From a virus: DNA of 64,000 bases. Position 1 is the stretch's first letter, and every line of letters starts with the position of its first letter. This document shows positions 1 to 64,000 of the stretch, in pieces. Both the position numbers and the translations under genes were made by a program. The stretch lies in the IMG/VR virus record IMGVR_UViG_3300028746_000014, positions 1 to 64,000 of that record; one strand, given 5' to 3'. The notes beneath the pieces are model-generated. The model did no database searches and was not told the origin of the DNA. It saw nothing but the letters and a program-made list of their open reading frames with translations.

Positions 1-1
1 T

Positions 2-232
2 GTGACATTCAGGGGCAAGATCGCGTACTCTCCGTCGAAGCGTACCACGTACACCTTCTTCTGCGACCAGTGTCCTGACACAAAGCTCGATGTCACTACT
101 CCTATAGCCGTCGCCCAGCTCGAAGAGTTTGACGCGACCGGGGAGGATGTGGTACGCTTCTGTACATATCACCAGCACCTCGTAGCCGCCGCGCCGAGCG
201 GGGAAGGTAGGAAGTTCCGTGAGGCCGACTGA
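2..232 (+). CDS. Hypothetical protein with C-terminal GRKFRE tag, possibly 5'-truncated
   Basis: I do not recognise this 76-residue product. The frame is open to the window edge, so the GTG at position 2 may not be the true start. The middle part has C-D-Q-C (about residues 21-24) and a later C-x2-H pattern that could bind a metal. It ends GRKFREAD, the C-terminal motif shared with six other proteins here. The next gene starts 41 nt downstream with its own Shine-Dalgarno sequence. Confidence 0.6.
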   Translation: MTFRGKIAYSPSKRTTYTFFCDQCPDTKLDVTTPIAVAQLEEFDATGEDVVRFCTYHQHLVAAAPSGEGRKFREAD

Positions 233-272
233 GCTTAGTCTAGCACGCGAGAAGAGAATCAAGGAGAAGCAG

Positions 273-473
273 ATGCCACCGAAGAGCTACGGACATTGGG
301 GAGATGCAAGCGACTTCTTCCTCGCATACGACCCGATGGCGGGCGTGAAGGAGTACACGTCCAAGATGCAGTCGATCTACGATCTACCCATACCGGGGTT
401 GGAGAGGACCAAGGCCATACCCGTAGTCGAGGCCCGCGTCAGTTCTAATCACCGCAGATTCCGCGACGAATAG
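273..473 (+). CDS. Small hypothetical protein with C-terminal RRFRDE tag
   Basis: Unrecognised 66-residue protein. A GTG at 219 lies in the same frame, but the ATG at 273 has AAGGAG at 261-266 and is the better start. The protein has aromatic residues in its N-terminal half and ends HRRFRDE, matching the recurrent C-terminal peptide of this phage. It closes a short unit: a new promoter begins 3 nt after its stop codon. Confidence 0.65.
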   Translation: MPPKSYGHWGDASDFFLAYDPMAGVKEYTSKMQSIYDLPIPGLERTKAIPVVEARVSSNHRRFRDE

Positions 474-475
474 GC

Positions 476-504
476 TTGACATTCACCGCACGACCGTGTA
501 CTGT
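476..504 (+). promoter_or_regulatory. Promoter, TTGACA-N17-TACTGT
   Basis: A perfect -35 box TTGACA (476-481) is followed after exactly 17 nt by TACTGT (499-504). The next start codon, ATG 554, lies about 45 nt downstream with its own ribosome-binding site. It belongs to the repeated TTGACA/TA[C/G][A/T][C/G]T promoter class of this window. Confidence 0.65.
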
Positions 505-553
505 GTACTAAGCGTCCATGCAGCACAACCCAAAATTTTCACCTAGGAGTCTT

Positions 554-823
554 ATGGCAGGTTTGATGTTCGAAGAGTCGATTGATCGCACCCCTACCCC
601 GGCGATGCTGGCCGGTGTGACACCCTTACCCGATGATGACTTCGACGAGAAGAACGACATCATTGTCGAAGACGATGACAGTCTCGACGACGACTACATC
701 CACGATTGCGATGAGGACGACGAAGACGAGGATGACGACTTCTACGACGACGACGACGATGACTTCTGGGACGATGAAGACGAGGATGATCTTGACGACT
801 CCGACATCGACGACGAGTACTAA
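554..823 (+). CDS. Extremely acidic protein, possible DNA mimic
   Basis: This 89-residue protein is mostly aspartate and glutamate from about residue 28 to the end, with long D/E runs broken by single Tyr, Phe or Trp. The ATG at 554 is preferred over the one at 518 because TAGGAGT lies just upstream (544-550). Such composition is known from DNA-mimic inhibitors (Ocr, ArdA-type) and from nucleic-acid-protein chaperones; either role here is inference. It is the first gene after a strong promoter, fitting an early host-takeover or anti-defence product. No fold is recognisable. Confidence 0.6.
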   Translation: MAGLMFEESIDRTPTPAMLAGVTPLPDDDFDEKNDIIVEDDDSLDDDYIHDCDEDDEDEDDDFYDDDDDDFWDDEDEDDLDDSDIDDEY

Positions 824-1019
824 CCTGTCTGAGCCTTCGGACAACGAAGTCTGGGAATTGGGCTATGCGGCGTTCCAACGTGGCTGGACTAAGATTCCCC
901 CGGCAACGGTCGTCCGGCAGCGCCTAGGTACCAAGGAACGCGAAGGAATGGCCTCTGTATGGATCAGGGGCTACGACGCGGCGAAGAGAGACGAAGTTTT
1001 CGCCTACCACGAAATCTAA
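786..1019 (+). CDS. Hypothetical protein overlapping the acidic gene, start uncertain
   Basis: The convincing part is the C-terminal 65 residues, with two similar blocks (GYAAFQRGW and IRGYDAAKRDE) suggesting a pair of related helices. The start is unclear: the frame runs back through the D/E-coding repeats of the preceding gene, where it reads as low-complexity Thr/Ser, and no ATG has a proper ribosome-binding site. ATG 786 is the closest usable start; CTG 825 or a +1 frameshift from the acidic gene are alternatives. Confidence 0.45.
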   Translation: MILTTPTSTTSTNLSEPSDNEVWELGYAAFQRGWTKIPPATVVRQRLGTKEREGMASVWIRGYDAAKRDEVFAYHEI

Positions 1020-1048
1020 CCATTCACGAACGTGAACAAGGAGCTATG

Positions 1049-1327
1049 ATGAACGAGCAGAGCGCAACAGGAGCAGTAGGACCGAAGGCACGTAGCGTGG
1101 AAGATGTACGCGCACTGGGCCGCCATGAAGTGACGTTGCAGCACGCGACGGCAGAGTCCAAAGGCTTCATTGCAGACGAGGACGAAACCCTCGAAGGGCG
1201 TGTTGGTCGGCAGATTCTCGCCACCCTCGTCGTAGCCGAGCAGCTTGCGGGCATCCGCGAGGCGCTGGGGAAGATCGCCCTGACCGGCGCACTGGGCCTG
1301 TTGGCCACGACAAAGGTCGGCAAGTAA
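1049..1327 (+). CDS. Hypothetical protein with hydrophobic C-terminal helix
   Basis: Unrecognised 92-residue protein. AAGGAG (1038-1043) favours ATG 1049 over ATG 1046. The C-terminal third (ILATLVVAEQLAG and IALTGALGLLATTK) is hydrophobic and may form an amphipathic or membrane-associated helix. The stop is followed after 1 nt by the next ATG, so the two genes are likely co-translated. Confidence 0.6.
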   Translation: MNEQSATGAVGPKARSVEDVRALGRHEVTLQHATAESKGFIADEDETLEGRVGRQILATLVVAEQLAGIREALGKIALTGALGLLATTKVGK

Positions 1328-1328
1328 T

Positions 1329-1562
1329 ATGGGACAGGAGATCGAGGACGACTTTGTAGCTGAGCCTTCGCGTGAGCTACGCTGCGTGGATTGTAAGCAG
1401 GTAGTCGCGTACACCGACGCGTTCGTCCTCATCAAGTCTCCTGTGTACTGCTGGCAGGACGCTGAGAAGCGTTGGGCAAAACAAATGGAAGAGGCGGGTG
1501 TCGAGGATGCCCGCCCTCTCCACAAACCCACACTGGTAAAGAGGAGCATCTTAGATGCCTGA
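1329..1562 (+). CDS. Hypothetical protein with Cys pairs
   Basis: Unrecognised 77-residue protein. It contains LRCVDCKQVVAYTDAF, a Cys-x2-Cys pair typical of half a zinc ribbon, plus a lone Cys at about residue 41, so metal binding is possible but a full four-ligand site is not seen. Its end overlaps the next gene by 8 nt. Confidence 0.6.
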   Translation: MGQEIEDDFVAEPSRELRCVDCKQVVAYTDAFVLIKSPVYCWQDAEKRWAKQMEEAGVEDARPLHKPTLVKRSILDA

Positions 1563-1899
1563 GTATCACAAGTACAACACCAATGACTACGTGCGCGTCC
1601 GTCTCAACACGATTGGTCTGGAAATCTATTACAGGTACCTGCAACAGGGCTACCAAGCTCTGAAACAGAAAGCGCCTAGCATAAAGCAGCGCCATCCGTT
1701 GCAGGTCATAGTGCCGGACTCGGACGGCTACCACGAGATGTCCCTGTACCAACTTATGCACGTATTCGGTCCTTCCATCTACGGCCCCGGCGCGGAGAGT
1801 CCCTTCGAGGACAATGTGGTCGAGTTCGACGGCCAGAAGGTGTACACCAAGTTCAACAACGAGCAGGTAAACAGAGAGCTTGACGGATTGGACGAATAG
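1555..1899 (+). CDS. Hypothetical protein
   Basis: A 114-residue soluble protein with an AGAGGAG ribosome-binding site inside the end of the previous gene. It is rich in Tyr and Gln in the first half (YYRYLQQGYQALKQ), followed by a likely beta-rich segment. I do not recognise the family. It is spaced 15 nt from the next start. Confidence 0.6.
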   Translation: MPEYHKYNTNDYVRVRLNTIGLEIYYRYLQQGYQALKQKAPSIKQRHPLQVIVPDSDGYHEMSLYQLMHVFGPSIYGPGAESPFEDNVVEFDGQKVYTKFNNEQVNRELDGLDE

Positions 1900-1914
1900 G
1901 AGTACTATTCAGAA

Positions 1915-2271
1915 ATGGGAATGAGTGAAAAGCACCGAGAGCTTCTGGAGGCTGTACGGACCAATGGATTCATTCCGGCTTCCAGCTCCATAGTACTCAG
2001 TAAGATTTTGCGCGAGGATGCGCAACAACAGGAGAAGGGCGATGCCACTAAAGACCGGAACATCACAATCCACCATATCATCGAATATAAAGACCGAGAA
2101 GGCAGCCGGGAAGCCACAAAAACAAGCGGTGGCAATTGCCCTGTCGAAGGCTTCTCGGAAGGCTGGAAGGACCAGAGCTGGGATGCCGAAGGTACGAGGC
2201 CGGTAGCTATCTTAGCAAGAACTGCGGAGATCATCTTCCGTCACCATGAGCGTAGCAGAAACCAGAAGTAG
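1915..2271 (+). CDS. Hypothetical protein enclosing another gene
   Basis: AGGAG (1899-1903) precedes ATG 1915, and the first 40 residues read like a normal soluble helical protein. From about residue 43 the frame overlaps the better supported gene 2042-2206 in another phase and its composition becomes less natural. Either this is a genuine overlapping gene of 118 residues, or the real product has lost its original stop. Unrecognised. Confidence 0.4.
   Translation: MGMSEKHRELLEAVRTNGFIPASSSIVLSKILREDAQQQEKGDATKDRNITIHHIIEYKDREGSREATKTSGGNCPVEGFSEGWKDQSWDAEGTRPVAILARTAEIIFRHHERSRNQK
2042..2206 (+). CDS. Small basic phage protein of the KQAVAIALSKA type
   Basis: This 54-residue lysine/arginine-rich protein contains ISSNIKTEKAAGKPQKQAV followed by AIALSKA, a signature I recognise from small proteins encoded by many phages; their function is unknown to me. 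It starts at ATG 2042 after an AGGAGAAGGG ribosome-binding site. It lies wholly inside the 1915-2271 frame, so one of the two frames may be spurious; the conserved signature supports this one. Confidence 0.65.
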   Translation: MPLKTGTSQSTISSNIKTEKAAGKPQKQAVAIALSKASRKAGRTRAGMPKVRGR

Positions 2272-2794
2272 GCCACCGGCCAGAAAAGAGATCACCTTGC
2301 GTACATCAGCAGAAGTAATGGAAATGCAGAACACCTTCATCACTGTCACCAACGTTAGAGCCTCCGAAGACCGTGAGGGCTACATCGCCGCAGCTCAGGT
2401 CGGTGCTTTGTTTGAACTCGCCGCGCAGTTGGCCAAGTCGAACGAGCTGAAGGAGACCGAGCTGGAACTTCTCCACGCACAGGTACACGCCACACTCGAC
2501 GGAGCCGAGCATATCGCTCAGCACGTGGCCGAAGTAGCAGACACCTTGGACTCCATCGCGTCCTCGACCGAAGAGCAGCTTGGCATCTACGCCGACGTGA
2601 ACAACTACGTTCTCGACGAGGACGAAGACGGCGACCTGATCTACGTGCCTGAGTCGGATGTACGCATCAACGCGGCCTACCGCCAAGGACTCGAAGACGC
2701 CGACCAAGCAGCTCACGACGCCTTCTCCGACGACGGCAACCCCCACTTCGGTACCACCGACACGGACAACGGCGACAACTCGGGACTCTACTAA
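2246..2794 (+). CDS. Hypothetical acidic helical protein
   Basis: A 182-residue protein, largely alpha-helical in appearance (residues 40-110 rich in Ala, Glu, Leu), with an acidic Asp/Gly-rich tail. The ATG at 2246 lacks a clear ribosome-binding site and overlaps the upstream gene by 26 nt; ATG 2318 is an alternative. I do not recognise it. Confidence 0.6.
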   Translation: MSVAETRSRPPARKEITLRTSAEVMEMQNTFITVTNVRASEDREGYIAAAQVGALFELAAQLAKSNELKETELELLHAQVHATLDGAEHIAQHVAEVADTLDSIASSTEEQLGIYADVNNYVLDEDEDGDLIYVPESDVRINAAYRQGLEDADQAAHDAFSDDGNPHFGTTDTDNGDNSGLY

Positions 2795-2795
2795 C

Positions 2796-3017
2796 TTGTT
2801 CGAAAAGACCAAAGCCGCGAATCCGGGTGCGCGTCACTGCCGCCCGGACTGCCTGCCCAAGGACATCCAAGTCCGCGTATGGGGAACTGAAGAGGGACGT
2901 GCCCACATGTTCTCTTACTGCAAGGTCTGTGGGATGCACTCCGGGTACGAACCCAACGCCCTCACCGACACACCCAACAAGTTCAAACAGATGGCTCAGG
3001 CCGAGGAGAAGTACTGA
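2796..3017 (+). CDS. Small zinc-ribbon-like protein
   Basis: The most natural product starts at TTG 2796, 1 nt after the previous stop, giving 73-74 residues. It contains H-C-R-P-D-C and, about 27 residues later, Y-C-K-V-C-G, so four cysteines are arranged as a possible zinc ribbon. An in-frame ATG further upstream (2658) would add a Thr/Pro-rich stretch that is only the other-frame reading of the preceding gene. Confidence 0.55.
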   Translation: MFEKTKAANPGARHCRPDCLPKDIQVRVWGTEEGRAHMFSYCKVCGMHSGYEPNALTDTPNKFKQMAQAEEKY

Positions 3018-3018
3018 G

Positions 3019-3375
3019 ATGACTCAGACAGGAGCAAAGGTACTGGGCCAACGGTTCACCGTATGGTACTGGGCAGGCCACCGAAAATTTCCTACGTGGG
3101 CACGCAGCACCAAGGCTATGGACGTAGGCCTGTTCACTGCCATGGACCGGTACAAGCTCCTGTCTGACCTAGGATTCACCGTAGCACTATCATGGTCCGA
3201 TCCGATCCCCGGCAGGACTAAGGTTGCAGCCAAGTGGCCTTATATGTACACCAACCCCTACGGCGGCAAGAAGCCACCCTTCAGCCGGGAGAACAAGTAC
3301 AGGGGCATTGGTCTACCAGAGGCAGAGATTGATCGATACAACTCCAAGGAGCAGCCGGACGGTGCCGGGTTATGA
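3019..3375 (+). CDS. Hypothetical protein
   Basis: A 118-residue soluble protein, rich in Trp, Tyr and Lys, starting at ATG 3019 with GAGGAG (3003-3008) upstream. It overlaps the next gene by 4 nt (ATGA), a sign of translational coupling. Unrecognised. Confidence 0.6.
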   Translation: MTQTGAKVLGQRFTVWYWAGHRKFPTWARSTKAMDVGLFTAMDRYKLLSDLGFTVALSWSDPIPGRTKVAAKWPYMYTNPYGGKKPPFSRENKYRGIGLPEAEIDRYNSKEQPDGAGL

Positions 3376-3566
3376 GTGCCAAGTGCCCCAGTAAGTGCCT
3401 CACTCCTGACATAGCCGAGACCCTGAACGACTGGCCGCCGCGACCGACCGCCAAGTCACCCCTCTTCCAATCCGCCTTCAGGATCACCCCGACCGCCGAC
3501 CAGATGAGGGAACGCTACGACTGGCCGGAAGCCTTTTCTAAAGCCCTACCGAAAGGAGAACTATGA
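3372..3566 (+). CDS. Small hypothetical protein
   Basis: A 64-residue protein beginning MSAKCPSKCL, joined by 4-nt ATGA overlaps to both neighbours, so it sits in a compact co-translated trio (3019-3772). Two N-terminal cysteines are the only notable feature. Unrecognised. Confidence 0.55.
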   Translation: MSAKCPSKCLTPDIAETLNDWPPRPTAKSPLFQSAFRITPTADQMRERYDWPEAFSKALPKGEL

Positions 3567-3772
3567 GCAGAGAGATCACCGTAGCTAAGGCCCGAGAGAT
3601 CGCACTGGCCGTCGTAGAGTCCGAGCTGGAAGTACCCGGACCCATACCCCCGGCAACCCTTGAAATGTTGGAGATTATCGGCCCACAACGAGTGGCTCAG
3701 TCAGCCGTGGTAGCCACCAAGCAGAGCATCGCCAAGAGACTGAACGAGACCTTCGACCTCTGGGAGAAGTAG
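3563..3772 (+). CDS. Small hypothetical helical protein
   Basis: A 69-residue protein with GAAAGGAG before its ATG. Helical throughout by composition (Ala, Glu, Val), without Cys or membrane segments. It is the last gene before the large gene-free region. Unrecognised. Confidence 0.6.
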   Translation: MSREITVAKAREIALAVVESELEVPGPIPPATLEMLEIIGPQRVAQSAVVATKQSIAKRLNETFDLWEK

Positions 3773-3787
3773 AACAGAAACGTACAA

Positions 3788-3800
3788 ACGTATTTATACG
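3788..3800. promoter_or_regulatory. Operator-like palindrome 1
   Basis: ACGTATTTATACG is an inverted repeat (CGTAT/ATACG around TT). The same element recurs at 3853-3865, as its reverse-complement form at 4456-4469, and inside a promoter at 26335-26348. Confidence 0.5.
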
Positions 3801-3852
3801 CTGACCAAGATTGAATACGCCTGCTGTCCTCTGGGCGGAGGAGAGCTGTAAG

Positions 3853-3865
3853 ACGTATTTATACG
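3853..3865. promoter_or_regulatory. Operator-like palindrome 2
   Basis: Identical to the element at 3788-3800 and 65 nt downstream of it. No recognisable -35/-10 pair flanks it, so it may be a binding site for a regulator or a replication protein. Confidence 0.5.
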
Positions 3866-3909
3866 CCCGTGGCTAGACTACGGCGTTCTGGGCGATATGC
3901 CCCAAGCGA

Positions 3910-3976
3910 AGCACCTAGGTTCTTGAGACACCCCCTTTCTGGGGACACTGTGTCAGGATGCCCTAGGTGCTTTTTG
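3910..3976 (+). terminator. Large hairpin with T-run, likely terminator
   Basis: AGCACCTAGG (3910-3919) pairs perfectly with CCTAGGTGCT (3962-3971), and TTTTT follows. The loop itself contains a smaller GACAC/GTGTC and CCCC/GGGG hairpin. It would stop transcription coming from the 3.0-3.8 kb genes; a structured RNA is an alternative reading. Confidence 0.6.
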
Positions 3977-4455
3977 CTATCCGAAATGGTACCATCCTAC
4001 CTCCCTATACTCATCAGCCCCGTGTACCCCCATGCCAGCCTCAGGACGAGGCATCCTATTAGCGTCTCATACCTCCCTACCACCCTGTAGCCGGATATGA
4101 CCCCCTATAAGGGTACCTATTCAACCGATTGGTTGAGGGGTGTTGCTGTAGGTCGGCTGGGGAGGTGGCAGGAGGTAGGCCCTTGTACTGACAAGGGTTT
4201 GCTAGTGGCTCTGGCCGCACCAGCTTGAGCTGGCGTGCCGGTACCGGGCGGACTCCCCGGCATGGCCTGTCGAGAGGGTTGGTTTGACACCCTATCCCCT
4301 GTGTTATCAACGACTTACGGCTACACTGACACGCATCACATGAACAACTGGCCATACCCCTAACATACCAAACGACTTACACGATCAGGGTATCGTAAGT
4401 TGTTGAAATAATTAGTCTTATCTATGCAGTCTGCATTATGGGGAATTGCAGACAA

Positions 4456-4469
4456 ACGTATAAATACGT
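4456..4469. promoter_or_regulatory. Operator-like palindrome 3, extended arms
   Basis: ACGTATAAATACGT is a perfect palindrome around AA. The arms continue outward as CAGAC...GTCTG with a 2-nt offset, making this the longest copy of the element and the strongest candidate site for a dimeric DNA-binding protein. Confidence 0.55.
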
Positions 4470-4534
4470 GTCTGGCGGGCCGTGCGTGCGAGTGGCGGAA
4501 TAGCGTGGCCTATCGCCTAACTGATACAAAAGCT

Positions 4535-4549
4535 TGCGTATTTGATACG
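4535..4549. repeat. Perfect inverted repeat
   Basis: GCGTAT and ATACGC are separated by TTG, giving a perfect 6-bp inverted repeat. A related GCGTA/TACGC pair occurs near 4926-4940. These resemble half-sites of the ACGTAT palindromes. Confidence 0.4.
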
Positions 4550-4640
4550 CCTTAGAGACGCGATAGAAGAGCATAGGCAAGCAATACAAAGGCGCTATGG
4601 CTTTGATTGTCTTATAGGGGATTAGAGGCATTGGCCTATG

Positions 4641-4850
4641 GAGATAGACGGGCCTTAGGTGGCCTTGGTTGTCTCCTTGTGTTGGTCTCATCTCTCTATG
4701 TCTCCTTGGTCGCATGATGGGCCTAATATCATATTGGCAACTGATACCGCATAGGTGAAAGATTGTGGATACGTGTATCAGGATAGACGATAGGCTTTGT
4801 TCATTCAGGGATAGACAGACAATGATGGGCCGTTCATCTGGAGATAGACA
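4641..4850 (+). repeat. Four GATAGAC repeats (iteron-like)
   Basis: The sequence R-GATAGAC-R recurs at about 4643, 4782, 4810 and 4843, all in the same orientation and within 210 nt of AT-rich gene-free DNA. Direct repeats of this size and orientation are typical of initiator-binding iterons, which is the inference here. Confidence 0.4.
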
Positions 4851-5460
4851 AATGAAGATTAGCGATTGTCATTCGCCTATGCTCTATAGCGTCTCAAGCT
4901 TCGCAATGCGGCGGGCCTTTGGTCTATAGGCGTATACAGTACGCAATTGGACGTTAGGATATCGCCGCATTTTTCTGACATAAAACTTGACAACTGCCCG
5001 GTGTTTGGCACTCGACTTGCTGGCAGCACGTGACGGGCCAAAGTCTGCATTTGAGATGAAAAAAGATGAATTGAGACGCTAATAGGTGCGTATGCAATTC
5101 TAAAGGAGTTACGGGCCGCATCTTCGCTTTTTATGCTCTTTTAGGGCGAACAAAAGGCGAAAGTGAAATTGAATCCTTGCCACCTAGCAGGCCCGCCACG
5201 CTATCGGAAAAATCGAACGTCTTACCCTAGCTTGACGAAACGCGGGCCGCGTGTAGGCCGTCTAATGCGTTTTCCACAGTTTTCAAATGTGGTAGGAAAA
5301 CTCGTTTGGCCTTGTAATTGCTAGGCATTCGCACGATTTTGCTCTATATATTGATACGCGCTAAATCTCAGATGCTCACCCAAACGTGGGATAAACAAAT
5401 CTAAAAATAGATGTTGCACGCGGGCCGTCTCATGATAGGCTTATCGAGTAGTCAATTCAT

Positions 5461-5477
5461 AAGGAGCTTACGCAATG
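5461..5477 (+). repeat. Repeated translation leader, family 1 copy 1
   Basis: AAGGAGCTTACGCAATG occurs identically here, at 5912-5928 and at 6070-6086, each time ending in the start codon of a gene. The identity extends well beyond what a ribosome-binding site needs. Confidence 0.7.
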
Positions 5478-5849
5478 GCCTATTCGATTACAGTTTTTCA
5501 CTCCCCCGGTATCGGCACAACGTATCCCGTACGCAACAAAAGAGAACTAAATCGCGGGATTCGCAAGGCCATCAAACAAGATAAGCCGTTTCAGGTTGGC
5601 CACGACTTTGGGACAACCTTAGAGGCGGAGTCATACCGTAAGGAGTACGTTGATACACGTATCCCTGAGAATCCCCTAACCGTTGCCAATGATGAACTAA
5701 CATCGATATGGGGGGATATCCTAAATGCGCCTAATAGCGCGTGCGACGCTGAAACAGCGGGATGGGTTAGTGCAAACAAGGCCCGCGATTACATAGACAA
5801 GGCGCAAACTTGTCTGTTAGATGCGGTATACGGCAAAAAAGAGAAGTAA
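5475..5849 (+). CDS. Hypothetical protein
   Basis: First gene after the gene-free region. The 124-residue product is soluble and charged, without recognisable motifs. Its start is fixed by the repeated leader AAGGAGCTTACGC directly before the ATG. The gene is noticeably more AT-rich than those before 3.8 kb. Confidence 0.65.
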   Translation: MAYSITVFHSPGIGTTYPVRNKRELNRGIRKAIKQDKPFQVGHDFGTTLEAESYRKEYVDTRIPENPLTVANDELTSIWGDILNAPNSACDAETAGWVSANKARDYIDKAQTCLLDAVYGKKEK

Positions 5850-5911
5850 CCCGAATGGGGGATGTTTTCCACAGTCCCCCGTGCTATTCTGTCTCTGCAA
5901 TCAAACTTCAC

Positions 5912-5928
5912 AAGGAGCTTACGCAATG
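5912..5928 (+). repeat. Repeated translation leader, family 1 copy 2
   Basis: Identical 17-nt copy of the leader at 5461-5477, ending in the start codon of the 44-residue gene at 5926. Confidence 0.7.
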
Positions 5929-6060
5929 TATAAGGTTGAATTTCACTACTGGTATAGCGAAGAGTTGCATGAGTATTGGGCTGATTCTCTCGCCGTTGCC
6001 AACCGCATCGCGTCTGACCTTATGGACGATAACCATGTTGTTTCGATTGAACGTTACTAA
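5926..6060 (+). CDS. Small hypothetical protein, 44 residues
   Basis: Start fixed by the repeated leader. The product is aromatic-rich at its N terminus (YKVEFHYWYSEE) and acidic overall, with no recognised family. In-frame upstream starts exist but would bypass the leader. Confidence 0.6.
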   Translation: MYKVEFHYWYSEELHEYWADSLAVANRIASDLMDDNHVVSIERY

Positions 6061-6069
6061 CCCTAGATA

Positions 6070-6086
6070 AAGGAGCTTACGCAATG
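6070..6086 (+). repeat. Repeated translation leader, family 1 copy 3
   Basis: Third identical 17-nt copy of the leader, ending in the start codon at 6084. Confidence 0.7.
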
Positions 6087-6251
6087 ACTCAAGTACCTTT
6101 CGCATCTCTCCGCACAGGCGATTATTTCCGCATCTCACCCAATGGCCGATTGCTTGAAAAGGCGGGCCTATCAATCATGCAATCGGCGGGCAAGGTTGGG
6201 CCGATTCTCCCTATTACTTCAGCAAACGAACTAGTTTACGTGGGTGAATAG
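6084..6251 (+). CDS. Small hypothetical protein, 55 residues
   Basis: Short gene defined by the repeated leader. The product (MTQVPFASLRTGDYFRIS...ITSANELVYVGE) looks like a compact beta-rich domain; the phrase FASLRTGDYFRI is reminiscent of small SH3-like phage proteins, but I cannot name the family. It is followed immediately by the next gene. Confidence 0.6.
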   Translation: MTQVPFASLRTGDYFRISPNGRLLEKAGLSIMQSAGKVGPILPITSANELVYVGE

Positions 6252-6255
6252 TCCA

Positions 6256-6480
6256 ATGCATACCGTTACGGGCCTTGTGATTTTCACCAACTTCGCTTTT
6301 ATCCTTGCGTCAATCGTGCGGTATTTCAATGATGCGCCTAACCCTAGGCCCGTACCTGATACGCTTGCACCTCAGATAGATGCATCACGGGCCTTTGTGG
6401 ACGCGATGAACGAGAGACGGCGGGCCGCGTGCCCTGAGTCTAACTTCATCGGTTCACGTGCAACTGACAAAAAAGCTTGA
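6256..6480 (+). CDS. Small single-pass membrane protein
   Basis: ATG 6256 gives 74 residues; GTG 6244 in the same frame would overlap the previous stop and add four. Residues 5-25 (VTGLVIFTNFAFILASIVRYF) form a transmembrane segment, followed by a soluble charged tail with Pro- and Arg-rich parts. Function unknown. The stop codon overlaps the -35 box of the next promoter. Confidence 0.55.
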   Translation: MHTVTGLVIFTNFAFILASIVRYFNDAPNPRPVPDTLAPQIDASRAFVDAMNERRRAACPESNFIGSRATDKKA

Positions 6481-6506
6481 CACGTTTCTCTCGTTTCGAT
6501 TAGACT
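6477..6506 (+). promoter_or_regulatory. Promoter, TTGACA-N18-TAGACT
   Basis: GCTTGACACG at 6475-6484 supplies the -35 box; TAGACT at 6501-6506 is the -10 with an 18-nt spacer. The same GCTTGACACG block precedes the promoters at 7186 and 15579. Confidence 0.6.
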
Positions 6507-6539
6507 ATCTAAGTAGTCAAATTCATATAGGAGTGCAAC

Positions 6540-7184
6540 ATGCGAATTGATAAGAATCACGGTTATAACAATCTGGTGAAATTCGAACATCGTGCCCGCG
6601 TCCTATCGATGTACCGCAATCTAGTAATCGACAAAACACGTCAACGTTTGGCGGCCCGCAATACAGACGATGTATGCATTACGCTTGCATCGTGCGTAGA
6701 TAACGGCAAAACTCACCCGTCCAATGATATTGCGCAATGGTCACACTATTTCGGCAATCGCTTTGTTGCTGTAAACTGGCAAAACATCGAACGGGCCGTG
6801 AATAAGCATCACCCCGGTACTCTGTTTTATAAGGGCGATGGATTCGCCACGTTTGCCAAACTCGCACCATTCCACAAGGGCCTTTTCTACCTTGACACGA
6901 CTAACACGATGGAGTTAGTTGCGCGTGATACTGTGATTCTTTCGAACCTTGCGAGTTTCCTTCGCAATGGAAAAAAGAGCACGATGTTGGCCATGAATTT
7001 AATTTACAATCGCGTGTATGTGGGTGAGTCTAAGGCCGCAACTGATAGACAAATACGCGCTAAAATCAAGGCCATTACGCGCAATCTTCCCTTGGATGGT
7101 TGGACGGTAGCGGCGGATTATGACACGTACACGTCAACGAAAGTAACTCGTATGGTAACAATTTTCATCTATCGCAAAAGGTAG
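6540..7184 (+). CDS. Hypothetical protein, 214 residues
   Basis: Monocistronic gene between two promoters of the same type, with GGAG upstream of the ATG. The basic protein has an alternating hydrophobic pattern around residues 100-160 (GLFYLDTTNTMELVARDTVILSNLASFLRNGKK) suggestive of a Rossmann-like alpha/beta fold, but no catalytic signature is clear. A nucleotide-binding or methyltransferase-like role cannot be established from sequence alone. Confidence 0.65.
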   Translation: MRIDKNHGYNNLVKFEHRARVLSMYRNLVIDKTRQRLAARNTDDVCITLASCVDNGKTHPSNDIAQWSHYFGNRFVAVNWQNIERAVNKHHPGTLFYKGDGFATFAKLAPFHKGLFYLDTTNTMELVARDTVILSNLASFLRNGKKSTMLAMNLIYNRVYVGESKAATDRQIRAKIKAITRNLPLDGWTVAADYDTYTSTKVTRMVTIFIYRKR

Positions 7185-7185
7185 C

Positions 7186-7214
7186 TTGACACGTTTTTCC
7201 TATTCACGTAGTCT
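7186..7214 (+). promoter_or_regulatory. Promoter, TTGACA-N17-TAGTCT
   Basis: TTGACA begins 2 nt after the upstream stop codon; TAGTCT follows after exactly 17 nt. The -10 matches that of the recombinase promoter at 19156-19184. Confidence 0.65.
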
Positions 7215-7250
7215 AAACGAGTACCGTATTTCACCCAAAGGAGTAACACA

Positions 7251-7772
7251 ATGTTCGATACAGGCGTAGCAATTGGCGGAATTGATCCAACCTTCGACTA
7301 CATCGTTTCTTTACTCGCACCTAAGGCCATCTCCTATACTGCGTCTGATTACGCAGACTTCGCAGAGATGAAGAGCGACTTTGAGGCAACGGGCCGCATC
7401 AAAATCAATGTAAATCACTCTGATAAAACCATCTTTGGTTCACCCGTTACAAATTGGCAATTTCGTGCATGGCATGATGCTTGCCACATTCTAGCCAATG
7501 CGGATTTTACGTTTGAGGGTGAGAAACGGGCCGCATCCTTGCAAGCTACTCAGGTACTCGCGTTAGACGGGCCGTCTTTGTATGACAAAGCGCGGTGGAT
7601 TGCGTTGATTGTGGCTGAAGTAATCGGGCAAGGTGAGTTTTTCATTCAGCACAATGATTTTCCGGCAGACCAAAGGGCCTTTGTTGTGGGGTATCTGGTG
7701 GAGAATTACCCCGAATTGTTGGCCTTGCCTGAGTTTGCGCCTAACCTTGCTAACCTAGTCGTACGCTACTAA
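7251..7772 (+). CDS. Conserved-type phage hypothetical protein, 173 residues
   Basis: Own promoter and GGAG ribosome-binding site. A central block (WQFRAWHDACHILANADFTFEGE) followed by IVAEVIGQGEFF and FPADQRAFVVGYLVENYPELLAL resembles a family of phage helical proteins with a WHD-x-xH motif that I have seen without assigned function. The three GGGCC pentamers inside it fall in three different codon phases. Confidence 0.65.
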   Translation: MFDTGVAIGGIDPTFDYIVSLLAPKAISYTASDYADFAEMKSDFEATGRIKINVNHSDKTIFGSPVTNWQFRAWHDACHILANADFTFEGEKRAASLQATQVLALDGPSLYDKARWIALIVAEVIGQGEFFIQHNDFPADQRAFVVGYLVENYPELLALPEFAPNLANLVVRY

Positions 7773-7779
7773 CGGCATA

Positions 7780-7801
7780 GCGGGCCGCTACAAAGGCCCG
7801 C
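7780..7801 (+). terminator. GC hairpin after 7251-7772
   Basis: GCGGGCC and GGCCCGC form a perfect 7-bp stem around an 8-nt loop. The following sequence has only a short T-run (TTGCTTT), so termination may be partial. Confidence 0.45.
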
Positions 7802-7807
7802 ATGTTG

Positions 7808-7841
7808 CTTTGAGGGTATCATTCATCCGGTACCCTCAAAG
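7808..7841 (+). promoter_or_regulatory. 11-bp perfect hairpin in the leader of 7870-8031
   Basis: CTTTGAGGGTA (7808-7818) pairs perfectly with TACCCTCAAAG (7831-7841). It ends just before GGAGCATATAGG and about 28 nt before the next start, so it could be an RNA regulatory or processing element, or a weak terminator lacking a T-run. Confidence 0.45.
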
Positions 7842-7869
7842 GAGCATATAGGCTAAAGGAGACGCAACA

Positions 7870-8031
7870 ATGCATGATTCTATGTTAGACATAAAAATTA
7901 TGCTAGACCCTCAAAAGTATGGATACAGCCAGTGCCCGCACTGTAACGGGTACGGTAGTAGTTTGAAGGAGTCTAGTAACACGTGCTCTAAGTGTGGCGG
8001 AAGTGGACTCGTAAAAAAGGTTGGTGTGTGA
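7870..8031 (+). CDS. DnaJ-type zinc-finger mini protein
   Basis: This 53-residue protein carries CPHCNGYGSS and, 14 residues on, CSKCGGSGLV: two CxxCxGxG units, the hallmark of the cysteine-rich zinc-binding region of DnaJ chaperones. Stand-alone copies are frequent in phages; a zinc-binding interaction role is inferred. The ATG at 7870 has AAAGGAGACGCAACA upstream. Its stop (TGA) overlaps the next start (TGATG). Confidence 0.75.
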   Translation: MHDSMLDIKIMLDPQKYGYSQCPHCNGYGSSLKESSNTCSKCGGSGLVKKVGV

Positions 8032-8672
8032 TGGCATCTAAAACGCACCTCAAGTATCTCAAGCTGCAACAAAAGTATGAACGGCATATACTGGCCACCT
8101 TTGCCCGTGCGAACGCATCGCAGATTGTAGAGGGTAAGGCGTGGTATCCCTATGCAAAAGCGCAATTGTCGCAGTACGTTAGCCTTTGGGGGATGGAACG
8201 GGCCGCTGCTATATGCGCGGTATTATCTCCACGTTGCACGTGGCAAGAAAACTTGATAGGAGTACGCAAGATTGCGCGGGCCTTTGACTCTGGTTCGCGC
8301 ATTGTCCCCGTGATGGCGGGCCTAAATCGAAACATAGACAAGGCGTGGGATATCGCTAATGGGGATAGTTTACAGCGCGTCTCAGGTCCGAAGGTTACAC
8401 GATTCTATGCCAACCTATGCGGAGACTTACAGCGCGTCACTTGTGACGTTTGGGCCGCACGTGCAGCAGGATGCAAGGCCCGATTACCCAAAGGCGCAAC
8501 AGACGAACAAATAGCAGAGGAAACAGCGCGACTTGTGCAAGCTGCTACGCGTCCGGGTTACGCATACGATACGCTTGAAAAGGCGTACCAGAATGTAGCT
8601 GCAAAGTTGGGATTCGAACCAGCGGAGTTACAGGCTATTTGTTGGATTGTAGTGCGTGGCAAAGGAGAATAA
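8031..8672 (+). CDS. Phage helical protein of the DUF7178-like type
   Basis: The 213-residue protein carries a chain of motifs I associate with a widespread phage family of unknown function: CAVLSPRCTWQENL, SGPKVTRFYANLCGD, VTCDVWAARAA, and a C-terminal PGYAYDTLEKAYQNVAAKLG followed by LQAICWIVVRG. The arrangement is all-helical and has been compared with helix-hairpin-helix DNA-binding folds; that link is my inference. Translation is coupled to the zinc-finger gene by a TGATG overlap. Confidence 0.6.
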   Translation: MASKTHLKYLKLQQKYERHILATFARANASQIVEGKAWYPYAKAQLSQYVSLWGMERAAAICAVLSPRCTWQENLIGVRKIARAFDSGSRIVPVMAGLNRNIDKAWDIANGDSLQRVSGPKVTRFYANLCGDLQRVTCDVWAARAAGCKARLPKGATDEQIAEETARLVQAATRPGYAYDTLEKAYQNVAAKLGFEPAELQAICWIVVRGKGE

Positions 8673-8673
8673 T

Positions 8674-8754
8674 ATGAGTCCGATTCAGTGGATAGACTTC
8701 GTTATCGTGGCCGTATTTGTTGGCTGTATTGCGTACGTCACAAGGAGATGGTAA
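8674..8754 (+). CDS. Tiny membrane protein, 26 residues
   Basis: Preceded by AAAGGAGAATAAT and starting 1 nt after the previous stop. The product is almost only one transmembrane helix (IDFVIVAVFVGCIAYV) ending in TRRW, so an N-out/C-in orientation is expected. Function unknown. Confidence 0.5.
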   Translation: MSPIQWIDFVIVAVFVGCIAYVTRRW

Positions 8755-8776
8755 AGCTGCCGATAACGGCAACTAC

Positions 8777-8795
8777 CAGCGCGACACCAGCGCAA
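8777..8795 (+). repeat. Repeated leader, family 2 copy 1
   Basis: CAGCGCGACACCAGCGCAA occurs identically at 8777-8795, 9035-9053 and 9317-9335, each time just ahead of the AAGGAG of the next gene. It contains an internal direct repeat, CAGCGC. Confidence 0.7.
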
Positions 8796-8809
8796 AGGAG
8801 AGTGTTACC

Positions 8810-9034
8810 ATGTTGGATATCAAAGCAATACGCGGGCCTTTGGATGCGGGCCTTTGTGGGTATATCGTTACATCCCCAAAGGGTAGATGCGAAGTCTACG
8901 CAAGTACCATGTTTGAGGCGCAAACCAAAGGCGCTAAGCTGCTAGGGATAGCAGCTAAGAAACAATATCTTTGCACTCCGTACCTCTGCGAACGTGCGGA
9001 CGGTAGCGAAGTGTTACAATCAACGTGCAACTAA
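8810..9034 (+). CDS. Small hypothetical protein
   Basis: 74-residue protein started at ATG 8810 behind the family-2 leader and AAAGGAG. An upstream in-frame start at 8717 would run through the leader and is rejected. The segment YIVTSPKGRCEVYASTMFEAQTKGAKLLG suggests a small alpha/beta domain. Unrecognised. Confidence 0.6.
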   Translation: MLDIKAIRGPLDAGLCGYIVTSPKGRCEVYASTMFEAQTKGAKLLGIAAKKQYLCTPYLCERADGSEVLQSTCN

Positions 9035-9053
9035 CAGCGCGACACCAGCGCAA
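9035..9053 (+). repeat. Repeated leader, family 2 copy 2
   Basis: Identical 19-nt copy of the family-2 leader, located directly after the stop of 8810-9034 and before AAAAGGAG of 9071-9265. Confidence 0.7.
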
Positions 9054-9070
9054 CAAAAGGAGCTTTACAG

Positions 9071-9265
9071 ATGCGGTATAAGACCTTCAAACGGCAGAAT
9101 CTACAGACAGGCCGCGTGTCAATCGTGGCATTCAGCGAAGACCATTATCTACAGGCGGGCCTATTCCCATCTCTGTTAGGTGGGATGGCACAACTTGAGG
9201 CACACCAGCTTATCAACAAGTGGAATGCTGCCCGCACGGTACCCAGGTTCCTCTATACCCTTTAG
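9071..9265 (+). CDS. Small hypothetical protein
   Basis: 64-residue basic protein with AAAAGGAG upstream of its ATG. No membrane segment or known motif. It belongs to the three consecutive genes that share the family-2 leader. Confidence 0.6.
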   Translation: MRYKTFKRQNLQTGRVSIVAFSEDHYLQAGLFPSLLGGMAQLEAHQLINKWNAARTVPRFLYTL

Positions 9266-9298
9266 CCTAGGGGTAACCCACCGGGCAGCTTTGCAGTG

Positions 9299-9307
9299 TG
9301 GTATAAT
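9299..9307 (+). promoter_or_regulatory. Extended -10 promoter, TGGTATAAT
   Basis: A consensus TATAAT (9302-9307) is preceded by TG one base upstream, the extended -10 arrangement that can work without a -35. It lies 39 nt before the next gene and just before the third family-2 leader, so transcripts would start within or just before that leader. Confidence 0.5.
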
Positions 9308-9316
9308 CAGGAGTAT

Positions 9317-9335
9317 CAGCGCGACACCAGCGCAA
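9317..9335 (+). repeat. Repeated leader, family 2 copy 3
   Basis: Third identical 19-nt copy, followed by AAGGAGG and the ATG at 9346. Related AGCGC-rich sequence, but not an exact copy, also precedes the gene at 9830. Confidence 0.7.
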
Positions 9336-9345
9336 AGGAGGATGT

Positions 9346-9771
9346 ATGGGTTACAAGTCAGCGATGGAAGCAGCAGGAGCGGAAGTTGTGGAGTACGAGA
9401 CGTTTGGCAGCTATCAGGGGGACTGGTGGGCATCTGTACGCTTTGAGGGTAAAGCGTATTGGGTTCACGGTTCGTACGGTTCCTGTAGCGGGTGCGATGC
9501 GTTTCAATCGCAGTTCGATTACAACACGACTGAAGAGTGTGAAGAGCACCGTTACGATAGCAGCGAAGTAATCGCCGCGTGCGTCAAATGCACTGAGGCA
9601 AAGGCCGCCTATGCCGTGGCACTGGCAGAGTTTGGCCGTTCGTATCTCCACCGTAACGAGTTCACTCAGGAGGAAGCGGAGAAGGAGACGTTCAGGGAGG
9701 AAGACGACTACAGCAGCTACGGCGAAGAGAAGGAGCAGCATGACTTCGTCAAGGCGCACCCGCTAGTATAG
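9346..9771 (+). CDS. Conserved phage protein with SGCDAF motif
   Basis: The 141-residue protein begins with an AMEAAGAEVVEYETFGSY segment and continues with a QGDWWASVRFEGK and GSYGSCSGCDAFQSQF block that I recognise from small proteins of diverse phages, function unknown. The C-terminal half is acidic and helical. It has a strong AAAGGAGG ribosome-binding site and an extended -10 promoter. Confidence 0.65.
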   Translation: MGYKSAMEAAGAEVVEYETFGSYQGDWWASVRFEGKAYWVHGSYGSCSGCDAFQSQFDYNTTEECEEHRYDSSEVIAACVKCTEAKAAYAVALAEFGRSYLHRNEFTQEEAEKETFREEDDYSSYGEEKEQHDFVKAHPLV

Positions 9772-9829
9772 GGGTGCGGTACCCTCAGCGCACCATAACC
9801 AGCGCACACAGCGCGGAATCGAGACCAGT

Positions 9830-10141
9830 ATGGCACGTACCAAGAAGCAAACAGTGACAGAGGATACACCAGAGCAGGCCGAAATAAACGCGGTAGTCCC
9901 CGGCAGCAGTTCAGAACACTACGCGGGCAAAGTAGTGGTGGTGCGCAAGGCAGCATTGGCACCGGCATATCAGCAGATGCTAGATAGACGGTTCCTTGCC
10001 GCTGGCGGGTTCGGGTGCAATCCCAGCGCACTAGGTAACGCAGTGTTTGGCATGTACCTGAGCGATGGCGAAGAGTGCCGCATCGAACGCTACGAAATAG
10101 CGGGCGTGGCAGTGAATCAGTCACACGAAACAGTGGTATAA
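9830..10141 (+). CDS. Conserved-type phage protein (GGFGCNPSALG)
   Basis: 103 residues. The C-terminal half contains RRFLAAGGFGCNPSALGNAVF followed by DGEECRIERYEI, a pattern seen in small phage proteins of unknown role that often accompany the SGCDAF protein upstream. The first 25 residues are polar and probably disordered. No clear ribosome-binding site is visible before ATG 9830. Confidence 0.6.
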   Translation: MARTKKQTVTEDTPEQAEINAVVPGSSSEHYAGKVVVVRKAALAPAYQQMLDRRFLAAGGFGCNPSALGNAVFGMYLSDGEECRIERYEIAGVAVNQSHETVV

Positions 10142-10160
10142 ACTTAGATGCTGGCGGCCC

Positions 10161-10190
10161 TTGACAACAGGGGCCGTCATAATGTAAGCT
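10161..10190 (+). promoter_or_regulatory. Promoter overlapped by an inverted repeat
   Basis: TTGACA (10161-10166) is followed after 18 nt by TAAGCT. CGGCCC just upstream and GGGCCG in the spacer form a 6-bp inverted repeat that spans the -35 box, so a repressor or a hairpin could influence it. The next gene starts at 10216 with AAAGGAG. Confidence 0.5.
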
Positions 10191-10215
10191 TATCCCAGCA
10201 TCACAAAGGAGCGGT

Positions 10216-10497
10216 ATGAACGGCACACTAGTAAGAATATGGACGGAAGACTTGAACCTTGACCGGATCAAGGTCGAGGTGGGTCACTACTTCAGCGCCT
10301 ACACCATCTTCAGCGCGTCGGGCGTCTGGGATGGCACCAGCGAGAATAGTCTGGTGATCGAGATACTGGTACCAGAAGGCCCGTATCACAACACGCGCAT
10401 CGGGTACGTGCGCAACATCGCGGAGTTCATCAAAGCACTCAACAACCAGAAGGCCGTGCTCGTCACACGCACCCCGGTAGAAAGTGAGCTGATATAG
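10216..10497 (+). CDS. Hypothetical protein
   Basis: 93-residue soluble protein, probably beta-rich, preceded by AAAGGAG. The TAG stop shares its last base with the GTG start of the next gene. Unrecognised. Confidence 0.6.
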   Translation: MNGTLVRIWTEDLNLDRIKVEVGHYFSAYTIFSASGVWDGTSENSLVIEILVPEGPYHNTRIGYVRNIAEFIKALNNQKAVLVTRTPVESELI

Positions 10498-10877
10498 TGG
10501 GGACTGTCAGAAGCACAGCGCATGAATTTGTAGTAACGAACGGTCAGGCGCAACTGGCCATCTTCAATGACGGCGAGATGTCCCTGCACGCTCCGACGCA
10601 GCCCGCGACAGAGCTGGGCACCGTCACAGATGCAGAGCAGTACCTCAGGATGCTGGCCACGTTCTTAGGCTATCAGCTAGTACCGGGCCTATGGAATCGA
10701 GTTAGCGACACGCGGGCACTACTGCACGGCTACCAGCTATGGGAGCGCACTATGGACGACGGCGAAGTCATTTACAACATCACCAAAGTAGGGTATCCAC
10801 CCCCGGGCAATATGAGCGGTGGATACGCAACAGCGGAGATTACACTTTCACGCAAGGGAATACCAGCGAGGAGCTAA
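10497..10877 (+). CDS. Hypothetical protein
   Basis: 126 residues from a GTG start that overlaps the previous stop codon by 1 nt. Mixed alpha/beta composition with no recognised motif. Confidence 0.55.
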   Translation: MGTVRSTAHEFVVTNGQAQLAIFNDGEMSLHAPTQPATELGTVTDAEQYLRMLATFLGYQLVPGLWNRVSDTRALLHGYQLWERTMDDGEVIYNITKVGYPPPGNMSGGYATAEITLSRKGIPARS

Positions 10878-10878
10878 T

Positions 10879-11445
10879 ATGCCACGGAATGAAGAGCTTA
10901 GACGCGCAGAGGCACAGCGCGAGACGATGAAGTGGGCAGCAATGCAGGCCCGTGACAAGGTACGCACCAAGCTAATGGATGTGTCCCGGCGCATCATAGA
11001 CGCAGAGCTTGAGCGCATCTATGGGCCTACGATCAACCACCTATGGGAGCAGGTCAACGTGGCCATGGTCGCACGTATACAGGCTGAAGAGGCCGCCGCA
11101 ATCGAGGGCGCAGGCGCACCGGCACCTCTGGGCACAATCTTTCAGCGGTGGACGACACAGCGCAAGTACTTAGGGCAAGACCCGGCCCAAGTATACCGCA
11201 GCGTATACGGACCGCGTACGTGGGTACTGGCAACACCGTCAGAGTCCGGCGTGCTTGAGGCCGTCACTCAGAGCAGCATACTCCCAGCGAACCAGCGCAG
11301 ATCGAGAGCACCTGAGGTGGGCGAGTACATCGTGCGTTTGCACAAGAAGGACGGCAGCACGGGCCTGAAGTACATCACAGCCTACAACCTTCGTGCTAAC
11401 GGGTGGTTCCCCAAGGGTGAAAACCCAAACACCACAGCACCATGA
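10879..11445 (+). CDS. Hypothetical protein with coiled N-terminal half
   Basis: 188 residues starting at ATG 10879 behind GAGGAG. Residues 1-75 are strongly helical and charged, likely coiled coil; the C-terminal part (VGEYIVRLHKKDGSTGLKYITAYNLRANGWFP) looks like a small beta domain. Unrecognised. It overlaps the next gene by 4 nt. Confidence 0.6.
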   Translation: MPRNEELRRAEAQRETMKWAAMQARDKVRTKLMDVSRRIIDAELERIYGPTINHLWEQVNVAMVARIQAEEAAAIEGAGAPAPLGTIFQRWTTQRKYLGQDPAQVYRSVYGPRTWVLATPSESGVLEAVTQSSILPANQRRSRAPEVGEYIVRLHKKDGSTGLKYITAYNLRANGWFPKGENPNTTAP

Positions 11446-11627
11446 GCAGCGTGTGGGCCGAGGCAGTAGCGCGTGACGGGTATACTGATAAGCTGCTGGA
11501 TGCACAGCGCGTGATCGTAAGCCTGTTACGCTCTACACCTCAAGAGGTGGAACAAAAGTTCCGAGATGTGGCCGAAGCTGGGCCTGATTATTTTGTTGAC
11601 ACCGAAGAGATCGTTCTGTATCCTTAG
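11442..11627 (+). CDS. Small hypothetical protein
   Basis: 61 residues, coupled to the preceding gene by ATGA. Helical N-terminal part, acidic end. QKFRDV in its middle only superficially resembles the C-terminal tag seen elsewhere. Unrecognised. Confidence 0.55.
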   Translation: MSSVWAEAVARDGYTDKLLDAQRVIVSLLRSTPQEVEQKFRDVAEAGPDYFVDTEEIVLYP

Positions 11628-11668
11628 GAAAGTAACTCAACCGTACCTGAAAAGGAGCCTCACCCATT

Positions 11669-13246
11669 ATGGATTTCATCCAACAGTTCAAGGCCGCCCG
11701 CCGCGTCTCCACTCCCATCATCAACATGCGTACGTTCGATGCCAAGGGACTCACCCGCAATATCAGTGCAGCACTGAACGGCACCCTCGATAGCACGCCT
11801 ATGCTCATCTGGGATTCTGTCCACGGTCTCCTGCCAATGAACAACACCAAGGCCAGCAAGGAAGCATACGCCACACTCATGGCGAAGGCCGGACTTGAGA
11901 CACCTGAGACGGTACAGTTGCCTGAGACACTGAAGGCTCTGGAGACGGATGGCGTCAGCGACATGATCGTGTTTATCTCTAACGCGCATCTGCTCTGGGG
12001 TGACCCCACCAACGTACAGGCCGTGTGGAACCTGCGAGACATCTACAAGAACGTGGGTAACATGCTCGTGCTCGTCAGCACACCCGGCGCGACTCTGCCC
12101 ATCGAGCTTCAGACGGACGTGCTTGTGCTTGATGAACCACTGCCCACACGTGAAGAGCTTGCGGTGATCGTACGCAATACGTTCAAGAGCGCGAACGCCG
12201 AGGCATCTCTGACCACCGACATCGAGAAGTCGGCAGTCGACGCGCTCATCGGTCTCTCGTCCTTCAGTGCAGATCAGGCGACCGCGATGTGCCTGACCAC
12301 TGAGAAGATACCGGGCAAGGAGAAGGAGTCCATCCGTAAAGGCACCCTCAGCATCACCGACCTCTGGGAGCGCAAGCGCCAGATCATCAACGCTACCCCC
12401 GGCCTGACCGTCTACAAGGGCAAGGAGACGCTGGATGACATCGGAGGCATCGAGAGTGCCAAAGAGTTCTACCGGGCCGTCATGACCGGCAAGAACGCGC
12501 CTGAAGTCATCCTCTTCATCGACGAGATCGAGAAGCAGATGGCCGGTAACGGTACGGACTCGTCGGGCACCAAGACGGAAATGAACGGTATCATCCTCTC
12601 GTGGATGGAAGACAAGGGCGTCAATGGTGCGCTGAGCATCGGCATCCCCGGCGTGTCCAAGTCGCAACTGGCCAAGAGTCTGGGAGCCACCTACAACAAG
12701 CCCGTCATCGTCTTCGACATCGCCGCCATGCAAGACATGCACGTCGGTAACTCTGGCCACAACCTGCGCACCGCGACCAAGACCATCGACGCCATCAGCA
12801 GTGGCAACGTGCTCTGCATCGCTACCTGCAACGGCATCGCCAACCTACCGCCTGAGCTTCGCCGCCGCTTCTCTCTCGTCAAGTTCTTCTTTGACTCTCC
12901 GAATGCGTCAGAGCGCGATGAAATCTGGGCCATCCAACGCCGCAACCACGGACTCGTCAACGACGAACCGAACCCACCGAGCGAGAACTGGACGGGCGCT
13001 GAGATTCGTGACTGCTGCAAGAAGGCAGACATGCTCAACTGGACACTGGCGAAGGCTGCAACGTACATCGTACCGTCAGCCATCTCTGACGCCGCCACAC
13101 TTGAGAAGACGCGCCTAGAGGCATCTGGACGCTATCTGAGTGCATCCAAGGTGGGCACCTACTACCACGATGAGACCACGCGTAAGGATAACAGCGACAT
13201 CACCGGCCCCGTCTTCGCGGGTTCAGGTAGAAAGATCAGGGACTAA
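11669..13246 (+). CDS. Ycf46-like AAA+ ATPase with Walker B placed before Walker A; C-terminal tag
   Basis: 525 residues. The N-terminal half resembles the regulatory part of Ycf46-type ATPases: MLVLVSTPGATLPIEL, then VLVLDEPLPTREEL, and LDDIGG at 255-260. What follows is unusual. A Walker B strand VILFIDEIEK (D285, E286) comes first, then the Walker A loop GIPGVSKS (325-332, with Ser in place of the Gly before the Lys), then VGNSGHNLR, the sensor-1 strand VLCIATCN (N388) and ELRRRF with candidate arginine fingers (398-400). In ordinary AAA+ proteins Walker A precedes Walker B. Because all elements are present and the DEIEK/GIPG sequences are intact, I read this as a circularly shifted core rather than decay. 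It ends GRKIRD, a tag variant. DUF1257 and DUF2997 genes follow. Role unknown; ATP-driven remodelling is inferred. Confidence 0.8.
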   Translation: MDFIQQFKAARRVSTPIINMRTFDAKGLTRNISAALNGTLDSTPMLIWDSVHGLLPMNNTKASKEAYATLMAKAGLETPETVQLPETLKALETDGVSDMIVFISNAHLLWGDPTNVQAVWNLRDIYKNVGNMLVLVSTPGATLPIELQTDVLVLDEPLPTREELAVIVRNTFKSANAEASLTTDIEKSAVDALIGLSSFSADQATAMCLTTEKIPGKEKESIRKGTLSITDLWERKRQIINATPGLTVYKGKETLDDIGGIESAKEFYRAVMTGKNAPEVILFIDEIEKQMAGNGTDSSGTKTEMNGIILSWMEDKGVNGALSIGIPGVSKSQLAKSLGATYNKPVIVFDIAAMQDMHVGNSGHNLRTATKTIDAISSGNVLCIATCNGIANLPPELRRRFSLVKFFFDSPNASERDEIWAIQRRNHGLVNDEPNPPSENWTGAEIRDCCKKADMLNWTLAKAATYIVPSAISDAATLEKTRLEASGRYLSASKVGTYYHDETTRKDNSDITGPVFAGSGRKIRD

Positions 13247-13452
13247 TGGGCCACGCCATCACACTACGAGACCTCATGCACGTGGCGATAGGCTGGGGTC
13301 TCTTCTACTTCGTTGTCGGTCCCATAATAACGTTCTTTTACTTGTGGTACGCTATTAGTGGCGGCCCAGAGTTCCTTCAACGTTTCAACTCGTGGCGTAA
13401 GAACCGTGAGCAAAAGGCCATCGACTCAACCATCACCAGCCTGAATCTCTAA
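13246..13452 (+). CDS. Small membrane protein
   Basis: 68 residues, start codon overlapping the AAA+ stop (TAATG). One long hydrophobic segment (VAIGWGLFYFVVGPIITFFYLWYAI, about residues 13-37) can span the membrane once, followed by a basic cytoplasmic-type tail. Function unknown; the overlap suggests expression together with the ATPase. Confidence 0.6.
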   Translation: MGHAITLRDLMHVAIGWGLFYFVVGPIITFFYLWYAISGGPEFLQRFNSWRKNREQKAIDSTITSLNL

Positions 13453-13471
13453 CCCGTCCAAGGAGGACACC

Positions 13472-13933
13472 ATGCAGCCAGACATAAGCGATCCTATCAG
13501 CAAGAGCGTGAGCTTTACATCTCAATCATCCGGGCCATTGCCAGAAGGCATGACGCCGTTTGACCTCACAGCAGCACTAGCCGGTAAACCGGTGGTCACA
13601 GGTGAGGGTAAGGAAGTCACACAGCTTACGATCTTCAAGAACGCCGGGAAGTTTCCTTTGGCAGGAGTTCTGGAGGATAGAGGTTATAATACCCTTATCC
13701 AGCGTACTATCGAAGGGAGGGCTGACGCCTACGAAAATAGGACGTGGGACTCTCGTGACCTGTTCATGAAGGTCGAGACCAAGGACGTGTACTTCAACAT
13801 CTACGGCAGTGGGAACAACCTAGAAGCCTACGGCCACCCCACGGAAGAGGAAGCAGACAAGGCGCAGAAACTAGGTGGCCGCAAGCGTGTAAGCGTGGGC
13901 GGCAAGGCACTGAAAGTCACGGTCGAGGTGTAG
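13472..13933 (+). CDS. Hypothetical phage protein, FDLTAALAGKPVVT type
   Basis: 153 residues with AAGGAGG upstream. The segment PFDLTAALAGKPVVTGEGKE followed by VTQL resembles short repeats of a phage domain in which a gene product describes a field or value and its label; function unknown. A basic C terminus follows. It lies between the permuted ATPase and the DUF1257 gene. Confidence 0.6.
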   Translation: MQPDISDPISKSVSFTSQSSGPLPEGMTPFDLTAALAGKPVVTGEGKEVTQLTIFKNAGKFPLAGVLEDRGYNTLIQRTIEGRADAYENRTWDSRDLFMKVETKDVYFNIYGSGNNLEAYGHPTEEEADKAQKLGGRKRVSVGGKALKVTVEV

Positions 13934-13966
13934 GCTAACTAGTTGGGTTGCATGTCATTTTAGGCG

Positions 13967-13995
13967 TTGACATGCACCCCGCAGTATGATGTACT
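13967..13995 (+). promoter_or_regulatory. Promoter, TTGACA-N17-TGTACT
   Basis: Perfect -35 and 17-nt spacer, weaker -10 (TGTACT). It is placed 26 nt upstream of the DUF1257 start, so the DUF1257-DUF2997 pair can be transcribed separately from the ATPase. Confidence 0.5.
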
Positions 13996-14021
13996 GAATA
14001 CGCACTACCAAGGAGAGCAGC

Positions 14022-14477
14022 ATGAGTGAGTACGCAACAGCCGCAACAACTTTCAACGATGGCAAGGTATTGCTGGCCGCGTTGTTCGAGATGGGGTACA
14101 CCGAGGTGGAAGACCACATCGGCAATCCTCAGCCCCTCGTCGGCTACCAAGGGGACTACCGCACACTGGATGGCGTAGGCCATACCACCAACCCCGCCAA
14201 AGCGATGAAGGCCGACATCATCATCCGCCGCAAGCAGGTAGGCTCTTCGTCAAACGACATCGGGTTCACCCGTAATGCGGACGGCACCTACTCTGCCATC
14301 ATCTCCGACTTCGACTCTACCCGGCACAACGCAGGCTGGCTCAAGAGTGTGAAGCAGGAGTACTCGAAGCAGTTCGTCTTCGCCAACGCCAAGAAAGCTG
14401 GCTACAAGCTTGTGGTGAATAAGCAGGTCGAGCGCAACGGCAAGAAAGTCACCCAGTACAAGTACGCAATCGCCTAA
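14022..14477 (+). CDS. DUF1257 (Ycf35-like) protein
   Basis: 151 residues. The order of elements (ALFEMGYTEVEDHIG, ADIIIRRKQ, DIGFTRNADGTYSAIISDFD, VKQEYSKQFVFANAKKAGYKL) fits the DUF1257 family, related to Ycf35 of plastids and cyanobacteria. Biochemical function is not established. In bacteria DUF1257 genes are often neighbours of DUF2997 and AAA ATPase genes, and the same trio is present here. AAGGAG precedes the ATG. Confidence 0.7.
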   Translation: MSEYATAATTFNDGKVLLAALFEMGYTEVEDHIGNPQPLVGYQGDYRTLDGVGHTTNPAKAMKADIIIRRKQVGSSSNDIGFTRNADGTYSAIISDFDSTRHNAGWLKSVKQEYSKQFVFANAKKAGYKLVVNKQVERNGKKVTQYKYAIA

Positions 14478-14489
14478 GGAGGCCGCGAC

Positions 14490-14672
14490 ATGGCAAAGTT
14501 TGCCACGATTGAAATCGATGAGAACGGCGAGATTAGTGTTGAACTCGACGGCTTCAAGGGTGTAGGATGTGCAGCAGTGATGGACACCCTCACCAAAGGT
14601 TCTAAGGTCACTCACCGGCAGAAAAAGCCTGAGTACCGGACGACGACAACCACAACAGTGTGCGCTAAGTAA
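14490..14672 (+). CDS. DUF2997 protein
   Basis: 60 residues, 12 nt after DUF1257. The pattern TIEIDENGEISVELDGFKGVGC, then VMDTLTKGSKVTHRQKKPEY, fits the DUF2997 family (an acidic I-D-x-x-G strand, a G-x-x-C turn, and a short helix). Family function is unknown; constant pairing with DUF1257 suggests a joint complex. Confidence 0.7.
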   Translation: MAKFATIEIDENGEISVELDGFKGVGCAAVMDTLTKGSKVTHRQKKPEYRTTTTTTVCAK

Positions 14673-14701
14673 GGCACACTTCAACCTCACTCTGAACCAA
14701 C

Positions 14702-14716
14702 CTAACCTGCAAAGGA
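14702..14716 (+). repeat. Repeated leader, family 3 copy 1
   Basis: CTAACCTGCAAAGGA recurs at 34402-34416 and 36205-36219, always 5-9 nt ahead of a start codon. It contains the ribosome-binding site but the identity extends upstream of it. Confidence 0.65.
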
Positions 14717-14723
14717 CTAGACC

Positions 14724-15041
14724 ATGCCAGTATCACTCGCCCGTCGTCTCCGCCGTATCGGATACCTGCCCAAGCTAACCATCGATCAGGTGGTTGATCC
14801 GAACCAAGTCAAGAAGCTTCAGAACGCCGCCAAGAAGCCCCGGCTTCAGGCCGCCATCCTTGCCTCCATCGCGGAGGAAATCAATCACCCGCGTGCGATG
14901 GAGCTTGACCCCGCTGACCGTGCAACCGTCGAGGCCCTTGTCCGCAAGCTGTGGCACGAGAAGCACCCCGGCAAGCCCAACCAGAAGCCCGCGAAGCAGC
15001 ACCGTCGCTCGAAGTCGCGGACGAAGAAGGCGGGCAAATAA
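14724..15041 (+). CDS. Small basic hypothetical protein
   Basis: 105 residues, very rich in Lys, Arg and Pro, with a C-terminal tail (NQKPAKQHRRSKSRTKKAGK) that would bind nucleic acid non-specifically. The start follows a family-3 leader. Unrecognised. Confidence 0.6.
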   Translation: MPVSLARRLRRIGYLPKLTIDQVVDPNQVKKLQNAAKKPRLQAAILASIAEEINHPRAMELDPADRATVEALVRKLWHEKHPGKPNQKPAKQHRRSKSRTKKAGK

Positions 15042-15042
15042 G

Positions 15043-15375
15043 ATGACCGACAAGACCGTGACCATCACAGTAGACGAAGACGGCGAGATCAAGTTTCTCG
15101 TCGATGAGCACAGTAAGCCCTTCATCACACCGGAGACGGTAGTGAAGCGTGCATCGCACGTAGAACCGGCTAACCCTCTCTTGCGCGTGATGTTTCACGG
15201 TCTTCGTTCGGTCTGCTCCCGTCAGTCCAGTCTAGCGGAGTTCACTCGGATGTGGCCATGCGACTGGCGCATCAACCTTGCACCCATCGGTGGTCCCATT
15301 CTCCCCGGCACCTATGAAGATCGACAGGACGCTATCGACGAGGAAGTGAGGTTCCTCAATGACACATTCGTTTAG
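15043..15375 (+). CDS. Hypothetical protein, DUF2997-like N terminus
   Basis: 110 residues from ATG 15043, 1 nt after the previous stop. The first strand (KTVTITVDEDGEIKFLVDE) is similar in style to the DUF2997 gene product two genes upstream and may be a diverged relative. The rest is unrecognised. An open frame continuing further upstream is only an alternative reading of the preceding gene. Confidence 0.55.
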   Translation: MTDKTVTITVDEDGEIKFLVDEHSKPFITPETVVKRASHVEPANPLLRVMFHGLRSVCSRQSSLAEFTRMWPCDWRINLAPIGGPILPGTYEDRQDAIDEEVRFLNDTFV

Positions 15376-15574
15376 TGACCCCGTATTCGCCTCTTCCTGC
15401 CTCTGCTGGGTAATTCTGGCCCTCTGGTACGGCAATATAGGCATCAGGGCCGCCTACTGGCACTGGAGGCTCAGGAAACAGTACCTCAGGATGTATGTAA
15501 TCGGCAGTAAGCTGCTCGTGGTCTGGGTAGACGACGGAGATGTCCAGATCAGTATCAAAGAAACCCTGAAATAA
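15359..15574 (+). CDS. Small membrane protein
   Basis: 71 residues overlapping the previous gene by 17 nt. An N-terminal hydrophobic segment (VFASSCLCWVILALWYGNIGI) likely spans the membrane, followed by a basic patch and a short beta-type tail. Function unknown. Confidence 0.5.
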   Translation: MTHSFSDPVFASSCLCWVILALWYGNIGIRAAYWHWRLRKQYLRMYVIGSKLLVVWVDDGDVQISIKETLK

Positions 15575-15578
15575 AAGC

Positions 15579-15607
15579 TTGACACGCACCGGGCACTTCG
15601 GTATCTT
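15579..15607 (+). promoter_or_regulatory. Promoter, TTGACA-N17-TATCTT
   Basis: GCTTGACACG (15577-15586) followed after 17 nt by TATCTT. The surrounding GAACGAGTACCACATTTC also resembles the region after the 7186 promoter, suggesting a duplicated promoter cassette. Confidence 0.65.
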
Positions 15608-15649
15608 GAACGAGTACCACATTTCGCAACACCAAGGAGCTTCACCTAT

Positions 15650-16594
15650 ATGGCATTCGCAATCGACACAGAGAAAGTCAACCACTCCTCCAAAGACCTC
15701 ACCGAGATCGTGTCCAAGACTGTTCTCCTCAAAGTCAAGTACGGTCGTCTGGGCAACACCCGCAACGTGGCCGGTGCATCGGTCCTCAGCACTGACGCCG
15801 ACGTATCCCTGCTGAAGGTATCGAAGACCCTCCTCGAATCGGACGAGCTTGAGAAGATTCGCAAGCACGACAGCATTCTGCGCAAGTGGCTGAACAACAC
15901 GGCCCTGCCGTACAAGGACATCGGCATCCTCATGGTGCCCGTGGGTGTGGTCCCTGAGGTTCAGCAGCGTCTCACAGAGCACGCGGCAGAGCGTAAAGAC
16001 CTCGTGGCCAAGTTCGTCGCCGCGTACCCCGGCCTCGTCGAGGCGTCCAAAGAGTCGCTGGGCAGTCTGGCCGTGGCCTCCGAGTATCCCCCGGTTGATC
16101 TGGTCTCCAGCTACTTCACCTTCGAGTGGGACTACCTGACCTTCGGCGTGCCTCTGAACCTGAAGGACATCAACCCTGAGTTGTTCGAAGCTGAGGCGGC
16201 CAAGGCACAAAAGCAGATTCAGGCCGTGGGTGAAGAGATCACGATCATGATGCGCGAGAACCTTCTCGAAGCTGTCATGCACCTCAAGTCGAAGCTTACC
16301 CCGGACGGCGAAGGCAAGATGCCCATCCTCCGCGAGTCAGCCATCCAGAACATTCAGGAGTTCATCTCAACCTTCGACATGCGCAACATCACCAGCGATA
16401 CCGAGCTGGAGGAGCAGGTTGCCAAGCTTCGCGGCCTGATCGAGGGGCAGAGTGCGAAGACGTTGAAGAGCAGCGACAAGTTCAAGGCCGACCTGTTGAA
16501 GGGTGTGGAGTCCATTGGTGAGGCGCTGGATGGCCTCGTGTACCAGTCCACTGGCCGCAAGTTCCGCGACGAGGAGGAACCAGTCGCGGCATAG
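15650..16594 (+). CDS. DUF3150-like protein with C-terminal tag
   Basis: 314 residues. The middle (WLNNTALPYKDIGILMVPVG, LVAKFVAAYPGLVEASKES, FTFEWDYLTFGVPLNL, RESAIQNIQEFISTFDMRNI) matches the layout of DUF3150 proteins, which tend to be encoded beside AAA/MoxR-type ATPases. Coiled-coil content is high from residue 180. It ends GRKFRDEEEPVAA, so the tag lies seven residues from the terminus. Own promoter (15579) and AAGGAG. A partnership with the permuted ATPase 2.4 kb upstream is suggested by the shared tag and by the family's usual neighbours. Confidence 0.65.
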   Translation: MAFAIDTEKVNHSSKDLTEIVSKTVLLKVKYGRLGNTRNVAGASVLSTDADVSLLKVSKTLLESDELEKIRKHDSILRKWLNNTALPYKDIGILMVPVGVVPEVQQRLTEHAAERKDLVAKFVAAYPGLVEASKESLGSLAVASEYPPVDLVSSYFTFEWDYLTFGVPLNLKDINPELFEAEAAKAQKQIQAVGEEITIMMRENLLEAVMHLKSKLTPDGEGKMPILRESAIQNIQEFISTFDMRNITSDTELEEQVAKLRGLIEGQSAKTLKSSDKFKADLLKGVESIGEALDGLVYQSTGRKFRDEEEPVAA

Positions 16595-16688
16595 ATCGAG
16601 CACTCCAACACGGGGTCGGGTCACAGGATGATACCGGCCCCCTAACCTACAGCGCACCTCTAACCCAGAAGTACAGGAGCAGTGACCA

Positions 16689-17369
16689 ATGCGAATCACC
16701 TTCAAGCAGTACATCCCAGTGGTAGCCGCACTTATCCTCGCGGCCTTGTCACTGACCGCGCACGCCGACACCCTCTCCCTCGTAAGCCCCGGCAATGTTG
16801 TCAACCCAACCGGCGCAGTCTACGTCGGGCCTTATAGCCTGTACGACTCCAACAAGAGCGACATCTCCGCCTTCTGCCTCGATGCCGACCGCGAAATCTA
16901 CGTGGGTGAGTCATGGCAGGCAACTCCGCAGAATCTCAGCGCAGCCCACCCGCCGAATGGGGACGACGTAACCAGTGCCCTCCTGCTCTATCAGGCGCAG
17001 ACCGGAGTTATCTCTGACACCACGGCGCAGCTCGATATCTGGGCCTTGACGGACGTGAACAGCGCCGAGACACTGGGCTGGAACTTCAACGCAGATGACC
17101 CGCTGCTCTTCCAAGACGAAACGCTGGCTCTGAGCGGCGACGTGACGCAGGCGTTCCTCCAGCAGTTCACCTTGTACACCGCCGTACCCGGTACGCAGAG
17201 CGAGGGCGGCACAGCGCAAGACTTCCTCCAGTTCACCTCGAACGGTACTGGACCAACGACACCGCTGGCACCTACCCCTGAACCCAGCAGCCTGCTGCTC
17301 TTAGGCACTGGACTCTTGGGGGGAGCCACAACGATCTACCGGCGCATGAGGGCAACGGTAACCTCGTAA
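16689..17369 (+). CDS. Secreted PEP-CTERM protein
   Basis: 226 residues. A signal peptide (residues 1-26, hydrophobic core VVAALILAALSL, cleavage after AHA) is followed by a beta-rich domain and a C-terminal PEP-CTERM sorting region: PTPEPSSLLLLGTGLLGG, a hydrophobic helix, then the basic RRMR. In bacteria this tail is recognised by an exosortase that cleaves and processes the protein at the cell surface. PEPSSLLLLGTG is typical of acidobacterial proteins. A phage copy suggests surface modification of the infected host or a moron acquired from it. ATG 16689 has AGGAGC upstream. Confidence 0.8.
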   Translation: MRITFKQYIPVVAALILAALSLTAHADTLSLVSPGNVVNPTGAVYVGPYSLYDSNKSDISAFCLDADREIYVGESWQATPQNLSAAHPPNGDDVTSALLLYQAQTGVISDTTAQLDIWALTDVNSAETLGWNFNADDPLLFQDETLALSGDVTQAFLQQFTLYTAVPGTQSEGGTAQDFLQFTSNGTGPTTPLAPTPEPSSLLLLGTGLLGGATTIYRRMRATVTS

Positions 17370-17494
17370 CCTCGTAAGCTAGTAGTGGTGGCACGGGCCG
17401 GTTGGCCGTAGTCTTCAGCGCATCTGGTGCATTGCAGAGTACGACCAACCTCAACCTTCACGCAAGACTCACCTATTCGTCCTAGGAGGACACC

Positions 17495-18046
17495 ATGATT
17501 TTCGATTCGACCAAGAACTACCTCAGCCTTCCCACCATCGCCAAGCTTACGGTCATCGCGCAGATGGTAGTCGCACACGCAAACCTTTACGCGCAAGAGC
17601 GGTTCTGTTCGCTCATCCCTTCAGGCACAAGCGCCACTGATGCCTTCTCGGAACGCTATGGAGCTAACTATAATGCAGTGATCGACGCCGCCAAGAAGGG
17701 ACAGGAGAATGGAGACTGTGGCACTATCCTCTGCTTCGCTGGATGGTACGCCTGCCTGTTCGAGACTCCTGAACAATATCTTGCGATTGTCAAGGCCGGT
17801 GTGCAGCAGGGAGGGTTCGAGGATAACACCTTCCTCATCAACGCACGCAACGGTCTTGGACTTGACCGCCGACAAGCCCGCGCACTCTTCGGGCATCCGG
17901 ACGAGTGGCCATATGAGTTCAAAATCCGGTACAACAAAGCGAAGACTCCCAAGGGCCGAGCGAAGGCGGGTCACGACCGCATCATGGCCTTCATCAAGGA
18001 GTACACTGCACCTAAAGTGCGCAAGTCCAAGAAGACCGAAGTCTAA
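17495..18046 (+). CDS. Hypothetical phage protein with CGT-LCFAGW motif
   Basis: 183 residues; AGGAGG precedes the ATG. The segment DCGTILCFAGWYACLF resembles a motif found in many phage and bacterial proteins of unknown function (C-G-T-x-x-C-x-A-G-W). N-terminal helices could form a compact domain, and the C terminus is lysine-rich. Followed by a weak terminator. Confidence 0.6.
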   Translation: MIFDSTKNYLSLPTIAKLTVIAQMVVAHANLYAQERFCSLIPSGTSATDAFSERYGANYNAVIDAAKKGQENGDCGTILCFAGWYACLFETPEQYLAIVKAGVQQGGFEDNTFLINARNGLGLDRRQARALFGHPDEWPYEFKIRYNKAKTPKGRAKAGHDRIMAFIKEYTAPKVRKSKKTEV

Positions 18047-18064
18047 CAAGGTAGCACTACCTCC

Positions 18065-18094
18065 GGGCCGGTCAGGACGACGGCCCATTCTTTT
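18065..18094 (+). terminator. Rho-independent terminator
   Basis: GGGCCG and CGGCCC form a perfect 6-bp stem with a 10-nt loop, followed by ATTCTTTT. It ends the unit holding the PEP-CTERM gene and 17495-18046. Confidence 0.55.
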
Positions 18095-18112
18095 ACTTCA
18101 ACCGGAGGGCCT

Positions 18113-18373
18113 ATGGGATACATTACGAAACGGATGGTGCATAACACAGTGCCCAGTCCGCGACCAGCATACTCGAAAGTGATGAGATCGTGCATCAAGA
18201 AAAAGAAGTACGGCACACCCGAGAAGGCGCAGAGTGTGATACAGTCGATCATAGACACGGGGAACGACACCGATCCAGAGCACCCCCTGAGACCTTACAA
18301 GTGTGACCACTGCATGTATTGGCACGTAGGTCACGACAAGAGAGTAGAAGCACAGGAGAGGAAAAATGGTTGA
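18113..18373 (+). CDS. Small zinc-finger protein
   Basis: 86 residues with GGAGGG before the ATG. The end part PYKCDHCMYWHVGH has the spacing C-x2-C-x4-H, typical of phage zinc fingers for small RNA/DNA-interacting proteins; a further Cys is at about residue 27. Basic N terminus. Function unknown. Confidence 0.6.
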   Translation: MGYITKRMVHNTVPSPRPAYSKVMRSCIKKKKYGTPEKAQSVIQSIIDTGNDTDPEHPLRPYKCDHCMYWHVGHDKRVEAQERKNG

Positions 18374-18635
18374 GATCGAGATCGAGTACCATGAACCAGA
18401 ACAGACCGAGCGCGTGTGCGCCGGGACGTTCTTCTTCAACCGCCCTGAAGATGGGGCAGAAGTAGAAGCTAAGTTCTATGTCAAGTGTGCTCCGCATGAT
18501 CCGCATAACCCAACGGTTTGTGATGCACGGGTAGACGCATTGAATACGCAGTTCACCGATATGTACAGCCAGCTTCAGGGTCAGGGCTGCTACAACATCA
18601 AGTACAAGGATTGCATCCCGAGTCCTTTCTTCTAG
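18366..18635 (+). CDS. Small hypothetical protein
   Basis: 89-residue acidic protein overlapping the zinc-finger gene by 8 nt. Four cysteines, widely spaced, and a C-terminal PSPFF. Unrecognised. Confidence 0.55.
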   Translation: MVEIEIEYHEPEQTERVCAGTFFFNRPEDGAEVEAKFYVKCAPHDPHNPTVCDARVDALNTQFTDMYSQLQGQGCYNIKYKDCIPSPFF

Positions 18636-18644
18636 GAGAAAATA

Positions 18645-19166
18645 ATGGCATTCAGAGGTAATGTACTCGGCTACGAACGTTACACGACCGTATACAACTA
18701 CACCAAGGAACATGGTGAGGTATCCATAGACCAAGTGGTCAAAGATACATCTATACCACGCAGCGTAGTGTGGAGGATACTGGTAAACGGCAAGGACTTC
18801 AAAGAATCAAGGCGGCAACCCAGAGGGGGTCATGGTCCGGCAGTACGGTACTTCGTCGCCCTCCCACCAATGGTGGCTGACGACCCTCCAGTGTTTACCA
18901 AGGAAGAGCGCAGGCTTCTCAAGGTCAGGGAAGCATTTGAGAAACCAAAGGAACTCTGGGCCGACTATCGGGCACTCCACGCAATCGACGAGACACCGGG
19001 AATGAACACGGTAGAGGTACTCGCAGCTATGGGGTACAGTCCGGGGGTACACCCCGAGGTGCGTGCTAAGCTAAAGAACCTACCCGGTGTCTTTATCCAG
19101 AGGAAGGGCAACAACTTGCTTTATTACACACAGGAAGATGCTGCGTATTTAGGCATTGACAAGTAG
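18645..19166 (+). CDS. Putative winged-helix DNA-binding protein
   Basis: 173 residues with GGAG before the ATG. Residues 10-50 (YTTVYNYTKEHGEVSIDQVVKDTSIPRSVVWRILVNG) read as a helix-turn-helix in which VSIDQVVKDTSIP is the first helix and SVVWRILV the recognition helix. A second such unit may be near TVEVLAAMGYSPGVHPEVRAKL. It could act as a transcription regulator; it precedes the recombinase gene and its 3' end overlaps that gene's promoter. Confidence 0.55.
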   Translation: MAFRGNVLGYERYTTVYNYTKEHGEVSIDQVVKDTSIPRSVVWRILVNGKDFKESRRQPRGGHGPAVRYFVALPPMVADDPPVFTKEERRLLKVREAFEKPKELWADYRALHAIDETPGMNTVEVLAAMGYSPGVHPEVRAKLKNLPGVFIQRKGNNLLYYTQEDAAYLGIDK

Positions 19167-19184
19167 ATCATCGTTTGCTAGTCT
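19156..19184 (+). promoter_or_regulatory. Promoter, TTGACA-N17-TAGTCT, ahead of the recombinase
   Basis: The -35 box overlaps the end of the previous gene. The -10 (19179-19184) is only 19 nt from the recombinase ATG, so the transcript leader is very short. Confidence 0.6.
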
Positions 19185-19202
19185 GTACTTGAGGTGAACG
19201 GA

Positions 19203-19733
19203 ATGAAGTATCTAAAGATTGACCAAGTGAAGGCGGTACTCAGGGAGATCGAGAGCGAGAAGGGTGAGAGGTTCAAGCTGGCCTACCTCATCGGTTTCTG
19301 GCATGGCTTGCGGGCCTCCGAGATCACTGGTATCAAAGGGCGCGACCTTCGCCACGGATACGTGGACTGTAAGCGCCTGAAGGGATCGCTGGCTACCTCG
19401 CAACGGTGGCAGAAGCATCCTGACCCGGAGCTGGACGAGTACGCAATGCTCGAACGGTTGGAGATCGCGGACGATGAGCTGCTGCTGCCCATCGGTCGTG
19501 ACTGGGTTCGCAAAGTATTCAAAGCCGCTGCACTGCGGGCTGGTATCAACCCACGGTTCGCGCACACGCACACGCTGAAGCACTCGATTGCCATGCTCGT
19601 CATTGGGTCCGGTATTGAGAACGCTAAACAAAGACTTGGCCACAAGAGCTTGTCCTCGACTGGCTACTACCTGAGAGTGTCTGACGATACTGCTTCAGAT
19701 GCAATCAACTCCCATCTAGGAATCGAGGCATAA
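19203..19733 (+). CDS. Tyrosine recombinase, catalytic domain only
   Basis: 176 residues from ATG 19203, chosen because GAGGTGA (19191-19197) sits 5 nt upstream; GTG 19194 is inside that site. All expected catalytic boxes are recognisable: HGLRASEI (catalytic Arg), a Lys in CKRLKGS, HTLKHS (box II, with Lys where Arg is usual), LGHKSLSSTGYYLRV (His and nucleophilic Tyr). The usual N-terminal core-binding domain is missing, so the protein is half the normal length of phage integrases. It may integrate, resolve multimers, or be a remnant. No att site is recognised. Confidence 0.75.
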   Translation: MKYLKIDQVKAVLREIESEKGERFKLAYLIGFWHGLRASEITGIKGRDLRHGYVDCKRLKGSLATSQRWQKHPDPELDEYAMLERLEIADDELLLPIGRDWVRKVFKAAALRAGINPRFAHTHTLKHSIAMLVIGSGIENAKQRLGHKSLSSTGYYLRVSDDTASDAINSHLGIEA

Positions 19734-20345
19734 GTGAATCCATCGAGCGCAATACTCTCCAAGTCTCTCGTCAACTGCCACTGCAAGGGCATGGACTCCT
19801 TACTCATCAAAGAAGGGCCGGGGATGGTCCGCATGTTCATCGCCCGCCCTGAACATGAGCTGTGGCGTAACAACCCCGGCACATTTGGTGTAACCTTCTC
19901 GATTGCCCTTCACCGGCATCGTACGGATGTCACACTCATGCCAGTGTTAGGTGAGCTATATAACGTCGAGGCAGCCATGGGCCAGAGTGATCCTCTCGTC
20001 AGCACAGTACCCATGCAGAGCTTTAGCTATGCGTCACCGATCCTTGAGAAGGATGGTAGGGGTGGCTTTGCGCCCTTGGATCGCGCCTACCTACCTCTGA
20101 GGCTCAGGGCGAGGCGTCTCTTGGAACCCACTCACCTCGCTGCGCAGGCTCTCCACTCGGTCTATGTCCCAAAGGGCAAACCGGCTGCGTGGTTCATCTT
20201 TGAAGGAGAGCCGAACCGCGAGTACAATTCCATCGTATACTCTAACGACTTCTCACTGGACAAGCTGGACCTGTCCCAGTACGACCAGCCGATGACATCT
20301 GATCGCCTACGCGAGGACTTGGAGCTGATAGGAGTTCGCTGCTAA
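19734..20345 (+). CDS. Hypothetical protein, 203 residues
   Basis: GTG start right after the recombinase stop. Soluble, beta-rich in appearance, with an RLRARRLLEPTHLAAQALHSV helix in the centre. No family recognised. Its stop overlaps the next ATG. Confidence 0.6.
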   Translation: MNPSSAILSKSLVNCHCKGMDSLLIKEGPGMVRMFIARPEHELWRNNPGTFGVTFSIALHRHRTDVTLMPVLGELYNVEAAMGQSDPLVSTVPMQSFSYASPILEKDGRGGFAPLDRAYLPLRLRARRLLEPTHLAAQALHSVYVPKGKPAAWFIFEGEPNREYNSIVYSNDFSLDKLDLSQYDQPMTSDRLREDLELIGVRC

Positions 20346-20908
20346 TGGGCGTTCTCCCCGGCGTACCCGGTACGCCTAGCAAGTTCACAATGAAGAAGGA
20401 CTCATTCGGGGGAATCAACGTCTACGATGAGGACGGCTACCTCGTGGTGGGAACCGGCACTGTTGCTGAGGCGAAGGCGTCGGTAGCGAAGTACATGCCC
20501 CCGAAAGTGGACCCGTACACGGGTGGCCCGCTACCATCGATGATGTCTGTGGGTGCGCTATACTGGACGACCAAGGAGGGTAAGAAGGTACTACTCTCCG
20601 AGATGGAAGACTCGCACCTGATGAACGCGCTCTTTATGACTGAGCGCAACCTGAAGACTGCGAATGAGAAAATGGATGCACTGAGCGTAGAGATGACCGA
20701 GTTGCAGAACAAGCGCAACAAGCTCAGGGACTCCCTGAATATCTACGAAAAGAATCAGGAGAAGCTGAAGTTAGAAAAGAAGCGAAGACAGAATGCGAAG
20801 CTGGCTGAGAAAGAAGCTGTGTTATTACAGATGCGTGAGGCCCAAGCGAAGCATAAGGTTGTGGTAGTAAAACCCGAGCATGTAGGCAGGAGGTTCCGTG
20901 ATGAGTGA
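20345..20908 (+). CDS. Coiled-coil protein with C-terminal GRRFRDE tag
   Basis: 187 residues. The N-terminal part (GINVYDEDGYLVVGTGTVAEAKASVAKYM) is a small alpha/beta unit; residues 95-170 form a long, highly charged coiled coil. The last seven residues are GRRFRDE, the exact terminal form of the tag. The last tag codons also contain the AGGAGG ribosome-binding site of the overlapping next gene. Function unknown; the coil suggests oligomerisation. Confidence 0.65.
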   Translation: MGVLPGVPGTPSKFTMKKDSFGGINVYDEDGYLVVGTGTVAEAKASVAKYMPPKVDPYTGGPLPSMMSVGALYWTTKEGKKVLLSEMEDSHLMNALFMTERNLKTANEKMDALSVEMTELQNKRNKLRDSLNIYEKNQEKLKLEKKRRQNAKLAEKEAVLLQMREAQAKHKVVVVKPEHVGRRFRDE

Positions 20909-21209
20909 GGGGATGTGGATTCGATGTGAATGGTGCGGACTGACTGACTGCAATCATGCACCTGTCTATGATGCTCTTCTGGACGCACTAGGGGCTGGCG
21001 AATCTATCCGCATCGAATTTCAAAACTATACACAGGGGCAGATCGATGAAATCTACGAAGTATGCGGAGAAGATGTAGACGCCTTCATGTTTCCAGAAAA
21101 TCAGACCAAGGGTGGGCTTCGACCGCTTAGAGAATGCCCTGCTTGCGGACTAGGTATGCCGGATTCTCATGTTTGCAGGGCCAAGGTGGGCACTACGCTA
21201 ACTGCATAG
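20901..21209 (+). CDS. Small Cys-rich protein
   Basis: 102 residues from ATG 20901, overlapping the previous gene by 8 nt. Two Cys clusters (WIRCEWCGLTDCNH near the start, ECPACGLGMPDSHVC near the end) look like two zinc-binding knuckles flanking an acidic helical middle. Unrecognised family. Confidence 0.6.
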   Translation: MSEGMWIRCEWCGLTDCNHAPVYDALLDALGAGESIRIEFQNYTQGQIDEIYEVCGEDVDAFMFPENQTKGGLRPLRECPACGLGMPDSHVCRAKVGTTLTA

Positions 21210-21280
21210 GAAATCTCTGCACGGACACACTGAATAACAAGCCAAACTGCAAATTGAAACCCAAGGGAGGAAGTTTAGAG

Positions 21281-21583
21281 ATGAAGATAATACTATTGCT
21301 AGTTCTACTGTCAAGTCAGACACGCCTGCCAGTACCGAAGCCGTCGACGCCATCGGAGGAGTCTTGCAGGGATCATCTATCCCGTCTGCAAACATCGTTG
21401 GCCCGTACAGCGTATCTTCTTGGTAAGGACAAGCGGGCGCACCAGATCGAGAAGGACAAGGAGCATCGGTTCCAACCTCTCGTGCTTCAGGGCCGTGACC
21501 AGTGCTCTGATATGTACCTTCATAACCTCGACATAGAGCTGTCCTATGAGCAGTACGCCGTCACGGGGGTGGTGATCGAATGA
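21281..21583 (+). CDS. Small exported or membrane-anchored protein
   Basis: 100 residues from ATG 21281 with GGGAGG upstream. Residues 1-12 (MKIILLLVLLSS) are a short hydrophobic signal-like segment, then a Pro-rich stretch and a helical charged domain with two cysteines. The next gene encodes a small membrane protein overlapping by 4 nt; together they could be an envelope pair (for example spanin-like), which is only inference as no lipobox is present. Confidence 0.5.
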   Translation: MKIILLLVLLSSQTRLPVPKPSTPSEESCRDHLSRLQTSLARTAYLLGKDKRAHQIEKDKEHRFQPLVLQGRDQCSDMYLHNLDIELSYEQYAVTGVVIE

Positions 21584-21711
21584 GGGAGATCATCATGGAC
21601 TTTATAATCCGAGCTGGCCGCATTTATCTTGTGGGTATTGCTGTCGTGCTCGTTGTAGTAGCTGGTTACACGTTGAGACAAAGATGGCTTGACAGGAAGA
21701 GCCGACTGTAG
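21580..21711 (+). CDS. Small membrane protein, 43 residues
   Basis: Starts inside the previous gene (ATGA). One transmembrane helix (IYLVGIAVVLVVVAGYTL) followed by a strongly basic tail (RQRWLDRKSRL), so the tail is expected on the cytoplasmic side. Its 3' end contains the -35 box of the promoter at 21689. Confidence 0.5.
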   Translation: MREIIMDFIIRAGRIYLVGIAVVLVVVAGYTLRQRWLDRKSRL

Positions 21712-21717
21712 TACTGT
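21689..21717 (+). promoter_or_regulatory. Promoter, TTGACA-N17-TACTGT
   Basis: Perfect -35, 17-nt spacer, -10 identical to the one at 499-504. It lies about 80 nt before the gene at 21796; the leader between them contains a short ACCA/TGGT hairpin but no other recognised signal. Confidence 0.65.
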
Positions 21718-21795
21718 AAAGAAGTACCGCTTCACCCATCACGGTCTGGGGAACCACCCGGATGGTCGCACGACACTGTATTAGGAATCACCCGT

Positions 21796-22260
21796 TTGTC
21801 AAACAAGAAGGCTTCACTCGGCGCACTCAAGGCCGGTTACGACGCATACTATGGTGCTTACAGCACTGGATACTTTGGAGCAGACCACAAACCGCAACGC
21901 ATCGACGTTCCGTACACTACCAACCCGCAGCGTGATCTATGGCTCAAAGGTTGGCGCTTCGCCCAGAAGACTCATGAGCGCGGTGGTCACTTCAGCCACA
22001 CCCCGCAGTTCCCGCACTACTACCTAGGGCCGGACAAGGCGGCGATTCAAGCAGCAAAGCAGAAGGCTCAGGCCGCGTTCAAGGCCAAGCAGAAGTCGAA
22101 GGATGGATTCAAGACCTATCCTAAGAATGGACCCGCCACTGTGGTCCGTGTTAGGGTTCAACCTAACGGTACTGAGAAGCGTACAGTCGTTCAACGGGGC
22201 GATGTGAACCTCAACCGGCTGGAGAATCGCTTCAACAAGAAGAACAGGACGGTAGTATAG
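21796..22260 (+). CDS. Hypothetical basic protein
   Basis: 154 residues from a TTG start (21796). The first half (LKAGYDAYYGAYSTGYFGADHK) is aromatic-rich; the second is strongly basic with VVRVRVQPNGTEKRTVVQRGDVNLNRL. It could bind nucleic acid. Unrecognised. The ribosome-binding site is weak (AGGA, 9 nt before the start codon). Confidence 0.5.
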   Translation: MSNKKASLGALKAGYDAYYGAYSTGYFGADHKPQRIDVPYTTNPQRDLWLKGWRFAQKTHERGGHFSHTPQFPHYYLGPDKAAIQAAKQKAQAAFKAKQKSKDGFKTYPKNGPATVVRVRVQPNGTEKRTVVQRGDVNLNRLENRFNKKNRTVV

Positions 22261-22472
22261 TGAAACCCCGCAGATGGAAACGGCCATTTGATATCCGCAA
22301 AGCGTGTTTACTCGTGGCCGATTCCTTCGTGCGGTACTATGATGAGGGCTGGCGACACGGCTACGTTGAGAGCCTATCGTCGTCCACCGTCCGAGTCAAG
22401 CCGTGGAAGACTTGCAACGCTACCGTGCAGCCGAGGAGCGTAACCGTTACGCTGGGAGATATCGAGATATGA
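22260..22472 (+). CDS. Small hypothetical protein
   Basis: 70 residues, GTG start sharing a base with the previous stop. The segment FVRYYDEGWRHGYVESLSSSTVRVKPW suggests a small beta-barrel-like domain. Unrecognised. Confidence 0.55.
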   Translation: MKPRRWKRPFDIRKACLLVADSFVRYYDEGWRHGYVESLSSSTVRVKPWKTCNATVQPRSVTVTLGDIEI

Positions 22473-22500
22473 CAGTAAGCTTAGAGAGGACGAGGACTAG

Positions 22501-23745
22501 ATGCTCATAGGGCTACCACCTGAGATGTTGAATCAGTTTACCGCCAGTGGAGCAATGCTTCTAGTTATGGGTGGTGTGATGGCCTACATGAAATCAGTGC
22601 CGCAGATGATTTGGCTCTGGTTCAAACGACAAGTACTCGTAAGCGTAACAGTGAAGGACGACGACCCTTCCTTTCTTTGGGTGAAGGAGTGGATCACCAA
22701 GCAGAAATTCATGCCGCGTGTACGCCGCGTCGATCTTGACTCGACCATCCGTGGCAAGCTCATCTCTCTGATGCCCGCGCCGGGGGAGCACTTCTTCTGG
22801 CACAAGCGTCTACCATTCTGGCTGAACTACACGCGGAGCGAGGATAAGAAGGGCGGCTGGGACGCGAAGAGGAGTGAGACAATCTCCTTCAGCACGATTG
22901 GCCGCAGGCAGGAACGCATCAAGCAGTTCGTTACCGAGATCATCGAGATTCACAAAGAGGCTGAGCGTAGTGAGAGCAAGCTGTATGTGTGGGACGAGTA
23001 CTGGATAAAGCTGAGGAGCTATTCGCCGCGTACGTTTGAGTCCGTGGTGCTCGACGGGCAGGAGAAGGAGAAACTGCTGCAAGACGTAAACGAGTTCCTA
23101 GGCGACAAGGAACGCTATAGGGAGCTGGGTATCCCTTACCATCGTGGCTACGCCTTCTATGGGCCTCCGGGGACCGGCAAGACATCCTTGGCGTCAGGGT
23201 TAGCGTACCAACTGAGCCGGGACATTTACCTGATGAACCTTGGTGACCTGAGTGACAAGGGATTGAAGACTGCGATAAGCACTGTGCCCGAAGGTTCGAT
23301 CATCATGTTCGAGGACATCGACGCATCTGGTGCTGGCAAGAAACGCAAGGCCACTAATGACGGCCCAAGGGATCAGGAGTGGAAGGAAGGCGTAACACCC
23401 GGACCCCACCCGAACAAAGTTGAAGATAGTGATGGACACGAGAAGCTGTTTGGTGTTACACTATCTGGGTTACTGAATGTTCTCGATGGCTTTCATGCCC
23501 CTAGCGGCGTGATCTACATCATGACCACGAACCATCTCGACAATCTGGACCCGGCGTTGATTAGGCCCGGTCGGATCGATGTACTTCTGCACCTTGGTCA
23601 AGCGACCGACGATCAGAAGATCAAGCTGTACCAACGCTTTTACCCGGAGGATTCCCTAGCACAGGCGACCTCTTTTGTCAAGGGGCGGCCAGAAGGCGAT
23701 ACGATGGCTCAGTTCCAAGGCGCACTTCTAACGAAAAGGAGATAG
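22501..23745 (+). CDS. BCS1-like membrane-anchored AAA+ ATPase
   Basis: 414 residues. An N-terminal hydrophobic segment (about residues 15-35) is followed by a BCS1-type region and an AAA core: Walker A GPPGTGKT (221-228), Walker B IIMFED with E271/D272, sensor 1 in MTTNHLDNLDPALIRPGRID, which also carries the arginine finger. This layout is that of BCS1 family chaperones, known in mitochondria for protein translocation and in bacteria and phages with unclear clients. The insertion after Walker B (residues 276-310, basic then acidic) is long and likely disordered. ATP-driven protein handling at the inner membrane is inferred. Confidence 0.8.
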   Translation: MLIGLPPEMLNQFTASGAMLLVMGGVMAYMKSVPQMIWLWFKRQVLVSVTVKDDDPSFLWVKEWITKQKFMPRVRRVDLDSTIRGKLISLMPAPGEHFFWHKRLPFWLNYTRSEDKKGGWDAKRSETISFSTIGRRQERIKQFVTEIIEIHKEAERSESKLYVWDEYWIKLRSYSPRTFESVVLDGQEKEKLLQDVNEFLGDKERYRELGIPYHRGYAFYGPPGTGKTSLASGLAYQLSRDIYLMNLGDLSDKGLKTAISTVPEGSIIMFEDIDASGAGKKRKATNDGPRDQEWKEGVTPGPHPNKVEDSDGHEKLFGVTLSGLLNVLDGFHAPSGVIYIMTTNHLDNLDPALIRPGRIDVLLHLGQATDDQKIKLYQRFYPEDSLAQATSFVKGRPEGDTMAQFQGALLTKRR

Positions 23746-23746
23746 T

Positions 23747-23947
23747 ATGCACTTTCCGCATGTAAGGCCACCTCGGATTCACTGGCAGCACTACCTGACT
23801 CGCAAGGTTCTGATACTCGCCGGTCTGGTAGTCGTCACGTACTTCGTGGAGCAGCAGATGCACACGAGTGTCATCAACCACGTTCACGAGCTGACCCTTG
23901 GCACGCTGTTCGAGCACGTGTTGTTTGGTATCCCGTTCGAGGAGTAA
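23747..23947 (+). CDS. Small membrane protein
   Basis: 66 residues starting 1 nt after the BCS1-like gene, with AAAGGAG inside that gene's end. One transmembrane segment (VLILAGLVVVTYFVEQQM); the His-rich N terminus is notable. Its position suggests co-expression with the membrane AAA+ protein. Confidence 0.55.
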   Translation: MHFPHVRPPRIHWQHYLTRKVLILAGLVVVTYFVEQQMHTSVINHVHELTLGTLFEHVLFGIPFEE

Positions 23948-23949
23948 TC

Positions 23950-24156
23950 ATGGATTCAATCTTAGGGCCGGTGAAAAGGTCAAAGCCTACCACCGGCATA
24001 GTAACAGAATGTGTGCAGAATCAAGACGGCTTCACCTACTTCGGTGAGGACGGTCTCATCGGCTTCTCAAAAGTGAGTTGCGCGAAAGCGGTTGTGGACT
24101 GGCAACAGAACCATAGCCACCCAGAGGAGAACGTGCCCATGCGGGCATTGATCTAA
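23950..24156 (+). CDS. Small hypothetical protein
   Basis: 68 residues, 2 nt after the previous stop, GGAG upstream. The TTGIVTECVQNQDGFTYFGED segment suggests a compact OB/SH3-like beta domain similar to cold-shock-type proteins in style, without RNP motifs. Unrecognised. Confidence 0.5.
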   Translation: MDSILGPVKRSKPTTGIVTECVQNQDGFTYFGEDGLIGFSKVSCAKAVVDWQQNHSHPEENVPMRALI

Positions 24157-24180
24157 CTGGTGAGTTGACGTAAGGGACGA

Positions 24181-25695
24181 GTGGCTTTAGAAGGATTCAT
24201 CAAACAGTTTGGTGGCATCACCGAAGAGTATAAGTTTTACAATGGCGAGGTGACTATCAGGTACGATGTGGATGCCCACGTCTACCTGCTTGAAACAGAA
24301 ACCGGGGAGCTGGAACCACAGGACGGTGTTACGACCGTCTGCCACATCATCGACAAGTCCGCTGCACTCGTGCCGTGGGGTTGCAAGATGATGGCCCAAA
24401 AGCTCCTGAAGGATGTGCCGGGATCAGTAGTGGGCTTTCCCCCATGCCACGTCATCCCTGTGCCGGACCTTGAGAAGTGGGTCTTGGACGCTAAGGGTGC
24501 CCACAAGGAGAAGCTTGAAGAGGCCGGTGCTATCGGTCACTCCGCGCATGACTGGATCGAGCAGTACATCAAGCTGAAGATTTGGCAGAAGGAGCTGAAG
24601 TCTGCCGAGGTGATGGACACCGAAGCATACGCATTGTTTACGCAGGCGGTGAAGGATCACATGGGCTGGAAGCGTGCCAAGCTCGATGAGCGGGCGCTGA
24701 ACGCAACCAAGGCCGCGCTCGACTGGATGCAGAAGCACAACGTCCGGTGGAGATTCACCGAGCGAAAGATTTACAGTCGCAAGCACAAGTATGCCGGTAC
24801 ACTGGACGGTTTGTGTGAAGTGGACTCGTGCGACAACCCGCGATGCTGCCCCCATCCGTTCAAGGACCGGCTGACGGTAGCGGACTGGAAGACATCGAAC
24901 TACCTGTACTTGGAGTACTTGCTACAGACAGCGGCTTATGAGGCGGCCTATGAAGAAGAGACCGGCGAGGTGGTTGAGGATCGATGGATCATCCGACTGG
25001 GTAAAGACGACGGCGAATTTGAAACATGGCACCTTGAATCGCATAACTTCGTGGATGACTTTGGTGGATTTATTGATGCTCTTGACCTTGTTCGTCGAGT
25101 CCGCAAGATCGAGTCCCGCATCCAAGAACGAAAACAGTCTTTGAGGGACGCCATCAAAGCGGAGAAGCAAGCCGCTAAGAAGGCCAAGGACGAATCGGAG
25201 GCACTGGCGAAGGCCGAGGCCAAGGCAAAGAAGAAGCAAGAGCAGGAAGAGGCCCTACAGCTCGAATGCAAGGCATTCAAGAACTACAAGGGCAGCCGCA
25301 AACCGACCTGCAACGATGGGAAGGGATGCAAAGCCTGTAATGATCTGTTCGCGTCCAAGCATCCGATAGACCTGAGCTACAAAGCTCTGGGGTACAAGCG
25401 CGACGTAGATGGCGAACTTATCGAACCTAAGAACGTGGCCAGCCTGATGGACGTGCTGGGCCGGAAGTTCAGAGACGAGGAACCATGCAAGGACAAACCA
25501 GCCTCAACGAATGGGGCGACGACGAGTGGTATAGGCACTGGCAAGAAGCTGACCTCGTGTGTAGCTTCGGACCCGTGGACACCAATGGTGACCTGCGACG
25601 GGAACCACGGAGCGCCGAGGTGCTACAGTCCGACGTGTTGGCAACTGGATGTGTACCCGTGGCACCACCTGACGAAGGGAGCCGATAGTGAGTGA
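24181..25695 (+). CDS. PD-(D/E)XK nuclease (RecB/Cas4 type) with internal tag
   Basis: 504 residues, GTG start. The nuclease core is visible: GAIGHSAHDWIE (helix with conserved His), ERKIYSRKHKYAGTLDGL (catalytic Asp), VADWKTS (D-x-K), LQTAAYEAAYEEE (Q-x3-Y). A Lys/Glu coiled coil (about 300-360) links to a Cys-containing segment (KPTCNDGKGCKAC). GRKFRDE occurs at 427-433, near the point where an overlapping gene starts in another frame; 70 further residues, Cys/His-rich, follow. DNA end-processing in recombination or degradation of host DNA is inferred from the family. Confidence 0.75.
   Translation: MALEGFIKQFGGITEEYKFYNGEVTIRYDVDAHVYLLETETGELEPQDGVTTVCHIIDKSAALVPWGCKMMAQKLLKDVPGSVVGFPPCHVIPVPDLEKWVLDAKGAHKEKLEEAGAIGHSAHDWIEQYIKLKIWQKELKSAEVMDTEAYALFTQAVKDHMGWKRAKLDERALNATKAALDWMQKHNVRWRFTERKIYSRKHKYAGTLDGLCEVDSCDNPRCCPHPFKDRLTVADWKTSNYLYLEYLLQTAAYEAAYEEETGEVVEDRWIIRLGKDDGEFETWHLESHNFVDDFGGFIDALDLVRRVRKIESRIQERKQSLRDAIKAEKQAAKKAKDESEALAKAEAKAKKKQEQEEALQLECKAFKNYKGSRKPTCNDGKGCKACNDLFASKHPIDLSYKALGYKRDVDGELIEPKNVASLMDVLGRKFRDEEPCKDKPASTNGATTSGIGTGKKLTSCVASDPWTPMVTCDGNHGAPRCYSPTCWQLDVYPWHHLTKGADSE
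25485..25688 (+). CDS. Overlapping small protein in another frame
   Basis: 67 residues starting at ATG 25485 with GAGGAA right upstream, entirely inside the 3' end of the nuclease gene. Its composition (SLNEWGDDEWYRHWQEADLV) looks like a natural protein, and its TAG shares its last base with the GTG of the next gene, as at other junctions here. Because the nuclease tag ends just before this start, the original nuclease may have stopped here. Confidence 0.45.
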   Translation: MQGQTSLNEWGDDEWYRHWQEADLVCSFGPVDTNGDLRREPRSAEVLQSDVLATGCVPVAPPDEGSR

Positions 25696-26035
25696 GATTC
25701 GATACCCTGTAGTCCCGCCTTACGAACCAGAGCAGGGCGAAGTGCTGATGGAGCGACCGGGCCAGTCATGGCACCCAACGCTTTTCACATGGGTTCCGTT
25801 AGGCGACCCTCGTCTACCGTTCCGGTTCCCCGGCACGCCTGCACAAGTCTACCGACAAGCTATGGATCAGATCGTGTCTGAGTCGGTCATGAAGGCCACC
25901 ATTGGTCAGTGGGCCGACTACCTCTGGGAGTCAGACTTCGGAGACCCGCCTGAGGGCTGGGTAGAGGTTCGGTCTGGGATGCCGGGAGTGACCCGGCGCT
26001 TTATCCCTCCAGTGAGCGTAGAGCATCATGAATAG
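25688..26035 (+). CDS. Hypothetical protein
   Basis: 115 residues, GTG start overlapping the stop of 25485-25688 by 1 nt and the nuclease stop by 8 nt. Pro- and Trp-rich, with PGQSWHPTLFTWVPLGDPRL and IGQWADYLWESDFGDPPEGW segments. Unrecognised. Overlaps the next gene by 8 nt. Confidence 0.55.
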   Translation: MSEIRYPVVPPYEPEQGEVLMERPGQSWHPTLFTWVPLGDPRLPFRFPGTPAQVYRQAMDQIVSESVMKATIGQWADYLWESDFGDPPEGWVEVRSGMPGVTRRFIPPVSVEHHE

Positions 26036-26342
26036 ACGTGGCTTTCTAAAAGGCATTGCAGCATGGGCGGCGGCCCCGGTAATCATGCCGGTGCTTCCTA
26101 GCATATTCGTTGCTAACCCTGTGGTCAAAGCGGTCACAGGAGGTTATTCTCCTGCCAGCAACTTGAGCAACCCACAGGCGCTCACGGCAATCTACTACAA
26201 CAAGAAGTTCATTGCCAACCTGAAGGCGCAGACACCCTTCATGAGAGTATCAGAGTTGCGCGACCTACCACCGGTCGATGAGTCTAAAAAGGTTCAGTTC
26301 TTCATGTATCAACCGTTGCACGCGGATTTGACAAACGTATAG
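26028..26342 (+). CDS. Tat-signal protein with capsid-N-terminus-like segment
   Basis: 104 residues. The N terminus MNRRGFLKGIAAWAAAPVIMP carries the twin-arginine motif RRGFLK and a hydrophobic region, so export by the Tat pathway is predicted. The mature part (NPQALTAIYYNKKFIANLKAQTPFMR...FFMYQPL) resembles the N-terminal arm of some phage major capsid proteins (Y-x2-x-F-x2-NLK...); this is a loose similarity seen by eye. It may be a truncated or repurposed capsid segment, or an exported lipid/surface-acting protein. Its last codons overlap the following promoter's -35. Confidence 0.5.
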   Translation: MNRRGFLKGIAAWAAAPVIMPVLPSIFVANPVVKAVTGGYSPASNLSNPQALTAIYYNKKFIANLKAQTPFMRVSELRDLPPVDESKKVQFFMYQPLHADLTNV

Positions 26343-26356
26343 ATACGTGTTACATT
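26328..26356 (+). promoter_or_regulatory. Promoter with operator in the spacer
   Basis: TTGACA (26328-26333), exactly 17 nt, TACATT (26351-26356). The whole spacer is occupied by the palindrome ACGTATAGATACGT (26335-26348), so a protein bound there would block RNA polymerase. Drives the putative ssDNA-binding protein at 26422. Confidence 0.65.
26335..26348. promoter_or_regulatory. Operator-like palindrome 4 within a promoter
   Basis: ACGTAT-AG-ATACGT, the same palindrome as the three in the gene-free region. Placement between -35 and -10 is the classic position for a repressor operator, which supports the regulatory reading of the other copies. Confidence 0.6.
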
Positions 26357-26421
26357 AGTAAGTGAAGTGAGGGAGCACAGAACACCGTAGGGCTTCCAAG
26401 AAGTAGGCACCAAGGATTCAT

Positions 26422-27324
26422 TTGAGCAACGAGTTAGCGATTGTAGGGCAGGAGTCTGCGGCCCTTAGCGTACCCACCGGGGCGCAGTTCTTCGGGAAGA
26501 GCAAGCTGTTTGACCTCAAGCCCGCAACCCTTAGCATAGTGCAGCCGTCTAGTCAAGGCGATGGGAAGAAGGGCAACCTTATCATCCCAGAGACCGGTGA
26601 CGAGTTCGAGACGATGCGCGTAACCCTCCTCGCAGAGCCGCAGGAACGACGTTCTTACTACGTCGGCAATGTCGGTGAGCTGAACCGTATACCCGAGAAC
26701 CTGCATTGCTTCTCGCTCGACATGATTGAGCCAGACAAGCGTGCGAAGTACCCTCAGGCGATGACCTGTAAGACTTGTCCCAAGCAGGACTGGTCGGCCT
26801 TCCGTGCGAAGAAAGACAAGAACATTCCCACGACCAAGGACGACATCCCTCCTTGTGATGCGTTCTACTACGCCACACTGATCGACACTGTGTACCAGAT
26901 GCCTCTGCAACTGTACATTCGTTCGAAGAGCAAGCAGCCGTTTGAGAAGGGTATGAAGAACCTTGCGCGTAAGCTGGCGATGATCGCGGCAGCCAAGAAG
27001 ATCAACCCCAACATCTACGACGTGAACTTCCGTATCAGTACGAAGAAGGTGCAGGACGGAAAGTACGCTTACTACATTCTGGAGTTCGATGACTTTCAGG
27101 CGAGTACCGCTGATGAGCAGGCGGCCTTCGGTGTAGTGTTTGAAAAGTTCCAAGAGCAGCAGACTGCGCGTGCGTTACAGTTCGAGCAGCAGGCTCTTGA
27201 AGGTGAGACGAAGCAGGCTGTGGCCTCCACCCAGACTGATATCGACTCCGCTGTGACTTCGACAACCTCTACCATCATTGATGCAGAGTACGTCGAGGAA
27301 GCAAACGGCGACATCACCTTCTAA
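26422..27324 (+). CDS. Putative ssDNA-binding protein
   Basis: 300 residues from a TTG start (AAGGA at 26412). The N-terminal part is beta-rich; ERRSYYVGNVGELNRIPENLHCFS and a CKTCPKQDWSAF segment (possible Cys site) follow, then a helical region. The end, acidic and finishing IDAEYVEEANGDITF, resembles the acidic, Phe-ending C-terminal tails by which SSB proteins recruit partners. No OB-fold signature is certain, so the assignment is inference, supported by its place at the head of the replication/repair genes and its regulated promoter. Confidence 0.5.
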   Translation: MSNELAIVGQESAALSVPTGAQFFGKSKLFDLKPATLSIVQPSSQGDGKKGNLIIPETGDEFETMRVTLLAEPQERRSYYVGNVGELNRIPENLHCFSLDMIEPDKRAKYPQAMTCKTCPKQDWSAFRAKKDKNIPTTKDDIPPCDAFYYATLIDTVYQMPLQLYIRSKSKQPFEKGMKNLARKLAMIAAAKKINPNIYDVNFRISTKKVQDGKYAYYILEFDDFQASTADEQAAFGVVFEKFQEQQTARALQFEQQALEGETKQAVASTQTDIDSAVTSTTSTIIDAEYVEEANGDITF

Positions 27325-27350
27325 TCTTCATTCGTGGCAAGGCCGAGGGC

Positions 27351-27566
27351 GTGTACACGGTACTCGGCCGCATCGAAAAGACGAGGGATGCATCTAGTAG
27401 TCTTAGTAGTTGTTCACGACTCGAACTCGTGCATACCCCAAAGCGGGATGGCCAGTGGCAGTCACAAATGATACTCAGGGGGCACTATGGACATTCTGAA
27501 GCACATAACCTTTCCGCAGTCTCTTATCGGAAAAACTATCCAGCCTATCGATGGGACGACCCTTAG
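27351..27566 (+). CDS. Possible small protein, weak evidence
   Basis: A GTG-started frame of 71 residues (GVYTVLGRIEKTRD...) reads partly like a beta-rich protein but overlaps the better-supported gene at 27487 in another phase and lacks a convincing ribosome-binding site (AAGG, 8 nt before the start). The frame is also open upstream of the GTG, so it may be a relic. Confidence 0.25.
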   Translation: MYTVLGRIEKTRDASSSLSSCSRLELVHTPKRDGQWQSQMILRGHYGHSEAHNLSAVSYRKNYPAYRWDDP

Positions 27567-27702
27567 AGGAATGCTAGGAGTTCCAGTGAAGTACTTCACT
27601 GAAGGTAAGGATGACCTCGAAGCAGCATGGGACTTTCTTGACGATGAAATGTGGGAAGATGCGTTGAGAGGGGCGACCGAACTCAGATGGGTCCGCTTTT
27701 AG
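27487..27702 (+). CDS. Small hypothetical protein
   Basis: 71 residues starting at ATG 27487 behind CAGGGGG. LGVPVKYFTEGKDDLEAAWDFLDDEMWEDAL is an acidic aromatic helix. It starts the GNAT/RNA-ligase cluster. Unrecognised. Confidence 0.5.
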   Translation: MDILKHITFPQSLIGKTIQPIDGTTLRGMLGVPVKYFTEGKDDLEAAWDFLDDEMWEDALRGATELRWVRF

Positions 27703-27709
27703 GAGAGCT

Positions 27710-28141
27710 ATGGCGAAGAAGAAAAAGATCGTCGTGAAGCACATTGACGCAGCCAAGAACACGCAGGTCATCAAGACTGCGTTTCTTGAAGCTGTGCCAG
27801 ATATGATCGAGATCGGTGCAGTAGGCGGTATGTGGTCACCCATCCGTGGGGATCAGGCGTGCTTCTACGTGGAAGACAAGGGTAAGGTAGTTGGAATCCT
27901 CCAGTACTTCTTCGATGAGGATGACGATTCAGGCTGGGTTCAACTCGGCTGGGTCAACAAGGCGTATCGCGGGCGTGGTATCTACAAGGCCATGTGGAAG
28001 AAGTTTGAGAAAGCGACTTTGAAGCACGGCGGCAAGAAGGTCTGTGGTCTAGTCGTTCACGGTAACGAGCCGATGGAGAAGGCCGCTGCTGCAATGGGGC
28101 GCAAGATAACCAGTAGTGTGTGGACCAAGGAGCTGAAGTAA
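27710..28141 (+). CDS. GNAT-family N-acetyltransferase
   Basis: 143 residues. The central QLGWVNKAYRGRGIYKAMW contains the R-x-x-G-x-[G/A] acetyl-CoA pyrophosphate loop (motif A) followed by its helix; VVHGNEPMEKAAAAMG fits the later helix of the fold. The substrate is unknown: it could be a protein, a host toxin or an antibiotic-type molecule. It overlaps the RNA ligase start by 1 nt. Confidence 0.75.
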   Translation: MAKKKKIVVKHIDAAKNTQVIKTAFLEAVPDMIEIGAVGGMWSPIRGDQACFYVEDKGKVVGILQYFFDEDDDSGWVQLGWVNKAYRGRGIYKAMWKKFEKATLKHGGKKVCGLVVHGNEPMEKAAAAMGRKITSSVWTKELK

Positions 28142-29322
28142 TGTTGCTAAAAGACTACCTCGACGTAGACAAGCTTGAGCAGTATATCGCGGAGGGTCTA
28201 GTTACCCGTCGCGCTCACCCTGAGCTTCCGTTGTCGATCCTCTGCTATAGCAAGCAGGCGACCTTTGATAACGTCTGGGACGACATCACCATCAAGTGCC
28301 GTGGTCTCATCGTGGACGACAAGGGTGTCATCATCTCTCGTCCGTTCGAGAAGTTCTTCAACATCGACACGCTGGACCGGCCTGAGACTCTGTTCACCAA
28401 TCTGCCGGACCAACACCCTGCTGTCTTCGACAAGCTGGATGGGTCACTCGGTATCTTCTACGAGTACAAGGTAGGGAACGATACGTTCTTCGGTGTCGCG
28501 TCCAAAGGATCATTCACGTCTGACCACTCCAAGTGGGCGACGTACTGGTTCAGTAAGCACTGCAAGAACCACCAGTGGCCTGCGGGCTACACACCAGTCT
28601 TTGAGATGATCGCGCAGGCAGTTCAACGCCACGTGGTTCATTACGAGATCGAAGATCAACTAGTCTTACTGGCGCTCATCAACAACGAGACCGGCGAAGA
28701 GATTAGCTACAACGAGCTGTACCACTACGCATTCCTGAACGGACTAAAGACCGTCGAGATTTTTGCTAAGACGGTGAGCACGGTTCTAGTAGAGGATCGA
28801 CCGAACACGGAGGGCTACGTGCTGTCGTACTGGCGGCCCAACCTTCCGCCTTTGAAGATCAAGGTGAAGCATGAGACCTTCCTGAAGCTCCAGAAGATTG
28901 TTCACGCGGCGACCCCGAAGAACATCCTTGAGGCGCTGACGAACGGGGACTACGATATCATCGAGACATGGACGAAGGATGCTGGCCGACCGGAGCTTGT
29001 GAGCTTCGTTGAGGAGTGGCAGAAGACCTTCACCACTGCGTACGCTGGCATCATGCTTCAGACCAAGAAGATCGTAGACAATGCGCTTATCCGCAACTAC
29101 GAGAGTCGCAAGTCTGTTGCTGAGTTCTTCCTAACCGAGAAGGACGGCAAGTACTCTGGCCTCTGCTTCATGGCCTACGATGGCAAAGACCCGTCGCAGG
29201 CTGCGTGGAAGATGGTGCGCGACGAGTACCGTGAAGAGTTGAACCGGCCCGTTATGGGTGACCCAGATGATGACGACAACAACGGCGTCAAGCTGGTGAT
29301 GGAAGAGGAGAGTTATGCCTAA
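28141..29322 (+). CDS. RNA ligase, T4 Rnl1-like
   Basis: 393 residues. Motif I KLDGS starts at Lys98, nearly the same position as the adenylated lysine of T4 RNA ligase 1, and CRGLIVDDKGVIISRPFEKFFN just before it, EGYVLSYW and LKIKVKHETFLKL (motifs IV-V region) follow the Rnl1 order. The enzyme seals RNA ends, in T4 to restore tRNAs cut by host anticodon nucleases. An adjoining HAD phosphatase, a second RNA ligase and a tRNA-Trp gene fit an RNA-repair role. A C-terminal acidic tail (GDPDDDDNN) is notable. Confidence 0.85.
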   Translation: MLLKDYLDVDKLEQYIAEGLVTRRAHPELPLSILCYSKQATFDNVWDDITIKCRGLIVDDKGVIISRPFEKFFNIDTLDRPETLFTNLPDQHPAVFDKLDGSLGIFYEYKVGNDTFFGVASKGSFTSDHSKWATYWFSKHCKNHQWPAGYTPVFEMIAQAVQRHVVHYEIEDQLVLLALINNETGEEISYNELYHYAFLNGLKTVEIFAKTVSTVLVEDRPNTEGYVLSYWRPNLPPLKIKVKHETFLKLQKIVHAATPKNILEALTNGDYDIIETWTKDAGRPELVSFVEEWQKTFTTAYAGIMLQTKKIVDNALIRNYESRKSVAEFFLTEKDGKYSGLCFMAYDGKDPSQAAWKMVRDEYREELNRPVMGDPDDDDNNGVKLVMEEESYA

Positions 29323-29842
29323 CAAAGCACCGAAGCGTATCGCCGTTGACTTCGACGGTACATTGTGTGACCATGCGTACCCCGAGATTGGCGCAGTAAA
29401 ACCGGGTGCGAAGGCCGCGTTGGATATTTTCAAAGCCTTGGGCTACGAGATCATCATCTGGTCTTGCCGTAGCTGCCACTGGGACTACGACATCTATGGC
29501 GGAGACCCGGCGCAGCCAGTGCTTGAGCGTAAGCAAGTGAAGGCGATGGTTGACTTCCTGAAGGCCAACGACATCCCGTTCGATCACATCGACGATGGGT
29601 CCAAAGGCAAGCCGAGCGCGGACTTCTACATCGACGACAAGGCCATCCCGTATCAGAACAATTGGGATCAGATTGCATTCCTCATTCACCGTAAGGAGAC
29701 TGAGGATAAGATCAGAGCGTTCGAGGCGATGAGAGCTGCGCAGGAACAGGCGGCGACGGCGCAACCTCAGGGTTCTGTTTCTGGTGCTGCTACCTCCCAG
29801 TCCCGCCAACTCAAACCAGTGGTGCTTCCAGTAAAGGGATAA
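29315..29842 (+). CDS. HAD-superfamily phosphatase
   Basis: 175 residues. VDFDGTLCDH is HAD motif I with the nucleophile and acid/base Asp; IIIWSCRSC fits motif II; YIDDKAIP fits motif IV. The 40-residue Ala/Gln-rich tail is disordered. As a neighbour of an RNA ligase it could provide 3'-phosphatase healing, as the phosphatase half of T4 Pnkp does, but HAD proteins of this small phage type have many substrates, so this is inference. It overlaps the ligase by 8 nt. Confidence 0.75.
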   Translation: MPNKAPKRIAVDFDGTLCDHAYPEIGAVKPGAKAALDIFKALGYEIIIWSCRSCHWDYDIYGGDPAQPVLERKQVKAMVDFLKANDIPFDHIDDGSKGKPSADFYIDDKAIPYQNNWDQIAFLIHRKETEDKIRAFEAMRAAQEQAATAQPQGSVSGAATSQSRQLKPVVLPVKG

Positions 29843-29844
29843 CT

Positions 29845-30132
29845 ATGGCGACTCGTACTCGCAAACTAGTAGCAGCTTCATCCACGTACCTTGATCCGTT
29901 GCACTGTGACTCTACGATCAACTACAAGGTCATAGAAGGCTCTCGTGATCCTTACGGCATGATGCAACTGGCTGACTGCGAGGACAAGATCACATGGTAC
30001 TTCTACAAGAAGTCCGGGCTGGCAAAGATCAAACGCGCAATAGCTGCGCTGCAAGACTTGGAAGCAACGTTAGAACTGACGTTCGCTAAGCCGAAGCCGG
30101 TACGCAAGAAGGTAACGAAGAAGGTCAAATGA
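29845..30132 (+). CDS. Small hypothetical protein
   Basis: 95 residues, 2 nt after the HAD gene. STINYKVIEGSRDPYGMMQLADCEDKITWYF suggests a beta-rich unit; the C terminus is Lys/Pro-rich. Unrecognised. Ends in an ATGA overlap. Confidence 0.55.
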   Translation: MATRTRKLVAASSTYLDPLHCDSTINYKVIEGSRDPYGMMQLADCEDKITWYFYKKSGLAKIKRAIAALQDLEATLELTFAKPKPVRKKVTKKVK

Positions 30133-30896
30133 GCAAGCCTTTGGCTCCTACAGTAATCGTCGGGGCAGTAGTGGCAGGAGAGGCGGCTGCAACACGGGCC
30201 GCCTTAGAGAAGGTCATCAATAGCGTCAACACAAGCAACTTCGACATTGCTGAGCTTTGTGCCAAGATCGAGTCGAAGGGCTTCTACGCACCGTTCAACA
30301 CGTTTCAGGAGTTCACTAAGACTCTGAAGATCAAGCCTCGCAAGGTCCAGTACCTAACGCGCATGGCGAAGATCATGAACGTGATGGGCATACCGCGTAT
30401 CGAGTACGAGCCACTGGGCATCGCACGGCTGCGAGAGATCACATCTCTCGACCCGGCTGTCGATTACGTGAACCCGGTGACCAACGCTCACACCCCTATG
30501 ACGGAGTTCATCAAAGCTTTTATGGTGAAGGATGAAGCCACAGGGGACTACATCGATCTTGAAGACCTGAAGCGACACGTGCGAACTCTCAAAGGGTTCG
30601 TTGGTGCCAACGACCTGACGTGGGTCAATCTTCAGATGACGCGCAGTGCTTTCGACAACACATGGAAGCCCGCGTTGGATTTAGTGAAGGCAAATGCCGG
30701 GTCCGCTGGTAAGGACGACGAGGGCATGAGTTACGACATCTCAGATGGGTCTGCTGCGGAGAAGATGGCCGCCGACTACCTGAATGACCCCGCCAACCAA
30801 CATGCGTTGCTGCTGGGCGTAGCAGATGAGGAAGAACAAAATGAAGTTGATTCAGGAATTGAAGACACGTTTGATAAGGCTCCATCCTTCGGATGA
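30129..30896 (+). CDS. Hypothetical helical protein
   Basis: 255 residues. The core (LCAKIESKGFYAPFNTFQEFTKTLKIKPRKVQYLTRMAKIM) looks like a series of helix-turn-helix-like helices, followed by an acidic C terminus. A DNA-binding role is possible, but I cannot place the family. Confidence 0.6.
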   Translation: MSKPLAPTVIVGAVVAGEAAATRAALEKVINSVNTSNFDIAELCAKIESKGFYAPFNTFQEFTKTLKIKPRKVQYLTRMAKIMNVMGIPRIEYEPLGIARLREITSLDPAVDYVNPVTNAHTPMTEFIKAFMVKDEATGDYIDLEDLKRHVRTLKGFVGANDLTWVNLQMTRSAFDNTWKPALDLVKANAGSAGKDDEGMSYDISDGSAAEKMAADYLNDPANQHALLLGVADEEEQNEVDSGIEDTFDKAPSFG

Positions 30897-31479
30897 GCTT
30901 AGGGATCAGATCACACACACATTGTTGGGCCTAGTAGGACTCGGCGTGCCTATGGTGCTCCTGACTAATTACACGGGCAGTCACCCTATCACAATCGCGG
31001 CGATAGCGGTTGCGCTGGCCTCCTTCGGTGGAGTGTACGAAGGCTACCTCGTACGGCAGGATGCCTATGAGCGCAAGGTAGAGAACGTCTACGATATGTG
31101 GGACTCGGATTCAGGCCGCCTGCGGCAAGAGCTGAGAGACTGGAAGCGCCAGAACGTAATCGATACGGCCCGGTTGTGCGAACTACGCACTGAGCTGGAA
31201 GACGCACGCAGCAAGGTCATCCCCGGCAATGAGTTCGTACAGAAGCTAGATCGCAAGATTGTGCAAAATCTTTCGAGTGACATCTACAAATACCATCTCC
31301 TTCACACCGCTGGGTTCAAGCAGAGGGTCGATGAGCTGTTCCCTAACGAGGAGTACGTTCATCCTTTCGAACCGACTCACCCGGATGTACAAGTGGCCAC
31401 GTTACTCTTCACAGGACCGGAGAAAGTCGAGTTGGCGATTCAACAGGTACCGGAAGGTATCTTGGAGGCAAAACTGTAA
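30841..31479 (+). CDS. Membrane-anchored hypothetical protein
   Basis: 212 residues from ATG 30841, overlapping the previous gene by 56 nt; ATG 30826 in the same frame is less well supported. Two hydrophobic segments (LLGLVGLGVPMVLLTNY and ITIAAIAVALASFGGVYEGYLV) form a hairpin, followed by a cytoplasmic coiled-coil/alpha-beta domain. Function unknown. Confidence 0.55.
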   Translation: MKLIQELKTRLIRLHPSDELRDQITHTLLGLVGLGVPMVLLTNYTGSHPITIAAIAVALASFGGVYEGYLVRQDAYERKVENVYDMWDSDSGRLRQELRDWKRQNVIDTARLCELRTELEDARSKVIPGNEFVQKLDRKIVQNLSSDIYKYHLLHTAGFKQRVDELFPNEEYVHPFEPTHPDVQVATLLFTGPEKVELAIQQVPEGILEAKL

Positions 31480-31871
31480 TGAGACCTTGGATTGGGGTAG
31501 ACTTGGACGGCACCTTGGCACGCTATGAGACGTTTGTTAGTCCTACACACATCGGTGAACCTATACCACTGATGGTTGAGCGTGTCAAGTCATGGTTGAG
31601 GTTCGGGTTTCAGGTAAAGATCATGACGGCCCGCGTGTACGCTCCCTCTCTCACCGACAACGTGAGCGAGAAAGAGTTCCACAAGCGCAACCTAGACGCC
31701 CGCCGCGCACGCAAGGCTATCGAGGAGTGGTGTGCCCTACACATCGGGTACACGCTCGAAGTCACTTGCACGAAAGACTATGGGATGCTTGAGCTGTACG
31801 ATGACCGTGCTGTGCAGGTCGAGAAGAACACTGGCCGGTTGGTAGGATACACTACACGTGCCACTACCTAG
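31479..31871 (+). CDS. Second HAD-superfamily protein
   Basis: 130 residues. VDLDGTLARYE is HAD motif I, VKIMTARVYAP motif II, and MLELYDDRAVQVEKNTG motif IV. The pattern (PIPLMVERVKSWLRFG, then WCALHIGYTLEVTCTKD) matches a small HAD-like family common in bacteria and phages. Substrate unknown. It overlaps the membrane protein by 1 nt and the HNH gene by 14 nt. Confidence 0.8.
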   Translation: MRPWIGVDLDGTLARYETFVSPTHIGEPIPLMVERVKSWLRFGFQVKIMTARVYAPSLTDNVSEKEFHKRNLDARRARKAIEEWCALHIGYTLEVTCTKDYGMLELYDDRAVQVEKNTGRLVGYTTRATT

Positions 31872-32130
31872 ACGCATATCAATAGCTTGCTTTCAAAGAG
31901 ACGGGTGGAAGTGTCGTCACTGCAATAGCAGAAACGGCCTCCACCCGCATCATTTGATCTACCAGTCCCACGGCGGCCCGGACGATCTATGGAACCTGCT
32001 GACGCTCTGTGCGGGCTGCCACCGCGCTCACCATGACGGCTTCCTCGACATCGAGTGGACGATACTTGACGCAGGCCCGAGGCCCGAGGTACAATTCATC
32101 AGGCGTAAAGGATGGAAACCAACATGGTAG
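31858..32130 (+). CDS. HNH endonuclease
   Basis: 90 residues from GTG 31858. The HNH core is clear: WKCRHC, LHPHHLIYQSHGGPDDLWNLLTLCAGCHRAHH, with the catalytic His pair and two C-x2-C zinc-binding pairs. Small stand-alone HNH genes in phages act as homing endonucleases or packaging helpers; here it sits between replication genes, so homing is more likely. Confidence 0.8.
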   Translation: MPLPRRISIACFQRDGWKCRHCNSRNGLHPHHLIYQSHGGPDDLWNLLTLCAGCHRAHHDGFLDIEWTILDAGPRPEVQFIRRKGWKPTW

Positions 32131-32140
32131 GTAATGACTA

Positions 32141-32464
32141 ATGAATCGACAGTACTGGGATACAACTCTCCCCGTGGACCGAAGGACAACCGTTCTACTA
32201 ACCAAGGGAGCAGTCCCAACTCTGACGCGAGAGAATAACCCGCGCTCCGTGCTCCTGCACACTCTCCTCGACATGGAGAAGCAGAAGGACCGGATAGACC
32301 TTGAAGAGAGACACTTCATGGTCGTCGCAGCCGGTGCGAAGGAACCCCAAGGCTACACGTACGTGGGTACCGCAGTTCCGAAGAACAGGAACAGCACTGT
32401 CTGGCTCGTCTTTGAGGACGCGAAGAACACCGGAGTAAATGCCGTACCGACCATACCAATCTGA
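32141..32464 (+). CDS. Hypothetical protein
   Basis: 107 residues, 10 nt after the HNH gene. Mixed alpha/beta, with RHFMVVAAGAKEPQGYTYVG. Overlaps the helicase start by 26 nt. Unrecognised. Confidence 0.55.
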   Translation: MNRQYWDTTLPVDRRTTVLLTKGAVPTLTRENNPRSVLLHTLLDMEKQKDRIDLEERHFMVVAAGAKEPQGYTYVGTAVPKNRNSTVWLVFEDAKNTGVNAVPTIPI

Positions 32465-34088
32465 GATGCACGAGGCCAGCATCAAGGCTTACGATGCTGG
32501 GATTCACTTACAACTCATCAGTGCGGCGACCGGGACTGGTAAGACGCAGACCTTCGCTGGCATCCCTGACGTATTTCGTTCGCGTCTCCCCGGCCAGATG
32601 CTTGTGCTGGCGCACCGCGAAGAGCTGATCGATCAGGGCATCAAGAAGATCAAAGAGGTGAACCCACACCTTACCGTTACGAAAGAGATGGCGGGCGACA
32701 TAGGCGACGTGAATGCTGACGTGATCGTCGGATCGGTCGCTACACTGGGCAACAAGAACTCTGTCCGAGGGGAACGGTTCCCTTGGCACAACATCGACAA
32801 GATCATCACGGACGAGGCACACCATGCAACATCTGACACTTATCGGACAGTTTATTCTCTTGCTGATGTTCTTCGTCCTGATACACATAAACTCCATCTT
32901 GGAGTTACCGCGACTCCTCAGAGGGCTGACGGCAAAGCTCTCGCAGAGATTTTCAAGCGAATTATTTACGAGTATTCCCTACGCAGGGCGGTTGAAGAGG
33001 GCTATCTCGTCGAGCCTCATGGCATCCGAATCAAGACGAACACAAGCCTCTCAGAAGCCAAGTCTTCCAATGGCGATTACTCTGCCAGCTCTCTCGCAGC
33101 CATCATCAACAACCCCGAGCGAAATCAACTCGTCGTCAAGGCATGGCTCGACCACGGTCAAAACCGTAGGACAATTGGTTTCACTGCTGACATCCAGCAC
33201 GCCTTGGATTTGGTGGCGATGTTCAAATACTATGGAGTCAAGGCTGAAGCTATCTGGGGGGATGACCCGGAGAGAAAGGCTAAGATCGCTAGGCACCAGA
33301 GTGGCGAGACCACAATCCTTCTCAACTGTGGCGTGCTCACGGAGGGGTACGACGACCCGGCGATTGGCTGCATTCTACTCGCTCGACCCACAAAATCGGG
33401 AGTACTCTACTGTCAAATGGTCGGTCGAGGGACGAGACTATTTATCGGGAAGACCGATTGCATCGTCATTGACGTGGTTGACTCGACGGCGAAGAACTCG
33501 CTTCTCACCCTACCGACACTTCTCGGTCTCTCCACCACACTTGACCTAAAGGGCAGAGGTGTGCTATGGGCCGCACGGCAATTGGAAGAGGCGGCGAAGG
33601 ACTATCCACAGATCGACTTCTCGAAGCTCGTAGACATCGACTCCATAACATCTCATATCGAGTCTGTCAACCTGTTTGAAGTGAAGTTCCCTGAGGAGGT
33701 GCAGACCAACTCAGAGCTTACGTGGTACACGTCACCCACAGGTGGGTACATCCTGAAGCTGCCGGGTGAGTACTGGCAGAAAGATAAAGTCACCATCGAT
33801 CAGAATCTACTTGACAAGTGGGAGGTCATCGGTGATATAAAGGGATTGCGTTACCGTGGTGAGCGCGACACAATGGAGGAAGCCTTCCGTGCCGCAGACA
33901 AGCTCATTGACGATAAGATACCTGAAGCGTTGAATCTCCTGAAGCAAAAGGCCGGGTGGCACGACAGGCCCGCGACCGAGCCTCAGAAGAAAGCCATCAA
34001 GCGGTACTACCCCGGAAGGGCTATACCGCACGACCTAACTAACGGCGCGGCCTCCCGCCTGATTGGACTGGCCAAAGCGAGAAAGTAG
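32439..34088 (+). CDS. SF2 DEAD/DEAH-type helicase
   Basis: 549 residues. Walker A AATGTGKT, motif II DEAHH, GVTATPQR (motif III), and motif VI QMVGRGTRL place it in helicase superfamily 2, of the type found in T4 UvsW and type I/III restriction-like ATPases. The two RecA-like domains span about residues 1-380; the rest is a C-terminal accessory region. UvsW-type enzymes remodel branched DNA and R-loops in phage recombination-dependent replication, which fits the neighbouring RecA, EndoVII and primase-helicase. The GGAG site overlaps the previous gene. Confidence 0.85.
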   Translation: MPYRPYQSEMHEASIKAYDAGIHLQLISAATGTGKTQTFAGIPDVFRSRLPGQMLVLAHREELIDQGIKKIKEVNPHLTVTKEMAGDIGDVNADVIVGSVATLGNKNSVRGERFPWHNIDKIITDEAHHATSDTYRTVYSLADVLRPDTHKLHLGVTATPQRADGKALAEIFKRIIYEYSLRRAVEEGYLVEPHGIRIKTNTSLSEAKSSNGDYSASSLAAIINNPERNQLVVKAWLDHGQNRRTIGFTADIQHALDLVAMFKYYGVKAEAIWGDDPERKAKIARHQSGETTILLNCGVLTEGYDDPAIGCILLARPTKSGVLYCQMVGRGTRLFIGKTDCIVIDVVDSTAKNSLLTLPTLLGLSTTLDLKGRGVLWAARQLEEAAKDYPQIDFSKLVDIDSITSHIESVNLFEVKFPEEVQTNSELTWYTSPTGGYILKLPGEYWQKDKVTIDQNLLDKWEVIGDIKGLRYRGERDTMEEAFRAADKLIDDKIPEALNLLKQKAGWHDRPATEPQKKAIKRYYPGRAIPHDLTNGAASRLIGLAKARK

Positions 34089-34405
34089 TGTCAAAGCCCA
34101 AGATTTACGAACTCTCGAAAGAACAGAACGACGCGATGGGCAGTCTTGCTAACGGGAAGAGTCCGATCAAGATTGCCGTCGAGCCTAACCCTGAGGATGA
34201 CCAAGAGACAAAAGATCGCTTGACAAAAGTACTCGGACAGTGCGACGATCTAGTCAAGCTTGGATTCATCAAAGACATCACGAACAAGTACGCAGAGGAC
34301 GTAGCGATATCGAAGCTCAAGACTGGGCGCGGCATCAAGATGTTCCTCATCACCGATGTGGGCTACGATATGTTTCACGGCCCTAAGAACCCCACGATCC
34401 ACTAA
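34088..34405 (+). CDS. Hypothetical protein
   Basis: 105 residues, GTG start overlapping the helicase stop by 1 nt. Helical, with a LITDVGYDMFHGP end that resembles small winged-helix tails. Unrecognised. Confidence 0.5.
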   Translation: MSKPKIYELSKEQNDAMGSLANGKSPIKIAVEPNPEDDQETKDRLTKVLGQCDDLVKLGFIKDITNKYAEDVAISKLKTGRGIKMFLITDVGYDMFHGPKNPTIH

Positions 34406-34416
34406 CCTGCAAAGGA
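34402..34416 (+). repeat. Repeated leader, family 3 copy 2
   Basis: CTAACCTGCAAAGGA, identical to 14702-14716, ahead of the second RNA ligase start at 34422. Confidence 0.65.
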
Positions 34417-34421
34417 CGCCC

Positions 34422-35702
34422 ATGATTACGAACCAGTCTGACCTCGACGCCGTACTTGGAGAAGGTGCATCCAATACCATTCTCGGGTACAACACTATCC
34501 TTGACCGCCGCGACATCCCCGAGCCGAAGAAGGCCAACCATCAGGCCAAGATCGTGAAGATCGAAGCCCTCCTGCCCCACACCAATGCCGACTCCCTCTC
34601 CCTCGTTCAGATCGATGGCTTCCAAGTCGTCGTGCGTAAGGGTCAGTTCCATCCGGGTGATCTGGGCGTCTACATCCAGCCAGACTCCATCGTGCCCCAA
34701 ACCGAGGCGTTCAAGTTCATCTGGGAAGCGTACGTCGGCCTCGACGGTACGGTGCCTGAGAACAGACGGCGTATCACGGTACGCAAGTTCCGCAAGGAGT
34801 GGAGCGAAGGTCTCTTGCTTCCTCTCACTGACTTCACTGAGCTGACGGACGGCGCGACCGGCGCGGTCGATCCTTTCTGGAACGCACCGGGTCTGGACAT
34901 CTCCGACATCATCGGTGTGACACACTACGATCCCGATGTCGTCGAGAACACACAGGGAGCCAAGGCGTCGAGTGCCAACTCACCGCGCCGAAAGTTCCGG
35001 TACCCACGTACTCTCCGTGGCTGGTTCCATCTCATCAAGCGTATCATCGCTGGGCGCTCGTTGCGTGAGACGACCAAAGACGTGTCGTTCAGCATCCCCG
35101 TCTTCGACGTGGAGGGCTTCAAGAACTACCCGAACACGTTCGAGGAGAACGAGCAGGTAGTTGTTACTGAGAAGGTCCACGGATCGAATGCGCGGTTCAT
35201 CGCCATCGATGGTGAAATCTTCGTGGGTTCCCGTAACCAGTGGAAGGCCGACAACGGTTCGACCGTCTGGCACAAGGTTCTCAAACAGAACGAAGACCTG
35301 ACGCGCTGGCTGCTTGAGCACCCCGGCCATGCAATCTACGGAGAGGTGACACCTACCCAGAAGAACTTCCCGTACGGGCCGAAGGACGATGCTGTGGAGG
35401 GTGAGGTTCGGTTCTTTGCCTTCGACATCCTGACCCCGCAACGCGAGTGGATGGACTACGGTTCCTTTAGCTTCTCTCTGCTGTCGTACCCCGGCATCGA
35501 GATGGCACCCCTCCTGTACCTTGGGCCGTACAACAAAGACAAGATCATGACGCTGGTGGATGGACCTTCATGGGTCTACCGTGCTAACCACATCCGCGAG
35601 GGTGTCGTCATCAAGGCCACCAAGGAGCGCACGGTTCGAGGACTGGGCCGAGCGATGCTAAAAATCGTGTCGAACACTTTCTTAGAGGGTGACTCTAAGT
35701 AA
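34422..35702 (+). CDS. RNA ligase, Rnl5/DraRnl-like
   Basis: 426 residues. An N-terminal OB-like domain (AKIVKIEALLPHTNADSLSLVQIDGFQVVVRKGQFHPGDLGVYIQP) precedes a nucleotidyltransferase with motif I EKVHGSN (Lys251) and motif IV REGVVIK. N-terminal OB plus C-terminal catalytic domain is the layout of the Deinococcus RNA ligase (DraRnl/Rnl5) family, which seals nicks with a 3'-OH RNA end. Together with the Rnl1-like enzyme at 28141 it gives this phage two different RNA ligases. The start follows a family-3 leader. Confidence 0.8.
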   Translation: MITNQSDLDAVLGEGASNTILGYNTILDRRDIPEPKKANHQAKIVKIEALLPHTNADSLSLVQIDGFQVVVRKGQFHPGDLGVYIQPDSIVPQTEAFKFIWEAYVGLDGTVPENRRRITVRKFRKEWSEGLLLPLTDFTELTDGATGAVDPFWNAPGLDISDIIGVTHYDPDVVENTQGAKASSANSPRRKFRYPRTLRGWFHLIKRIIAGRSLRETTKDVSFSIPVFDVEGFKNYPNTFEENEQVVVTEKVHGSNARFIAIDGEIFVGSRNQWKADNGSTVWHKVLKQNEDLTRWLLEHPGHAIYGEVTPTQKNFPYGPKDDAVEGEVRFFAFDILTPQREWMDYGSFSFSLLSYPGIEMAPLLYLGPYNKDKIMTLVDGPSWVYRANHIREGVVIKATKERTVRGLGRAMLKIVSNTFLEGDSK

Positions 35703-35715
35703 CGAGATCGTCCTC

Positions 35716-35764
35716 GGGGTAGCAGTCAATAAGCCTTATACAGAATGGATGAAGACTGCACCCC
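35716..35764 (+). ncRNA. Hairpin upstream of tRNA-Trp
   Basis: GGGGTAGCAGTC (35716-35727) can pair with GACTGCACCCC (35754-35764) with one bulged base, giving a long stem 12 nt before the tRNA. It could be a degraded tRNA or a processing element. Confidence 0.4.
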
Positions 35765-35775
35765 GCAGGCTCGAT

Positions 35776-35850
35776 GGGCTGATAAGCTAATTGGTAAACT
35801 GTCTGCCTCCAAAGCAGAACTTCTTCGTTCGAGTCGAAGTCGGCCCGCCA
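35776..35850 (+). tRNA. tRNA-Trp, anticodon CCA, CCA end encoded
   Basis: The 7-bp acceptor stem GGGCTGA/TCGGCCC, anticodon stem TCTGC/GCAGA with loop CTCCAAA (anticodon CCA at 35809-35811), and T stem CTTCG/CGAAG with loop TTCGAGT are all present; the 3' end GCCA is encoded. The D stem is weaker (one mismatch). Phage tRNAs can replace host tRNAs destroyed by defence nucleases, matching the two RNA ligases nearby. Confidence 0.9.
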
Positions 35851-35864
35851 TTAGAAAGGTTCCT

Positions 35865-36191
35865 ATGAGTAAAGCTGAGAGCATCGCCAATTTCGCGGTA
35901 GACACCGATGGCAAAGAAGTCCCCATCAGGTACAAGGCCGCCGAGCTTGTCAACCATCCTGCACCTACGGGTTACATCTGGCAGCGTCGAAACACTTACG
36001 ATGAAGGCGCTCAGGAGTACATCAACAAGATCGAGAATGAGAAGGACTTTGGAGAAGGCTTCAACCCTGAGTCCATCCGCAAGTGGAAGGATCGCATCAT
36101 TGCCAAACAGCGTAAGTCCTTAGAGGGTTTGAAGAGAGACGACCCGAACAAATACCACGCCAGTGATTACTACATCGCGGTGACTCACTAA
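35865..36191 (+). CDS. Hypothetical protein
   Basis: 108 residues from ATG 35865, with AAAGG upstream. An earlier in-frame ATG would run through the tRNA and is rejected. PAPTGYIWQRRNTYDEGAQEYINKIENEKDFGEGF gives a mainly helical domain. Unrecognised. Confidence 0.6.
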   Translation: MSKAESIANFAVDTDGKEVPIRYKAAELVNHPAPTGYIWQRRNTYDEGAQEYINKIENEKDFGEGFNPESIRKWKDRIIAKQRKSLEGLKRDDPNKYHASDYYIAVTH

Positions 36192-36197
36192 CAACTG

Positions 36198-36206
36198 TGA
36201 TACACT
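36198..36206 (+). promoter_or_regulatory. Possible extended -10 promoter, TGATACACT
   Basis: TG one base before TACACT gives an extended -10 element of the same -10 type as the TTGACA promoters here; no good -35 is seen. It precedes a family-3 leader and the gene at 36225. Confidence 0.35.
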
Positions 36207-36219
36207 AACCTGCAAAGGA
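36205..36219 (+). repeat. Repeated leader, family 3 copy 3
   Basis: CTAACCTGCAAAGGA, identical to 14702-14716 and 34402-34416, ahead of ATG 36225. Confidence 0.65.
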
Positions 36220-36224
36220 GTCAC

Positions 36225-36419
36225 ATGAACAACGTATCGTGTACGACCGCCCCCGCCGACCGTCAGGCCGGTAGCACCGACTGCCAATACATCGAAGAAC
36301 TCAAAGAGCTGCTGGTAGAGCGCGGTAACTGGATTGCCCGCGCCAAGACGATCTTGCAGGCTGCCCGAGACAGCGATCTTGTCTGCGTTCCTCAGGGGTT
36401 TATCAATGAGTGTCAGTAA
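36225..36419 (+). CDS. Small hypothetical protein
   Basis: 64 residues behind a family-3 leader. Four cysteines (two near each end) and an EELKELLVERGNWIARAKTIL helix. Unrecognised. Overlaps the next gene by 14 nt. Confidence 0.55.
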   Translation: MNNVSCTTAPADRQAGSTDCQYIEELKELLVERGNWIARAKTILQAARDSDLVCVPQGFINECQ

Positions 36420-37488
36420 CCCGGCTACGAGCCTCTACGACCTTTGTGAGCACTGCGGTCACCTGTATAAGGTCCACTTCGACTCCAAGTGCGGACACCT
36501 TCACCATGACGCCGATGAAAACCTGCCCCTCGGCCAGTGTTCTTGCCCCGGCTTCTCCAAGAAGCAGGAGCTAATGCTGAACCCCTGCGCCGAGATTGAC
36601 TTGGGTACTGGCTTACCGGTTGAGATAGATGTACCTGAGATGCCGTTTCCTGAGGCTCCAGAGGGGGTACAAGGCGTCGTTGACCCTGAGACGGGGGTTA
36701 CCACTATCCCTTTCCCCACAGACGCTTCTATGACCTTTGAGCCTAAGGCCCTGTCTTGGGAGCAAGACCTTGCCCGGATGTGTATCTGCGGCCACACTAA
36801 GGGCAGGCACACTCAGATTTTGACCCACGAAGATGGAAAGGTGACCGGGGGCATCTGTTGTGCCACAGCGTCCACTAAGGATTATTCTTACTGCCCGTCC
36901 AAGTGCCAGAAATTCACCGAAGTGGTCACGCTGGTTATCGAGACGGACCCTAATGGGGCTGCGAAGATGGCGGCACTGAAAGACAACGCTCCCATCGTGC
37001 TGATGAATCAAGGACCGAATGCAGGCAAGTACAAGCATCTCATCATGGACGACGTGGTGGGGTTCGGGAAGACGACCTCAGGGAAGCCACCGCTGACAAA
37101 GGACATACACAAGTCCGTGATGTTCGGTCTGGGCTATGGTAAGTCCTTGACAATGAGCGACCTAGATTACGGTATGTTTCACGACGAGATGTACCTCTAC
37201 AACAAGAAGCCGAAGATATTAGAGCACTCCGAAGGACAGTTGGAGGACGTGGCCAACTGGCTCTGGAAGGCCGGGGGCATCAAGAAGACGGTGATCCAAG
37301 GTCACGACCTACGGGATATATGTATCGCGTACGCTGCTGAGGCGATGCGGGAGATGACCGAGAACTTCGACTCCAACGTGGAGAAGGCCGTGCAGAAGCG
37401 GATGGCCTTCGAGAAGAAACAACACAAAGACAAGTGCATCCCGTCGTACAAGAAGAATGGCCGTAAGTTCCGCGATGACAACGGTTGA
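36406..37488 (+). CDS. Zinc-rich hypothetical protein with C-terminal GRKFRDD tag
   Basis: 360 residues from ATG 36406. The N-terminal third has CEHCGHLYKVHFDSKCGHLHHD and CSC, and residues 125-165 have CICGHTKGRHTQ, ICCATAS and YCPSKC, so two zinc-binding regions are likely. The C-terminal part is soluble alpha/beta with many basic residues and ends NGRKFRDDNG, the tag with three added residues. No recognised enzyme signature. It immediately precedes the primase-helicase promoter. Confidence 0.6.
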   Translation: MSVSNPATSLYDLCEHCGHLYKVHFDSKCGHLHHDADENLPLGQCSCPGFSKKQELMLNPCAEIDLGTGLPVEIDVPEMPFPEAPEGVQGVVDPETGVTTIPFPTDASMTFEPKALSWEQDLARMCICGHTKGRHTQILTHEDGKVTGGICCATASTKDYSYCPSKCQKFTEVVTLVIETDPNGAAKMAALKDNAPIVLMNQGPNAGKYKHLIMDDVVGFGKTTSGKPPLTKDIHKSVMFGLGYGKSLTMSDLDYGMFHDEMYLYNKKPKILEHSEGQLEDVANWLWKAGGIKKTVIQGHDLRDICIAYAAEAMREMTENFDSNVEKAVQKRMAFEKKQHKDKCIPSYKKNGRKFRDDNG

Positions 37489-37513
37489 CAACCTAAAGCT
37501 TTAGTGTTACACT
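37485..37513 (+). promoter_or_regulatory. Promoter, TTGACA-N17-TACACT
   Basis: The -35 box overlaps the stop of the preceding gene and is followed after exactly 17 nt by TACACT. It serves the primase-helicase gene at 37576, whose leader is about 55 nt. Confidence 0.7.
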
Positions 37514-37575
37514 AGGTTCATAAGTCATTGGAAGTAAACACCCGTAAGGCGTGGGTGAATATATACAGGAGTTGA

Positions 37576-39600
37576 GTGAAGATACCGGAAGCGTTCACTG
37601 GCTCACAGGCGATGCAGCTTGTGGTCAGTCAGGGTTGGAAGTACAGAGAAGTATCTAGTCCCAAGATCGAAATCGAGAGATGCCCGTATTGCAAGAAGGA
37701 CGGGTTCCATTTAGGCATGGAGATTCATGGGGCCGGGAGTGGGCAGACAAACAGGGACGGTCTGCATGGGTGCGTACACTGTGGCAAGGGTGGTAACCTT
37801 TACACACTGAAGCAGCATTTAGGAATCGTACAGGCGAACATCGAGAGCCGCAGGGACTCGGGTAGTTCTGGGGAGAATAAGAAGCAAGAGGAGCTGCCGG
37901 ATACGGAAGCGTGCCACGAAGCACTGCTGGCCGACGAAGCTGCTCTGGACTATCTGGTCAACGGTCGTGGCTTCTCGATGGACGTTATCGGGAAGATGAA
38001 GCTGGGCCTTGTGGAGAAGAGGTTCTTCCGAGGTGTAGGTGAAGTGCGGGCGCTCGTGTACCCGTACATGGTCAACGGCAACACAGTGTTCTGCCACTAT
38101 CGAACGCTGCCGACGATGCCACTGTCTGAGAACTTGGTACCCAAGGCGTTCAGTTCGCCAACAGGATGGCCGGTTCCGTTGTACAATGGTGAAATCCTCA
38201 ACGATCAGAATCTCACTGAGGCGACGTTCGTAGAGGGTGAGCCGGACGTAATCTGCGCGATTGACCACGGCGTAAAGAACATCTGCGGCGTGCCGGGTGC
38301 AAACTTCAAGAAGGCCGAGTGGATCGATTCCCTCGACAGACTGGACAAGGTTTATGTCTGCTACGACAAAGATGCGGTGGGCCAGAAGGCTGCGCAGGAA
38401 CTCGCTAATCGCATTGGAATCGAGAAGTGCTGGAAGATTATTCTGCCGGACTTTCAGGTTACGACCGAAAAGGGTGAGCAGCGAAATGGCAAAGACCTGA
38501 ACGAGTGGTTCACACAAGGCGGAGGAACGCCTGAGGCATTCGAGAAGCTGAAGGAAGAAGCTCAGCTCTTCGACGTGGCCGGTGTAGCGTCCTCTAAAGA
38601 CTCCATGCAGGAGTTCTACGACGAACTTGAGGGGAAGACAACATTAGAGCCAAAGTACAAGACGCAATGGCCATCGCTGAACAAGCTGGTAGGGTTCGAA
38701 GATGGGGACGTGATCGATATCCTAGCACCGGAGAAGATCGGAAAGACTACGTTCGCCTTGAATCTGATGGACCACATGGTTTCAGCATACGGCGAGGACG
38801 GGGTTTTTATCTGCTTGGAGATGACTCGCGCTCGTATGGCACGCAAGTGGGTCTCTTATCTTGGGCAGGTAGCTGACAACATTCCGAAGTCGGTGGAAGA
38901 GGGTGAAGCTCTCAAGGCCGCCTTCATGGAAGCGAGGTCAACTGTACAGGCTATCACAGCAGCACGTGAGGGTGATCTGTACTTCTGCTATCCCAAGTAC
39001 AAGTCGGTCGAGGACATCTACGGTCTGATCCGTGACGTGATCCGCCGCTATGGTGCGAAGTGGATTTGTATCGACAACATTCATCGTCTGGCAGACTCAA
39101 CGCCCTACGACAACAGAACGCAGCACCTCTCGCAGATATCGAAGATCACGAGTCAGATCGCCAAGGACTACGGTGTGAAGCTGGTACGCATTCTCCAGCC
39201 GAACCGCATCAAGGCCGGGGCAATCGTCTCATCGGATAACACGGATGGTTCGTCTCAGATCGCAAAGGACTGCGACTGCACGATCACCCTTCACCGTACG
39301 AAGCTGGGAGAGCTTAGTGCAGACGACTTCGAGAAGATCGGATATGTGGAACAGGAAGCTGCCTTCGGTGAGGATGTTCTTACTGGCGTGCCTCTATCAC
39401 GCTATTCGAGTGGCGGCTACTGTACGCTTCACGTCAACGGGGAGACCAGTACGTTTATGGAGAAGAACGAGGGCCAGATCGCAAAGATGAAGGCTGACTC
39501 CAACAAGAACGTGGGTCACGAAAACCAGTTGGCTAATCTGGGCATCGTCCTCAAGAAGGACTATACCGGCGAAGTACCGATGGGAGATGTGGTCTTCTAA
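37576..39600 (+). CDS. Primase-helicase, T7 gp4-like
   Basis: 674 residues from GTG 37576 (AGGAG upstream). An N-terminal zinc site (C36, C39, H45, C66, C69 region), a TOPRIM domain (TFVEGEPDVICAID; VYVCYDKDAVGQKAA), and a RecA-like helicase domain with Walker A APEKIGKTT (384-392), Walker B WICIDNIH and a later LVRILQPNRI (H4-like) are in the order of T7 gp4. The protein makes primers and unwinds the fork. EKIGKT in place of the usual G-x4-GKT first glycine is typical of some phage helicases. Confidence 0.85.
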   Translation: MKIPEAFTGSQAMQLVVSQGWKYREVSSPKIEIERCPYCKKDGFHLGMEIHGAGSGQTNRDGLHGCVHCGKGGNLYTLKQHLGIVQANIESRRDSGSSGENKKQEELPDTEACHEALLADEAALDYLVNGRGFSMDVIGKMKLGLVEKRFFRGVGEVRALVYPYMVNGNTVFCHYRTLPTMPLSENLVPKAFSSPTGWPVPLYNGEILNDQNLTEATFVEGEPDVICAIDHGVKNICGVPGANFKKAEWIDSLDRLDKVYVCYDKDAVGQKAAQELANRIGIEKCWKIILPDFQVTTEKGEQRNGKDLNEWFTQGGGTPEAFEKLKEEAQLFDVAGVASSKDSMQEFYDELEGKTTLEPKYKTQWPSLNKLVGFEDGDVIDILAPEKIGKTTFALNLMDHMVSAYGEDGVFICLEMTRARMARKWVSYLGQVADNIPKSVEEGEALKAAFMEARSTVQAITAAREGDLYFCYPKYKSVEDIYGLIRDVIRRYGAKWICIDNIHRLADSTPYDNRTQHLSQISKITSQIAKDYGVKLVRILQPNRIKAGAIVSSDNTDGSSQIAKDCDCTITLHRTKLGELSADDFEKIGYVEQEAAFGEDVLTGVPLSRYSSGGYCTLHVNGETSTFMEKNEGQIAKMKADSNKNVGHENQLANLGIVLKKDYTGEVPMGDVVF

Positions 39601-40037
39601 TGAAAGCGTACACTGCCCGAGAGAGGGCGAAGGATACCTACCTCCAGAAGCACTACTGCATCACTCTGGCAGAGTACAAACGAATCTGGAATCATCAGGG
39701 CGGGAAGTGTGCCATGTGCCGCCGCCCTGAATCAGACTTCAGCAAGGGCTTCGCGGTCGATCACGATCACAAGACCGGGTTGATCCGAGGACTCCTATGC
39801 TGGTTGTGCAACAAGAAGCTGGGCAAGTTCCAAGACGATGATGTGTTGGTTCGCTCCGCTGCTGAGTATGTGACATCGCCACCGGCCACCGCCGTACTGG
39901 GTACGCCAAGGCATAGTCATCCGGGCCGAGTAGGATCGGATAAACGAAACAAGCTGTGTGGGATTACACCCCGCAAAAAGAAGACGAAAGGACGTAGTGG
40001 CAGCAAGGGACGAGCGACCAAAGCAGTCAGGAATTGA
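39600..40037 (+). CDS. Endonuclease VII-like HNH nuclease
   Basis: 145 residues, sharing the A of the previous TAA. LAEYKRIWNHQGGKCAMCRRPES, FAVDHDHKTGLIRGLLCWLCNKKLG carries the C-x2-C, D-H-D-H and C-x2-C-N features of the T4 endonuclease VII family (Holliday-junction resolvase). Role in resolving branched DNA before packaging is known for the family. A basic Lys/Arg tail follows (residues 105-145). Confidence 0.85.
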   Translation: MKAYTARERAKDTYLQKHYCITLAEYKRIWNHQGGKCAMCRRPESDFSKGFAVDHDHKTGLIRGLLCWLCNKKLGKFQDDDVLVRSAAEYVTSPPATAVLGTPRHSHPGRVGSDKRNKLCGITPRKKKTKGRSGSKGRATKAVRN

Positions 40038-40506
40038 GAAGTACAACGAGGAGTTTCGGTTCAACAAGAACGCATTTGATGATGTCATGGGTGATCCCTA
40101 TGCGCTTGAGCCGTCACTAGGCAACTACCAGAAGCTTCAACGGCGCAGCTCGATCCGAGTAGCCAACAACGAGTTCGACATGGGCAAGGCCACAAAGACA
40201 CCGGGCCAGCCTAATGTTCAGGACTTCTACTGCGACGTTGACAGATGCATCACGGATGTGCTTACGAAGGACGAACAGGTTAGGTTCACTGATACCTACA
40301 TCTCCGAGTACGGCAACGTCTTCACCCCGAAGGAGCGCATGAGAATTGAGCAGAAGGTCGGAAAGCTTTTCCGTCTCCGCAAAATCTCACCCGTCTCAAA
40401 GTACTTCAACGGCGTCCGACGAGAGTCGGTTCGCGCACAAGAGAGGATGAAACGCAATGGCAGCAGCAACACTAGTCGAGCAGGACAACCAGCCCTTAGT
40501 CTCTGA
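39997..40506 (+). CDS. Hypothetical protein overlapping EndoVII
   Basis: 169 residues from GTG 39997, chosen for GAAAGG upstream; it overlaps the EndoVII gene by 41 nt. The protein is helical and basic: DFYCDVDRCITDVLTKDEQVRFTDTYISEYGNVFTPKERMRIEQKVGKLFRLRKISPVSKYF resembles a sigma-factor-like or helix-turn-helix region of phage proteins that act as DNA-binding regulators. Family not certain. Confidence 0.55.
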   Translation: MAARDERPKQSGIEKYNEEFRFNKNAFDDVMGDPYALEPSLGNYQKLQRRSSIRVANNEFDMGKATKTPGQPNVQDFYCDVDRCITDVLTKDEQVRFTDTYISEYGNVFTPKERMRIEQKVGKLFRLRKISPVSKYFNGVRRESVRAQERMKRNGSSNTSRAGQPALSL

Positions 40507-40660
40507 GCTTCGCAGGCAGCTCCGGTACGAGATCAACGGTGAAGACATCACCAACCCAGAGAAGTTTGCTCTGGAGCAGAAGTTCGGGCTTACTGACCCT
40601 GTGTTACTCCAGCGGGAGCGTAACGCTATCTTCGCGGAGGAGGCTCTGGGCAATGACTGA
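40457..40660 (+). CDS. Small hypothetical protein
   Basis: 67 residues overlapping the upstream gene by 50 nt. LRRQLRYEINGEDITNPEKFALEQKFGLTDPVLLQRERNAI is a likely three-helix unit. Unrecognised. Confidence 0.55.
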   Translation: MAAATLVEQDNQPLVSELRRQLRYEINGEDITNPEKFALEQKFGLTDPVLLQRERNAIFAEEALGND

Positions 40661-41096
40661 AGCTCCTGAGGAGGTACGGTTCATCCCCACGCCGAAGCAG
40701 TACACGCGGGCCGAGGCCGGGAAGCTCAACCTGAAGAACTTCACCCACAAGCATCAGACTGTTCCGATGTGTGGGCACAAGTTCATCGCTCAGCGAGAGC
40801 CGCGTCACTCGAACTGCGAGGCTTGCTGGTTCGCGTTCTTCAACGTGCATGGTGAGTTTACCCAAGCCGTCGAGGATGCACACGCCAAGGGCGGCGACGA
40901 TATGATTATCGCGCTCAAGGGCAGGAAGTTTCTCCAGAGGTTCCTTCGGTTCATGGGCAGTGTGGCCAAGCTGAAGATGGCACTGGAGGCAAAGGAAAAG
41001 AACAATGGGAGCACTCAACCAACTGAAGGGAGTATTAGGCACGGCGAAACCGTCACCCAAGGCGACCTCTTCGGTACCACCGCCAGCGGCAGCTAA
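40653..41096 (+). CDS. Hypothetical protein with Cys/His segment
   Basis: 147 residues from ATG 40653, overlapping by 8 nt upstream and by 92 nt with recA. HQTVPMCGHKFIAQREPRHSNCEACWFAFF contains C, H, C, C at spacings compatible with zinc binding. ALKGRKFLQRF is an internal chance resemblance to the tag. Unrecognised. Confidence 0.55.
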   Translation: MTEAPEEVRFIPTPKQYTRAEAGKLNLKNFTHKHQTVPMCGHKFIAQREPRHSNCEACWFAFFNVHGEFTQAVEDAHAKGGDDMIIALKGRKFLQRFLRFMGSVAKLKMALEAKEKNNGSTQPTEGSIRHGETVTQGDLFGTTASGS

Positions 41097-42141
41097 GGGG
41101 CTAAGCAAGAAGGAACGCTTCGCCATGCTGGACGCAGTAGCGGTAACACTCAACAAGCAGTTCAGCACGGATGAGAACAAGGTCACCACGTCTCTCGTGC
41201 GCCTAGACAAAAAGCTGGGTGTACCAATGCCCAGCTTCTCTACCGGCATGATGTCGGTGGACTACGGAGTCATCGGGTGCGGCGGCGTACCTAAGGGCCG
41301 CATCATCGAAATCTTCGGGCCTCCGTCAGCCGGTAAGACTACCATCACTCTGGAGATCATTGCCGATGTACAAGCACAGGGGGGAATTGCAGCGTTCGTG
41401 GATGCGGAGCACGCTCTCGATCCGAACTACGCTCAGGCGTTGGGAGTCAACGTCAAAGAACTCATGGTCTCTCAGCCCGACTCAGGGGAACAGGCTCTCG
41501 AAACTGCGGAAGCACTTGCGCTATCTGGAGCGGTTGATATCGTCGTGGTAGACTCAGTGGCCGCGCTCACACCTCAGGCTGAGCTTGATGGTGAGATGGG
41601 CGACAGTCACATGGGCCTACAGGCCCGACTGATGTCACAGGCTATGCGTAAGCTGCGGGGCGCGTGCGCTCGTAACAACGTGACCATCATCTTCATCAAC
41701 CAGATTCGTGAGAAGATCGGTGTGATGTTCGGCAGTCCTGAGACCACTACAGGAGGCAAGGCGTTGCCCTTCTACGCCTCTGTACGCCTCGACGTTCGTC
41801 GTCTGGGTGGGGATGGGTCAAAGATCACGAGCGGCGGCGTGGAGATCGGTGTAAAGACCAAGATCAAAGCCGTGAAGAATAAAGCCGGTGCGCCGTTCCG
41901 CCAGACTGAAGTGAACCTCATCTACGGTAAGGGTATCGACAAGTTCGCAGACATGGTAAAATTTGCCAAGGACTGCGGCGTCATCACTGGTACGAGCTGG
42001 CTGAGCTTCAACGGAGAGCAGCTAGGTCAGGGTCTCGACAAAACGGTGTTGACACTTCGGGACAATCCTGATACAGTGGAGAAGATCAAGAAGGAAATTG
42101 CTAAGGCTATACAGGCCCAGCAGGAAGCAGACGCGCAATGA
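41005..42141 (+). CDS. recA: RecA recombinase
   Basis: 378 residues with all classical parts: Walker A GPPSAGKTT (105-113), the catalytic Glu/adenine region AAFVDAEHALDPNYA, Walker B IVVVDSVAAL, MGLQARLMSQAMRKL (L1), INQIREKIGVMFGSPETTTGGKALPFYASVRLDVRR (L2 region). It is closer in length and motifs to bacterial RecA than to T4 UvsX, so it promotes strand exchange in recombination-dependent replication or repair. The N-terminal 50 residues are variable and Pro-rich. Its start overlaps the preceding gene by 92 nt, and a promoter for the following genes is inside its 3' end. Confidence 0.95.
   Translation: MGALNQLKGVLGTAKPSPKATSSVPPPAAAKGLSKKERFAMLDAVAVTLNKQFSTDENKVTTSLVRLDKKLGVPMPSFSTGMMSVDYGVIGCGGVPKGRIIEIFGPPSAGKTTITLEIIADVQAQGGIAAFVDAEHALDPNYAQALGVNVKELMVSQPDSGEQALETAEALALSGAVDIVVVDSVAALTPQAELDGEMGDSHMGLQARLMSQAMRKLRGACARNNVTIIFINQIREKIGVMFGSPETTTGGKALPFYASVRLDVRRLGGDGSKITSGGVEIGVKTKIKAVKNKAGAPFRQTEVNLIYGKGIDKFADMVKFAKDCGVITGTSWLSFNGEQLGQGLDKTVLTLRDNPDTVEKIKKEIAKAIQAQQEADAQ
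42049..42077 (+). promoter_or_regulatory. Promoter inside recA, TTGACA-N17-TACAGT
   Basis: A perfect -35, exact 17-nt spacer and TACAGT -10 are found within the coding sequence near the recA end, 61 nt before the next gene. The downstream late/lysis-type genes (42138-45620) can thus be switched separately. Confidence 0.6.
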
Positions 42142-42290
42142 GTGAACCGGTAACCATCAAATGCGGTGAGGTATTCTGCGAACTATGCGGAGACTGCATC
42201 GCGTGCTACAGTGAAGACCCCTGCTATGGGGACATGGACGCTGATGGGAATCCGGGCACTCACTACTATTCTGACCCGGAGGCGGTATGA
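42138..42290 (+). CDS. Tiny cysteine-rich protein, 50 residues
   Basis: Starts in an ATGA overlap with recA. IKCGEVFCELCGDCIACYSEDPC has six cysteines in 22 residues, a metal-binding or disulphide-rich cluster, then an acidic tail. Function unknown. Confidence 0.55.
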   Translation: MSEPVTIKCGEVFCELCGDCIACYSEDPCYGDMDADGNPGTHYYSDPEAV

Positions 42291-42520
42291 GTTATGCAGC
42301 ACAGAAGTTTCTAGTGGTCTTTGGGTCCATCGCAATCTTGGCATTTGCTCTGTTCGCGGTGGTCTATGAGAACCAGCAGTGGCAGAAGTACGCCACCGAT
42401 CACCACTGCGTATCGGTCGGCACCAAGGCTGGTCAGTACGTCTACACCGCCAAGGGCGGAGGGTGGACTGCGGATCAAACGATCTATCACTGTGACAACG
42501 GTGAGGAACAGATTAGGTAA
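42287..42520 (+). CDS. Small membrane/exported protein
   Basis: 77 residues, ATGA overlap. A transmembrane or signal helix (LVVFGSIAILAFALFAVVY) is followed by a short domain with two cysteines 27 residues apart (HHCVSVG...IYHCDNG), likely disulphide bonded in the periplasm. A similar small protein type is found in many phages and bacteria. Confidence 0.55.
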   Translation: MSYAAQKFLVVFGSIAILAFALFAVVYENQQWQKYATDHHCVSVGTKAGQYVYTAKGGGWTADQTIYHCDNGEEQIR

Positions 42521-42532
42521 CACGGAGGCGTA

Positions 42533-42838
42533 ATGGTCGAAGTAGCCATCAACATGATCCCCGGTAACGGAGCACAGCCGTACAAGCTGGGACTGATCCA
42601 TATCGCCAATGACACAACCGGTGACATGGTAAACGACAACTACGACGTAGCTCTGCTCGAAGCCCACAAGGGCAAGACTTACGGGAGCGTCATCAACGGT
42701 CGCGTGGAGAACTTCTGCCGCCGCGATAAAGGCGTGATGGAGTTGCTGGCTGAAGCATTGAAGGCGACACTCGGAAGAGTGGAAGCTTGCCTTGCTGAGC
42801 AGAGCATCCATAGCACGGATGGTTACCCTCGATGCTAG
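42533..42838 (+). CDS. Hypothetical protein
   Basis: 101 residues, GGAGG upstream. KLGLIHIANDTTGDMVNDNYDVALLEAHKGKTYGSVINGRVENF suggests a small beta-rich domain and a helical C terminus. Unrecognised. Overlaps the next gene by 7 nt. Confidence 0.55.
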   Translation: MVEVAINMIPGNGAQPYKLGLIHIANDTTGDMVNDNYDVALLEAHKGKTYGSVINGRVENFCRRDKGVMELLAEALKATLGRVEACLAEQSIHSTDGYPRC

Positions 42839-43506
42839 TCTTCATCTGGACGGCGCTCGTTTACTTGGCGTTCTCTTTCGTGGCGGCGTATTCGATACTG
42901 ACCGTCCGAGACTTCTTTCGGCGCTGGTACCAAGAAGGCCCGGAGTTCTTCCTCGTGAAGATGTTCAAGTACGTTGACATCTTCCGCGATGGCACGACCG
43001 ACATCTACCTGAGACGGTTCTATATCTACCCGCGCACCGGTCCCACCGAGGACAACAAACTGGTACCGCGCCTCTACCTGCACAAGTTCTATCGCGGGGA
43101 CGAAGACCCACACATGCACGACCATCCGTGGCCGTTCACCAGTCTCATCCTGACCAAAGGGTACTGGGAGGAGACACCGTGGGACGCGAAGGACGACAAG
43201 GACTGGGAGATCGGTGAGACCCGTTACCCATCGTGGGGGCCTGATGAAGGCGACTGGCGAGAGCGCAAGTTCTACCCTGCCTTGAGCATCCTCCGCCGAC
43301 CGGCAACGTGGAAGCACCGTGTCATCCTTGAAAAGGGTGGGCAGGCGTGGACGCTTGTCAAGACTGGTGTGAAGGAACGGAGCTGGGGCTTCTGGGTCAA
43401 GGACACTCTCTGCCCGTGGCGTCAGTACAACGACGGCGTTTGCTACTGCACCCCTGAAGAGAAGGTTGCGGCGACGAACGATCCCAACCACGAGGCGTCC
43501 TCATAG
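42832..43506 (+). CDS. Cupin-like protein with N-terminal membrane segment
   Basis: 224 residues. Residues 1-22 are hydrophobic. The cupin-like part is LYLHKFYRGDEDPHMHDHPWPFTSLILTKGYWEE (H-x-H-x-H metal ligands) and, later, WTLVKTGVKERSWGFW. Metal-dependent small enzymes of this shape act on diverse small molecules; no substrate can be assigned. Overlaps the previous gene by 7 nt. Confidence 0.65.
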   Translation: MLVFIWTALVYLAFSFVAAYSILTVRDFFRRWYQEGPEFFLVKMFKYVDIFRDGTTDIYLRRFYIYPRTGPTEDNKLVPRLYLHKFYRGDEDPHMHDHPWPFTSLILTKGYWEETPWDAKDDKDWEIGETRYPSWGPDEGDWRERKFYPALSILRRPATWKHRVILEKGGQAWTLVKTGVKERSWGFWVKDTLCPWRQYNDGVCYCTPEEKVAATNDPNHEASS

Positions 43507-43534
43507 CGTTCGCTGGCATAGAGAAAGAGGTCAA

Positions 43535-43813
43535 ATGACGTTCAACATCACGCAGAAGCACATCGACGCGGGCGACACCTCTATGGGTTACTGTCCCATT
43601 GCTCTGGCAGTCACGGAGGCCCTAGGTGATAACGCCTACGTTCTCGTAGACTACAAGACAATCTACATCGGAGATTACGGTGAGAGCACGGGACTGAAAA
43701 AGGGCAAGTCATACAACCTTCCCAGCTCCGCAATCGCGTGGATCGCAACACATGACGCCAAGTTCCCCGGCACCACACCTAAGCCATTCTCGTTCGAACT
43801 GGAGATCGCATGA
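43535..43813 (+). CDS. Conserved-type small phage protein
   Basis: 92 residues; AAAGAGG upstream of ATG 43535. The pattern HIDAGDTSMGYCPIALAVTEALG resembles a phage protein family with a G-x3-CPIALAV element, role unknown. Ends in an ATGA overlap. Confidence 0.6.
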   Translation: MTFNITQKHIDAGDTSMGYCPIALAVTEALGDNAYVLVDYKTIYIGDYGESTGLKKGKSYNLPSSAIAWIATHDAKFPGTTPKPFSFELEIA

Positions 43814-44040
43814 CATTCACACTCACTACAGAGAACGGATCGGTCTACACGATCAACGAAGAAGCGAAGACGTGGCACCGGCTGAAGGAGGCCTCGCACT
43901 CTGAGAGTCTGCGCACGATACACGGTACGTTCGACGAGTACTCCATAGAGGACGGTACCCTGACGCTGCTGTCACCCGGCCTTGAGTTCGGCACGCGCCT
44001 TATACGGACGAGCCGGATCGTGAAGATGGAGACGGCGTAG
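43810..44040 (+). CDS. Small hypothetical protein
   Basis: 76 residues, likely an all-beta unit (FTLTTENGSVYTINEEAKTWHRL ... TLLSPGLEFGTRLIRTSRIVKM). Unrecognised. Confidence 0.55.
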   Translation: MTFTLTTENGSVYTINEEAKTWHRLKEASHSESLRTIHGTFDEYSIEDGTLTLLSPGLEFGTRLIRTSRIVKMETA

Positions 44041-44052
44041 TAAAGGAGAATC

Positions 44053-44505
44053 ATGAACATTAGAATGACCTACGACCCTCAGGGGTTGTACGCAACAGAA
44101 CGACGCGAGGCACTGAAGCTCGTAGCGTATCAGGACCAAGGTAAGGTCTGGAGCATTGGGTACGGACACACTGGGCAGGATGTCTACCCCGGTCAGGTCT
44201 GTACGAAGGAACAGGCGGAGAACTGGCTCAACCACGATACCCTAGTGGCCCAGAACGCAGTCAACGATTACGTCAACGTACCGCTTACGCAATTACAGTT
44301 TGACGCTCTGGTCGATTTCGTGTACAACATAGGAGTAACTGCTTTTCGAACTTCCGAGATGCTGAAGGCGCTGAACCGTAAGGATTACGTCGAGGCTGAT
44401 GCCCAGTTCAAACGCTGGGTGTTCGTGAAGGGACAAGTAAACCGTGGCCTTGAGAACCGACGCGAGGCTGAGTCAGAAGAGTTTGAAGGTAACCCGAACG
44501 CCTAG
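44053..44505 (+). CDS. Endolysin, phage lysozyme (GH24)
   Basis: 150 residues with AAAGGAG before the ATG. The catalytic triad of phage lysozymes is visible: Glu in TERREALKLVAYQDQGKVWSIGYGHT, then Asp (YQDQG) and Thr (GYGHT). It hydrolyses peptidoglycan. There is no signal sequence, so a holin is needed for release; a tiny two-helix membrane protein follows. VDFVYNIGVTAF and WVFVKGQVNRGLENRREAE match the second half of the family. Confidence 0.85.
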   Translation: MNIRMTYDPQGLYATERREALKLVAYQDQGKVWSIGYGHTGQDVYPGQVCTKEQAENWLNHDTLVAQNAVNDYVNVPLTQLQFDALVDFVYNIGVTAFRTSEMLKALNRKDYVEADAQFKRWVFVKGQVNRGLENRREAESEEFEGNPNA

Positions 44506-44513
44506 GAGGGCGA

Positions 44514-44666
44514 TTGGAGAACGAGATCACAATCCGGTACAACACAACTACCGGACAATTTGAAGTCAACCTATTCCACGGTCATCGAGAGTTCGAGGCC
44601 GTGGCTTCTGTCCTTAGCGAAGCACTCACCGATCTAGCGGAGCAGCTAGAGTCCTACGGGTTCTAA
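44514..44666 (+). CDS. Small hypothetical protein, 50 residues
   Basis: TTG start with a perfect AGGAGGG (44504-44510) ribosome-binding site. The product (MENEITIRYNTTTGQFEVNL...) is a small soluble protein of unknown function between the lysozyme and the holin candidate. Confidence 0.55.
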   Translation: MENEITIRYNTTTGQFEVNLFHGHREFEAVASVLSEALTDLAEQLESYGF

Positions 44667-44675
44667 GAGGCTCAA

Positions 44676-44822
44676 ATGTCATTCACACGCATAGTCTGTA
44701 TCGTTGTGGCCATTGTTCTGGCGGCACTCCTCGTGAGTCCTCAGACGGTGGTCATTTGTGTTGCAGCCTGCATCATAGCCGAGGGAGCGCACATCTACCT
44801 CGTGAAAGGTCACCGTGCCTGA
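44676..44822 (+). CDS. Holin candidate, 48 residues
   Basis: Two transmembrane segments (IVCIVVAIVLAALLV and VVICVAACIIAEGAHIYLV) joined by a short SPQT turn, with a basic tail KGHRA. Size, topology and position 170 nt after the lysozyme gene fit a small holin. No functional evidence beyond context. Overlaps the next gene by 8 nt. Confidence 0.5.
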   Translation: MSFTRIVCIVVAIVLAALLVSPQTVVICVAACIIAEGAHIYLVKGHRA

Positions 44823-44982
44823 GTATCGAATCGAAGAAGGATGGGTCTTCCACCGGGAAGGCCCTAAGAACTGGTCGCGGCGTTACTACCAGAACTGGAG
44901 CTGTGTCTACTACCGCGAGGGCTACAAGACCATCTCCGCTGCGCAGAGGGGCACCCTGAGCGGAGAGCAGCTTGAAGCTTAG
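44815..44982 (+). CDS. Small hypothetical protein, 55 residues
   Basis: GTG start inside the end of the holin candidate. Aromatic-rich (WVFHREGPKNWSRRYYQNWSCVYYREGYK). Unrecognised. Confidence 0.5.
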   Translation: MPEYRIEEGWVFHREGPKNWSRRYYQNWSCVYYREGYKTISAAQRGTLSGEQLEA

Positions 44983-45448
44983 CGCCAAGTTCCTAGCCGC
45001 CTGCGACATCTACCTTGAGTGGGAGAAGTGCTCCTCGCCGTTAGGGGAGCACGCGTCCCGCAAGGTCAAAGCACCGTGGATGGCGGATTGTATGTCGAAA
45101 ACGACCGCACAGGAGGCCCTATACGCCTTCGAGACGCATGGGGAGGTATTCTACGTCCACCCTTTAGAGCTTGAATTGGCGCAGCGTCTCTTCTATGGGA
45201 AGGCCAACCGGGACTGGTGGACGAAGGAGATCGGCTGGTGGACCAAGCACGCCGAGTTCTACCCGGAGGACTTTCTCGTACACCTGACGCCCGAGACCTT
45301 CAACCAGCTCTTCCGGCGTTACCCTCGTGTCGATCTAACCCGGCACGTCTACGACAACACCTACACCGATGAAGAGCTTGACAGAGACCTGAGGCGGTGG
45401 TACCTTGGAATGGAGACAGAACGAGATGACGTTAGGATTACCAGATAG
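44972..45448 (+). CDS. Hypothetical protein
   Basis: 158 residues from a TTG start (44972) behind GGAGAG. Basic, aromatic, with several helices and no recognised motif; overlaps neighbours by 11 and 23 nt. Confidence 0.5.
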   Translation: MKLSAKFLAACDIYLEWEKCSSPLGEHASRKVKAPWMADCMSKTTAQEALYAFETHGEVFYVHPLELELAQRLFYGKANRDWWTKEIGWWTKHAEFYPEDFLVHLTPETFNQLFRRYPRVDLTRHVYDNTYTDEELDRDLRRWYLGMETERDDVRITR

Positions 45449-45620
45449 GATGACCAATCGGGAGTGGATCGCTAGGCGTCTGCTCTGGAGCTTTGGCATC
45501 CCGGCCAATCAAGGGCACAAGTTCTACAAGCGCCTGAAGCTGGTGGTTGTAGGCAAGCTCCACTTCGAGGTTCACAAGTATGACTTCCACAACGAGCGAG
45601 AGCCGGTGGAGATCAAATAA
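45426..45620 (+). CDS. Small hypothetical protein, last rightward gene
   Basis: 64 residues from ATG 45426 with GGAG 10 nt upstream; ATG 45450 is an alternative. Basic, with LKLVVVGKLHFEVHKYDF. Unrecognised. The terminator follows immediately. Confidence 0.5.
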   Translation: MTLGLPDRMTNREWIARRLLWSFGIPANQGHKFYKRLKLVVVGKLHFEVHKYDFHNEREPVEIK

Positions 45621-45662
45621 AAAAGGCCCCCACCAGATGATTAGTCTGATGGGGGCTTCTTC
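45617..45662. terminator. Bidirectional terminator between the two arms
   Basis: Stem GCCCCCACCAGA (45626-45637) with TCTGATGGGGGC (45645-45656), one G-T wobble, loop TGATTAG; a run of A lies before and TTCTT after. It can end transcription from both the rightward and the leftward gene arms. Confidence 0.8.
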
Positions 45663-45665
45663 GTG

Positions 45666-45812
45666 TCAAAGTCTTCTGTACAGGTTGATTGGTCTGGTGG
45701 GTGGGCGGTGGCAGTATCTAGTCGGAGCTACGTGGAAGTGATCTGGCTGATGACGATGTGTGTGCTGCTGTCCAGCCAGCATAATTACTGATAGTGCGAT
45801 GTCCTTCAGCAT
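45666..45812 (-). CDS. Possible small leftward peptide
   Basis: A 48-residue leftward frame starts at 45812 behind GGGAGG and has a hydrophobic start (MLKDIALSVIMLAG) and His/Arg-rich remainder. The stretch between the arm terminator and the reductase gene has no other gene. Composition is poor, so this is tentative. Confidence 0.3.
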   Translation of the reverse strand: MLKDIALSVIMLAGQQHTHRHQPDHFHVAPTRYCHRPPTRPINLYRRL

Positions 45813-45884
45813 GGGGCATCCTCCCTGTCAAGTAAGACGTGAAGGATGCCCGCTGGGTTGTCTTAGTCTCGGACTATATCAAAA

Positions 45885-47531
45885 TCATGACCCACACGTA
45901 CCTCCTTTACCCAGCTCACAGATATCCATAGCTTCCACGAATATCTCGTCCTTGTGCTTCATGGCCGTCGCCCACTTGACTGCTGTGAGAGGCTGGCCGC
46001 CGCGTGCGCCGTCAGGGTAGACTGTCATGCCCCTCAGGAACGGCAGATGCTTCATGAGCATGTCACCGAACGGCTTCACCGTGTCGGCGTTGTTGTACTT
46101 AGTTCCCCACTCGGGGAGGTTGAGGGTTGAGCTGATGGCGTGATCCACATACTGCTGGAGCCATGCTTGGAAGGCGATACGGCGCTCCGGTTCCTGAGCC
46201 AGTGTGTAAGCGTCCTCAATGGCGTCGGGATCAACCTCGCCGGATTCGACGAGTCGCTTCGCCACAGGGTCTAGGACGTACTGATACTTCCAGACGTTTG
46301 CATCGACGTATCGACGTTTGTACGCGGCACAGAACAGAGGCTCGATGCCAGTCGTAGTTCCCGCAAGGATACCAATGGTTCCTGTGGGTGCAATCGCACG
46401 TGTCTTGACAGGTCGGCTAATGCCCCAGATGTCTGCTTGGCGCGCAGCCATTTCAGTTGACTGCGCGTAGACTCGCAGGTAATCTTCGAGTTCGACTGAG
46501 GGTCCATACGGTAGTCCTTTCTTGAGCATCCACTCGTGAAGCCCCATAAGCCCTAGGCCGAGCCGACGATTCTTGGAGCGTACTTCCCCCACCTTATCGT
46601 ACGGCAGGTCGCTGTAGACGCTGCCAGCCAGCAAGAAATGGGTTCCTAGGAGGGTGACCTCTACCATCTCTCCGACATTTGCGATGTTGGCCATGTTGAT
46701 CGAGCCAAGGTTGCAGATGTCAGAATCGTCAGCCGAGGTGACTTCGGTACAGGCGTTGCGTAGGTCTTCGCCAGCGTTCTTCCCAGTGTCAACGGAGAAG
46801 CCGGGTTCGGCGGTACGGAGCATACGTTCGACCGTCTGCCAGTACACATCCTGTGCCCAGAGGTGGCATTCGTTATTCTCGTCCGCGTAAGCTAGGAAGA
46901 ACTCGTCATCCAGACAGACGGAGATGTTGGTGCCATCCATCGTCGCCGGGAAGTTGAAGTCCTTGAGCTTCATCGCTCGTACCTCAGGCGTCCAGTCCTT
47001 CATGGCGATGAACTTGAAGATGTCCTTGTGAGACCAGTTGAGTCCGGCCCATAGCGCCGAACGGCGTGAGCCGCCCTGCTTGAGACCGCGACCGCATTCG
47101 TTGGTCATCTGCATCAGGGCTAATGGCCCGCTGGCCACGCCGCCTGTGCGCCCGATAGGAGAGCCTTCGGGTCTGATGAGTGAGTAGTTGGTGCCTAGGC
47201 CCGCGCCGGTACTGAGGCCCATTGCGTGCTTGTGCAAATGATCTGCCCACCCTTCGCGGCTATCGAGCACGCGCATGAGCAGGCAGTTTTGAGTCTGATG
47301 GAAGGGCTTGCCCGAGGCGTAGAGGTACCGGCCTCCGGGGATGAACTTCATTTCAGTGATGAGTTGGGCTGTGCGCCGGATGGTCTCTTCAGATGCTCCG
47401 ACCGCGCTGAGCACGTGGTACGCGACTCTGTATGCTATCTCTGGCCACGTTTCCTTCGAACCGTCGATCTTTGTCTCAGCATACTTCTGAAGCATGATCG
47501 TCAGTTGGAACGTATTCATTACGCTATTCAA
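45885..47531 (-). CDS. Ribonucleotide reductase, class II-like (adenosylcobalamin type)
   Basis: 548 residues from TTG 47531 (AAGGAG 6 nt upstream; ATG 47519 is also possible). CNLGSINM, NACTEV, PTGTIGILAGTTTGIEPLF and a C-terminal CELGKGGTCGS (redox Cys pair) are present, as expected of catalytic reductase subunits of the NrdJ-like single-subunit group; no small subunit gene is adjacent, which supports class II. It supplies dNTPs for phage replication. It is the last gene in the leftward arm, so it is far from the replication genes in the opposite arm. Confidence 0.8.
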   Translation of the reverse strand: MNSVMNTFQLTIMLQKYAETKIDGSKETWPEIAYRVAYHVLSAVGASEETIRRTAQLITEMKFIPGGRYLYASGKPFHQTQNCLLMRVLDSREGWADHLHKHAMGLSTGAGLGTNYSLIRPEGSPIGRTGGVASGPLALMQMTNECGRGLKQGGSRRSALWAGLNWSHKDIFKFIAMKDWTPEVRAMKLKDFNFPATMDGTNISVCLDDEFFLAYADENNECHLWAQDVYWQTVERMLRTAEPGFSVDTGKNAGEDLRNACTEVTSADDSDICNLGSINMANIANVGEMVEVTLLGTHFLLAGSVYSDLPYDKVGEVRSKNRRLGLGLMGLHEWMLKKGLPYGPSVELEDYLRVYAQSTEMAARQADIWGISRPVKTRAIAPTGTIGILAGTTTGIEPLFCAAYKRRYVDANVWKYQYVLDPVAKRLVESGEVDPDAIEDAYTLAQEPERRIAFQAWLQQYVDHAISSTLNLPEWGTKYNNADTVKPFGDMLMKHLPFLRGMTVYPDGARGGQPLTAVKWATAMKHKDEIFVEAMDICELGKGGTCGS

Positions 47532-47541
47532 TTATTGCTCC

Positions 47542-48327
47542 TTACAACAAAGCGTGGACGACGATCCCTAGGGTTACGCCAACTCCTACGCCAGCTCCGA
47601 ACAGGAATGCCTTGAGTTTTCCACGTCGAGCTGAAGCCTTTACCGAGGCTACTTCGGCCTTACATGCTTTCGTCTGGTCTCCCAGTTGAGTGTTCAAAGC
47701 TGTGACCTGAGACTTCAGGCCGGTTGTCAGATCGTCAGAGGATGTAAGCTCTGCGTTCAAGTTGGTGTTCTCTGTCTGCGTGTCAGTTAGGTTCTTCGAG
47801 AGCACGGGTACAGATTCGAGTTGGGTAACAGTGGCCAACGCCGCCTGAGGCGATACGGTGACCCCTGCGGTTGTGGCAGTCAAGTCGCCCGGTGCTGCCT
47901 GAATAAGAGTCGCCCATCGATTGCCAAGAAGCGGCAAGGGGAGATTCTTATCGGTGGCTACTTGCTGCTGTAGCACGACCGTGCGGGTGTTGACCTGCTG
48001 AGTTAGCTGAGCGTTCTGCTGTGTGAGTTGAATCACAAGCGCCTGATACTGCGCCGTCTGGCCTGCTACCTGAGCGGCGAGGGCTTTGCTGTTCTCGGAT
48101 GCAACGGCGAGTTGCTGTTGCGCGAGACTAGCGGCGGCCTGATCTTTGGTGGCCTCGCGGTCGAAGTACTTGCTCACTCCGAAGACGAGAAAGGAAAGCA
48201 CGAGGACTACGAGGATAAGGCGTTCGTGATTCTGAAGCCACGTCTTCGTCGTAGCAACAGTCGTTGCCACAGGGACCACCGGGACTGCTGGTGCAGCCGG
48301 GGTTGTCGTTTGGGTTGGTGCTGACAT
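47542..48327 (-). CDS. Membrane coiled-coil protein
   Basis: 261 residues. A Pro/Thr-rich N terminus, a first transmembrane helix (LILVVLVLSFLVFGVSKYF), a long Gln/Ala-rich coiled coil (about residues 60-120 and 180-220), and a C-terminal hydrophobic helix (FLFGAGVGVGVTLGIVVHALL). Both ends anchor in the membrane while the coil lies on one side. Function unknown; spanin-like or structural roles are possible. Confidence 0.55.
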   Translation of the reverse strand: MSAPTQTTTPAAPAVPVVPVATTVATTKTWLQNHERLILVVLVLSFLVFGVSKYFDREATKDQAAASLAQQQLAVASENSKALAAQVAGQTAQYQALVIQLTQQNAQLTQQVNTRTVVLQQQVATDKNLPLPLLGNRWATLIQAAPGDLTATTAGVTVSPQAALATVTQLESVPVLSKNLTDTQTENTNLNAELTSSDDLTTGLKSQVTALNTQLGDQTKACKAEVASVKASARRGKLKAFLFGAGVGVGVTLGIVVHALL

Positions 48328-48330
48328 ACA

Positions 48331-48822
48331 TTACTCCTCTTTCAAAACATCATTGAAGTCAAGGAACGCTCCGTACTTGACATAGAGCGGGTGCCACGGT
48401 CTGTCTTCGGTTCTACGGACACAGAGAAGGTTGCGACCCTTGATAATTCGCATGACCTCTCTGCCCCTATACCGTAGGGAAGGTTTGGTGTGAATAAACG
48501 AACCCCACGCACATACCACATCGGCACCTACGGGGATGGATTCGATGACACCATTGTTGAGCGCCCCAACCACATCCGATGGAGTACTGGTCAATTCTAT
48601 TGGGTCGGTAGCGCGGTAGGCAAATAGGTTGACTACCATAATAGCTCCGTAACCATTGAGCCTTGCGAAGCCAATACACTTTTTGATGGTGGCATCGTCA
48701 TTCATAGCATCGGCGGTCGATGGATTGAGCATTACCCAGTATAAGACAGGCAAAGACGCATCCCACTCACGTGTGAGGGAATAGCGGTACACTCCTTCGA
48801 TAAATGCGGTTTTGTGCATCAC
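48331..48822 (-). CDS. DUF1643 family protein
   Basis: 163 residues. YRYSLTREWDASLPVLYWVMLNPSTADAMNDDATIKKCIGFARLNGYGAIMVVNLFAYRATDP and a C-terminal RPWHPLYVK match the DUF1643 family. The family occurs in bacteria and phages and has no established activity. Divergent spacing of 4 nt to the following coiled-coil gene suggests one transcript. Confidence 0.85.
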   Translation of the reverse strand: MMHKTAFIEGVYRYSLTREWDASLPVLYWVMLNPSTADAMNDDATIKKCIGFARLNGYGAIMVVNLFAYRATDPIELTSTPSDVVGALNNGVIESIPVGADVVCAWGSFIHTKPSLRYRGREVMRIIKGRNLLCVRRTEDRPWHPLYVKYGAFLDFNDVLKEE

Positions 48823-48834
48823 TCCTCCTAGACG

Positions 48835-48860
48835 GAAAAAGGCCCCTCCCGAAGGAGGGG
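48835..48860 (-). terminator. Leftward rho-independent terminator
   Basis: On the minus strand CCCCTCC-TTCG-GGAGGGG followed by CCTTTTT. It ends the unit that contains 48876-49064 and leaves DUF1643 as part of a separate transcript. Confidence 0.75.
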
Positions 48861-48875
48861 TAGCTGCGTCGTCGT

Positions 48876-49064
48876 CTATTCTTCTGGTGTCCAGATAAGG
48901 ATCACCACGTACAACCCGTTGGAGATTGAGAATCCCTCAAGGCTATATCGATTGGTTGGGTCTAGGGCCAGCGTATTGAGACGCTGTTCCATCTCCCTTG
49001 GCCCACGAAACGTCTCAACAAGTACGGGCTTGAAGTTCGGGTCTCCGAGTGGTGTGAAGTTCAT
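48876..49064 (-). CDS. Small hypothetical protein
   Basis: 62 residues from ATG 49064 (TTG 49079 and GTG 49073 are alternatives in frame). It begins MNFTPLGDPNFKPV, echoing the F-N-P motif of the repeat protein just upstream on the same transcript. The rest (LVETFRGPREMEQRLNTLALDP) is a short helix and strand. Unrecognised. Confidence 0.5.
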   Translation of the reverse strand: MNFTPLGDPNFKPVLVETFRGPREMEQRLNTLALDPTNRYSLEGFSISNGLYVVILIWTPEE

Positions 49065-49069
49065 TGGAC

Positions 49070-49288
49070 TCACTCGCAACTCGGGATGGGATTGAATCGG
49101 CTAGGCGGAGCGAGAGGGTTGAATTGACTCTCTGGCTTCACGGGATTGAATTTGCTTGGGACAGTCACGGGATTGAATTGACTGACCGGGGTGACGGGGT
49201 TGAACTTTCCGTCTGCTGGCTTGGCGTCGAAGAACTCCTGAAGGACATTACAGTCTGCGCCTTTGTTGCCCTGCTTCATTGAGTCCAT
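49070..49288 (-). CDS. Protein with five 9-residue FNP repeats
   Basis: 72 residues beginning at the TAATG junction with the HNH gene. The second half consists of five tandem 9-residue units of the form [S/G][K/Q/R]FNP[V/L/I]xPx, encoded by five copies at an exact 27-nt period (TTGAA on the plus strand at 49092, 49119, 49146, 49173, 49200). Such linear motifs usually bind a repeated partner; none is known here. It lies directly upstream of a gene whose N terminus carries related F-x-P motifs. Confidence 0.6.
   Translation of the reverse strand: MDSMKQGNKGADCNVLQEFFDAKPADGKFNPVTPVSQFNPVTVPSKFNPVKPESQFNPLAPPSRFNPIPSCE
49089..49217 (-). repeat. Five tandem 27-nt coding repeats
   Basis: Exact 27-nt spacing of the FNP codon block across five units, in frame with the gene at 49070-49288. 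Unit sequences vary at the third and other positions, so the repeat is maintained at the protein level. Confidence 0.75.
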
Positions 49289-49581
49289 TAGAACTTCTCC
49301 CTCGACTTCTGGTAGCTGGCTGAGCTTACTTTGCCATGCGCCACGTGGTCGATTACTTCTAGGTTCGTCCATGCACAGTCGAGCTTGTTCTCGTCCTTGT
49401 GATGTACGTCCTCGCCCTGCCTGAGCTTCCGGCCCAGCATTGCTTCTGCGACAAGAGTGTGGACACGTACGCCCCGATGCGGGCCTGCGCTGATGCGCGG
49501 GTATCCTTTCTCATCAATGTACGTTCCGTAGATTTCTCCGTCTTCGCTATTCACGAAGCGCCCCTTCTCGTCTCTCGGCAT
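49288..49581 (-). CDS. HNH homing-type endonuclease
   Basis: 97 residues. An N-terminal NUMOD4-like strand pair (VNSEDGEIYGTYIDEKGYPRIS) precedes VHTLVAEAMLGRKLRQGEDVHHKDENKLDCAWTNLEVIDHVAHG, the HNH_3 catalytic core with its HH-x3-N pattern. Free-standing homing endonucleases of this type spread between phage genomes. Ends with TAATG into the repeat gene. Confidence 0.8.
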   Translation of the reverse strand: MPRDEKGRFVNSEDGEIYGTYIDEKGYPRISAGPHRGVRVHTLVAEAMLGRKLRQGEDVHHKDENKLDCAWTNLEVIDHVAHGKVSSASYQKSREKF

Positions 49582-50145
49582 CTAGCTGTTCCCCTGTGCT
49601 GCGTTGTTGATATAGCCCATGCCGACCTGTTGATTCAAGGTGTCGGACTGCAAGGTGAACTGGTCACGAGCCGCCGCTTGCGCCTTGGCCGCCTGCTCCA
49701 GTGTGTGCTTCGCTACGCGCTTAGTCACCCAGTCTTCGAGTTGGTGTGCCACCTCAGGGAACACACCGGCTGCGCGGTCGTCGATCAGGTTGCCGTTGGC
49801 CTGAGCGTCCAATAGGATACCGAGGCACGCACGGGCATGGCCGAGGTGATGCACACCAGAGTCTTCTGCTACCTCTTGCTTTTCAGCCCAGCTCTGAAGG
49901 TGTCGTAGAGCTGCGTGGATGTAGATATTGGCGACTACGTTCTTCTCTCGCCAGTTGCGGTACCCGTACTTCAGGTCACCGTCGAGCATTGCACAAGCTT
50001 CGTGCGCCATCGCTACCGGGCACACTTGGCCCAGCGGGACTTTCTTACTGCCCTGAAGGTCTTTCGGATTTGTCGTTGTAGCCTTCGATTGTGCTGCCGT
50101 GTAGGGCAGGCAGCTTCCTACCAGACTTAGATTGTTCGCTTGCAA
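49582..50145 (-). CDS. dATP/dGTP diphosphohydrolase-like protein
   Basis: 187 residues from a TTG start (GAGGAG 5 nt upstream). DLKYGYRNWREKNVVANIYIHAALRHLQSWAEKQEVAEDSGVHHLGHARACLGILLDA matches the helical nucleotide-hydrolase region (KYG-x2-NWR, RHLxxW, GxxHLxHA) of the dATP/dGTP diphosphohydrolase (MazZ-related) phage family. Such enzymes adjust deoxynucleotide pools, in some phages for modified DNA; no PurZ-type gene is seen in this window. The C-terminal 50 residues are coiled and Gln-rich. Confidence 0.7.
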   Translation of the reverse strand: MQANNLSLVGSCLPYTAAQSKATTTNPKDLQGSKKVPLGQVCPVAMAHEACAMLDGDLKYGYRNWREKNVVANIYIHAALRHLQSWAEKQEVAEDSGVHHLGHARACLGILLDAQANGNLIDDRAAGVFPEVAHQLEDWVTKRVAKHTLEQAAKAQAAARDQFTLQSDTLNQQVGMGYINNAAQGNS

Positions 50146-50338
50146 AGCGTCTCCTCGCTTTTCGTTTCTTGAACCAGTGCTTCAGCTCGTCCCAGAACGT
50201 GATCTTCTGCACGTAAGCTTTCCACGGGTCACGGTGTATCAACTGCCACAGGCGCTTGTCGCCCGCGACCATGAACACGTCTCCAAGCTCGTAGTTCGCA
50301 AGAACTGAGCTAGGCTCTACTATTTTTATCTTTGGCAC
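50045..50338 (-). CDS. Small hypothetical protein, overlapping
   Basis: 97 residues from GTG 50338 (AAGGAG upstream), overlapping the next gene by 101 nt. VPKIKIVEPSSVLANYELGDVFMVAGDKRLWQLI suggests a small beta domain, then a strongly basic tail (KKRKARRRF). Unrecognised. Confidence 0.5.
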   Translation of the reverse strand: MPKIKIVEPSSVLANYELGDVFMVAGDKRLWQLIHRDPWKAYVQKITFWDELKHWFKKRKARRRFASEQSKSGRKLPALHGSTIEGYNDKSERPSGQ

Positions 50339-50525
50339 TGAACAGCTCCTTGGTCTTACCAACGATCCAATCGACTGCCGCATTGTACCAGTGATATTGG
50401 ACAACCACCATGTTACGGGCGGTTCTCTTTGTCACTATCCAGCGTGTGCCGTCTGTGTGGGTGATGATGTCTCCCACCTGATCTTGCCGTACGAGTTCTT
50501 CATCTACCACGAAAGGTTCAGACAT
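50310..50525 (-). CDS. Small hypothetical protein
   Basis: 71 residues from ATG 50525 with AGAGGG upstream. VGDIITHTDGTRWIVTKRTARNMVVVQYHW is a likely SH3-like barrel. It overlaps the next gene by 29 nt. Unrecognised. Confidence 0.5.
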   Translation of the reverse strand: MSEPFVVDEELVRQDQVGDIITHTDGTRWIVTKRTARNMVVVQYHWYNAAVDWIVGKTKELFSAKDKNSRA

Positions 50526-50541
50526 AGTGCCCTCTAGTGTT

Positions 50542-50570
50542 ACTGTACACCAGAGGGCCGTGGATGTCAA
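50542..50570 (-). promoter_or_regulatory. Leftward promoter, TTGACA-N17-TACAGT
   Basis: On the minus strand TTGACA (50570-50565) is followed after 17 nt by TACAGT (50547-50542), 17 nt before ATG 50525. A CCCTCTGGTG/CACTAGAGGG imperfect inverted repeat flanks the start region. Confidence 0.65.
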
Positions 50571-50755
50571 AGGTTTTTCCACGTGAACCAGATCGCATCC
50601 TTAGGGAACTTTTCCTGTCCACTAAGAATTACCAATCGCGCCTCGCTCTCCCTACCATTATTGATTAGCATCTGTGCCTGTGTCAGCATCTTGAAGCTTT
50701 GGACAGAAGAGAACGTGTACCTAGGTTTGCGAAATAGTCTCCTGAAGATTCCCAT
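50567..50755 (-). CDS. Small hypothetical protein
   Basis: 62 residues, starting with the TGATG junction to the metallophosphoesterase gene. Basic N terminus, then a TPR-like helix (LTQAQMLINNGRESEARLVILSGQEKFPKDA). Unrecognised. Confidence 0.5.
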   Translation of the reverse strand: MGIFRRLFRKPRYTFSSVQSFKMLTQAQMLINNGRESEARLVILSGQEKFPKDAIWFTWKNL

Positions 50756-52122
50756 CAGTCGATCTCTGTGTGATAAAATTGAGCCACCAGACCACGGTCT
50801 TTGTTCCAGACCAAGGCTTCTGCGACTCGCAGGTTGCCGGTAAAGGTGTTGTCAGAGTGCCATGCGTCAGGCGGGCAGAGTGCGGAGAAGGTGCGTACAC
50901 GTACGCCGAACTTCTCATCCAATGCCGTCTTGTGCTTGTGACCCACGTGAATCTCGCGGAACTTAGTGCGACCGAACTCCTTAGGCCACTTCGATGCAAG
51001 CCACATGCCGTAGTCGGCCTGCTTACCTTCGTGCCCGTGGACGAGAACGATGAAGCACTCACCCCACTCGACTGTCTTCGCCTTGGTCGGTTCGTTGTCT
51101 ACGATAACGTCCTCGTAGTCATAGAAGCGACACTCAAGCGAATCACCCATCGTGAAGGTGCTCAACGTATCGTGGTTGCCGGGGATGAGCTTTACCTCGA
51201 CCGGCGCGATACGACGAAGCTTCTCGATTGTCTCCACCAGCATCTTACGCACAGTCTTGTAGACCTTGTGGTAACGGCTGTCGGTGTCCACCTTGGTTCC
51301 GCTGTATGTGGTGCCCTGAATGTTGTCGGTCTGAAGCAGGTCGTTGCCGACGCCCAGAACGATCTTGTCAAAGCTGTACAGTGACGCCTGCGCTAGGAGC
51401 GAGTCCAGTGCGCGACGGTAGGTCTCGATGGAGATGTTCAGGTCGTAGTCCGCGTACCCAGTCTCCTTCGACCACGCAAGCTTGCCTGCATGGAGGTCGG
51501 GGATAAGCAGTTCGAGAATGTTGCCTGTACCGTGTACGCGCTGCTTGGTGTAGCGCGGTACGAAGCTGGCTCTGCTTTTCAGCTCAGCCTTCAGCTCCTC
51601 AATCTCTTCGCGTACCTCTTTGCCGTTCTTCTTTGGCTTGAAGGTCGCCTGTACTTGCCAGACGGGGGTGATGATGGGGGCCGTGGACTCGCGGTGCCAG
51701 TGTCGGCTAGAGCCTACGGTCTTGGGGAACCCGGCCATCGCCCACTGGTTGCACTTCCAGCGTTCCACTTCCCAGATGTCCAGATCGACATTACAGACAT
51801 CCAGAAGCTCTTCGAGGGTTCGAATGTTCTTCTCGGACTTCTTGACGATCTTCATCTTGTCGTCGGCGTACTCTACGCTCTCGACTAACTGACTCTTATC
51901 TTGTGGTTGATTCGAATCACCCTTGCTCTCCTTTGGCTTCGGGCCGGAAGGCGTAACCAATACGCCAGCCGCCTGTAATGCTGCCCCGTACGATCCAAAC
52001 ACATTTCGAATTTGACGTTCGCTGTATTGTCCGTGTTCGAGGTAGACCGATCTGCTTGCCCCGCCATGCGCTGCGGCCACTCGCTTTAGGTCTCTTGTAA
52101 TGTCCTTCTGTGCTCCGGTCAT
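50755..52122 (-). CDS. Calcineurin-type metallophosphoesterase with N-terminal DNA-binding repeat
   Basis: 455 residues behind AGGAGGAAG. The catalytic domain shows LLIPDLHAGKL (D-x-H), GVGNDLLQTDN, LIPGNHDTLS (GNH), LVHGHEG and VGHKHK, the five metal-binding motifs of the family that contains Mre11/SbcD and phage phosphoesterases. The N terminus (SRSVYLEHGQYSERQIRNVFGSYGAALQAAGV) resembles the homing-endonuclease-associated DNA-binding repeat, so the enzyme may act on DNA. The role in this phage is unknown; its position among late genes is unusual for a repair enzyme. Confidence 0.8.
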   Translation of the reverse strand: MTGAQKDITRDLKRVAAAHGGASRSVYLEHGQYSERQIRNVFGSYGAALQAAGVLVTPSGPKPKESKGDSNQPQDKSQLVESVEYADDKMKIVKKSEKNIRTLEELLDVCNVDLDIWEVERWKCNQWAMAGFPKTVGSSRHWHRESTAPIITPVWQVQATFKPKKNGKEVREEIEELKAELKSRASFVPRYTKQRVHGTGNILELLIPDLHAGKLAWSKETGYADYDLNISIETYRRALDSLLAQASLYSFDKIVLGVGNDLLQTDNIQGTTYSGTKVDTDSRYHKVYKTVRKMLVETIEKLRRIAPVEVKLIPGNHDTLSTFTMGDSLECRFYDYEDVIVDNEPTKAKTVEWGECFIVLVHGHEGKQADYGMWLASKWPKEFGRTKFREIHVGHKHKTALDEKFGVRVRTFSALCPPDAWHSDNTFTGNLRVAEALVWNKDRGLVAQFYHTEID

Positions 52123-52164
52123 CTTCCTCCTGTGGTAGATTTGTCTTGCTTAGCCATTGTGAAT

Positions 52165-52193
52165 AGTGTACCCTATTCCGCGTCCAGTGTCAA
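52165..52193 (-). promoter_or_regulatory. Leftward promoter, TTGACA-N17-TACACT
   Basis: TTGACA (minus strand, 52193-52188), 17 nt, TACACT (52170-52165), inside the end of the gene at 52173 and 43 nt upstream of the metallophosphoesterase start. Confidence 0.65.
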
Positions 52194-52604
52194 GTCCACC
52201 TTGGTGATCTTCTTTTTGACAGGTCGCTTAGTGACTTTGCGTGCTGGCTTGGAGCGGGCTGGCATCATCTGGGCCACTGGTGAAATGTAGAAGGTTCGGA
52301 AGTCCCCTCGCATTTCCTTTAGCTCCGAGACTACCGCTGATGTCTGTGAGTCGAGCTTTGTCTCCAGCTTCTCACTTAGGTTGTCGATTTTTGCTCCGAG
52401 GGATGTGATACCGCTGTTGACGTATCCCACACTTGTGTGCAACTCTGCTAGGTCTTTCGTTCGTATTTGCTTCACCCAGTCGAATCCTTTATAGGTCGTG
52501 ATGATGACAGCTACGACGAACGCAATAGACTTCCATTCAGTTGCCAGCCAGTTCACGAATTGAATCGCGTTGCTGACGTTATGGGAGTCAAGGGGTAGTT
52601 GCAT
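52173..52604 (-). CDS. Membrane coiled-coil protein
   Basis: 143 residues. One N-terminal transmembrane segment (IAFVVAVIITTYKGFDWV), then a coiled coil (about 60-110) and a Lys/Arg-rich tail ending VDLTLDAE. It neighbours the holin-like and hydrolase-like genes and may belong to lysis or virion assembly. Function unknown. Confidence 0.55.
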   Translation of the reverse strand: MQLPLDSHNVSNAIQFVNWLATEWKSIAFVVAVIITTYKGFDWVKQIRTKDLAELHTSVGYVNSGITSLGAKIDNLSEKLETKLDSQTSAVVSELKEMRGDFRTFYISPVAQMMPARSKPARKVTKRPVKKKITKVDLTLDAE

Positions 52605-52887
52605 CTGGGCCTCCGTCGTTCTTCTTGTTCATTACCTTGTTGACACCGTAAGCGGCCTGCGCGCTGCCCACTAGTGCTGCTGCGCCCGCAAGATCGGGCA
52701 TAGCGTGGTTATGGATGACGAGATAGCTGCCCCAGAGGATGACGGCAACGATGATGAGAAACCCGGATGTACGGCTATAGGAGCCGGACCCATCGGGTTC
52801 AGACAGAACCTCGCGTAGAGGAGGCGGCAAGTACTTTTCGTACTTCTCCAGCTTCCCCACTAGGGATGGAATGAATTTGAAAGCCAT
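52588..52887 (-). CDS. Holin-like protein, two transmembrane helices
   Basis: 99 residues. FLIIVAVILWGSYLVIHNHA and LAGAAALVGSAQAAYGVNKV are two hydrophobic segments joined by a short loop, after a soluble start. Size and topology fit a class II-like holin or a small virion membrane protein. Adjacent upstream gene encodes a possible cell-wall hydrolase, supporting a lysis role. Confidence 0.5.
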   Translation of the reverse strand: MAFKFIPSLVGKLEKYEKYLPPPLREVLSEPDGSGSYSRTSGFLIIVAVILWGSYLVIHNHAMPDLAGAAALVGSAQAAYGVNKVMNKKNDGGPDATTP

Positions 52888-52893
52888 ACGTCC

Positions 52894-53307
52894 TCACTTG
52901 AAGCAGGCGAAGGAATTGCTCTCGCATACGCGAGGGTGGCTCTCCTTGTCTGCCAGAATCTTATTCAGGAAGAACGGCGTGTTCACGCGGCGAAGGTCAG
53001 CCCAGTACATAGCGCCTTTTGCGTGATCCATCGTTTGATCGAAGATCGCTTCTACATCGTGAAGCAGATGGATGAACCCCGGTTCCCAGATTTGTGGCTT
53101 CTCTAGTGGTCGGCCAGCGTCCCCTGCATCTGCAAGGTACTTGGGCATGGTCTCGATCACGTCGAGGATGTTGCCCCAGCCGGACTTCACACGGTTCATC
53201 AAGCACGACATAATCATGCACGAGACCTGATGGCCGCCGTATTCTTTACCGTAGAGCCAGCCCTGATATACGAGCTGGCCCTTCAGGTAATCGTCTTGTC
53301 TAAGCAT
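52894..53307 (-). CDS. Possible cell-wall hydrolase
   Basis: 137 residues. GKEYGGHQVSCMIMSCLMNRVKSGWGNILDVI is reminiscent of the SleB-type fold (E/K-x-x-GxxAVA-x-VxxNRV), with AKGAMYWADL and ESHPRVCESNSFACF in the second half. No clear catalytic Glu is visible, so activity is uncertain. Shares its stop/start with the 955-residue gene (1-nt overlap). Confidence 0.45.
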   Translation of the reverse strand: MLRQDDYLKGQLVYQGWLYGKEYGGHQVSCMIMSCLMNRVKSGWGNILDVIETMPKYLADAGDAGRPLEKPQIWEPGFIHLLHDVEAIFDQTMDHAKGAMYWADLRRVNTPFFLNKILADKESHPRVCESNSFACFK

Positions 53308-56174
53308 TAGCTACTCTTTTTCTTTGGCTTGGGTTTGTCGTCCGTGCCAAGTCCGCGCATACCGGCCACCGACGAAGGTGGAAGTCCGGGTGCTCGTGGC
53401 GTGATCTTCAGGTTGCCCTTGGCATCTGTCTCCATCTTGTTGCTGGAGAGAGGTGTCTTCTCGATGTCGTCGAGCCACGGCTGTAGGCGGGCCTTTGTTT
53501 TGGCATCACCCTGCGTGTACTTCTGGACAATCGTAGCCTGCTTCTCACGTGGGATATCGGTCATCGTCTTGCCCTGCTTGCGCAGGCTGTCAACGTCAGA
53601 GATATCGAACGCGGAACCGTTCTGAGGATCGGCAGGAATCTTCGCCTGAATGCTAGGCGGGAGGTTGTTCTGCCACACGTGCGTTAGTTCATGCGCGGTC
53701 GTAGACGCCTTGTTGTCGTCGTACGCCTGCTGGTTGTTGATGCGGATGGTGTTGTTGCCAGCGCCCTGATCTACTTCTGCGACTGAACCGCGACCGTCAA
53801 CCGCTGTGCCGCCCTGACCTTGTACTATGGTGGGCTGTACGGCGTGCTGCACGTTCTCTAGGGCCGGTGGTAGGGTTGCCCCCTTAGGGTCACCGTACGT
53901 CGGCGCTGAGTCGTTGTTGTCACTAGGGACCGGTTCGTTGAGAGTAGGCTGCTGTGCGCCCGGAGCTATTGCAGCGTTAGCGCCCGCTTTGATGATGTTC
54001 TTAGCACCTGTGCCCGCGTCACGCACGAATGCGCCGGGACCGGCTGTACCAAGATCACCCTTCTCAGCAAGCTTACCTGCTGCACGGAATCCTGCCCACG
54101 TCTTAGGATGATTCGCAACGAAGTCTATGAGTTCTCGACCGTGCTGGATGCCACCTACGCCGCCCTCATGCCCTGCAACGAATGCCAGAAGTGTGGAGAG
54201 GCCCGCGCCCGCGACCGGTGAGATCGTACCCGCCGCTGCACCAACTCCGCCGATGAGTCCGGCACGGTTGAGTAGCTGAAGGTTCTTCACGGTCTTAGCA
54301 TCGCCTGCCAAACTCTCCATGTAGTCCTTGGGTCCAATCGTCGGTGCGTTAGCTCCGAAGAAGTTCTCCTTGGTCTCATCAGTGAGCTTGTTCCATAGAC
54401 CGGTGAACTTGGCCGCGTTGAATTGGCCGTTGTCCGAGGTCTTCTGTAGCAGGTTGCTGAACACATCCTTGGCGAAGTTACGACTAGCCTCAGGTCCAAT
54501 GATCTGCTGGAGGTTGTCTAGGTTGAAGTCCTTTGCACCGCCCTTCGGTGCGCCCGAGGCGCTTTTGTAGCGAAGGAACGCACTGGCTGCTTCGTCTGAC
54601 TTACCCTCCATCAGTCGCTTGATGATTGGGTTATCGTAGCGCCCGATCTGCTGGCGGTAGTTATTGCGGAGAGCCTGATAATCATCAAGAGCTTGCGCGG
54701 CCTCTGGATGGTCCGAGTTCTCCGCGATGTTCTGGATCGTGTCGTCGATTGCGGAACCGCCTGCACCGCCGTTCGCTGAGCCATCCCATAGGAGGGCATT
54801 CAACGCACGCTGGTCAGGGCTGCCCGGAACCGAGTCACGTGCGGCTTTGCCAACAGTCTGGCGGAAGCGCACTAGGTTCTCAATGTTCCAATCCGGCAGG
54901 TCTTCCTGCTTTGGCTCTACATCCGGCTGCTCGACGGCCTTACCGTCCGCACCTAGGATAGTCGGCTTGTTCTTATTCGCTTCTGCGGCGGCCTCTTCAG
55001 CCTCTTCCGTGACGGGTGCCTTACCGCTGGCTGCCATCTCAAGTAGAGCGCGAGTCTTAGGTGAAAGCTTCTCGCCTGAGACTTCCTTAGCGCCCGTGGT
55101 CAGAGGGTGATCCTCTGGGTCCGGGTCTTGAAGAAGTTCTTTGGCCTTCTGCGCGATTGGCGAGGTCTCGTCGGCGGGAGCTGTTGCGTCTCCTAGTCGC
55201 CCTTGCAAGTCCTGAATACCAGTCTCGTAGTTCGCGTGGAGCTTGTCCTTCGCATTCTGCAATGCACCCTGAATGCGCTGGCCTACTGTGAGGCTGTCCG
55301 GCGCTGCGTTGGTTGCGTCCGCGAGGTCTCCTGCGGTTTCACCAACCTTGCCAATAGCTTTTCCGACTGCCTTCGCCCCTGCTCCCAGTCCTGCACCCAC
55401 CGTACCGAGTACGCCTGCGGTACCGGCCATCTCTGCACCAGACTTCGCGGCTGCTCCAAGGTCTCCCCCAGTTCGGTCGAACGTCTGCGCTCCCTGCACT
55501 GTGCCTGCGCGTAACGCCTCAGAACCAATGCCGATGAGCTTTGCTATTTTGGGGTACTGCTGAACGAGCTGTGCTTCCTCAGGAGAAAGCTCTGCTGCTG
55601 CCTTCATGCCTGCGGTGCCCAGTTTGAGAGCGTTCATTAGTCGGGGTGACTGCTCGATGACTTTGAAGACCTGCGACATCTTCTGGAGCTTGTCGCCCAT
55701 CGCTAGGCCCTTGAAGGCTGCTTCGCCGCCAAGGAACTCCATGAGGGTTTCTCCGCCATAGCCCATCTCGTTGAGACCGGGGTTCTCGCGGTTCTGCTCC
55801 TGAAGGCGCTGCTGTCCCTCGTTCAATGAATCTGTAACAGTCTTCGGCACAATATCGTGACCGACAGTATGCTGTCCAACCTTATTGGCGATTGATGCTG
55901 CGCCCTGAAGGGTGCTCGTGAGTCCTTGGCCCATGCCGTTGCCAACTGCTTCTGCGCGGCTAGTCAAGTCCTGCACACCCTGACCGATGCGGTCATACCA
56001 AGGCGCGTTAGGATCGATTCCACCTACGTGGATAGCCGGGGCCTGCTGTGCGTCATGTGGTGCGTCGTCAACTGTATATCCCTGTGGCAAAGCCGACCCC
56101 TGTGAAGAGGCCGGTGCCGGGGAGTCATCGACTGTGTATCCAGCAGGAAGCTGCTGGCCGTTTGGCTGACTCAT
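53307..56174 (-). CDS. Very large virion-type protein with HExxH motif
   Basis: 955 residues. It starts MSQPNGQQLPAGYTVDD and repeats the LPxGYTVDD unit near residue 28. Glycine/alanine-rich middle segments (GAGLGAGAKAVGKAIGKVGETAGD) are typical of DNA-ejection or internal virion proteins. Near the end TAHELTHVWQ (HExxH) suggests a zincin metallopeptidase site. An internal virion enzyme that enters or digests the envelope during infection is inferred. The C terminus (KPKPKKKSS) is basic. Confidence 0.65.
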   Translation of the reverse strand: MSQPNGQQLPAGYTVDDSPAPASSQGSALPQGYTVDDAPHDAQQAPAIHVGGIDPNAPWYDRIGQGVQDLTSRAEAVGNGMGQGLTSTLQGAASIANKVGQHTVGHDIVPKTVTDSLNEGQQRLQEQNRENPGLNEMGYGGETLMEFLGGEAAFKGLAMGDKLQKMSQVFKVIEQSPRLMNALKLGTAGMKAAAELSPEEAQLVQQYPKIAKLIGIGSEALRAGTVQGAQTFDRTGGDLGAAAKSGAEMAGTAGVLGTVGAGLGAGAKAVGKAIGKVGETAGDLADATNAAPDSLTVGQRIQGALQNAKDKLHANYETGIQDLQGRLGDATAPADETSPIAQKAKELLQDPDPEDHPLTTGAKEVSGEKLSPKTRALLEMAASGKAPVTEEAEEAAAEANKNKPTILGADGKAVEQPDVEPKQEDLPDWNIENLVRFRQTVGKAARDSVPGSPDQRALNALLWDGSANGGAGGSAIDDTIQNIAENSDHPEAAQALDDYQALRNNYRQQIGRYDNPIIKRLMEGKSDEAASAFLRYKSASGAPKGGAKDFNLDNLQQIIGPEASRNFAKDVFSNLLQKTSDNGQFNAAKFTGLWNKLTDETKENFFGANAPTIGPKDYMESLAGDAKTVKNLQLLNRAGLIGGVGAAAGTISPVAGAGLSTLLAFVAGHEGGVGGIQHGRELIDFVANHPKTWAGFRAAGKLAEKGDLGTAGPGAFVRDAGTGAKNIIKAGANAAIAPGAQQPTLNEPVPSDNNDSAPTYGDPKGATLPPALENVQHAVQPTIVQGQGGTAVDGRGSVAEVDQGAGNNTIRINNQQAYDDNKASTTAHELTHVWQNNLPPSIQAKIPADPQNGSAFDISDVDSLRKQGKTMTDIPREKQATIVQKYTQGDAKTKARLQPWLDDIEKTPLSSNKMETDAKGNLKITPRAPGLPPSSVAGMRGLGTDDKPKPKKKSS

Positions 56175-56187
56175 GTATTACCTTTCC

Positions 56188-58644
56188 TTAGAAGAGCGTG
56201 TTCGCGCCGTTGAGCTGATAGCCCACGACGTTCTTCTGCGCATCGCGGATAGCCTTAGCGCCATCAGGTAGCTGGCGTGCTGGCTGGCCTGAGTTCTGCC
56301 CATAGCCGCCACGAGAGAACGTCTTGTGATCGACGAGGTAGTCCGGTATGTCTTCACCCGTCACACGCTTGTACTGCTGAGCGGCATCGACTGAGACTGG
56401 CTTCTTACGCTCGATCATCTTTGGCAAAGAGCCGTCGTACTGACGGTAGTTCTCTTCGATCTTATCCAGTGCTGCGCGGGCTGAGGTCTTCATGCTGTCC
56501 GGCACGGTGAGCAATGCCTTCGTAGCACTCTGAGTCTTACCGTCGTCGCCAACTGGGAAGAAGTCGTGATGGGAGTGCGCAAGTTCTGCCTCGCCCGGTT
56601 TGTTACCGTTCGCGTAGAAAGAGGCTGACTCTTCACCGGCCTTGTTCGCCATCGTGTTGTAAGCACCGCTGTAGCCGTTGACGGCTGCAAGTGGGTTAGC
56701 GTGGTATGCGTCCCACGTACGTCCCAAGTGCTCAAGGTACGTCGAGGCTGCTGCGCTAGTCTTTGCTCCCTTGCCGACGCCCGCGTACTCCTGTGCGGTC
56801 TTGGCGTAAGAGTTCATGTCGGTCATGTTGAAGCTTGGATCGTATGCGTGAACATCGGCGTTGATACTTCCGCCGAACTTCTTCGCACCGGCATACAAGC
56901 TCTGGATGTCCTTACCAGATGCAATCGCCTGAATGTACTTCGCACGCTCTGGATCGATTTTCGCCAACGCATCCAAGAACGCATGGTTTACACCATCAGG
57001 GTTCTTGTAGTTCGCATCAGTGATCGTCGATGCAAGCTCTGGGTGGGTCAGGTTGTCGATAGCATCCGAACCCGAAGCCTTACCCTTTGCAGGAATCCCG
57101 TTCTTGACATTCGTGTCAATAGATGCCTGCGTACGGCTTGCCTCGTCCTTGTAGACGGAAGCTGACTTGATGTACGCTGCGGTCTGCTCTTCACGACGCT
57201 TCGAAGCTTCCTCAAGAGGAAGGACTGCTGCCTTCTCGGTTACCGCTGCTTGAGCCTTACGGACTGCCTCATCTGCCGCCGTCTTATCAGCGGATTGCTT
57301 GAAGGCATCCTGCGGGATAAGGTTGCGGTACTGTGCGATGACGTTAGGATCAACCTTGTTCTTCTCCATCATGTCCACAGCCTTGTCGAACGGGACGTTC
57401 GAGTACTGGCCGATGATCTTCAATCCGGTAGGAGTGATATCACCTGATGCGAGTGACTGGCGAAGGTTTGCATCGAACTGAGTTGCCTCAGCGTCCCCGC
57501 CCTTCAACTGTGCGAACTGCTTGTTGATCTGATTCTCTGTGATCTGGTAGCCCTGAGCAATCGCCATACCGCCAACAACGAGACCCGCCTTGATACCGGC
57601 GCTGCCCGTGAAGTTCTTCGGCACTGCGTTGCCCTTGTCGTCCAGAGTGAAGTAGCCGGGGATACGCATATCCGCGAGAAGCTTGGCCGTCTGCTGTGGA
57701 AGCTCGATCTTCTTTTGAGGATCGATGACGGTGTAAGTATTCTCGTAGTGGTCACTGCCGTCTGGGTTCTTGCCTACCTGAACCACACCGTCAGGGATCG
57801 CCATATCCTTCGTCACATGGTACTTGGACAGAAGGTCACTTTCGTGAACGCCGGATTCTAGTGCCGCGCCGACTGCATTTACATTTTCAAGGATTGGCTT
57901 GGCGACATCCGAGAGCTGCTGATGATACTGCTGCTCCATGACCGACGTGCGTAGTGCGTTCTGATGTGTCTGGAAGTTGGTCTGGGTGACCTGAGCCTGA
58001 CGTGCCTGATCCTGAGCTGCCTGAGCCTGCTGCTGGGCATCCTGCTGCTGACGCTGTGCCATGACCTGCTGAGCACCGCCCGCCGCTGCGCGACCCTCTG
58101 CACCCGGTCCCTTTTCGCCTAGGCCGCTGAGTGCGCCGGTAAGAGCCGCGATAGCGATGGCTTTCCCGATCTGGCCGTTCGACATCTGGACTGGCGTATC
58201 GATACGCTTTCCGGTGTTCGGGTCAAACGTCGTCTGGATACGCGGACCGCCGCCGAGTGCCTGAGCAATCGAGTGGATGATCCCGCCTGCCTTGACTAGG
58301 GGGTGGGTAGCTGGGTTGTTCGGATCGTTGGCCGGAAGGCCCTGAGAGGAACCGGATTTATCCGCAGGAGGGGTGTTCGGTCCCACTTGGGGTCCACCCT
58401 GATCCTGAGATGCCGGTTGCTGGCCCGCATTGCCACTTCCTTGCCCCTGAGGGGTCTGGGAGGTAGGGTTGGGTGTTCCGGGGGTATCGGACGCGCCTGA
58501 GGCGTTTACTGAGGTTGCGTCCCCGGCGTCAGGGAGGGTAGCTGCCTGATTGGGTGCCGGGGCCTGTGTGTTGTCACCTGTCCAGTTCTGGTTAGGAGCT
58601 GGGATAGGCTGCTGCTGGTCGTTCTGTCCGTTAGGCTGGCTCAT
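56188..58644 (-). CDS. Very large virion-type protein, Gln/Pro-rich start
   Basis: 818 residues beginning MSQPNGQNDQQQPIPAPNQ, the same first seven residues as the 955-residue neighbour. A disordered Pro/Gln/Asn N-terminal 110 residues, a long coiled segment (QQQDAQQQAQAAQDQARQAQ), then large helical domains. Likely an internal virion or tail-associated protein; no enzymatic motif seen. Confidence 0.6.
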   Translation of the reverse strand: MSQPNGQNDQQQPIPAPNQNWTGDNTQAPAPNQAATLPDAGDATSVNASGASDTPGTPNPTSQTPQGQGSGNAGQQPASQDQGGPQVGPNTPPADKSGSSQGLPANDPNNPATHPLVKAGGIIHSIAQALGGGPRIQTTFDPNTGKRIDTPVQMSNGQIGKAIAIAALTGALSGLGEKGPGAEGRAAAGGAQQVMAQRQQQDAQQQAQAAQDQARQAQVTQTNFQTHQNALRTSVMEQQYHQQLSDVAKPILENVNAVGAALESGVHESDLLSKYHVTKDMAIPDGVVQVGKNPDGSDHYENTYTVIDPQKKIELPQQTAKLLADMRIPGYFTLDDKGNAVPKNFTGSAGIKAGLVVGGMAIAQGYQITENQINKQFAQLKGGDAEATQFDANLRQSLASGDITPTGLKIIGQYSNVPFDKAVDMMEKNKVDPNVIAQYRNLIPQDAFKQSADKTAADEAVRKAQAAVTEKAAVLPLEEASKRREEQTAAYIKSASVYKDEASRTQASIDTNVKNGIPAKGKASGSDAIDNLTHPELASTITDANYKNPDGVNHAFLDALAKIDPERAKYIQAIASGKDIQSLYAGAKKFGGSINADVHAYDPSFNMTDMNSYAKTAQEYAGVGKGAKTSAAASTYLEHLGRTWDAYHANPLAAVNGYSGAYNTMANKAGEESASFYANGNKPGEAELAHSHHDFFPVGDDGKTQSATKALLTVPDSMKTSARAALDKIEENYRQYDGSLPKMIERKKPVSVDAAQQYKRVTGEDIPDYLVDHKTFSRGGYGQNSGQPARQLPDGAKAIRDAQKNVVGYQLNGANTLF

Positions 58645-58654
58645 GATACCTTTC

Positions 58655-59521
58655 TTAGAATGTCGGCACGGAGCTACCCATGCTGGATACGTTCACTGAC
58701 GGTGCCGCCGCGCTGCCCGCTGTCATCCAGTTGCCACCCGACAGGGAGTCGGCTACACCTTCACCGGTAAACCCACCCGAGGCTGGGCTGCTGCCGCCGC
58801 TGCCCATAAGACTACCTAGACCGCCGCTTACAAGGCTGCCTGCTACACCGCCGAGAGCACCACTGACCGCCTGCATCCACGAGTTGTTCTGCGTTGCAAT
58901 CTGGTTGGCAGTACTAGCACTCGCCGCACCCGCACCCGTCGCCGCGCTGCCCGCCGAAGTCGCCGGGTTGAACGCTTGGTCAGCGCCCGCTAGTCCTTGG
59001 ACCGCTGCTTGGTAGTTCTGTCGGCCAGTCGCATAGTTGTTCTCTGTGATCTGTCCGAGTTCGTTGGCCGTATTGTTTGCGCTGGAGACCGCGATGTTCG
59101 CGTTGACTCCTGCGTTAGTTCCACTCTGGAGAGCCGCGTTGTTACCGCCGCCCTGCGCTGCCTCTGCCTCGCCTGCCGCTTCCTTGGCGTTCGTATAAGC
59201 TCGACCGTTCTGGGTGATGGCCTGAGAGTTGAGGTCTGATACCTCGCCCGCGCTGAAGCCCTGCTGACTTGGCCCTGCGGCCACAGTCGGAGCGAAGGTG
59301 CTCTGAAGTTGGTTGAAGACGCTGGAGGCGTTGCCGAAGACTTGGCTGGCCTGCTGTGTCATCTGCTGGTAAGCGGTCGCCTGCTGTGCCTGCACATTGT
59401 TCTGTGCCGAGGTAGCCCCACAAAGGAGTTCGACTGTTCCAGTGTACTCGAAAGCGTCGAAGGTGTCAAGCTTGTACTGGTGTCCGTCCCAGATGTAGTC
59501 AAGTCGTGTGTAAATTTTCAT
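58655..59521 (-). CDS. Low-complexity virion-type protein
   Basis: 288 residues from ATG 59521. The first 40 residues (MKIYTRLDYIWDGHQYKLDTFDAFEYTGTVELLCGATS) look like a small domain; the rest is Ala/Gln/Gly/Ser-rich with coiled coil (residues 45-190) and glycine-rich end. This composition is typical of podovirus internal or tail-tube-associated proteins. An earlier in-frame start at 59677 would overlap the GNAT gene. A promoter-like sequence lies inside its 5' part. Confidence 0.55.
   Translation of the reverse strand: MKIYTRLDYIWDGHQYKLDTFDAFEYTGTVELLCGATSAQNNVQAQQATAYQQMTQQASQVFGNASSVFNQLQSTFAPTVAAGPSQQGFSAGEVSDLNSQAITQNGRAYTNAKEAAGEAEAAQGGGNNAALQSGTNAGVNANIAVSSANNTANELGQITENNYATGRQNYQAAVQGLAGADQAFNPATSAGSAATGAGAASASTANQIATQNNSWMQAVSGALGGVAGSLVSGGLGSLMGSGGSSPASGGFTGEGVADSLSGGNWMTAGSAAAPSVNVSSMGSSVPTF
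59441..59469 (-). promoter_or_regulatory. Promoter-like sequence inside a coding region
   Basis: TTGACA (59469-59464), 17 nt, TACACT (59446-59441) on the minus strand, inside codons 18-27 of the gene 58655-59521. It matches the promoter class in full, but lies downstream of the gene's ATG, so it could serve the genes to the left or reflect a shorter gene start. Confidence 0.45.
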
Positions 59522-59904
59522 TAGATGAACTTCCTTAGTTCGCCTTCGCTCTCGACAAAACCGAAGCGTTTGATGCAGAAAGCTTTGAGCAGTGGGTTGC
59601 TCGTGTTGAAGATGACTTCCTTGAACCCGTTCTCTCGCGCCTTCGCAGCGAGTGGCGGGAAGCCCTCTGTCATGCACTTGATGTTTCTTCGTGCATCATT
59701 GTTGTCTAGGAACTGAATGTCGATCCTGAGCGCCGGGGTTCCTTTGACGAAAAGAATTGGCCCGCTCTCGTCTTCGTAGACTTTTGTGGCTGTGCCGGGT
59801 TCAATGAAGAACTCTGGTCCTGTCTCGCTATGATACTCATCCTGAGACAAGCTCAGCTCTAGCAAGGAAAGATCGCTCTCCTCTAACAGTCTGTCCGTTA
59901 CCAT
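59521..59904 (-). CDS. GNAT-like phage protein
   Basis: 127 residues. GPILFVKGTPALRIDIQFLDNNDARRNIKCMTEGFPPLAAKARENGFKEVIFNTSNPLLKAFCIKRFGFVESEGEL follows the strand-helix-strand order of acetyltransferase-like virion-linked proteins of podoviruses (the phage GNAT type encoded near internal virion genes). The acetyl-CoA loop is not conserved in its classical form. Function unknown. Confidence 0.6.
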   Translation of the reverse strand: MVTDRLLEESDLSLLELSLSQDEYHSETGPEFFIEPGTATKVYEDESGPILFVKGTPALRIDIQFLDNNDARRNIKCMTEGFPPLAAKARENGFKEVIFNTSNPLLKAFCIKRFGFVESEGELRKFI

Positions 59905-59949
59905 GATGCCTTTCTAAAATTGCGGGGCGATGTTCTGCCCCTTGGTTTG

Positions 59950-62352
59950 TTACACGATGCCTGTTATAAGTCCGTTGTGTACGGTCACTGTCTTACTGTC
60001 CTGACTAACGAACGTGCCACTTGCGCCTTCGTAGATAGTGCCTCCTACGTTTGTCCAATACGTGTTGCATTGGAAGTCGCCATCGACTGACCAGCGGCCT
60101 AGTGACGGTGACAAGTCCAGTTGCCCAGCGTAAGCCACGCGGATGACAGTAACGTCCTCAGGAGTAGGGTTGCCCGCTACGAATGGATTAGCAACGTATA
60201 TGACAGCAGTGGCTTGCCCAAGGGGTTGAGGTGCATTACTGAAATACACACCTTGACTGTACGGGCCTTGCATCTGTAGGCAAGCCGGTGCGAACAAAGT
60301 GTTAGCGGCTACTCCACCGTTTTGGTAGTACGATACGGGGTTCTCGTTGATGAGGTTGATGTGGGCTGTATTCCCACCGGCCCATCCACCACCGCCAACG
60401 GTGAGTTGTATGCCGGAACTACCGTGACTAGAGTTTGAAGGCGTTGTCTGCTGTTTGGTAAACCAAGCTGCGGTACCTCCAAATACAGGGTAGTGCGGAT
60501 TCTCTACTAGGTCTCCTGCTGTCCACGGAACGTTGTTCTGCTCAATATGACCGGCTGGGTTGTAGTAGTCCGGGTTGCTGACAATCTCTGCGCCGGGGTA
60601 AACGGTGAACTCAGCTTCCGCAGAGCCGTCGAATGCCCACTGTTCGCTGCCAGCTTGGGGCAAGTGGTTGAACTGAATACCACCGCCGACCTGAAGGCCG
60701 TAGATGAGATTCACGCCGTCCAAAGAACCGAACGCGTAGTAGCTCGAACGCATTCCAGAGAAAGCAAGGTTAGCTGCCGAACTAATGTACCCACCAGCAA
60801 CTCCGCCCTTGAATAACGTAACCAAGAAGTTAGGATTACGCAGCAAGCACGTTACACGCTGAGTGATATTGGTTCCACTGCCAGTCGTAGTCACGGCTGT
60901 CACCACTGACTGTTCTGGATAGTTGCTACCTGCTACTGAGATGTGGTCACCTACACTAAAGCCATTGGTGTTCCCGTTGAAGGTTACAAGGGCAACACTG
61001 AATGTGCAAGGCACCGGTGAGTCCGTCGTACACTGCTGATTAGGAATACCAAGCCAGTTGTTCGCACTCTCAAGACCTGCATCTTGCCAGAAGGCAGTAC
61101 CGCCGATAGCAGGAGTGTTATCGAGGTTTCCATTTCCTGTGGACTGGTAAACGTGACCATCAGTGAATAACACAATCTCTCGGTTAGTGTACGTCTCGGC
61201 GCTGCTCCAGTTCGGGACAAACTGATACCCGATAGCAGTCGATACAGGAAGTGTTCCCGTAGTCGTCGGCATTTGGAAAAAATACGTGCTGGTTGGAGTG
61301 CCGTTGATCGTAAACACCACATCGGTAGTAGAGCCTGCACAGCGAGTCGTACAGATCGGTCGGCTGATGTTCAGCATGAACGCGCCGTCAGTCGTCCAGT
61401 TGTTGCCGGACGTTGCTGCGCTCCACACAGGGGCGCGGTCGTTCACTCCTGTTGAGGAGACAACCGTACCGTGGTAATAGCCGAAGTTCTCATTCAACTC
61501 TGACTGCGTACCAGTTACGCCTTCGTCTGACGCCGCTGACACACCGCCGTCCGTGAACACATAGCCATACGTGGCCGCTGTGTCACCGGTTGCGTGCTTA
61601 TGGATGATGTGCGATATGCTCTGGTGGATTCCTCGCACGCCCGAGTTGAACTGGGTGACGAAGCCCTTACCTACAGTCCATCCCCCCTCGTTGCCGAGGG
61701 AGAAACCAGAACCCTGAATAGTCCCATTCAGCGACAGCACGTTCCAGTTCTGGAAGTAGTTGTAGTCGCTTATGTTCGGATAGAAAGTGCTCGAAGGGAG
61801 CGTTACTGGGTGTTGGAACGGGAAGCCAATGGAAAGTGTTCCGGCCCAGAAGGAATCATACTGGTCGGATTGGTTAGCATTGTTGAAAGTTGGCGCACTA
61901 CTGTTAGCTCCGCCCTGAACACTCAAACCATCTGAAGTGTAGAAGGCAAGCTGATTAGCGGTACCAGCAACTACGCCACCGTCGCCCGGTTCTCCTTGTG
62001 GCCCCTGAGCCGCGAACGGTGCCCAAAAAGTTGTATCAGTGGGCACCTCATCCGTGCTGGCCTGTAGAGCAATAAAGCTTCCGCCGTTATAGAATACGAC
62101 ATCGTTTAGAACGTAAGAGGTACTGCTTGACCACTCACCCTTTGGAAGAATGTTGACCTGCCCGCCTCCGCCCGGTTCTACATAGGCGGAGATGTGGCCC
62201 ATGCTATCCGTCTGCCAGTTGATGTTGACCATTCCCTCTGGCGGGGATGGGAGAGTATCACTCAGGCACGTCTGCCCATACTCGCGCAGAAGACGGTTTA
62301 GGTCTTTTGTCGGCTGATACTCAAAGAAGTTCTGATGAAGGGGAGCGCCCAT
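59950..62352 (-). CDS. Tail fibre-type protein 1
   Basis: 800 residues. The N-terminal 60 residues (LNRLLREYGQTCLSDTLPSPPEGMVNINWQTDSMGHISAYVEP) are an anchor module shared with the next fibre gene. GEWSSSTSYVLNDVVFYNGGSFIALQAS is a carbohydrate-binding-like module seen in many fibre proteins, repeated later as NWSSAETYTNREIVLFTDGHVYQS; GPQGEPGDGG is a short collagen-like stretch. The C-terminal 500 residues are beta-rich. Host-surface recognition is inferred. Confidence 0.75.
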   Translation of the reverse strand: MGAPLHQNFFEYQPTKDLNRLLREYGQTCLSDTLPSPPEGMVNINWQTDSMGHISAYVEPGGGGQVNILPKGEWSSSTSYVLNDVVFYNGGSFIALQASTDEVPTDTTFWAPFAAQGPQGEPGDGGVVAGTANQLAFYTSDGLSVQGGANSSAPTFNNANQSDQYDSFWAGTLSIGFPFQHPVTLPSSTFYPNISDYNYFQNWNVLSLNGTIQGSGFSLGNEGGWTVGKGFVTQFNSGVRGIHQSISHIIHKHATGDTAATYGYVFTDGGVSAASDEGVTGTQSELNENFGYYHGTVVSSTGVNDRAPVWSAATSGNNWTTDGAFMLNISRPICTTRCAGSTTDVVFTINGTPTSTYFFQMPTTTGTLPVSTAIGYQFVPNWSSAETYTNREIVLFTDGHVYQSTGNGNLDNTPAIGGTAFWQDAGLESANNWLGIPNQQCTTDSPVPCTFSVALVTFNGNTNGFSVGDHISVAGSNYPEQSVVTAVTTTGSGTNITQRVTCLLRNPNFLVTLFKGGVAGGYISSAANLAFSGMRSSYYAFGSLDGVNLIYGLQVGGGIQFNHLPQAGSEQWAFDGSAEAEFTVYPGAEIVSNPDYYNPAGHIEQNNVPWTAGDLVENPHYPVFGGTAAWFTKQQTTPSNSSHGSSGIQLTVGGGGWAGGNTAHINLINENPVSYYQNGGVAANTLFAPACLQMQGPYSQGVYFSNAPQPLGQATAVIYVANPFVAGNPTPEDVTVIRVAYAGQLDLSPSLGRWSVDGDFQCNTYWTNVGGTIYEGASGTFVSQDSKTVTVHNGLITGIV

Positions 62353-62373
62353 TTTATTCTCCGATTGCCTTAC

Positions 62374-63186
62374 TTAGTTCGCGTAGTACGGAATCTTTGC
62401 GTTCGTACCGTTGATCTGTATATCCAAGTACCCTGCTGGAGTTGCCGGTAGAGCAGACGCACCACCCGCCGTAGCACTAGTGGAAGTTGAGTTACCGTTC
62501 AGGAACAAACCAACATTCAGAGTAAACCCTGTGCTATTTGTGAAGAACGTCTGGGTAGGTGTGTCAACGCCGTTGGAACTATTGAACGCAAGATACCCGC
62601 CCGACTGCCCTGTACCCAGATTGGAGGATGAAAAAAGCTCTATAGCGTTACTGCCTTGGGAGAACCAGATAGCACCTATGTTCGAATCAGCAAACGTAGG
62701 AGTTCCGGCGTCTGTCAGTGTGATGGCCGATTGTGATATCTCGACTGCTCCGGAAGCTATGGTAACGACAGGACTGGTGCCACCGATACGGAACTGAAAG
62801 TTTCCCTCGCTTAGGGTATCAAAGTAAAAATTAGGGTCTGCGGGAGACGCTACGAAACCTTGACGTAAACCATTCGCGTTGTTGCCACTAAGCGTTACAC
62901 TGGCGTAGGTACTCGACGGTATTTGCTCGGCCAGTAAGTTAGGTACGGCTGTAAAGTTACCGTCCCCGTCAGTCGTCTGAATAGAGTTTACCGGTCCCGA
63001 CGCAGTGCCACCCCCGCCACCGCCCTCGGTGTAAGCAGAGATATTTCCGAATTGGTCGAACTGCCACGTGACGTTAGTCGCGCCCTCTGGGGCTGCGGGG
63101 ACTGTGTTGGAGAGTACCGTCTGACCGTTCTGAAGCAAGTAGTTATTCAGGGTCATAGGGATCGGCTGAAGAATGTTGTTACCCAT
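62374..63186 (-). CDS. Tail fibre-type protein 2, shared anchor
   Basis: 270 residues. The N-terminal module (LNNYLLQNGQTVLSNTVPAAPEGATNVTWQFDQFGNISAYTEGG) is clearly homologous to that of the 800-residue fibre; the rest is beta-rich and Gly/Ser/Asn/Thr-rich. A shared anchor with different body lengths suggests two alternative or co-assembled fibres on the same virion attachment site. Confidence 0.7.
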   Translation of the reverse strand: MGNNILQPIPMTLNNYLLQNGQTVLSNTVPAAPEGATNVTWQFDQFGNISAYTEGGGGGGTASGPVNSIQTTDGDGNFTAVPNLLAEQIPSSTYASVTLSGNNANGLRQGFVASPADPNFYFDTLSEGNFQFRIGGTSPVVTIASGAVEISQSAITLTDAGTPTFADSNIGAIWFSQGSNAIELFSSSNLGTGQSGGYLAFNSSNGVDTPTQTFFTNSTGFTLNVGLFLNGNSTSTSATAGGASALPATPAGYLDIQINGTNAKIPYYAN

Positions 63187-63199
63187 TTTGAAATCCTTT

Positions 63200-63988
63200 C
63201 TATATGAATCTAAGATACGCCTGTATGATCTGCGTAGTTATCGTGTTGGGACCATTCCAAGTGAGTGTCACAGTGATCGCGGATGTGGTTGCGATGGTGC
63301 TCGTCTGGGCTGGACCGGGAATTACAATACCACCAGAGACCGTGTTCTGGAACAAGGGAAGTGACACTAGAGAGTTCACGCTTGTCGAGCCGTTATTGTT
63401 GACAATACGGAATCCGCCGGAGGCATACCCTGATGTACCAGTTATACCGTTCCATCCGAGATTGATACTTCCGTTGATAACAAGGTTCCAAAGGTTCGTA
63501 CCGAATGCGCCAGTACTTCCATCGGCTGTGAATGCAAACTCCAATCCTTTGCCTACCGGTACTGTGTTAGCCGCTATGGTAAAGCCGATAATGTTTTGTA
63601 CCGCTCCGGTTCCGGTAAAAACGCTACCGGGTTGGAAGTTAGTGATAATCGTACTCGCGCCTGTAGGCGTCGGAGCATTGATCGTCACCGTGCCGCCTGA
63701 TTCCGTCAGGGTGATGTTTGTTCCCTCCTGAAGGTTCAGAAGAGTTTGTGTGGAGTTGAGTGTGCCATTGGTTTCTAACGTGGGGCCGCCCGCCGCTGGC
63801 GCTGCCAGTGATAACGTCCCTTCAGTAGCGTCGTAGGTCAATACCTCTCCGCCCGTGGGGAAGCTGACATCCACCGGTACACCTTGGATGCCTTGGACCG
63901 TGACTGTAGAGCTGCCTGCTGTGGAAGCTACGTCGCCCTGTAGGGGATAGATCGCTGCGCCCCCGCCGCCTACTATTTCACGATTCAT
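63200..63988 (-). CDS. Fibre-type virion protein 3
   Basis: 262 residues, beta-rich with a Gly/Thr/Ser/Asn bias (VTVQGIQGVPVDVSFPTGGEVLTYDATEGTLSL). It lacks the anchor module of the next two genes but starts MNREIVGGGG. GAGG of the ribosome-binding site lies at the window edge, so upstream genes continue beyond 64000. Likely a fibre or baseplate protein. Confidence 0.65.
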   Translation of the reverse strand: MNREIVGGGGAAIYPLQGDVASTAGSSTVTVQGIQGVPVDVSFPTGGEVLTYDATEGTLSLAAPAAGGPTLETNGTLNSTQTLLNLQEGTNITLTESGGTVTINAPTPTGASTIITNFQPGSVFTGTGAVQNIIGFTIAANTVPVGKGLEFAFTADGSTGAFGTNLWNLVINGSINLGWNGITGTSGYASGGFRIVNNNGSTSVNSLVSLPLFQNTVSGGIVIPGPAQTSTIATTSAITVTLTWNGPNTITTQIIQAYLRFI

Positions 63989-64000
63989 TATGCCTCGATT

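Follow-up and report, generated by a model that had tools for sequence, protein, structure and literature searches.

A Ycf46-like phage ATPase with transposed Walker A and Walker B blocks in its predicted AAA+ core

The window analysed here, a 64-kb stretch that forms part of a 96.7-kb virus record, encodes a Ycf46-like protein of 525 residues in which the Walker B motif precedes the P-loop, together with three genes that belong to the same module and whose products are also common partners of relatives with the ordinary motif order (hereafter ordinary relatives). The features are as follows, all on the plus strand.

11669–13246, +, permuted Ycf46-like AAA+ ATPase, 525 aa (PF00004, E = 1.2e-10, in pieces)
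11669–12391, +, residues 1–241, predicted AAA-like module at the N-terminus, degenerate and lacking Walker motifs (AlphaFold2 (AF2), Foldseek, collinearity with ordinary relatives)
12506–12619, +, transposed block 1, residues 280–317: β3 (Walker B VILFIDEIEK) and α3, corresponding to profile positions 338–375 of ordinary relatives
12506–12535, +, Walker B VILFIDEIEK, residues 280–289 (D285/E286), from sequence and conservation
12623–12799, +, transposed block 2, residues 319–377: β1, P-loop, α1, β2, pore-loop region and α2, corresponding to profile positions 278–336
12641–12664, +, Walker A GIPGVSKS, residues 325–332 (G325, G328 and K331 in 57/57 members; S/T332 in 57/57)
12809–12832, +, β4 and sensor 1 VLCIATCN, residues 381–388 (N388 in 57/57)
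12860–12868, +, arginine-finger region R398–R400 (R400 in 57/57; putative finger role, from general AAA+ knowledge)
14022–14477, +, DUF1257 (Ycf35-like) protein, module partner (PF06868, E = 5.6e-12)
14490–14672, +, DUF2997 protein, module partner (PF11211, E = 1.4e-6)
15650–16594, +, DUF3150-like protein with long helices (57/61 loci; AF2 pLDDT 91)

The Pfam AAA family matched the protein in fragments only, and along the chain its motifs ran Walker B, Walker A, sensor 1 rather than in the usual A–B–sensor 1 sequence, which makes it a permuted variant of the AAA+ superfamily. A preliminary description, made from the letters alone, had placed the DEIEK strand, the P-loop, N388 and arginines 398–400 at coordinates and residues that proved exact when checked against the sequence. 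The motif residues themselves have the forms found in AAA+ proteins: GxxGxxK[ST] in Walker A, hhhhDE in Walker B, and a sensor 1 Asn and an arginine region after β4.

A profile built from eight ordinary-order relatives was queried with the unaltered proteins. The window protein matched it in four pieces (residues 3–270, 280–316, 319–377 and 379–508 with profile positions 11–260, 338–375, 278–336 and 377–522, respectively) that tiled the protein almost gap-free, the middle two being exchanged, and four pieces with exactly one inversion were obtained for 57 of the 58 homologues. The reverse search, in which a permuted profile was applied to ordinary relatives, gave the mirror pattern in 15/15 cases, including the ordinary Ycf46-like gene of a Nitrospira genome that also has a permuted copy; on p97/Cdc48-type PDB chains the pieces were ordered 298–350, 253–297 and 357–436. 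Exchanging the blocks back on paper raised the best single match of the window protein from 89 to 230 bits, and the score rose in all 58 proteins tested, by a mean of 180 bits. The outer pieces of the window protein were collinear with ordinary Ycf46-like relatives (48–89 bits), and the core that runs uninterrupted in those relatives was broken by the block exchange. Because the blocks together cover the profile with hardly a gap, the rearrangement is a transposition of two adjacent internal blocks, not a circular permutation, and the Walker B-before-Walker A order is not a product of chance. The shifted AAA+ core proposed in the preliminary description is thus borne out, with the refinement that two neighbouring blocks have changed places inside the domain. 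No second Walker B is present: a Walker-B-like stretch between the P-loop and sensor 1 occurred in 0/57 homologues.

AF2, run on the monomer with a 57-row alignment, returned a model of the window protein with pLDDT 92 and pTM 0.85. The predicted elements are β3 (280–284), α3 (301–316), β1 (319–325), α1 (331–341), β2 (346–349), α2 (361–377), β4 (381–387), β5 (404–408) and the lid, so that all five core strands follow one another in permuted order along the chain, with lid helices of high pLDDT. Residues 280–284, whose part in the ATP site the preliminary description had left to structure prediction, are modelled as a strand of the length usual for the core, within an AAA+ fold predicted with confidence. 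In Foldseek searches the full-length model matched the tandem-AAA proteins p97/Cdc48/NVL (best E = 9e-14) and phage Ycf46-like models (2e-25); because Foldseek aligns in chain order and penalizes the swap, TM-scores reach a modest 0.54 for p97 and 0.65 for the best viral Ycf46-like model. A phmmer search of the PDB with the single window protein gave no match, and the family profile was needed to reach p97/Cdc48 chains. Given the Foldseek matches to two-domain AAA proteins, the N-terminal half of the model is interpreted as the first, degenerate one of two AAA modules.

The standard AAA+ sheet has the order 5-1-4-3-2, with all strands parallel. In the window protein the chain would run β3-α3-β1-α1-β2-α2-β4-β5-lid, and the three new joins (α0-β3, α3-β1 and α2-β4) would all fall on the sheet edge distant from the nucleotide, which would allow the fold and the ATP site to remain those of an ordinary AAA+ protein. 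Mg-ATP would be held by K331 and S332, E286 would activate the water, N388 would act as sensor 1 and R400 would serve the neighbouring subunit of a ring, while the first AAA tier would be catalytically dead. Sequence and model together point to a functional AAA+ ATPase in which a two-block exchange has rewired the catalytic domain from within, a reading to which we assign a probability of roughly 90%; the protein would most likely be a ring-forming ATPase or remodeller whose first AAA domain is degenerate and whose second, rewired domain is active.

A permuted core might instead exchange β3 and Walker B between the subunits of the ring by three-dimensional domain swapping, each ATP site then taking the Walker B of its neighbour. 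All elements are conserved, short linkers at the new joins could favour swapping, and a single-chain AF2 prediction is compatible with it. However, the monomer already folds confidently in the model with β3 as a strand, and the joins would fall at the sheet edge, where the chain could connect in the ordinary way within one subunit; we therefore consider subunit exchange improbable.

Conservation bears on the predicted activity of the rewired ATPase. In an alignment of 57 members that are 34–51% identical to the window protein, G325, G328, K331, E286, N388 and R400 are invariant, D285 is kept in 56/57 and position 332 is Ser or Thr in every member. Motif spacing is constant among permuted members, E286 and K331 being 43–51 residues apart and K331 and N388 57–60. 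The dN/dS of close pairs lies well below 1, and that of the core is 0.03–0.34 in measurable pairs and usually below the value for the whole gene; these pairs show purifying selection. The motif residues judged intact in the preliminary description are thus kept across the family and under selection. Its remark that Ser replaces the last Gly of the P-loop is correct for the window protein (Ser330), but the substitution is not diagnostic, the position being Ala in 25, Gly in 24 and Ser in 8 of the 57 members.

That variability, and the fact that activity is predicted from sequence, would suit an ATP-binding pseudo-ATPase or a structural scaffold, with the early DEIEK being a stretch of conserved surface rather than a Walker B. 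Against such a protein stand the invariance of E286, K331, N388 and R400 in 57 divergent members, the strong purifying selection, and the match of the DEIEK block to β3-α3 of ordinary relatives, at 10–30 bits in 15/15 cases; we regard it as very unlikely.

Two homologues carry local peculiarities. The Walker B of one (L059:5992-7650) reads EEIEK instead of DEIEK, with Glu in place of D285, and another (L068:5992-7929) harbours an intein inside the sensor-1 motif, at ATC/N. Inteins tend to occupy active-site motifs.

A relative from an isolated phage, gp103 of Tunturiibacter phage Tunturi_3, aligns with the window protein along its full length at 51% identity and shares the permuted order. Scans of viral and genome contigs yielded about 60 further members, and every full-length one that was read had the order B, A, sensor 1; the homologue comparison proposed in the preliminary description thus found the permuted order in 57/57 aligned members and in Tunturi_3. 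One member (L071) is frameshifted. The members are mostly of phage origin and come from IMG/VR viral contigs and bacterial metagenome-assembled genome (MAG) contigs, the latter labelled Acidobacteria, Nitrospira, Deltaproteobacteria, Gemmatimonadetes and Bacteroidetes. Full-length matches were rare in whole-genome samples of three phyla (3/297, 3/246 and 2/237 genomes), as expected of mobile or viral genes, and phage-type primase/helicase, Mu Gam-like or transposase genes lie near three of the MAG loci. Most homologues were gathered with short conserved peptide patterns as bait, which favours near relatives and a close clade. Unbiased tblastn against phages and plasmids dropped straight from Tunturi_3 to matches no more than about 30% identical; eight of them were read, and all had the ordinary order. 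The AAA-ATPases of Cluster O mycobacteriophages, suspected of being permuted from a match in two pieces, also proved to have the ordinary order. Since independent assemblies and an isolated phage share the permuted order, it is not an assembly error; an artefact of assembly or annotation, or the rearrangement of a decaying gene in a single phage, has nothing in its favour beyond the oddity itself and is already refuted by the recurrence of this order in about 60 contigs and Tunturi_3, by full-length open frames, and by conservation and selection.

A tree of 57 permuted and 15 ordinary proteins, inferred from the unswapped flanks only and midpoint-rooted, separated the two orders by a single change (SH-aLRT 100) and placed the permuted group as sister to, not inside, the sampled ordinary set. 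The permuted form, a single grouping on this tree, arose once in the lineage. Ordinary-order relatives occur in phages, plasmids and bacterial genomes, and p97 has the same order, so the ordinary arrangement is likely the ancestral state. The simplest route, and a plausible one, would be that the core was duplicated in tandem and the two copies then lost opposite halves; none of the 57 aligned homologues was an intermediate of this kind with a duplicated Walker B.

The genes around the permuted ATPase recur across loci: DUF1257 is found nearby at 47/61, DUF2997 at 37/61 and the DUF3150-like gene, the most constant neighbour, at 57/61. PF11348 is matched by 14 of 45 members of the DUF3150-like neighbour, whose model has no significant fold match in the PDB despite its confidence. 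In cyanobacteria, DUF2997 and DUF1257/Ycf35 form a ferredoxin-associated cluster (PMC4284462), and the carbonic anhydrase EcaB is less active when Ycf46 is lost (as cited in PMC7496141). From this cluster, the link between Ycf46 and EcaB, and the partners common to ordinary relatives, the most fitting reading of the function in the phage is ATP-driven remodelling in company with these small partners; ATP cycles would drive the remodelling of a protein substrate, with the DUF1257, DUF2997 and DUF3150-like products as putative adaptors or clients. Elsewhere on the plus strand the same phage encodes a second AAA ATPase, of the BCS1 type and with ordinary Walker order (22501–23742; BCS1_N PF08740, E = 1.9e-24), two RNA ligases (28120–29319 and 34356–35699; RNA_lig_T4_1 Pfam match; phrog_968), the second directly followed by a tRNA-Trp gene (35776–35850), and a RecA with a C-terminal domain (41005–42138; PF00154, E = 1.9e-111).

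AAA+ ATPases occur in all domains of life; the order of their motifs is regarded as a defining property and is assumed by profile tools. The preliminary description knew of no described AAA+ case of this kind, and we likewise found no description of a permuted AAA+ core in the open-access literature (subscription papers lay outside the search), including searches on Tunturiibacter phage and DUF3150; in candidate papers on 'permuted' proteins the term refers to methylases. The proteins described here are probably the first AAA+ family with an internally permuted core, a natural transposition of the Walker A and Walker B blocks that arose once, kept ATPase function and spread through phages of several bacterial phyla. 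As a family of about 60 members shares the swap and keeps every catalytic residue tested, reordering is possible in a core whose layout is generally taken to be fixed. The family offers natural tests of how far an AAA+ machine depends on chain connectivity as against the three-dimensional placement of its motifs, and of how non-circular permutations evolve. Permuted proteins receive fragmentary scores and too little annotation (here 'ATPase' or 'AAA family'), so that other permuted NTPases may hide in databases.

Among known systems, the anti-phage ATPase IetA of ietAS shares an AAA domain and weak matches with the permuted ATPase; its identity was rejected on a score of 22.6 against an NCBIfam cut-off of 510 bits, with no defence partner seen, and other defence models also gave weak matches. 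Ycf46-like AAA+ ATPases, represented by cyanobacterial and plastid Ycf46, Rhizobium phage RHph_I4, Mycobacterium phage Firecracker gp100 and a Ca. Manganitrophus plasmid, are collinear with it in the degenerate N-terminal AAA module and in the C-terminal part and have the same motifs and, in several cases, DUF1257/DUF2997 neighbours; however, Walker A precedes Walker B in all that were inspected, the K-to-E distance is exactly 54 residues (n = 14 measured), and identity to the permuted members searched is at most about 29%. The tandem AAA proteins p97/Cdc48/NVL likewise have two AAA modules, with profile and fold matches over both, but in the ordinary order throughout. The circularly permuted TRAFAC GTPases RsgA/YjeQ and YlqF/RbgA are P-loop NTPases that remain active with reordered motifs, and their permutation joins the old N and C ends and moves whole domain ends. 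In the phage ATPase, which is an AAA+ protein and not a GTPase, internal blocks are swapped instead, while the N-terminal helix, β4, β5 and the lid stay in place.
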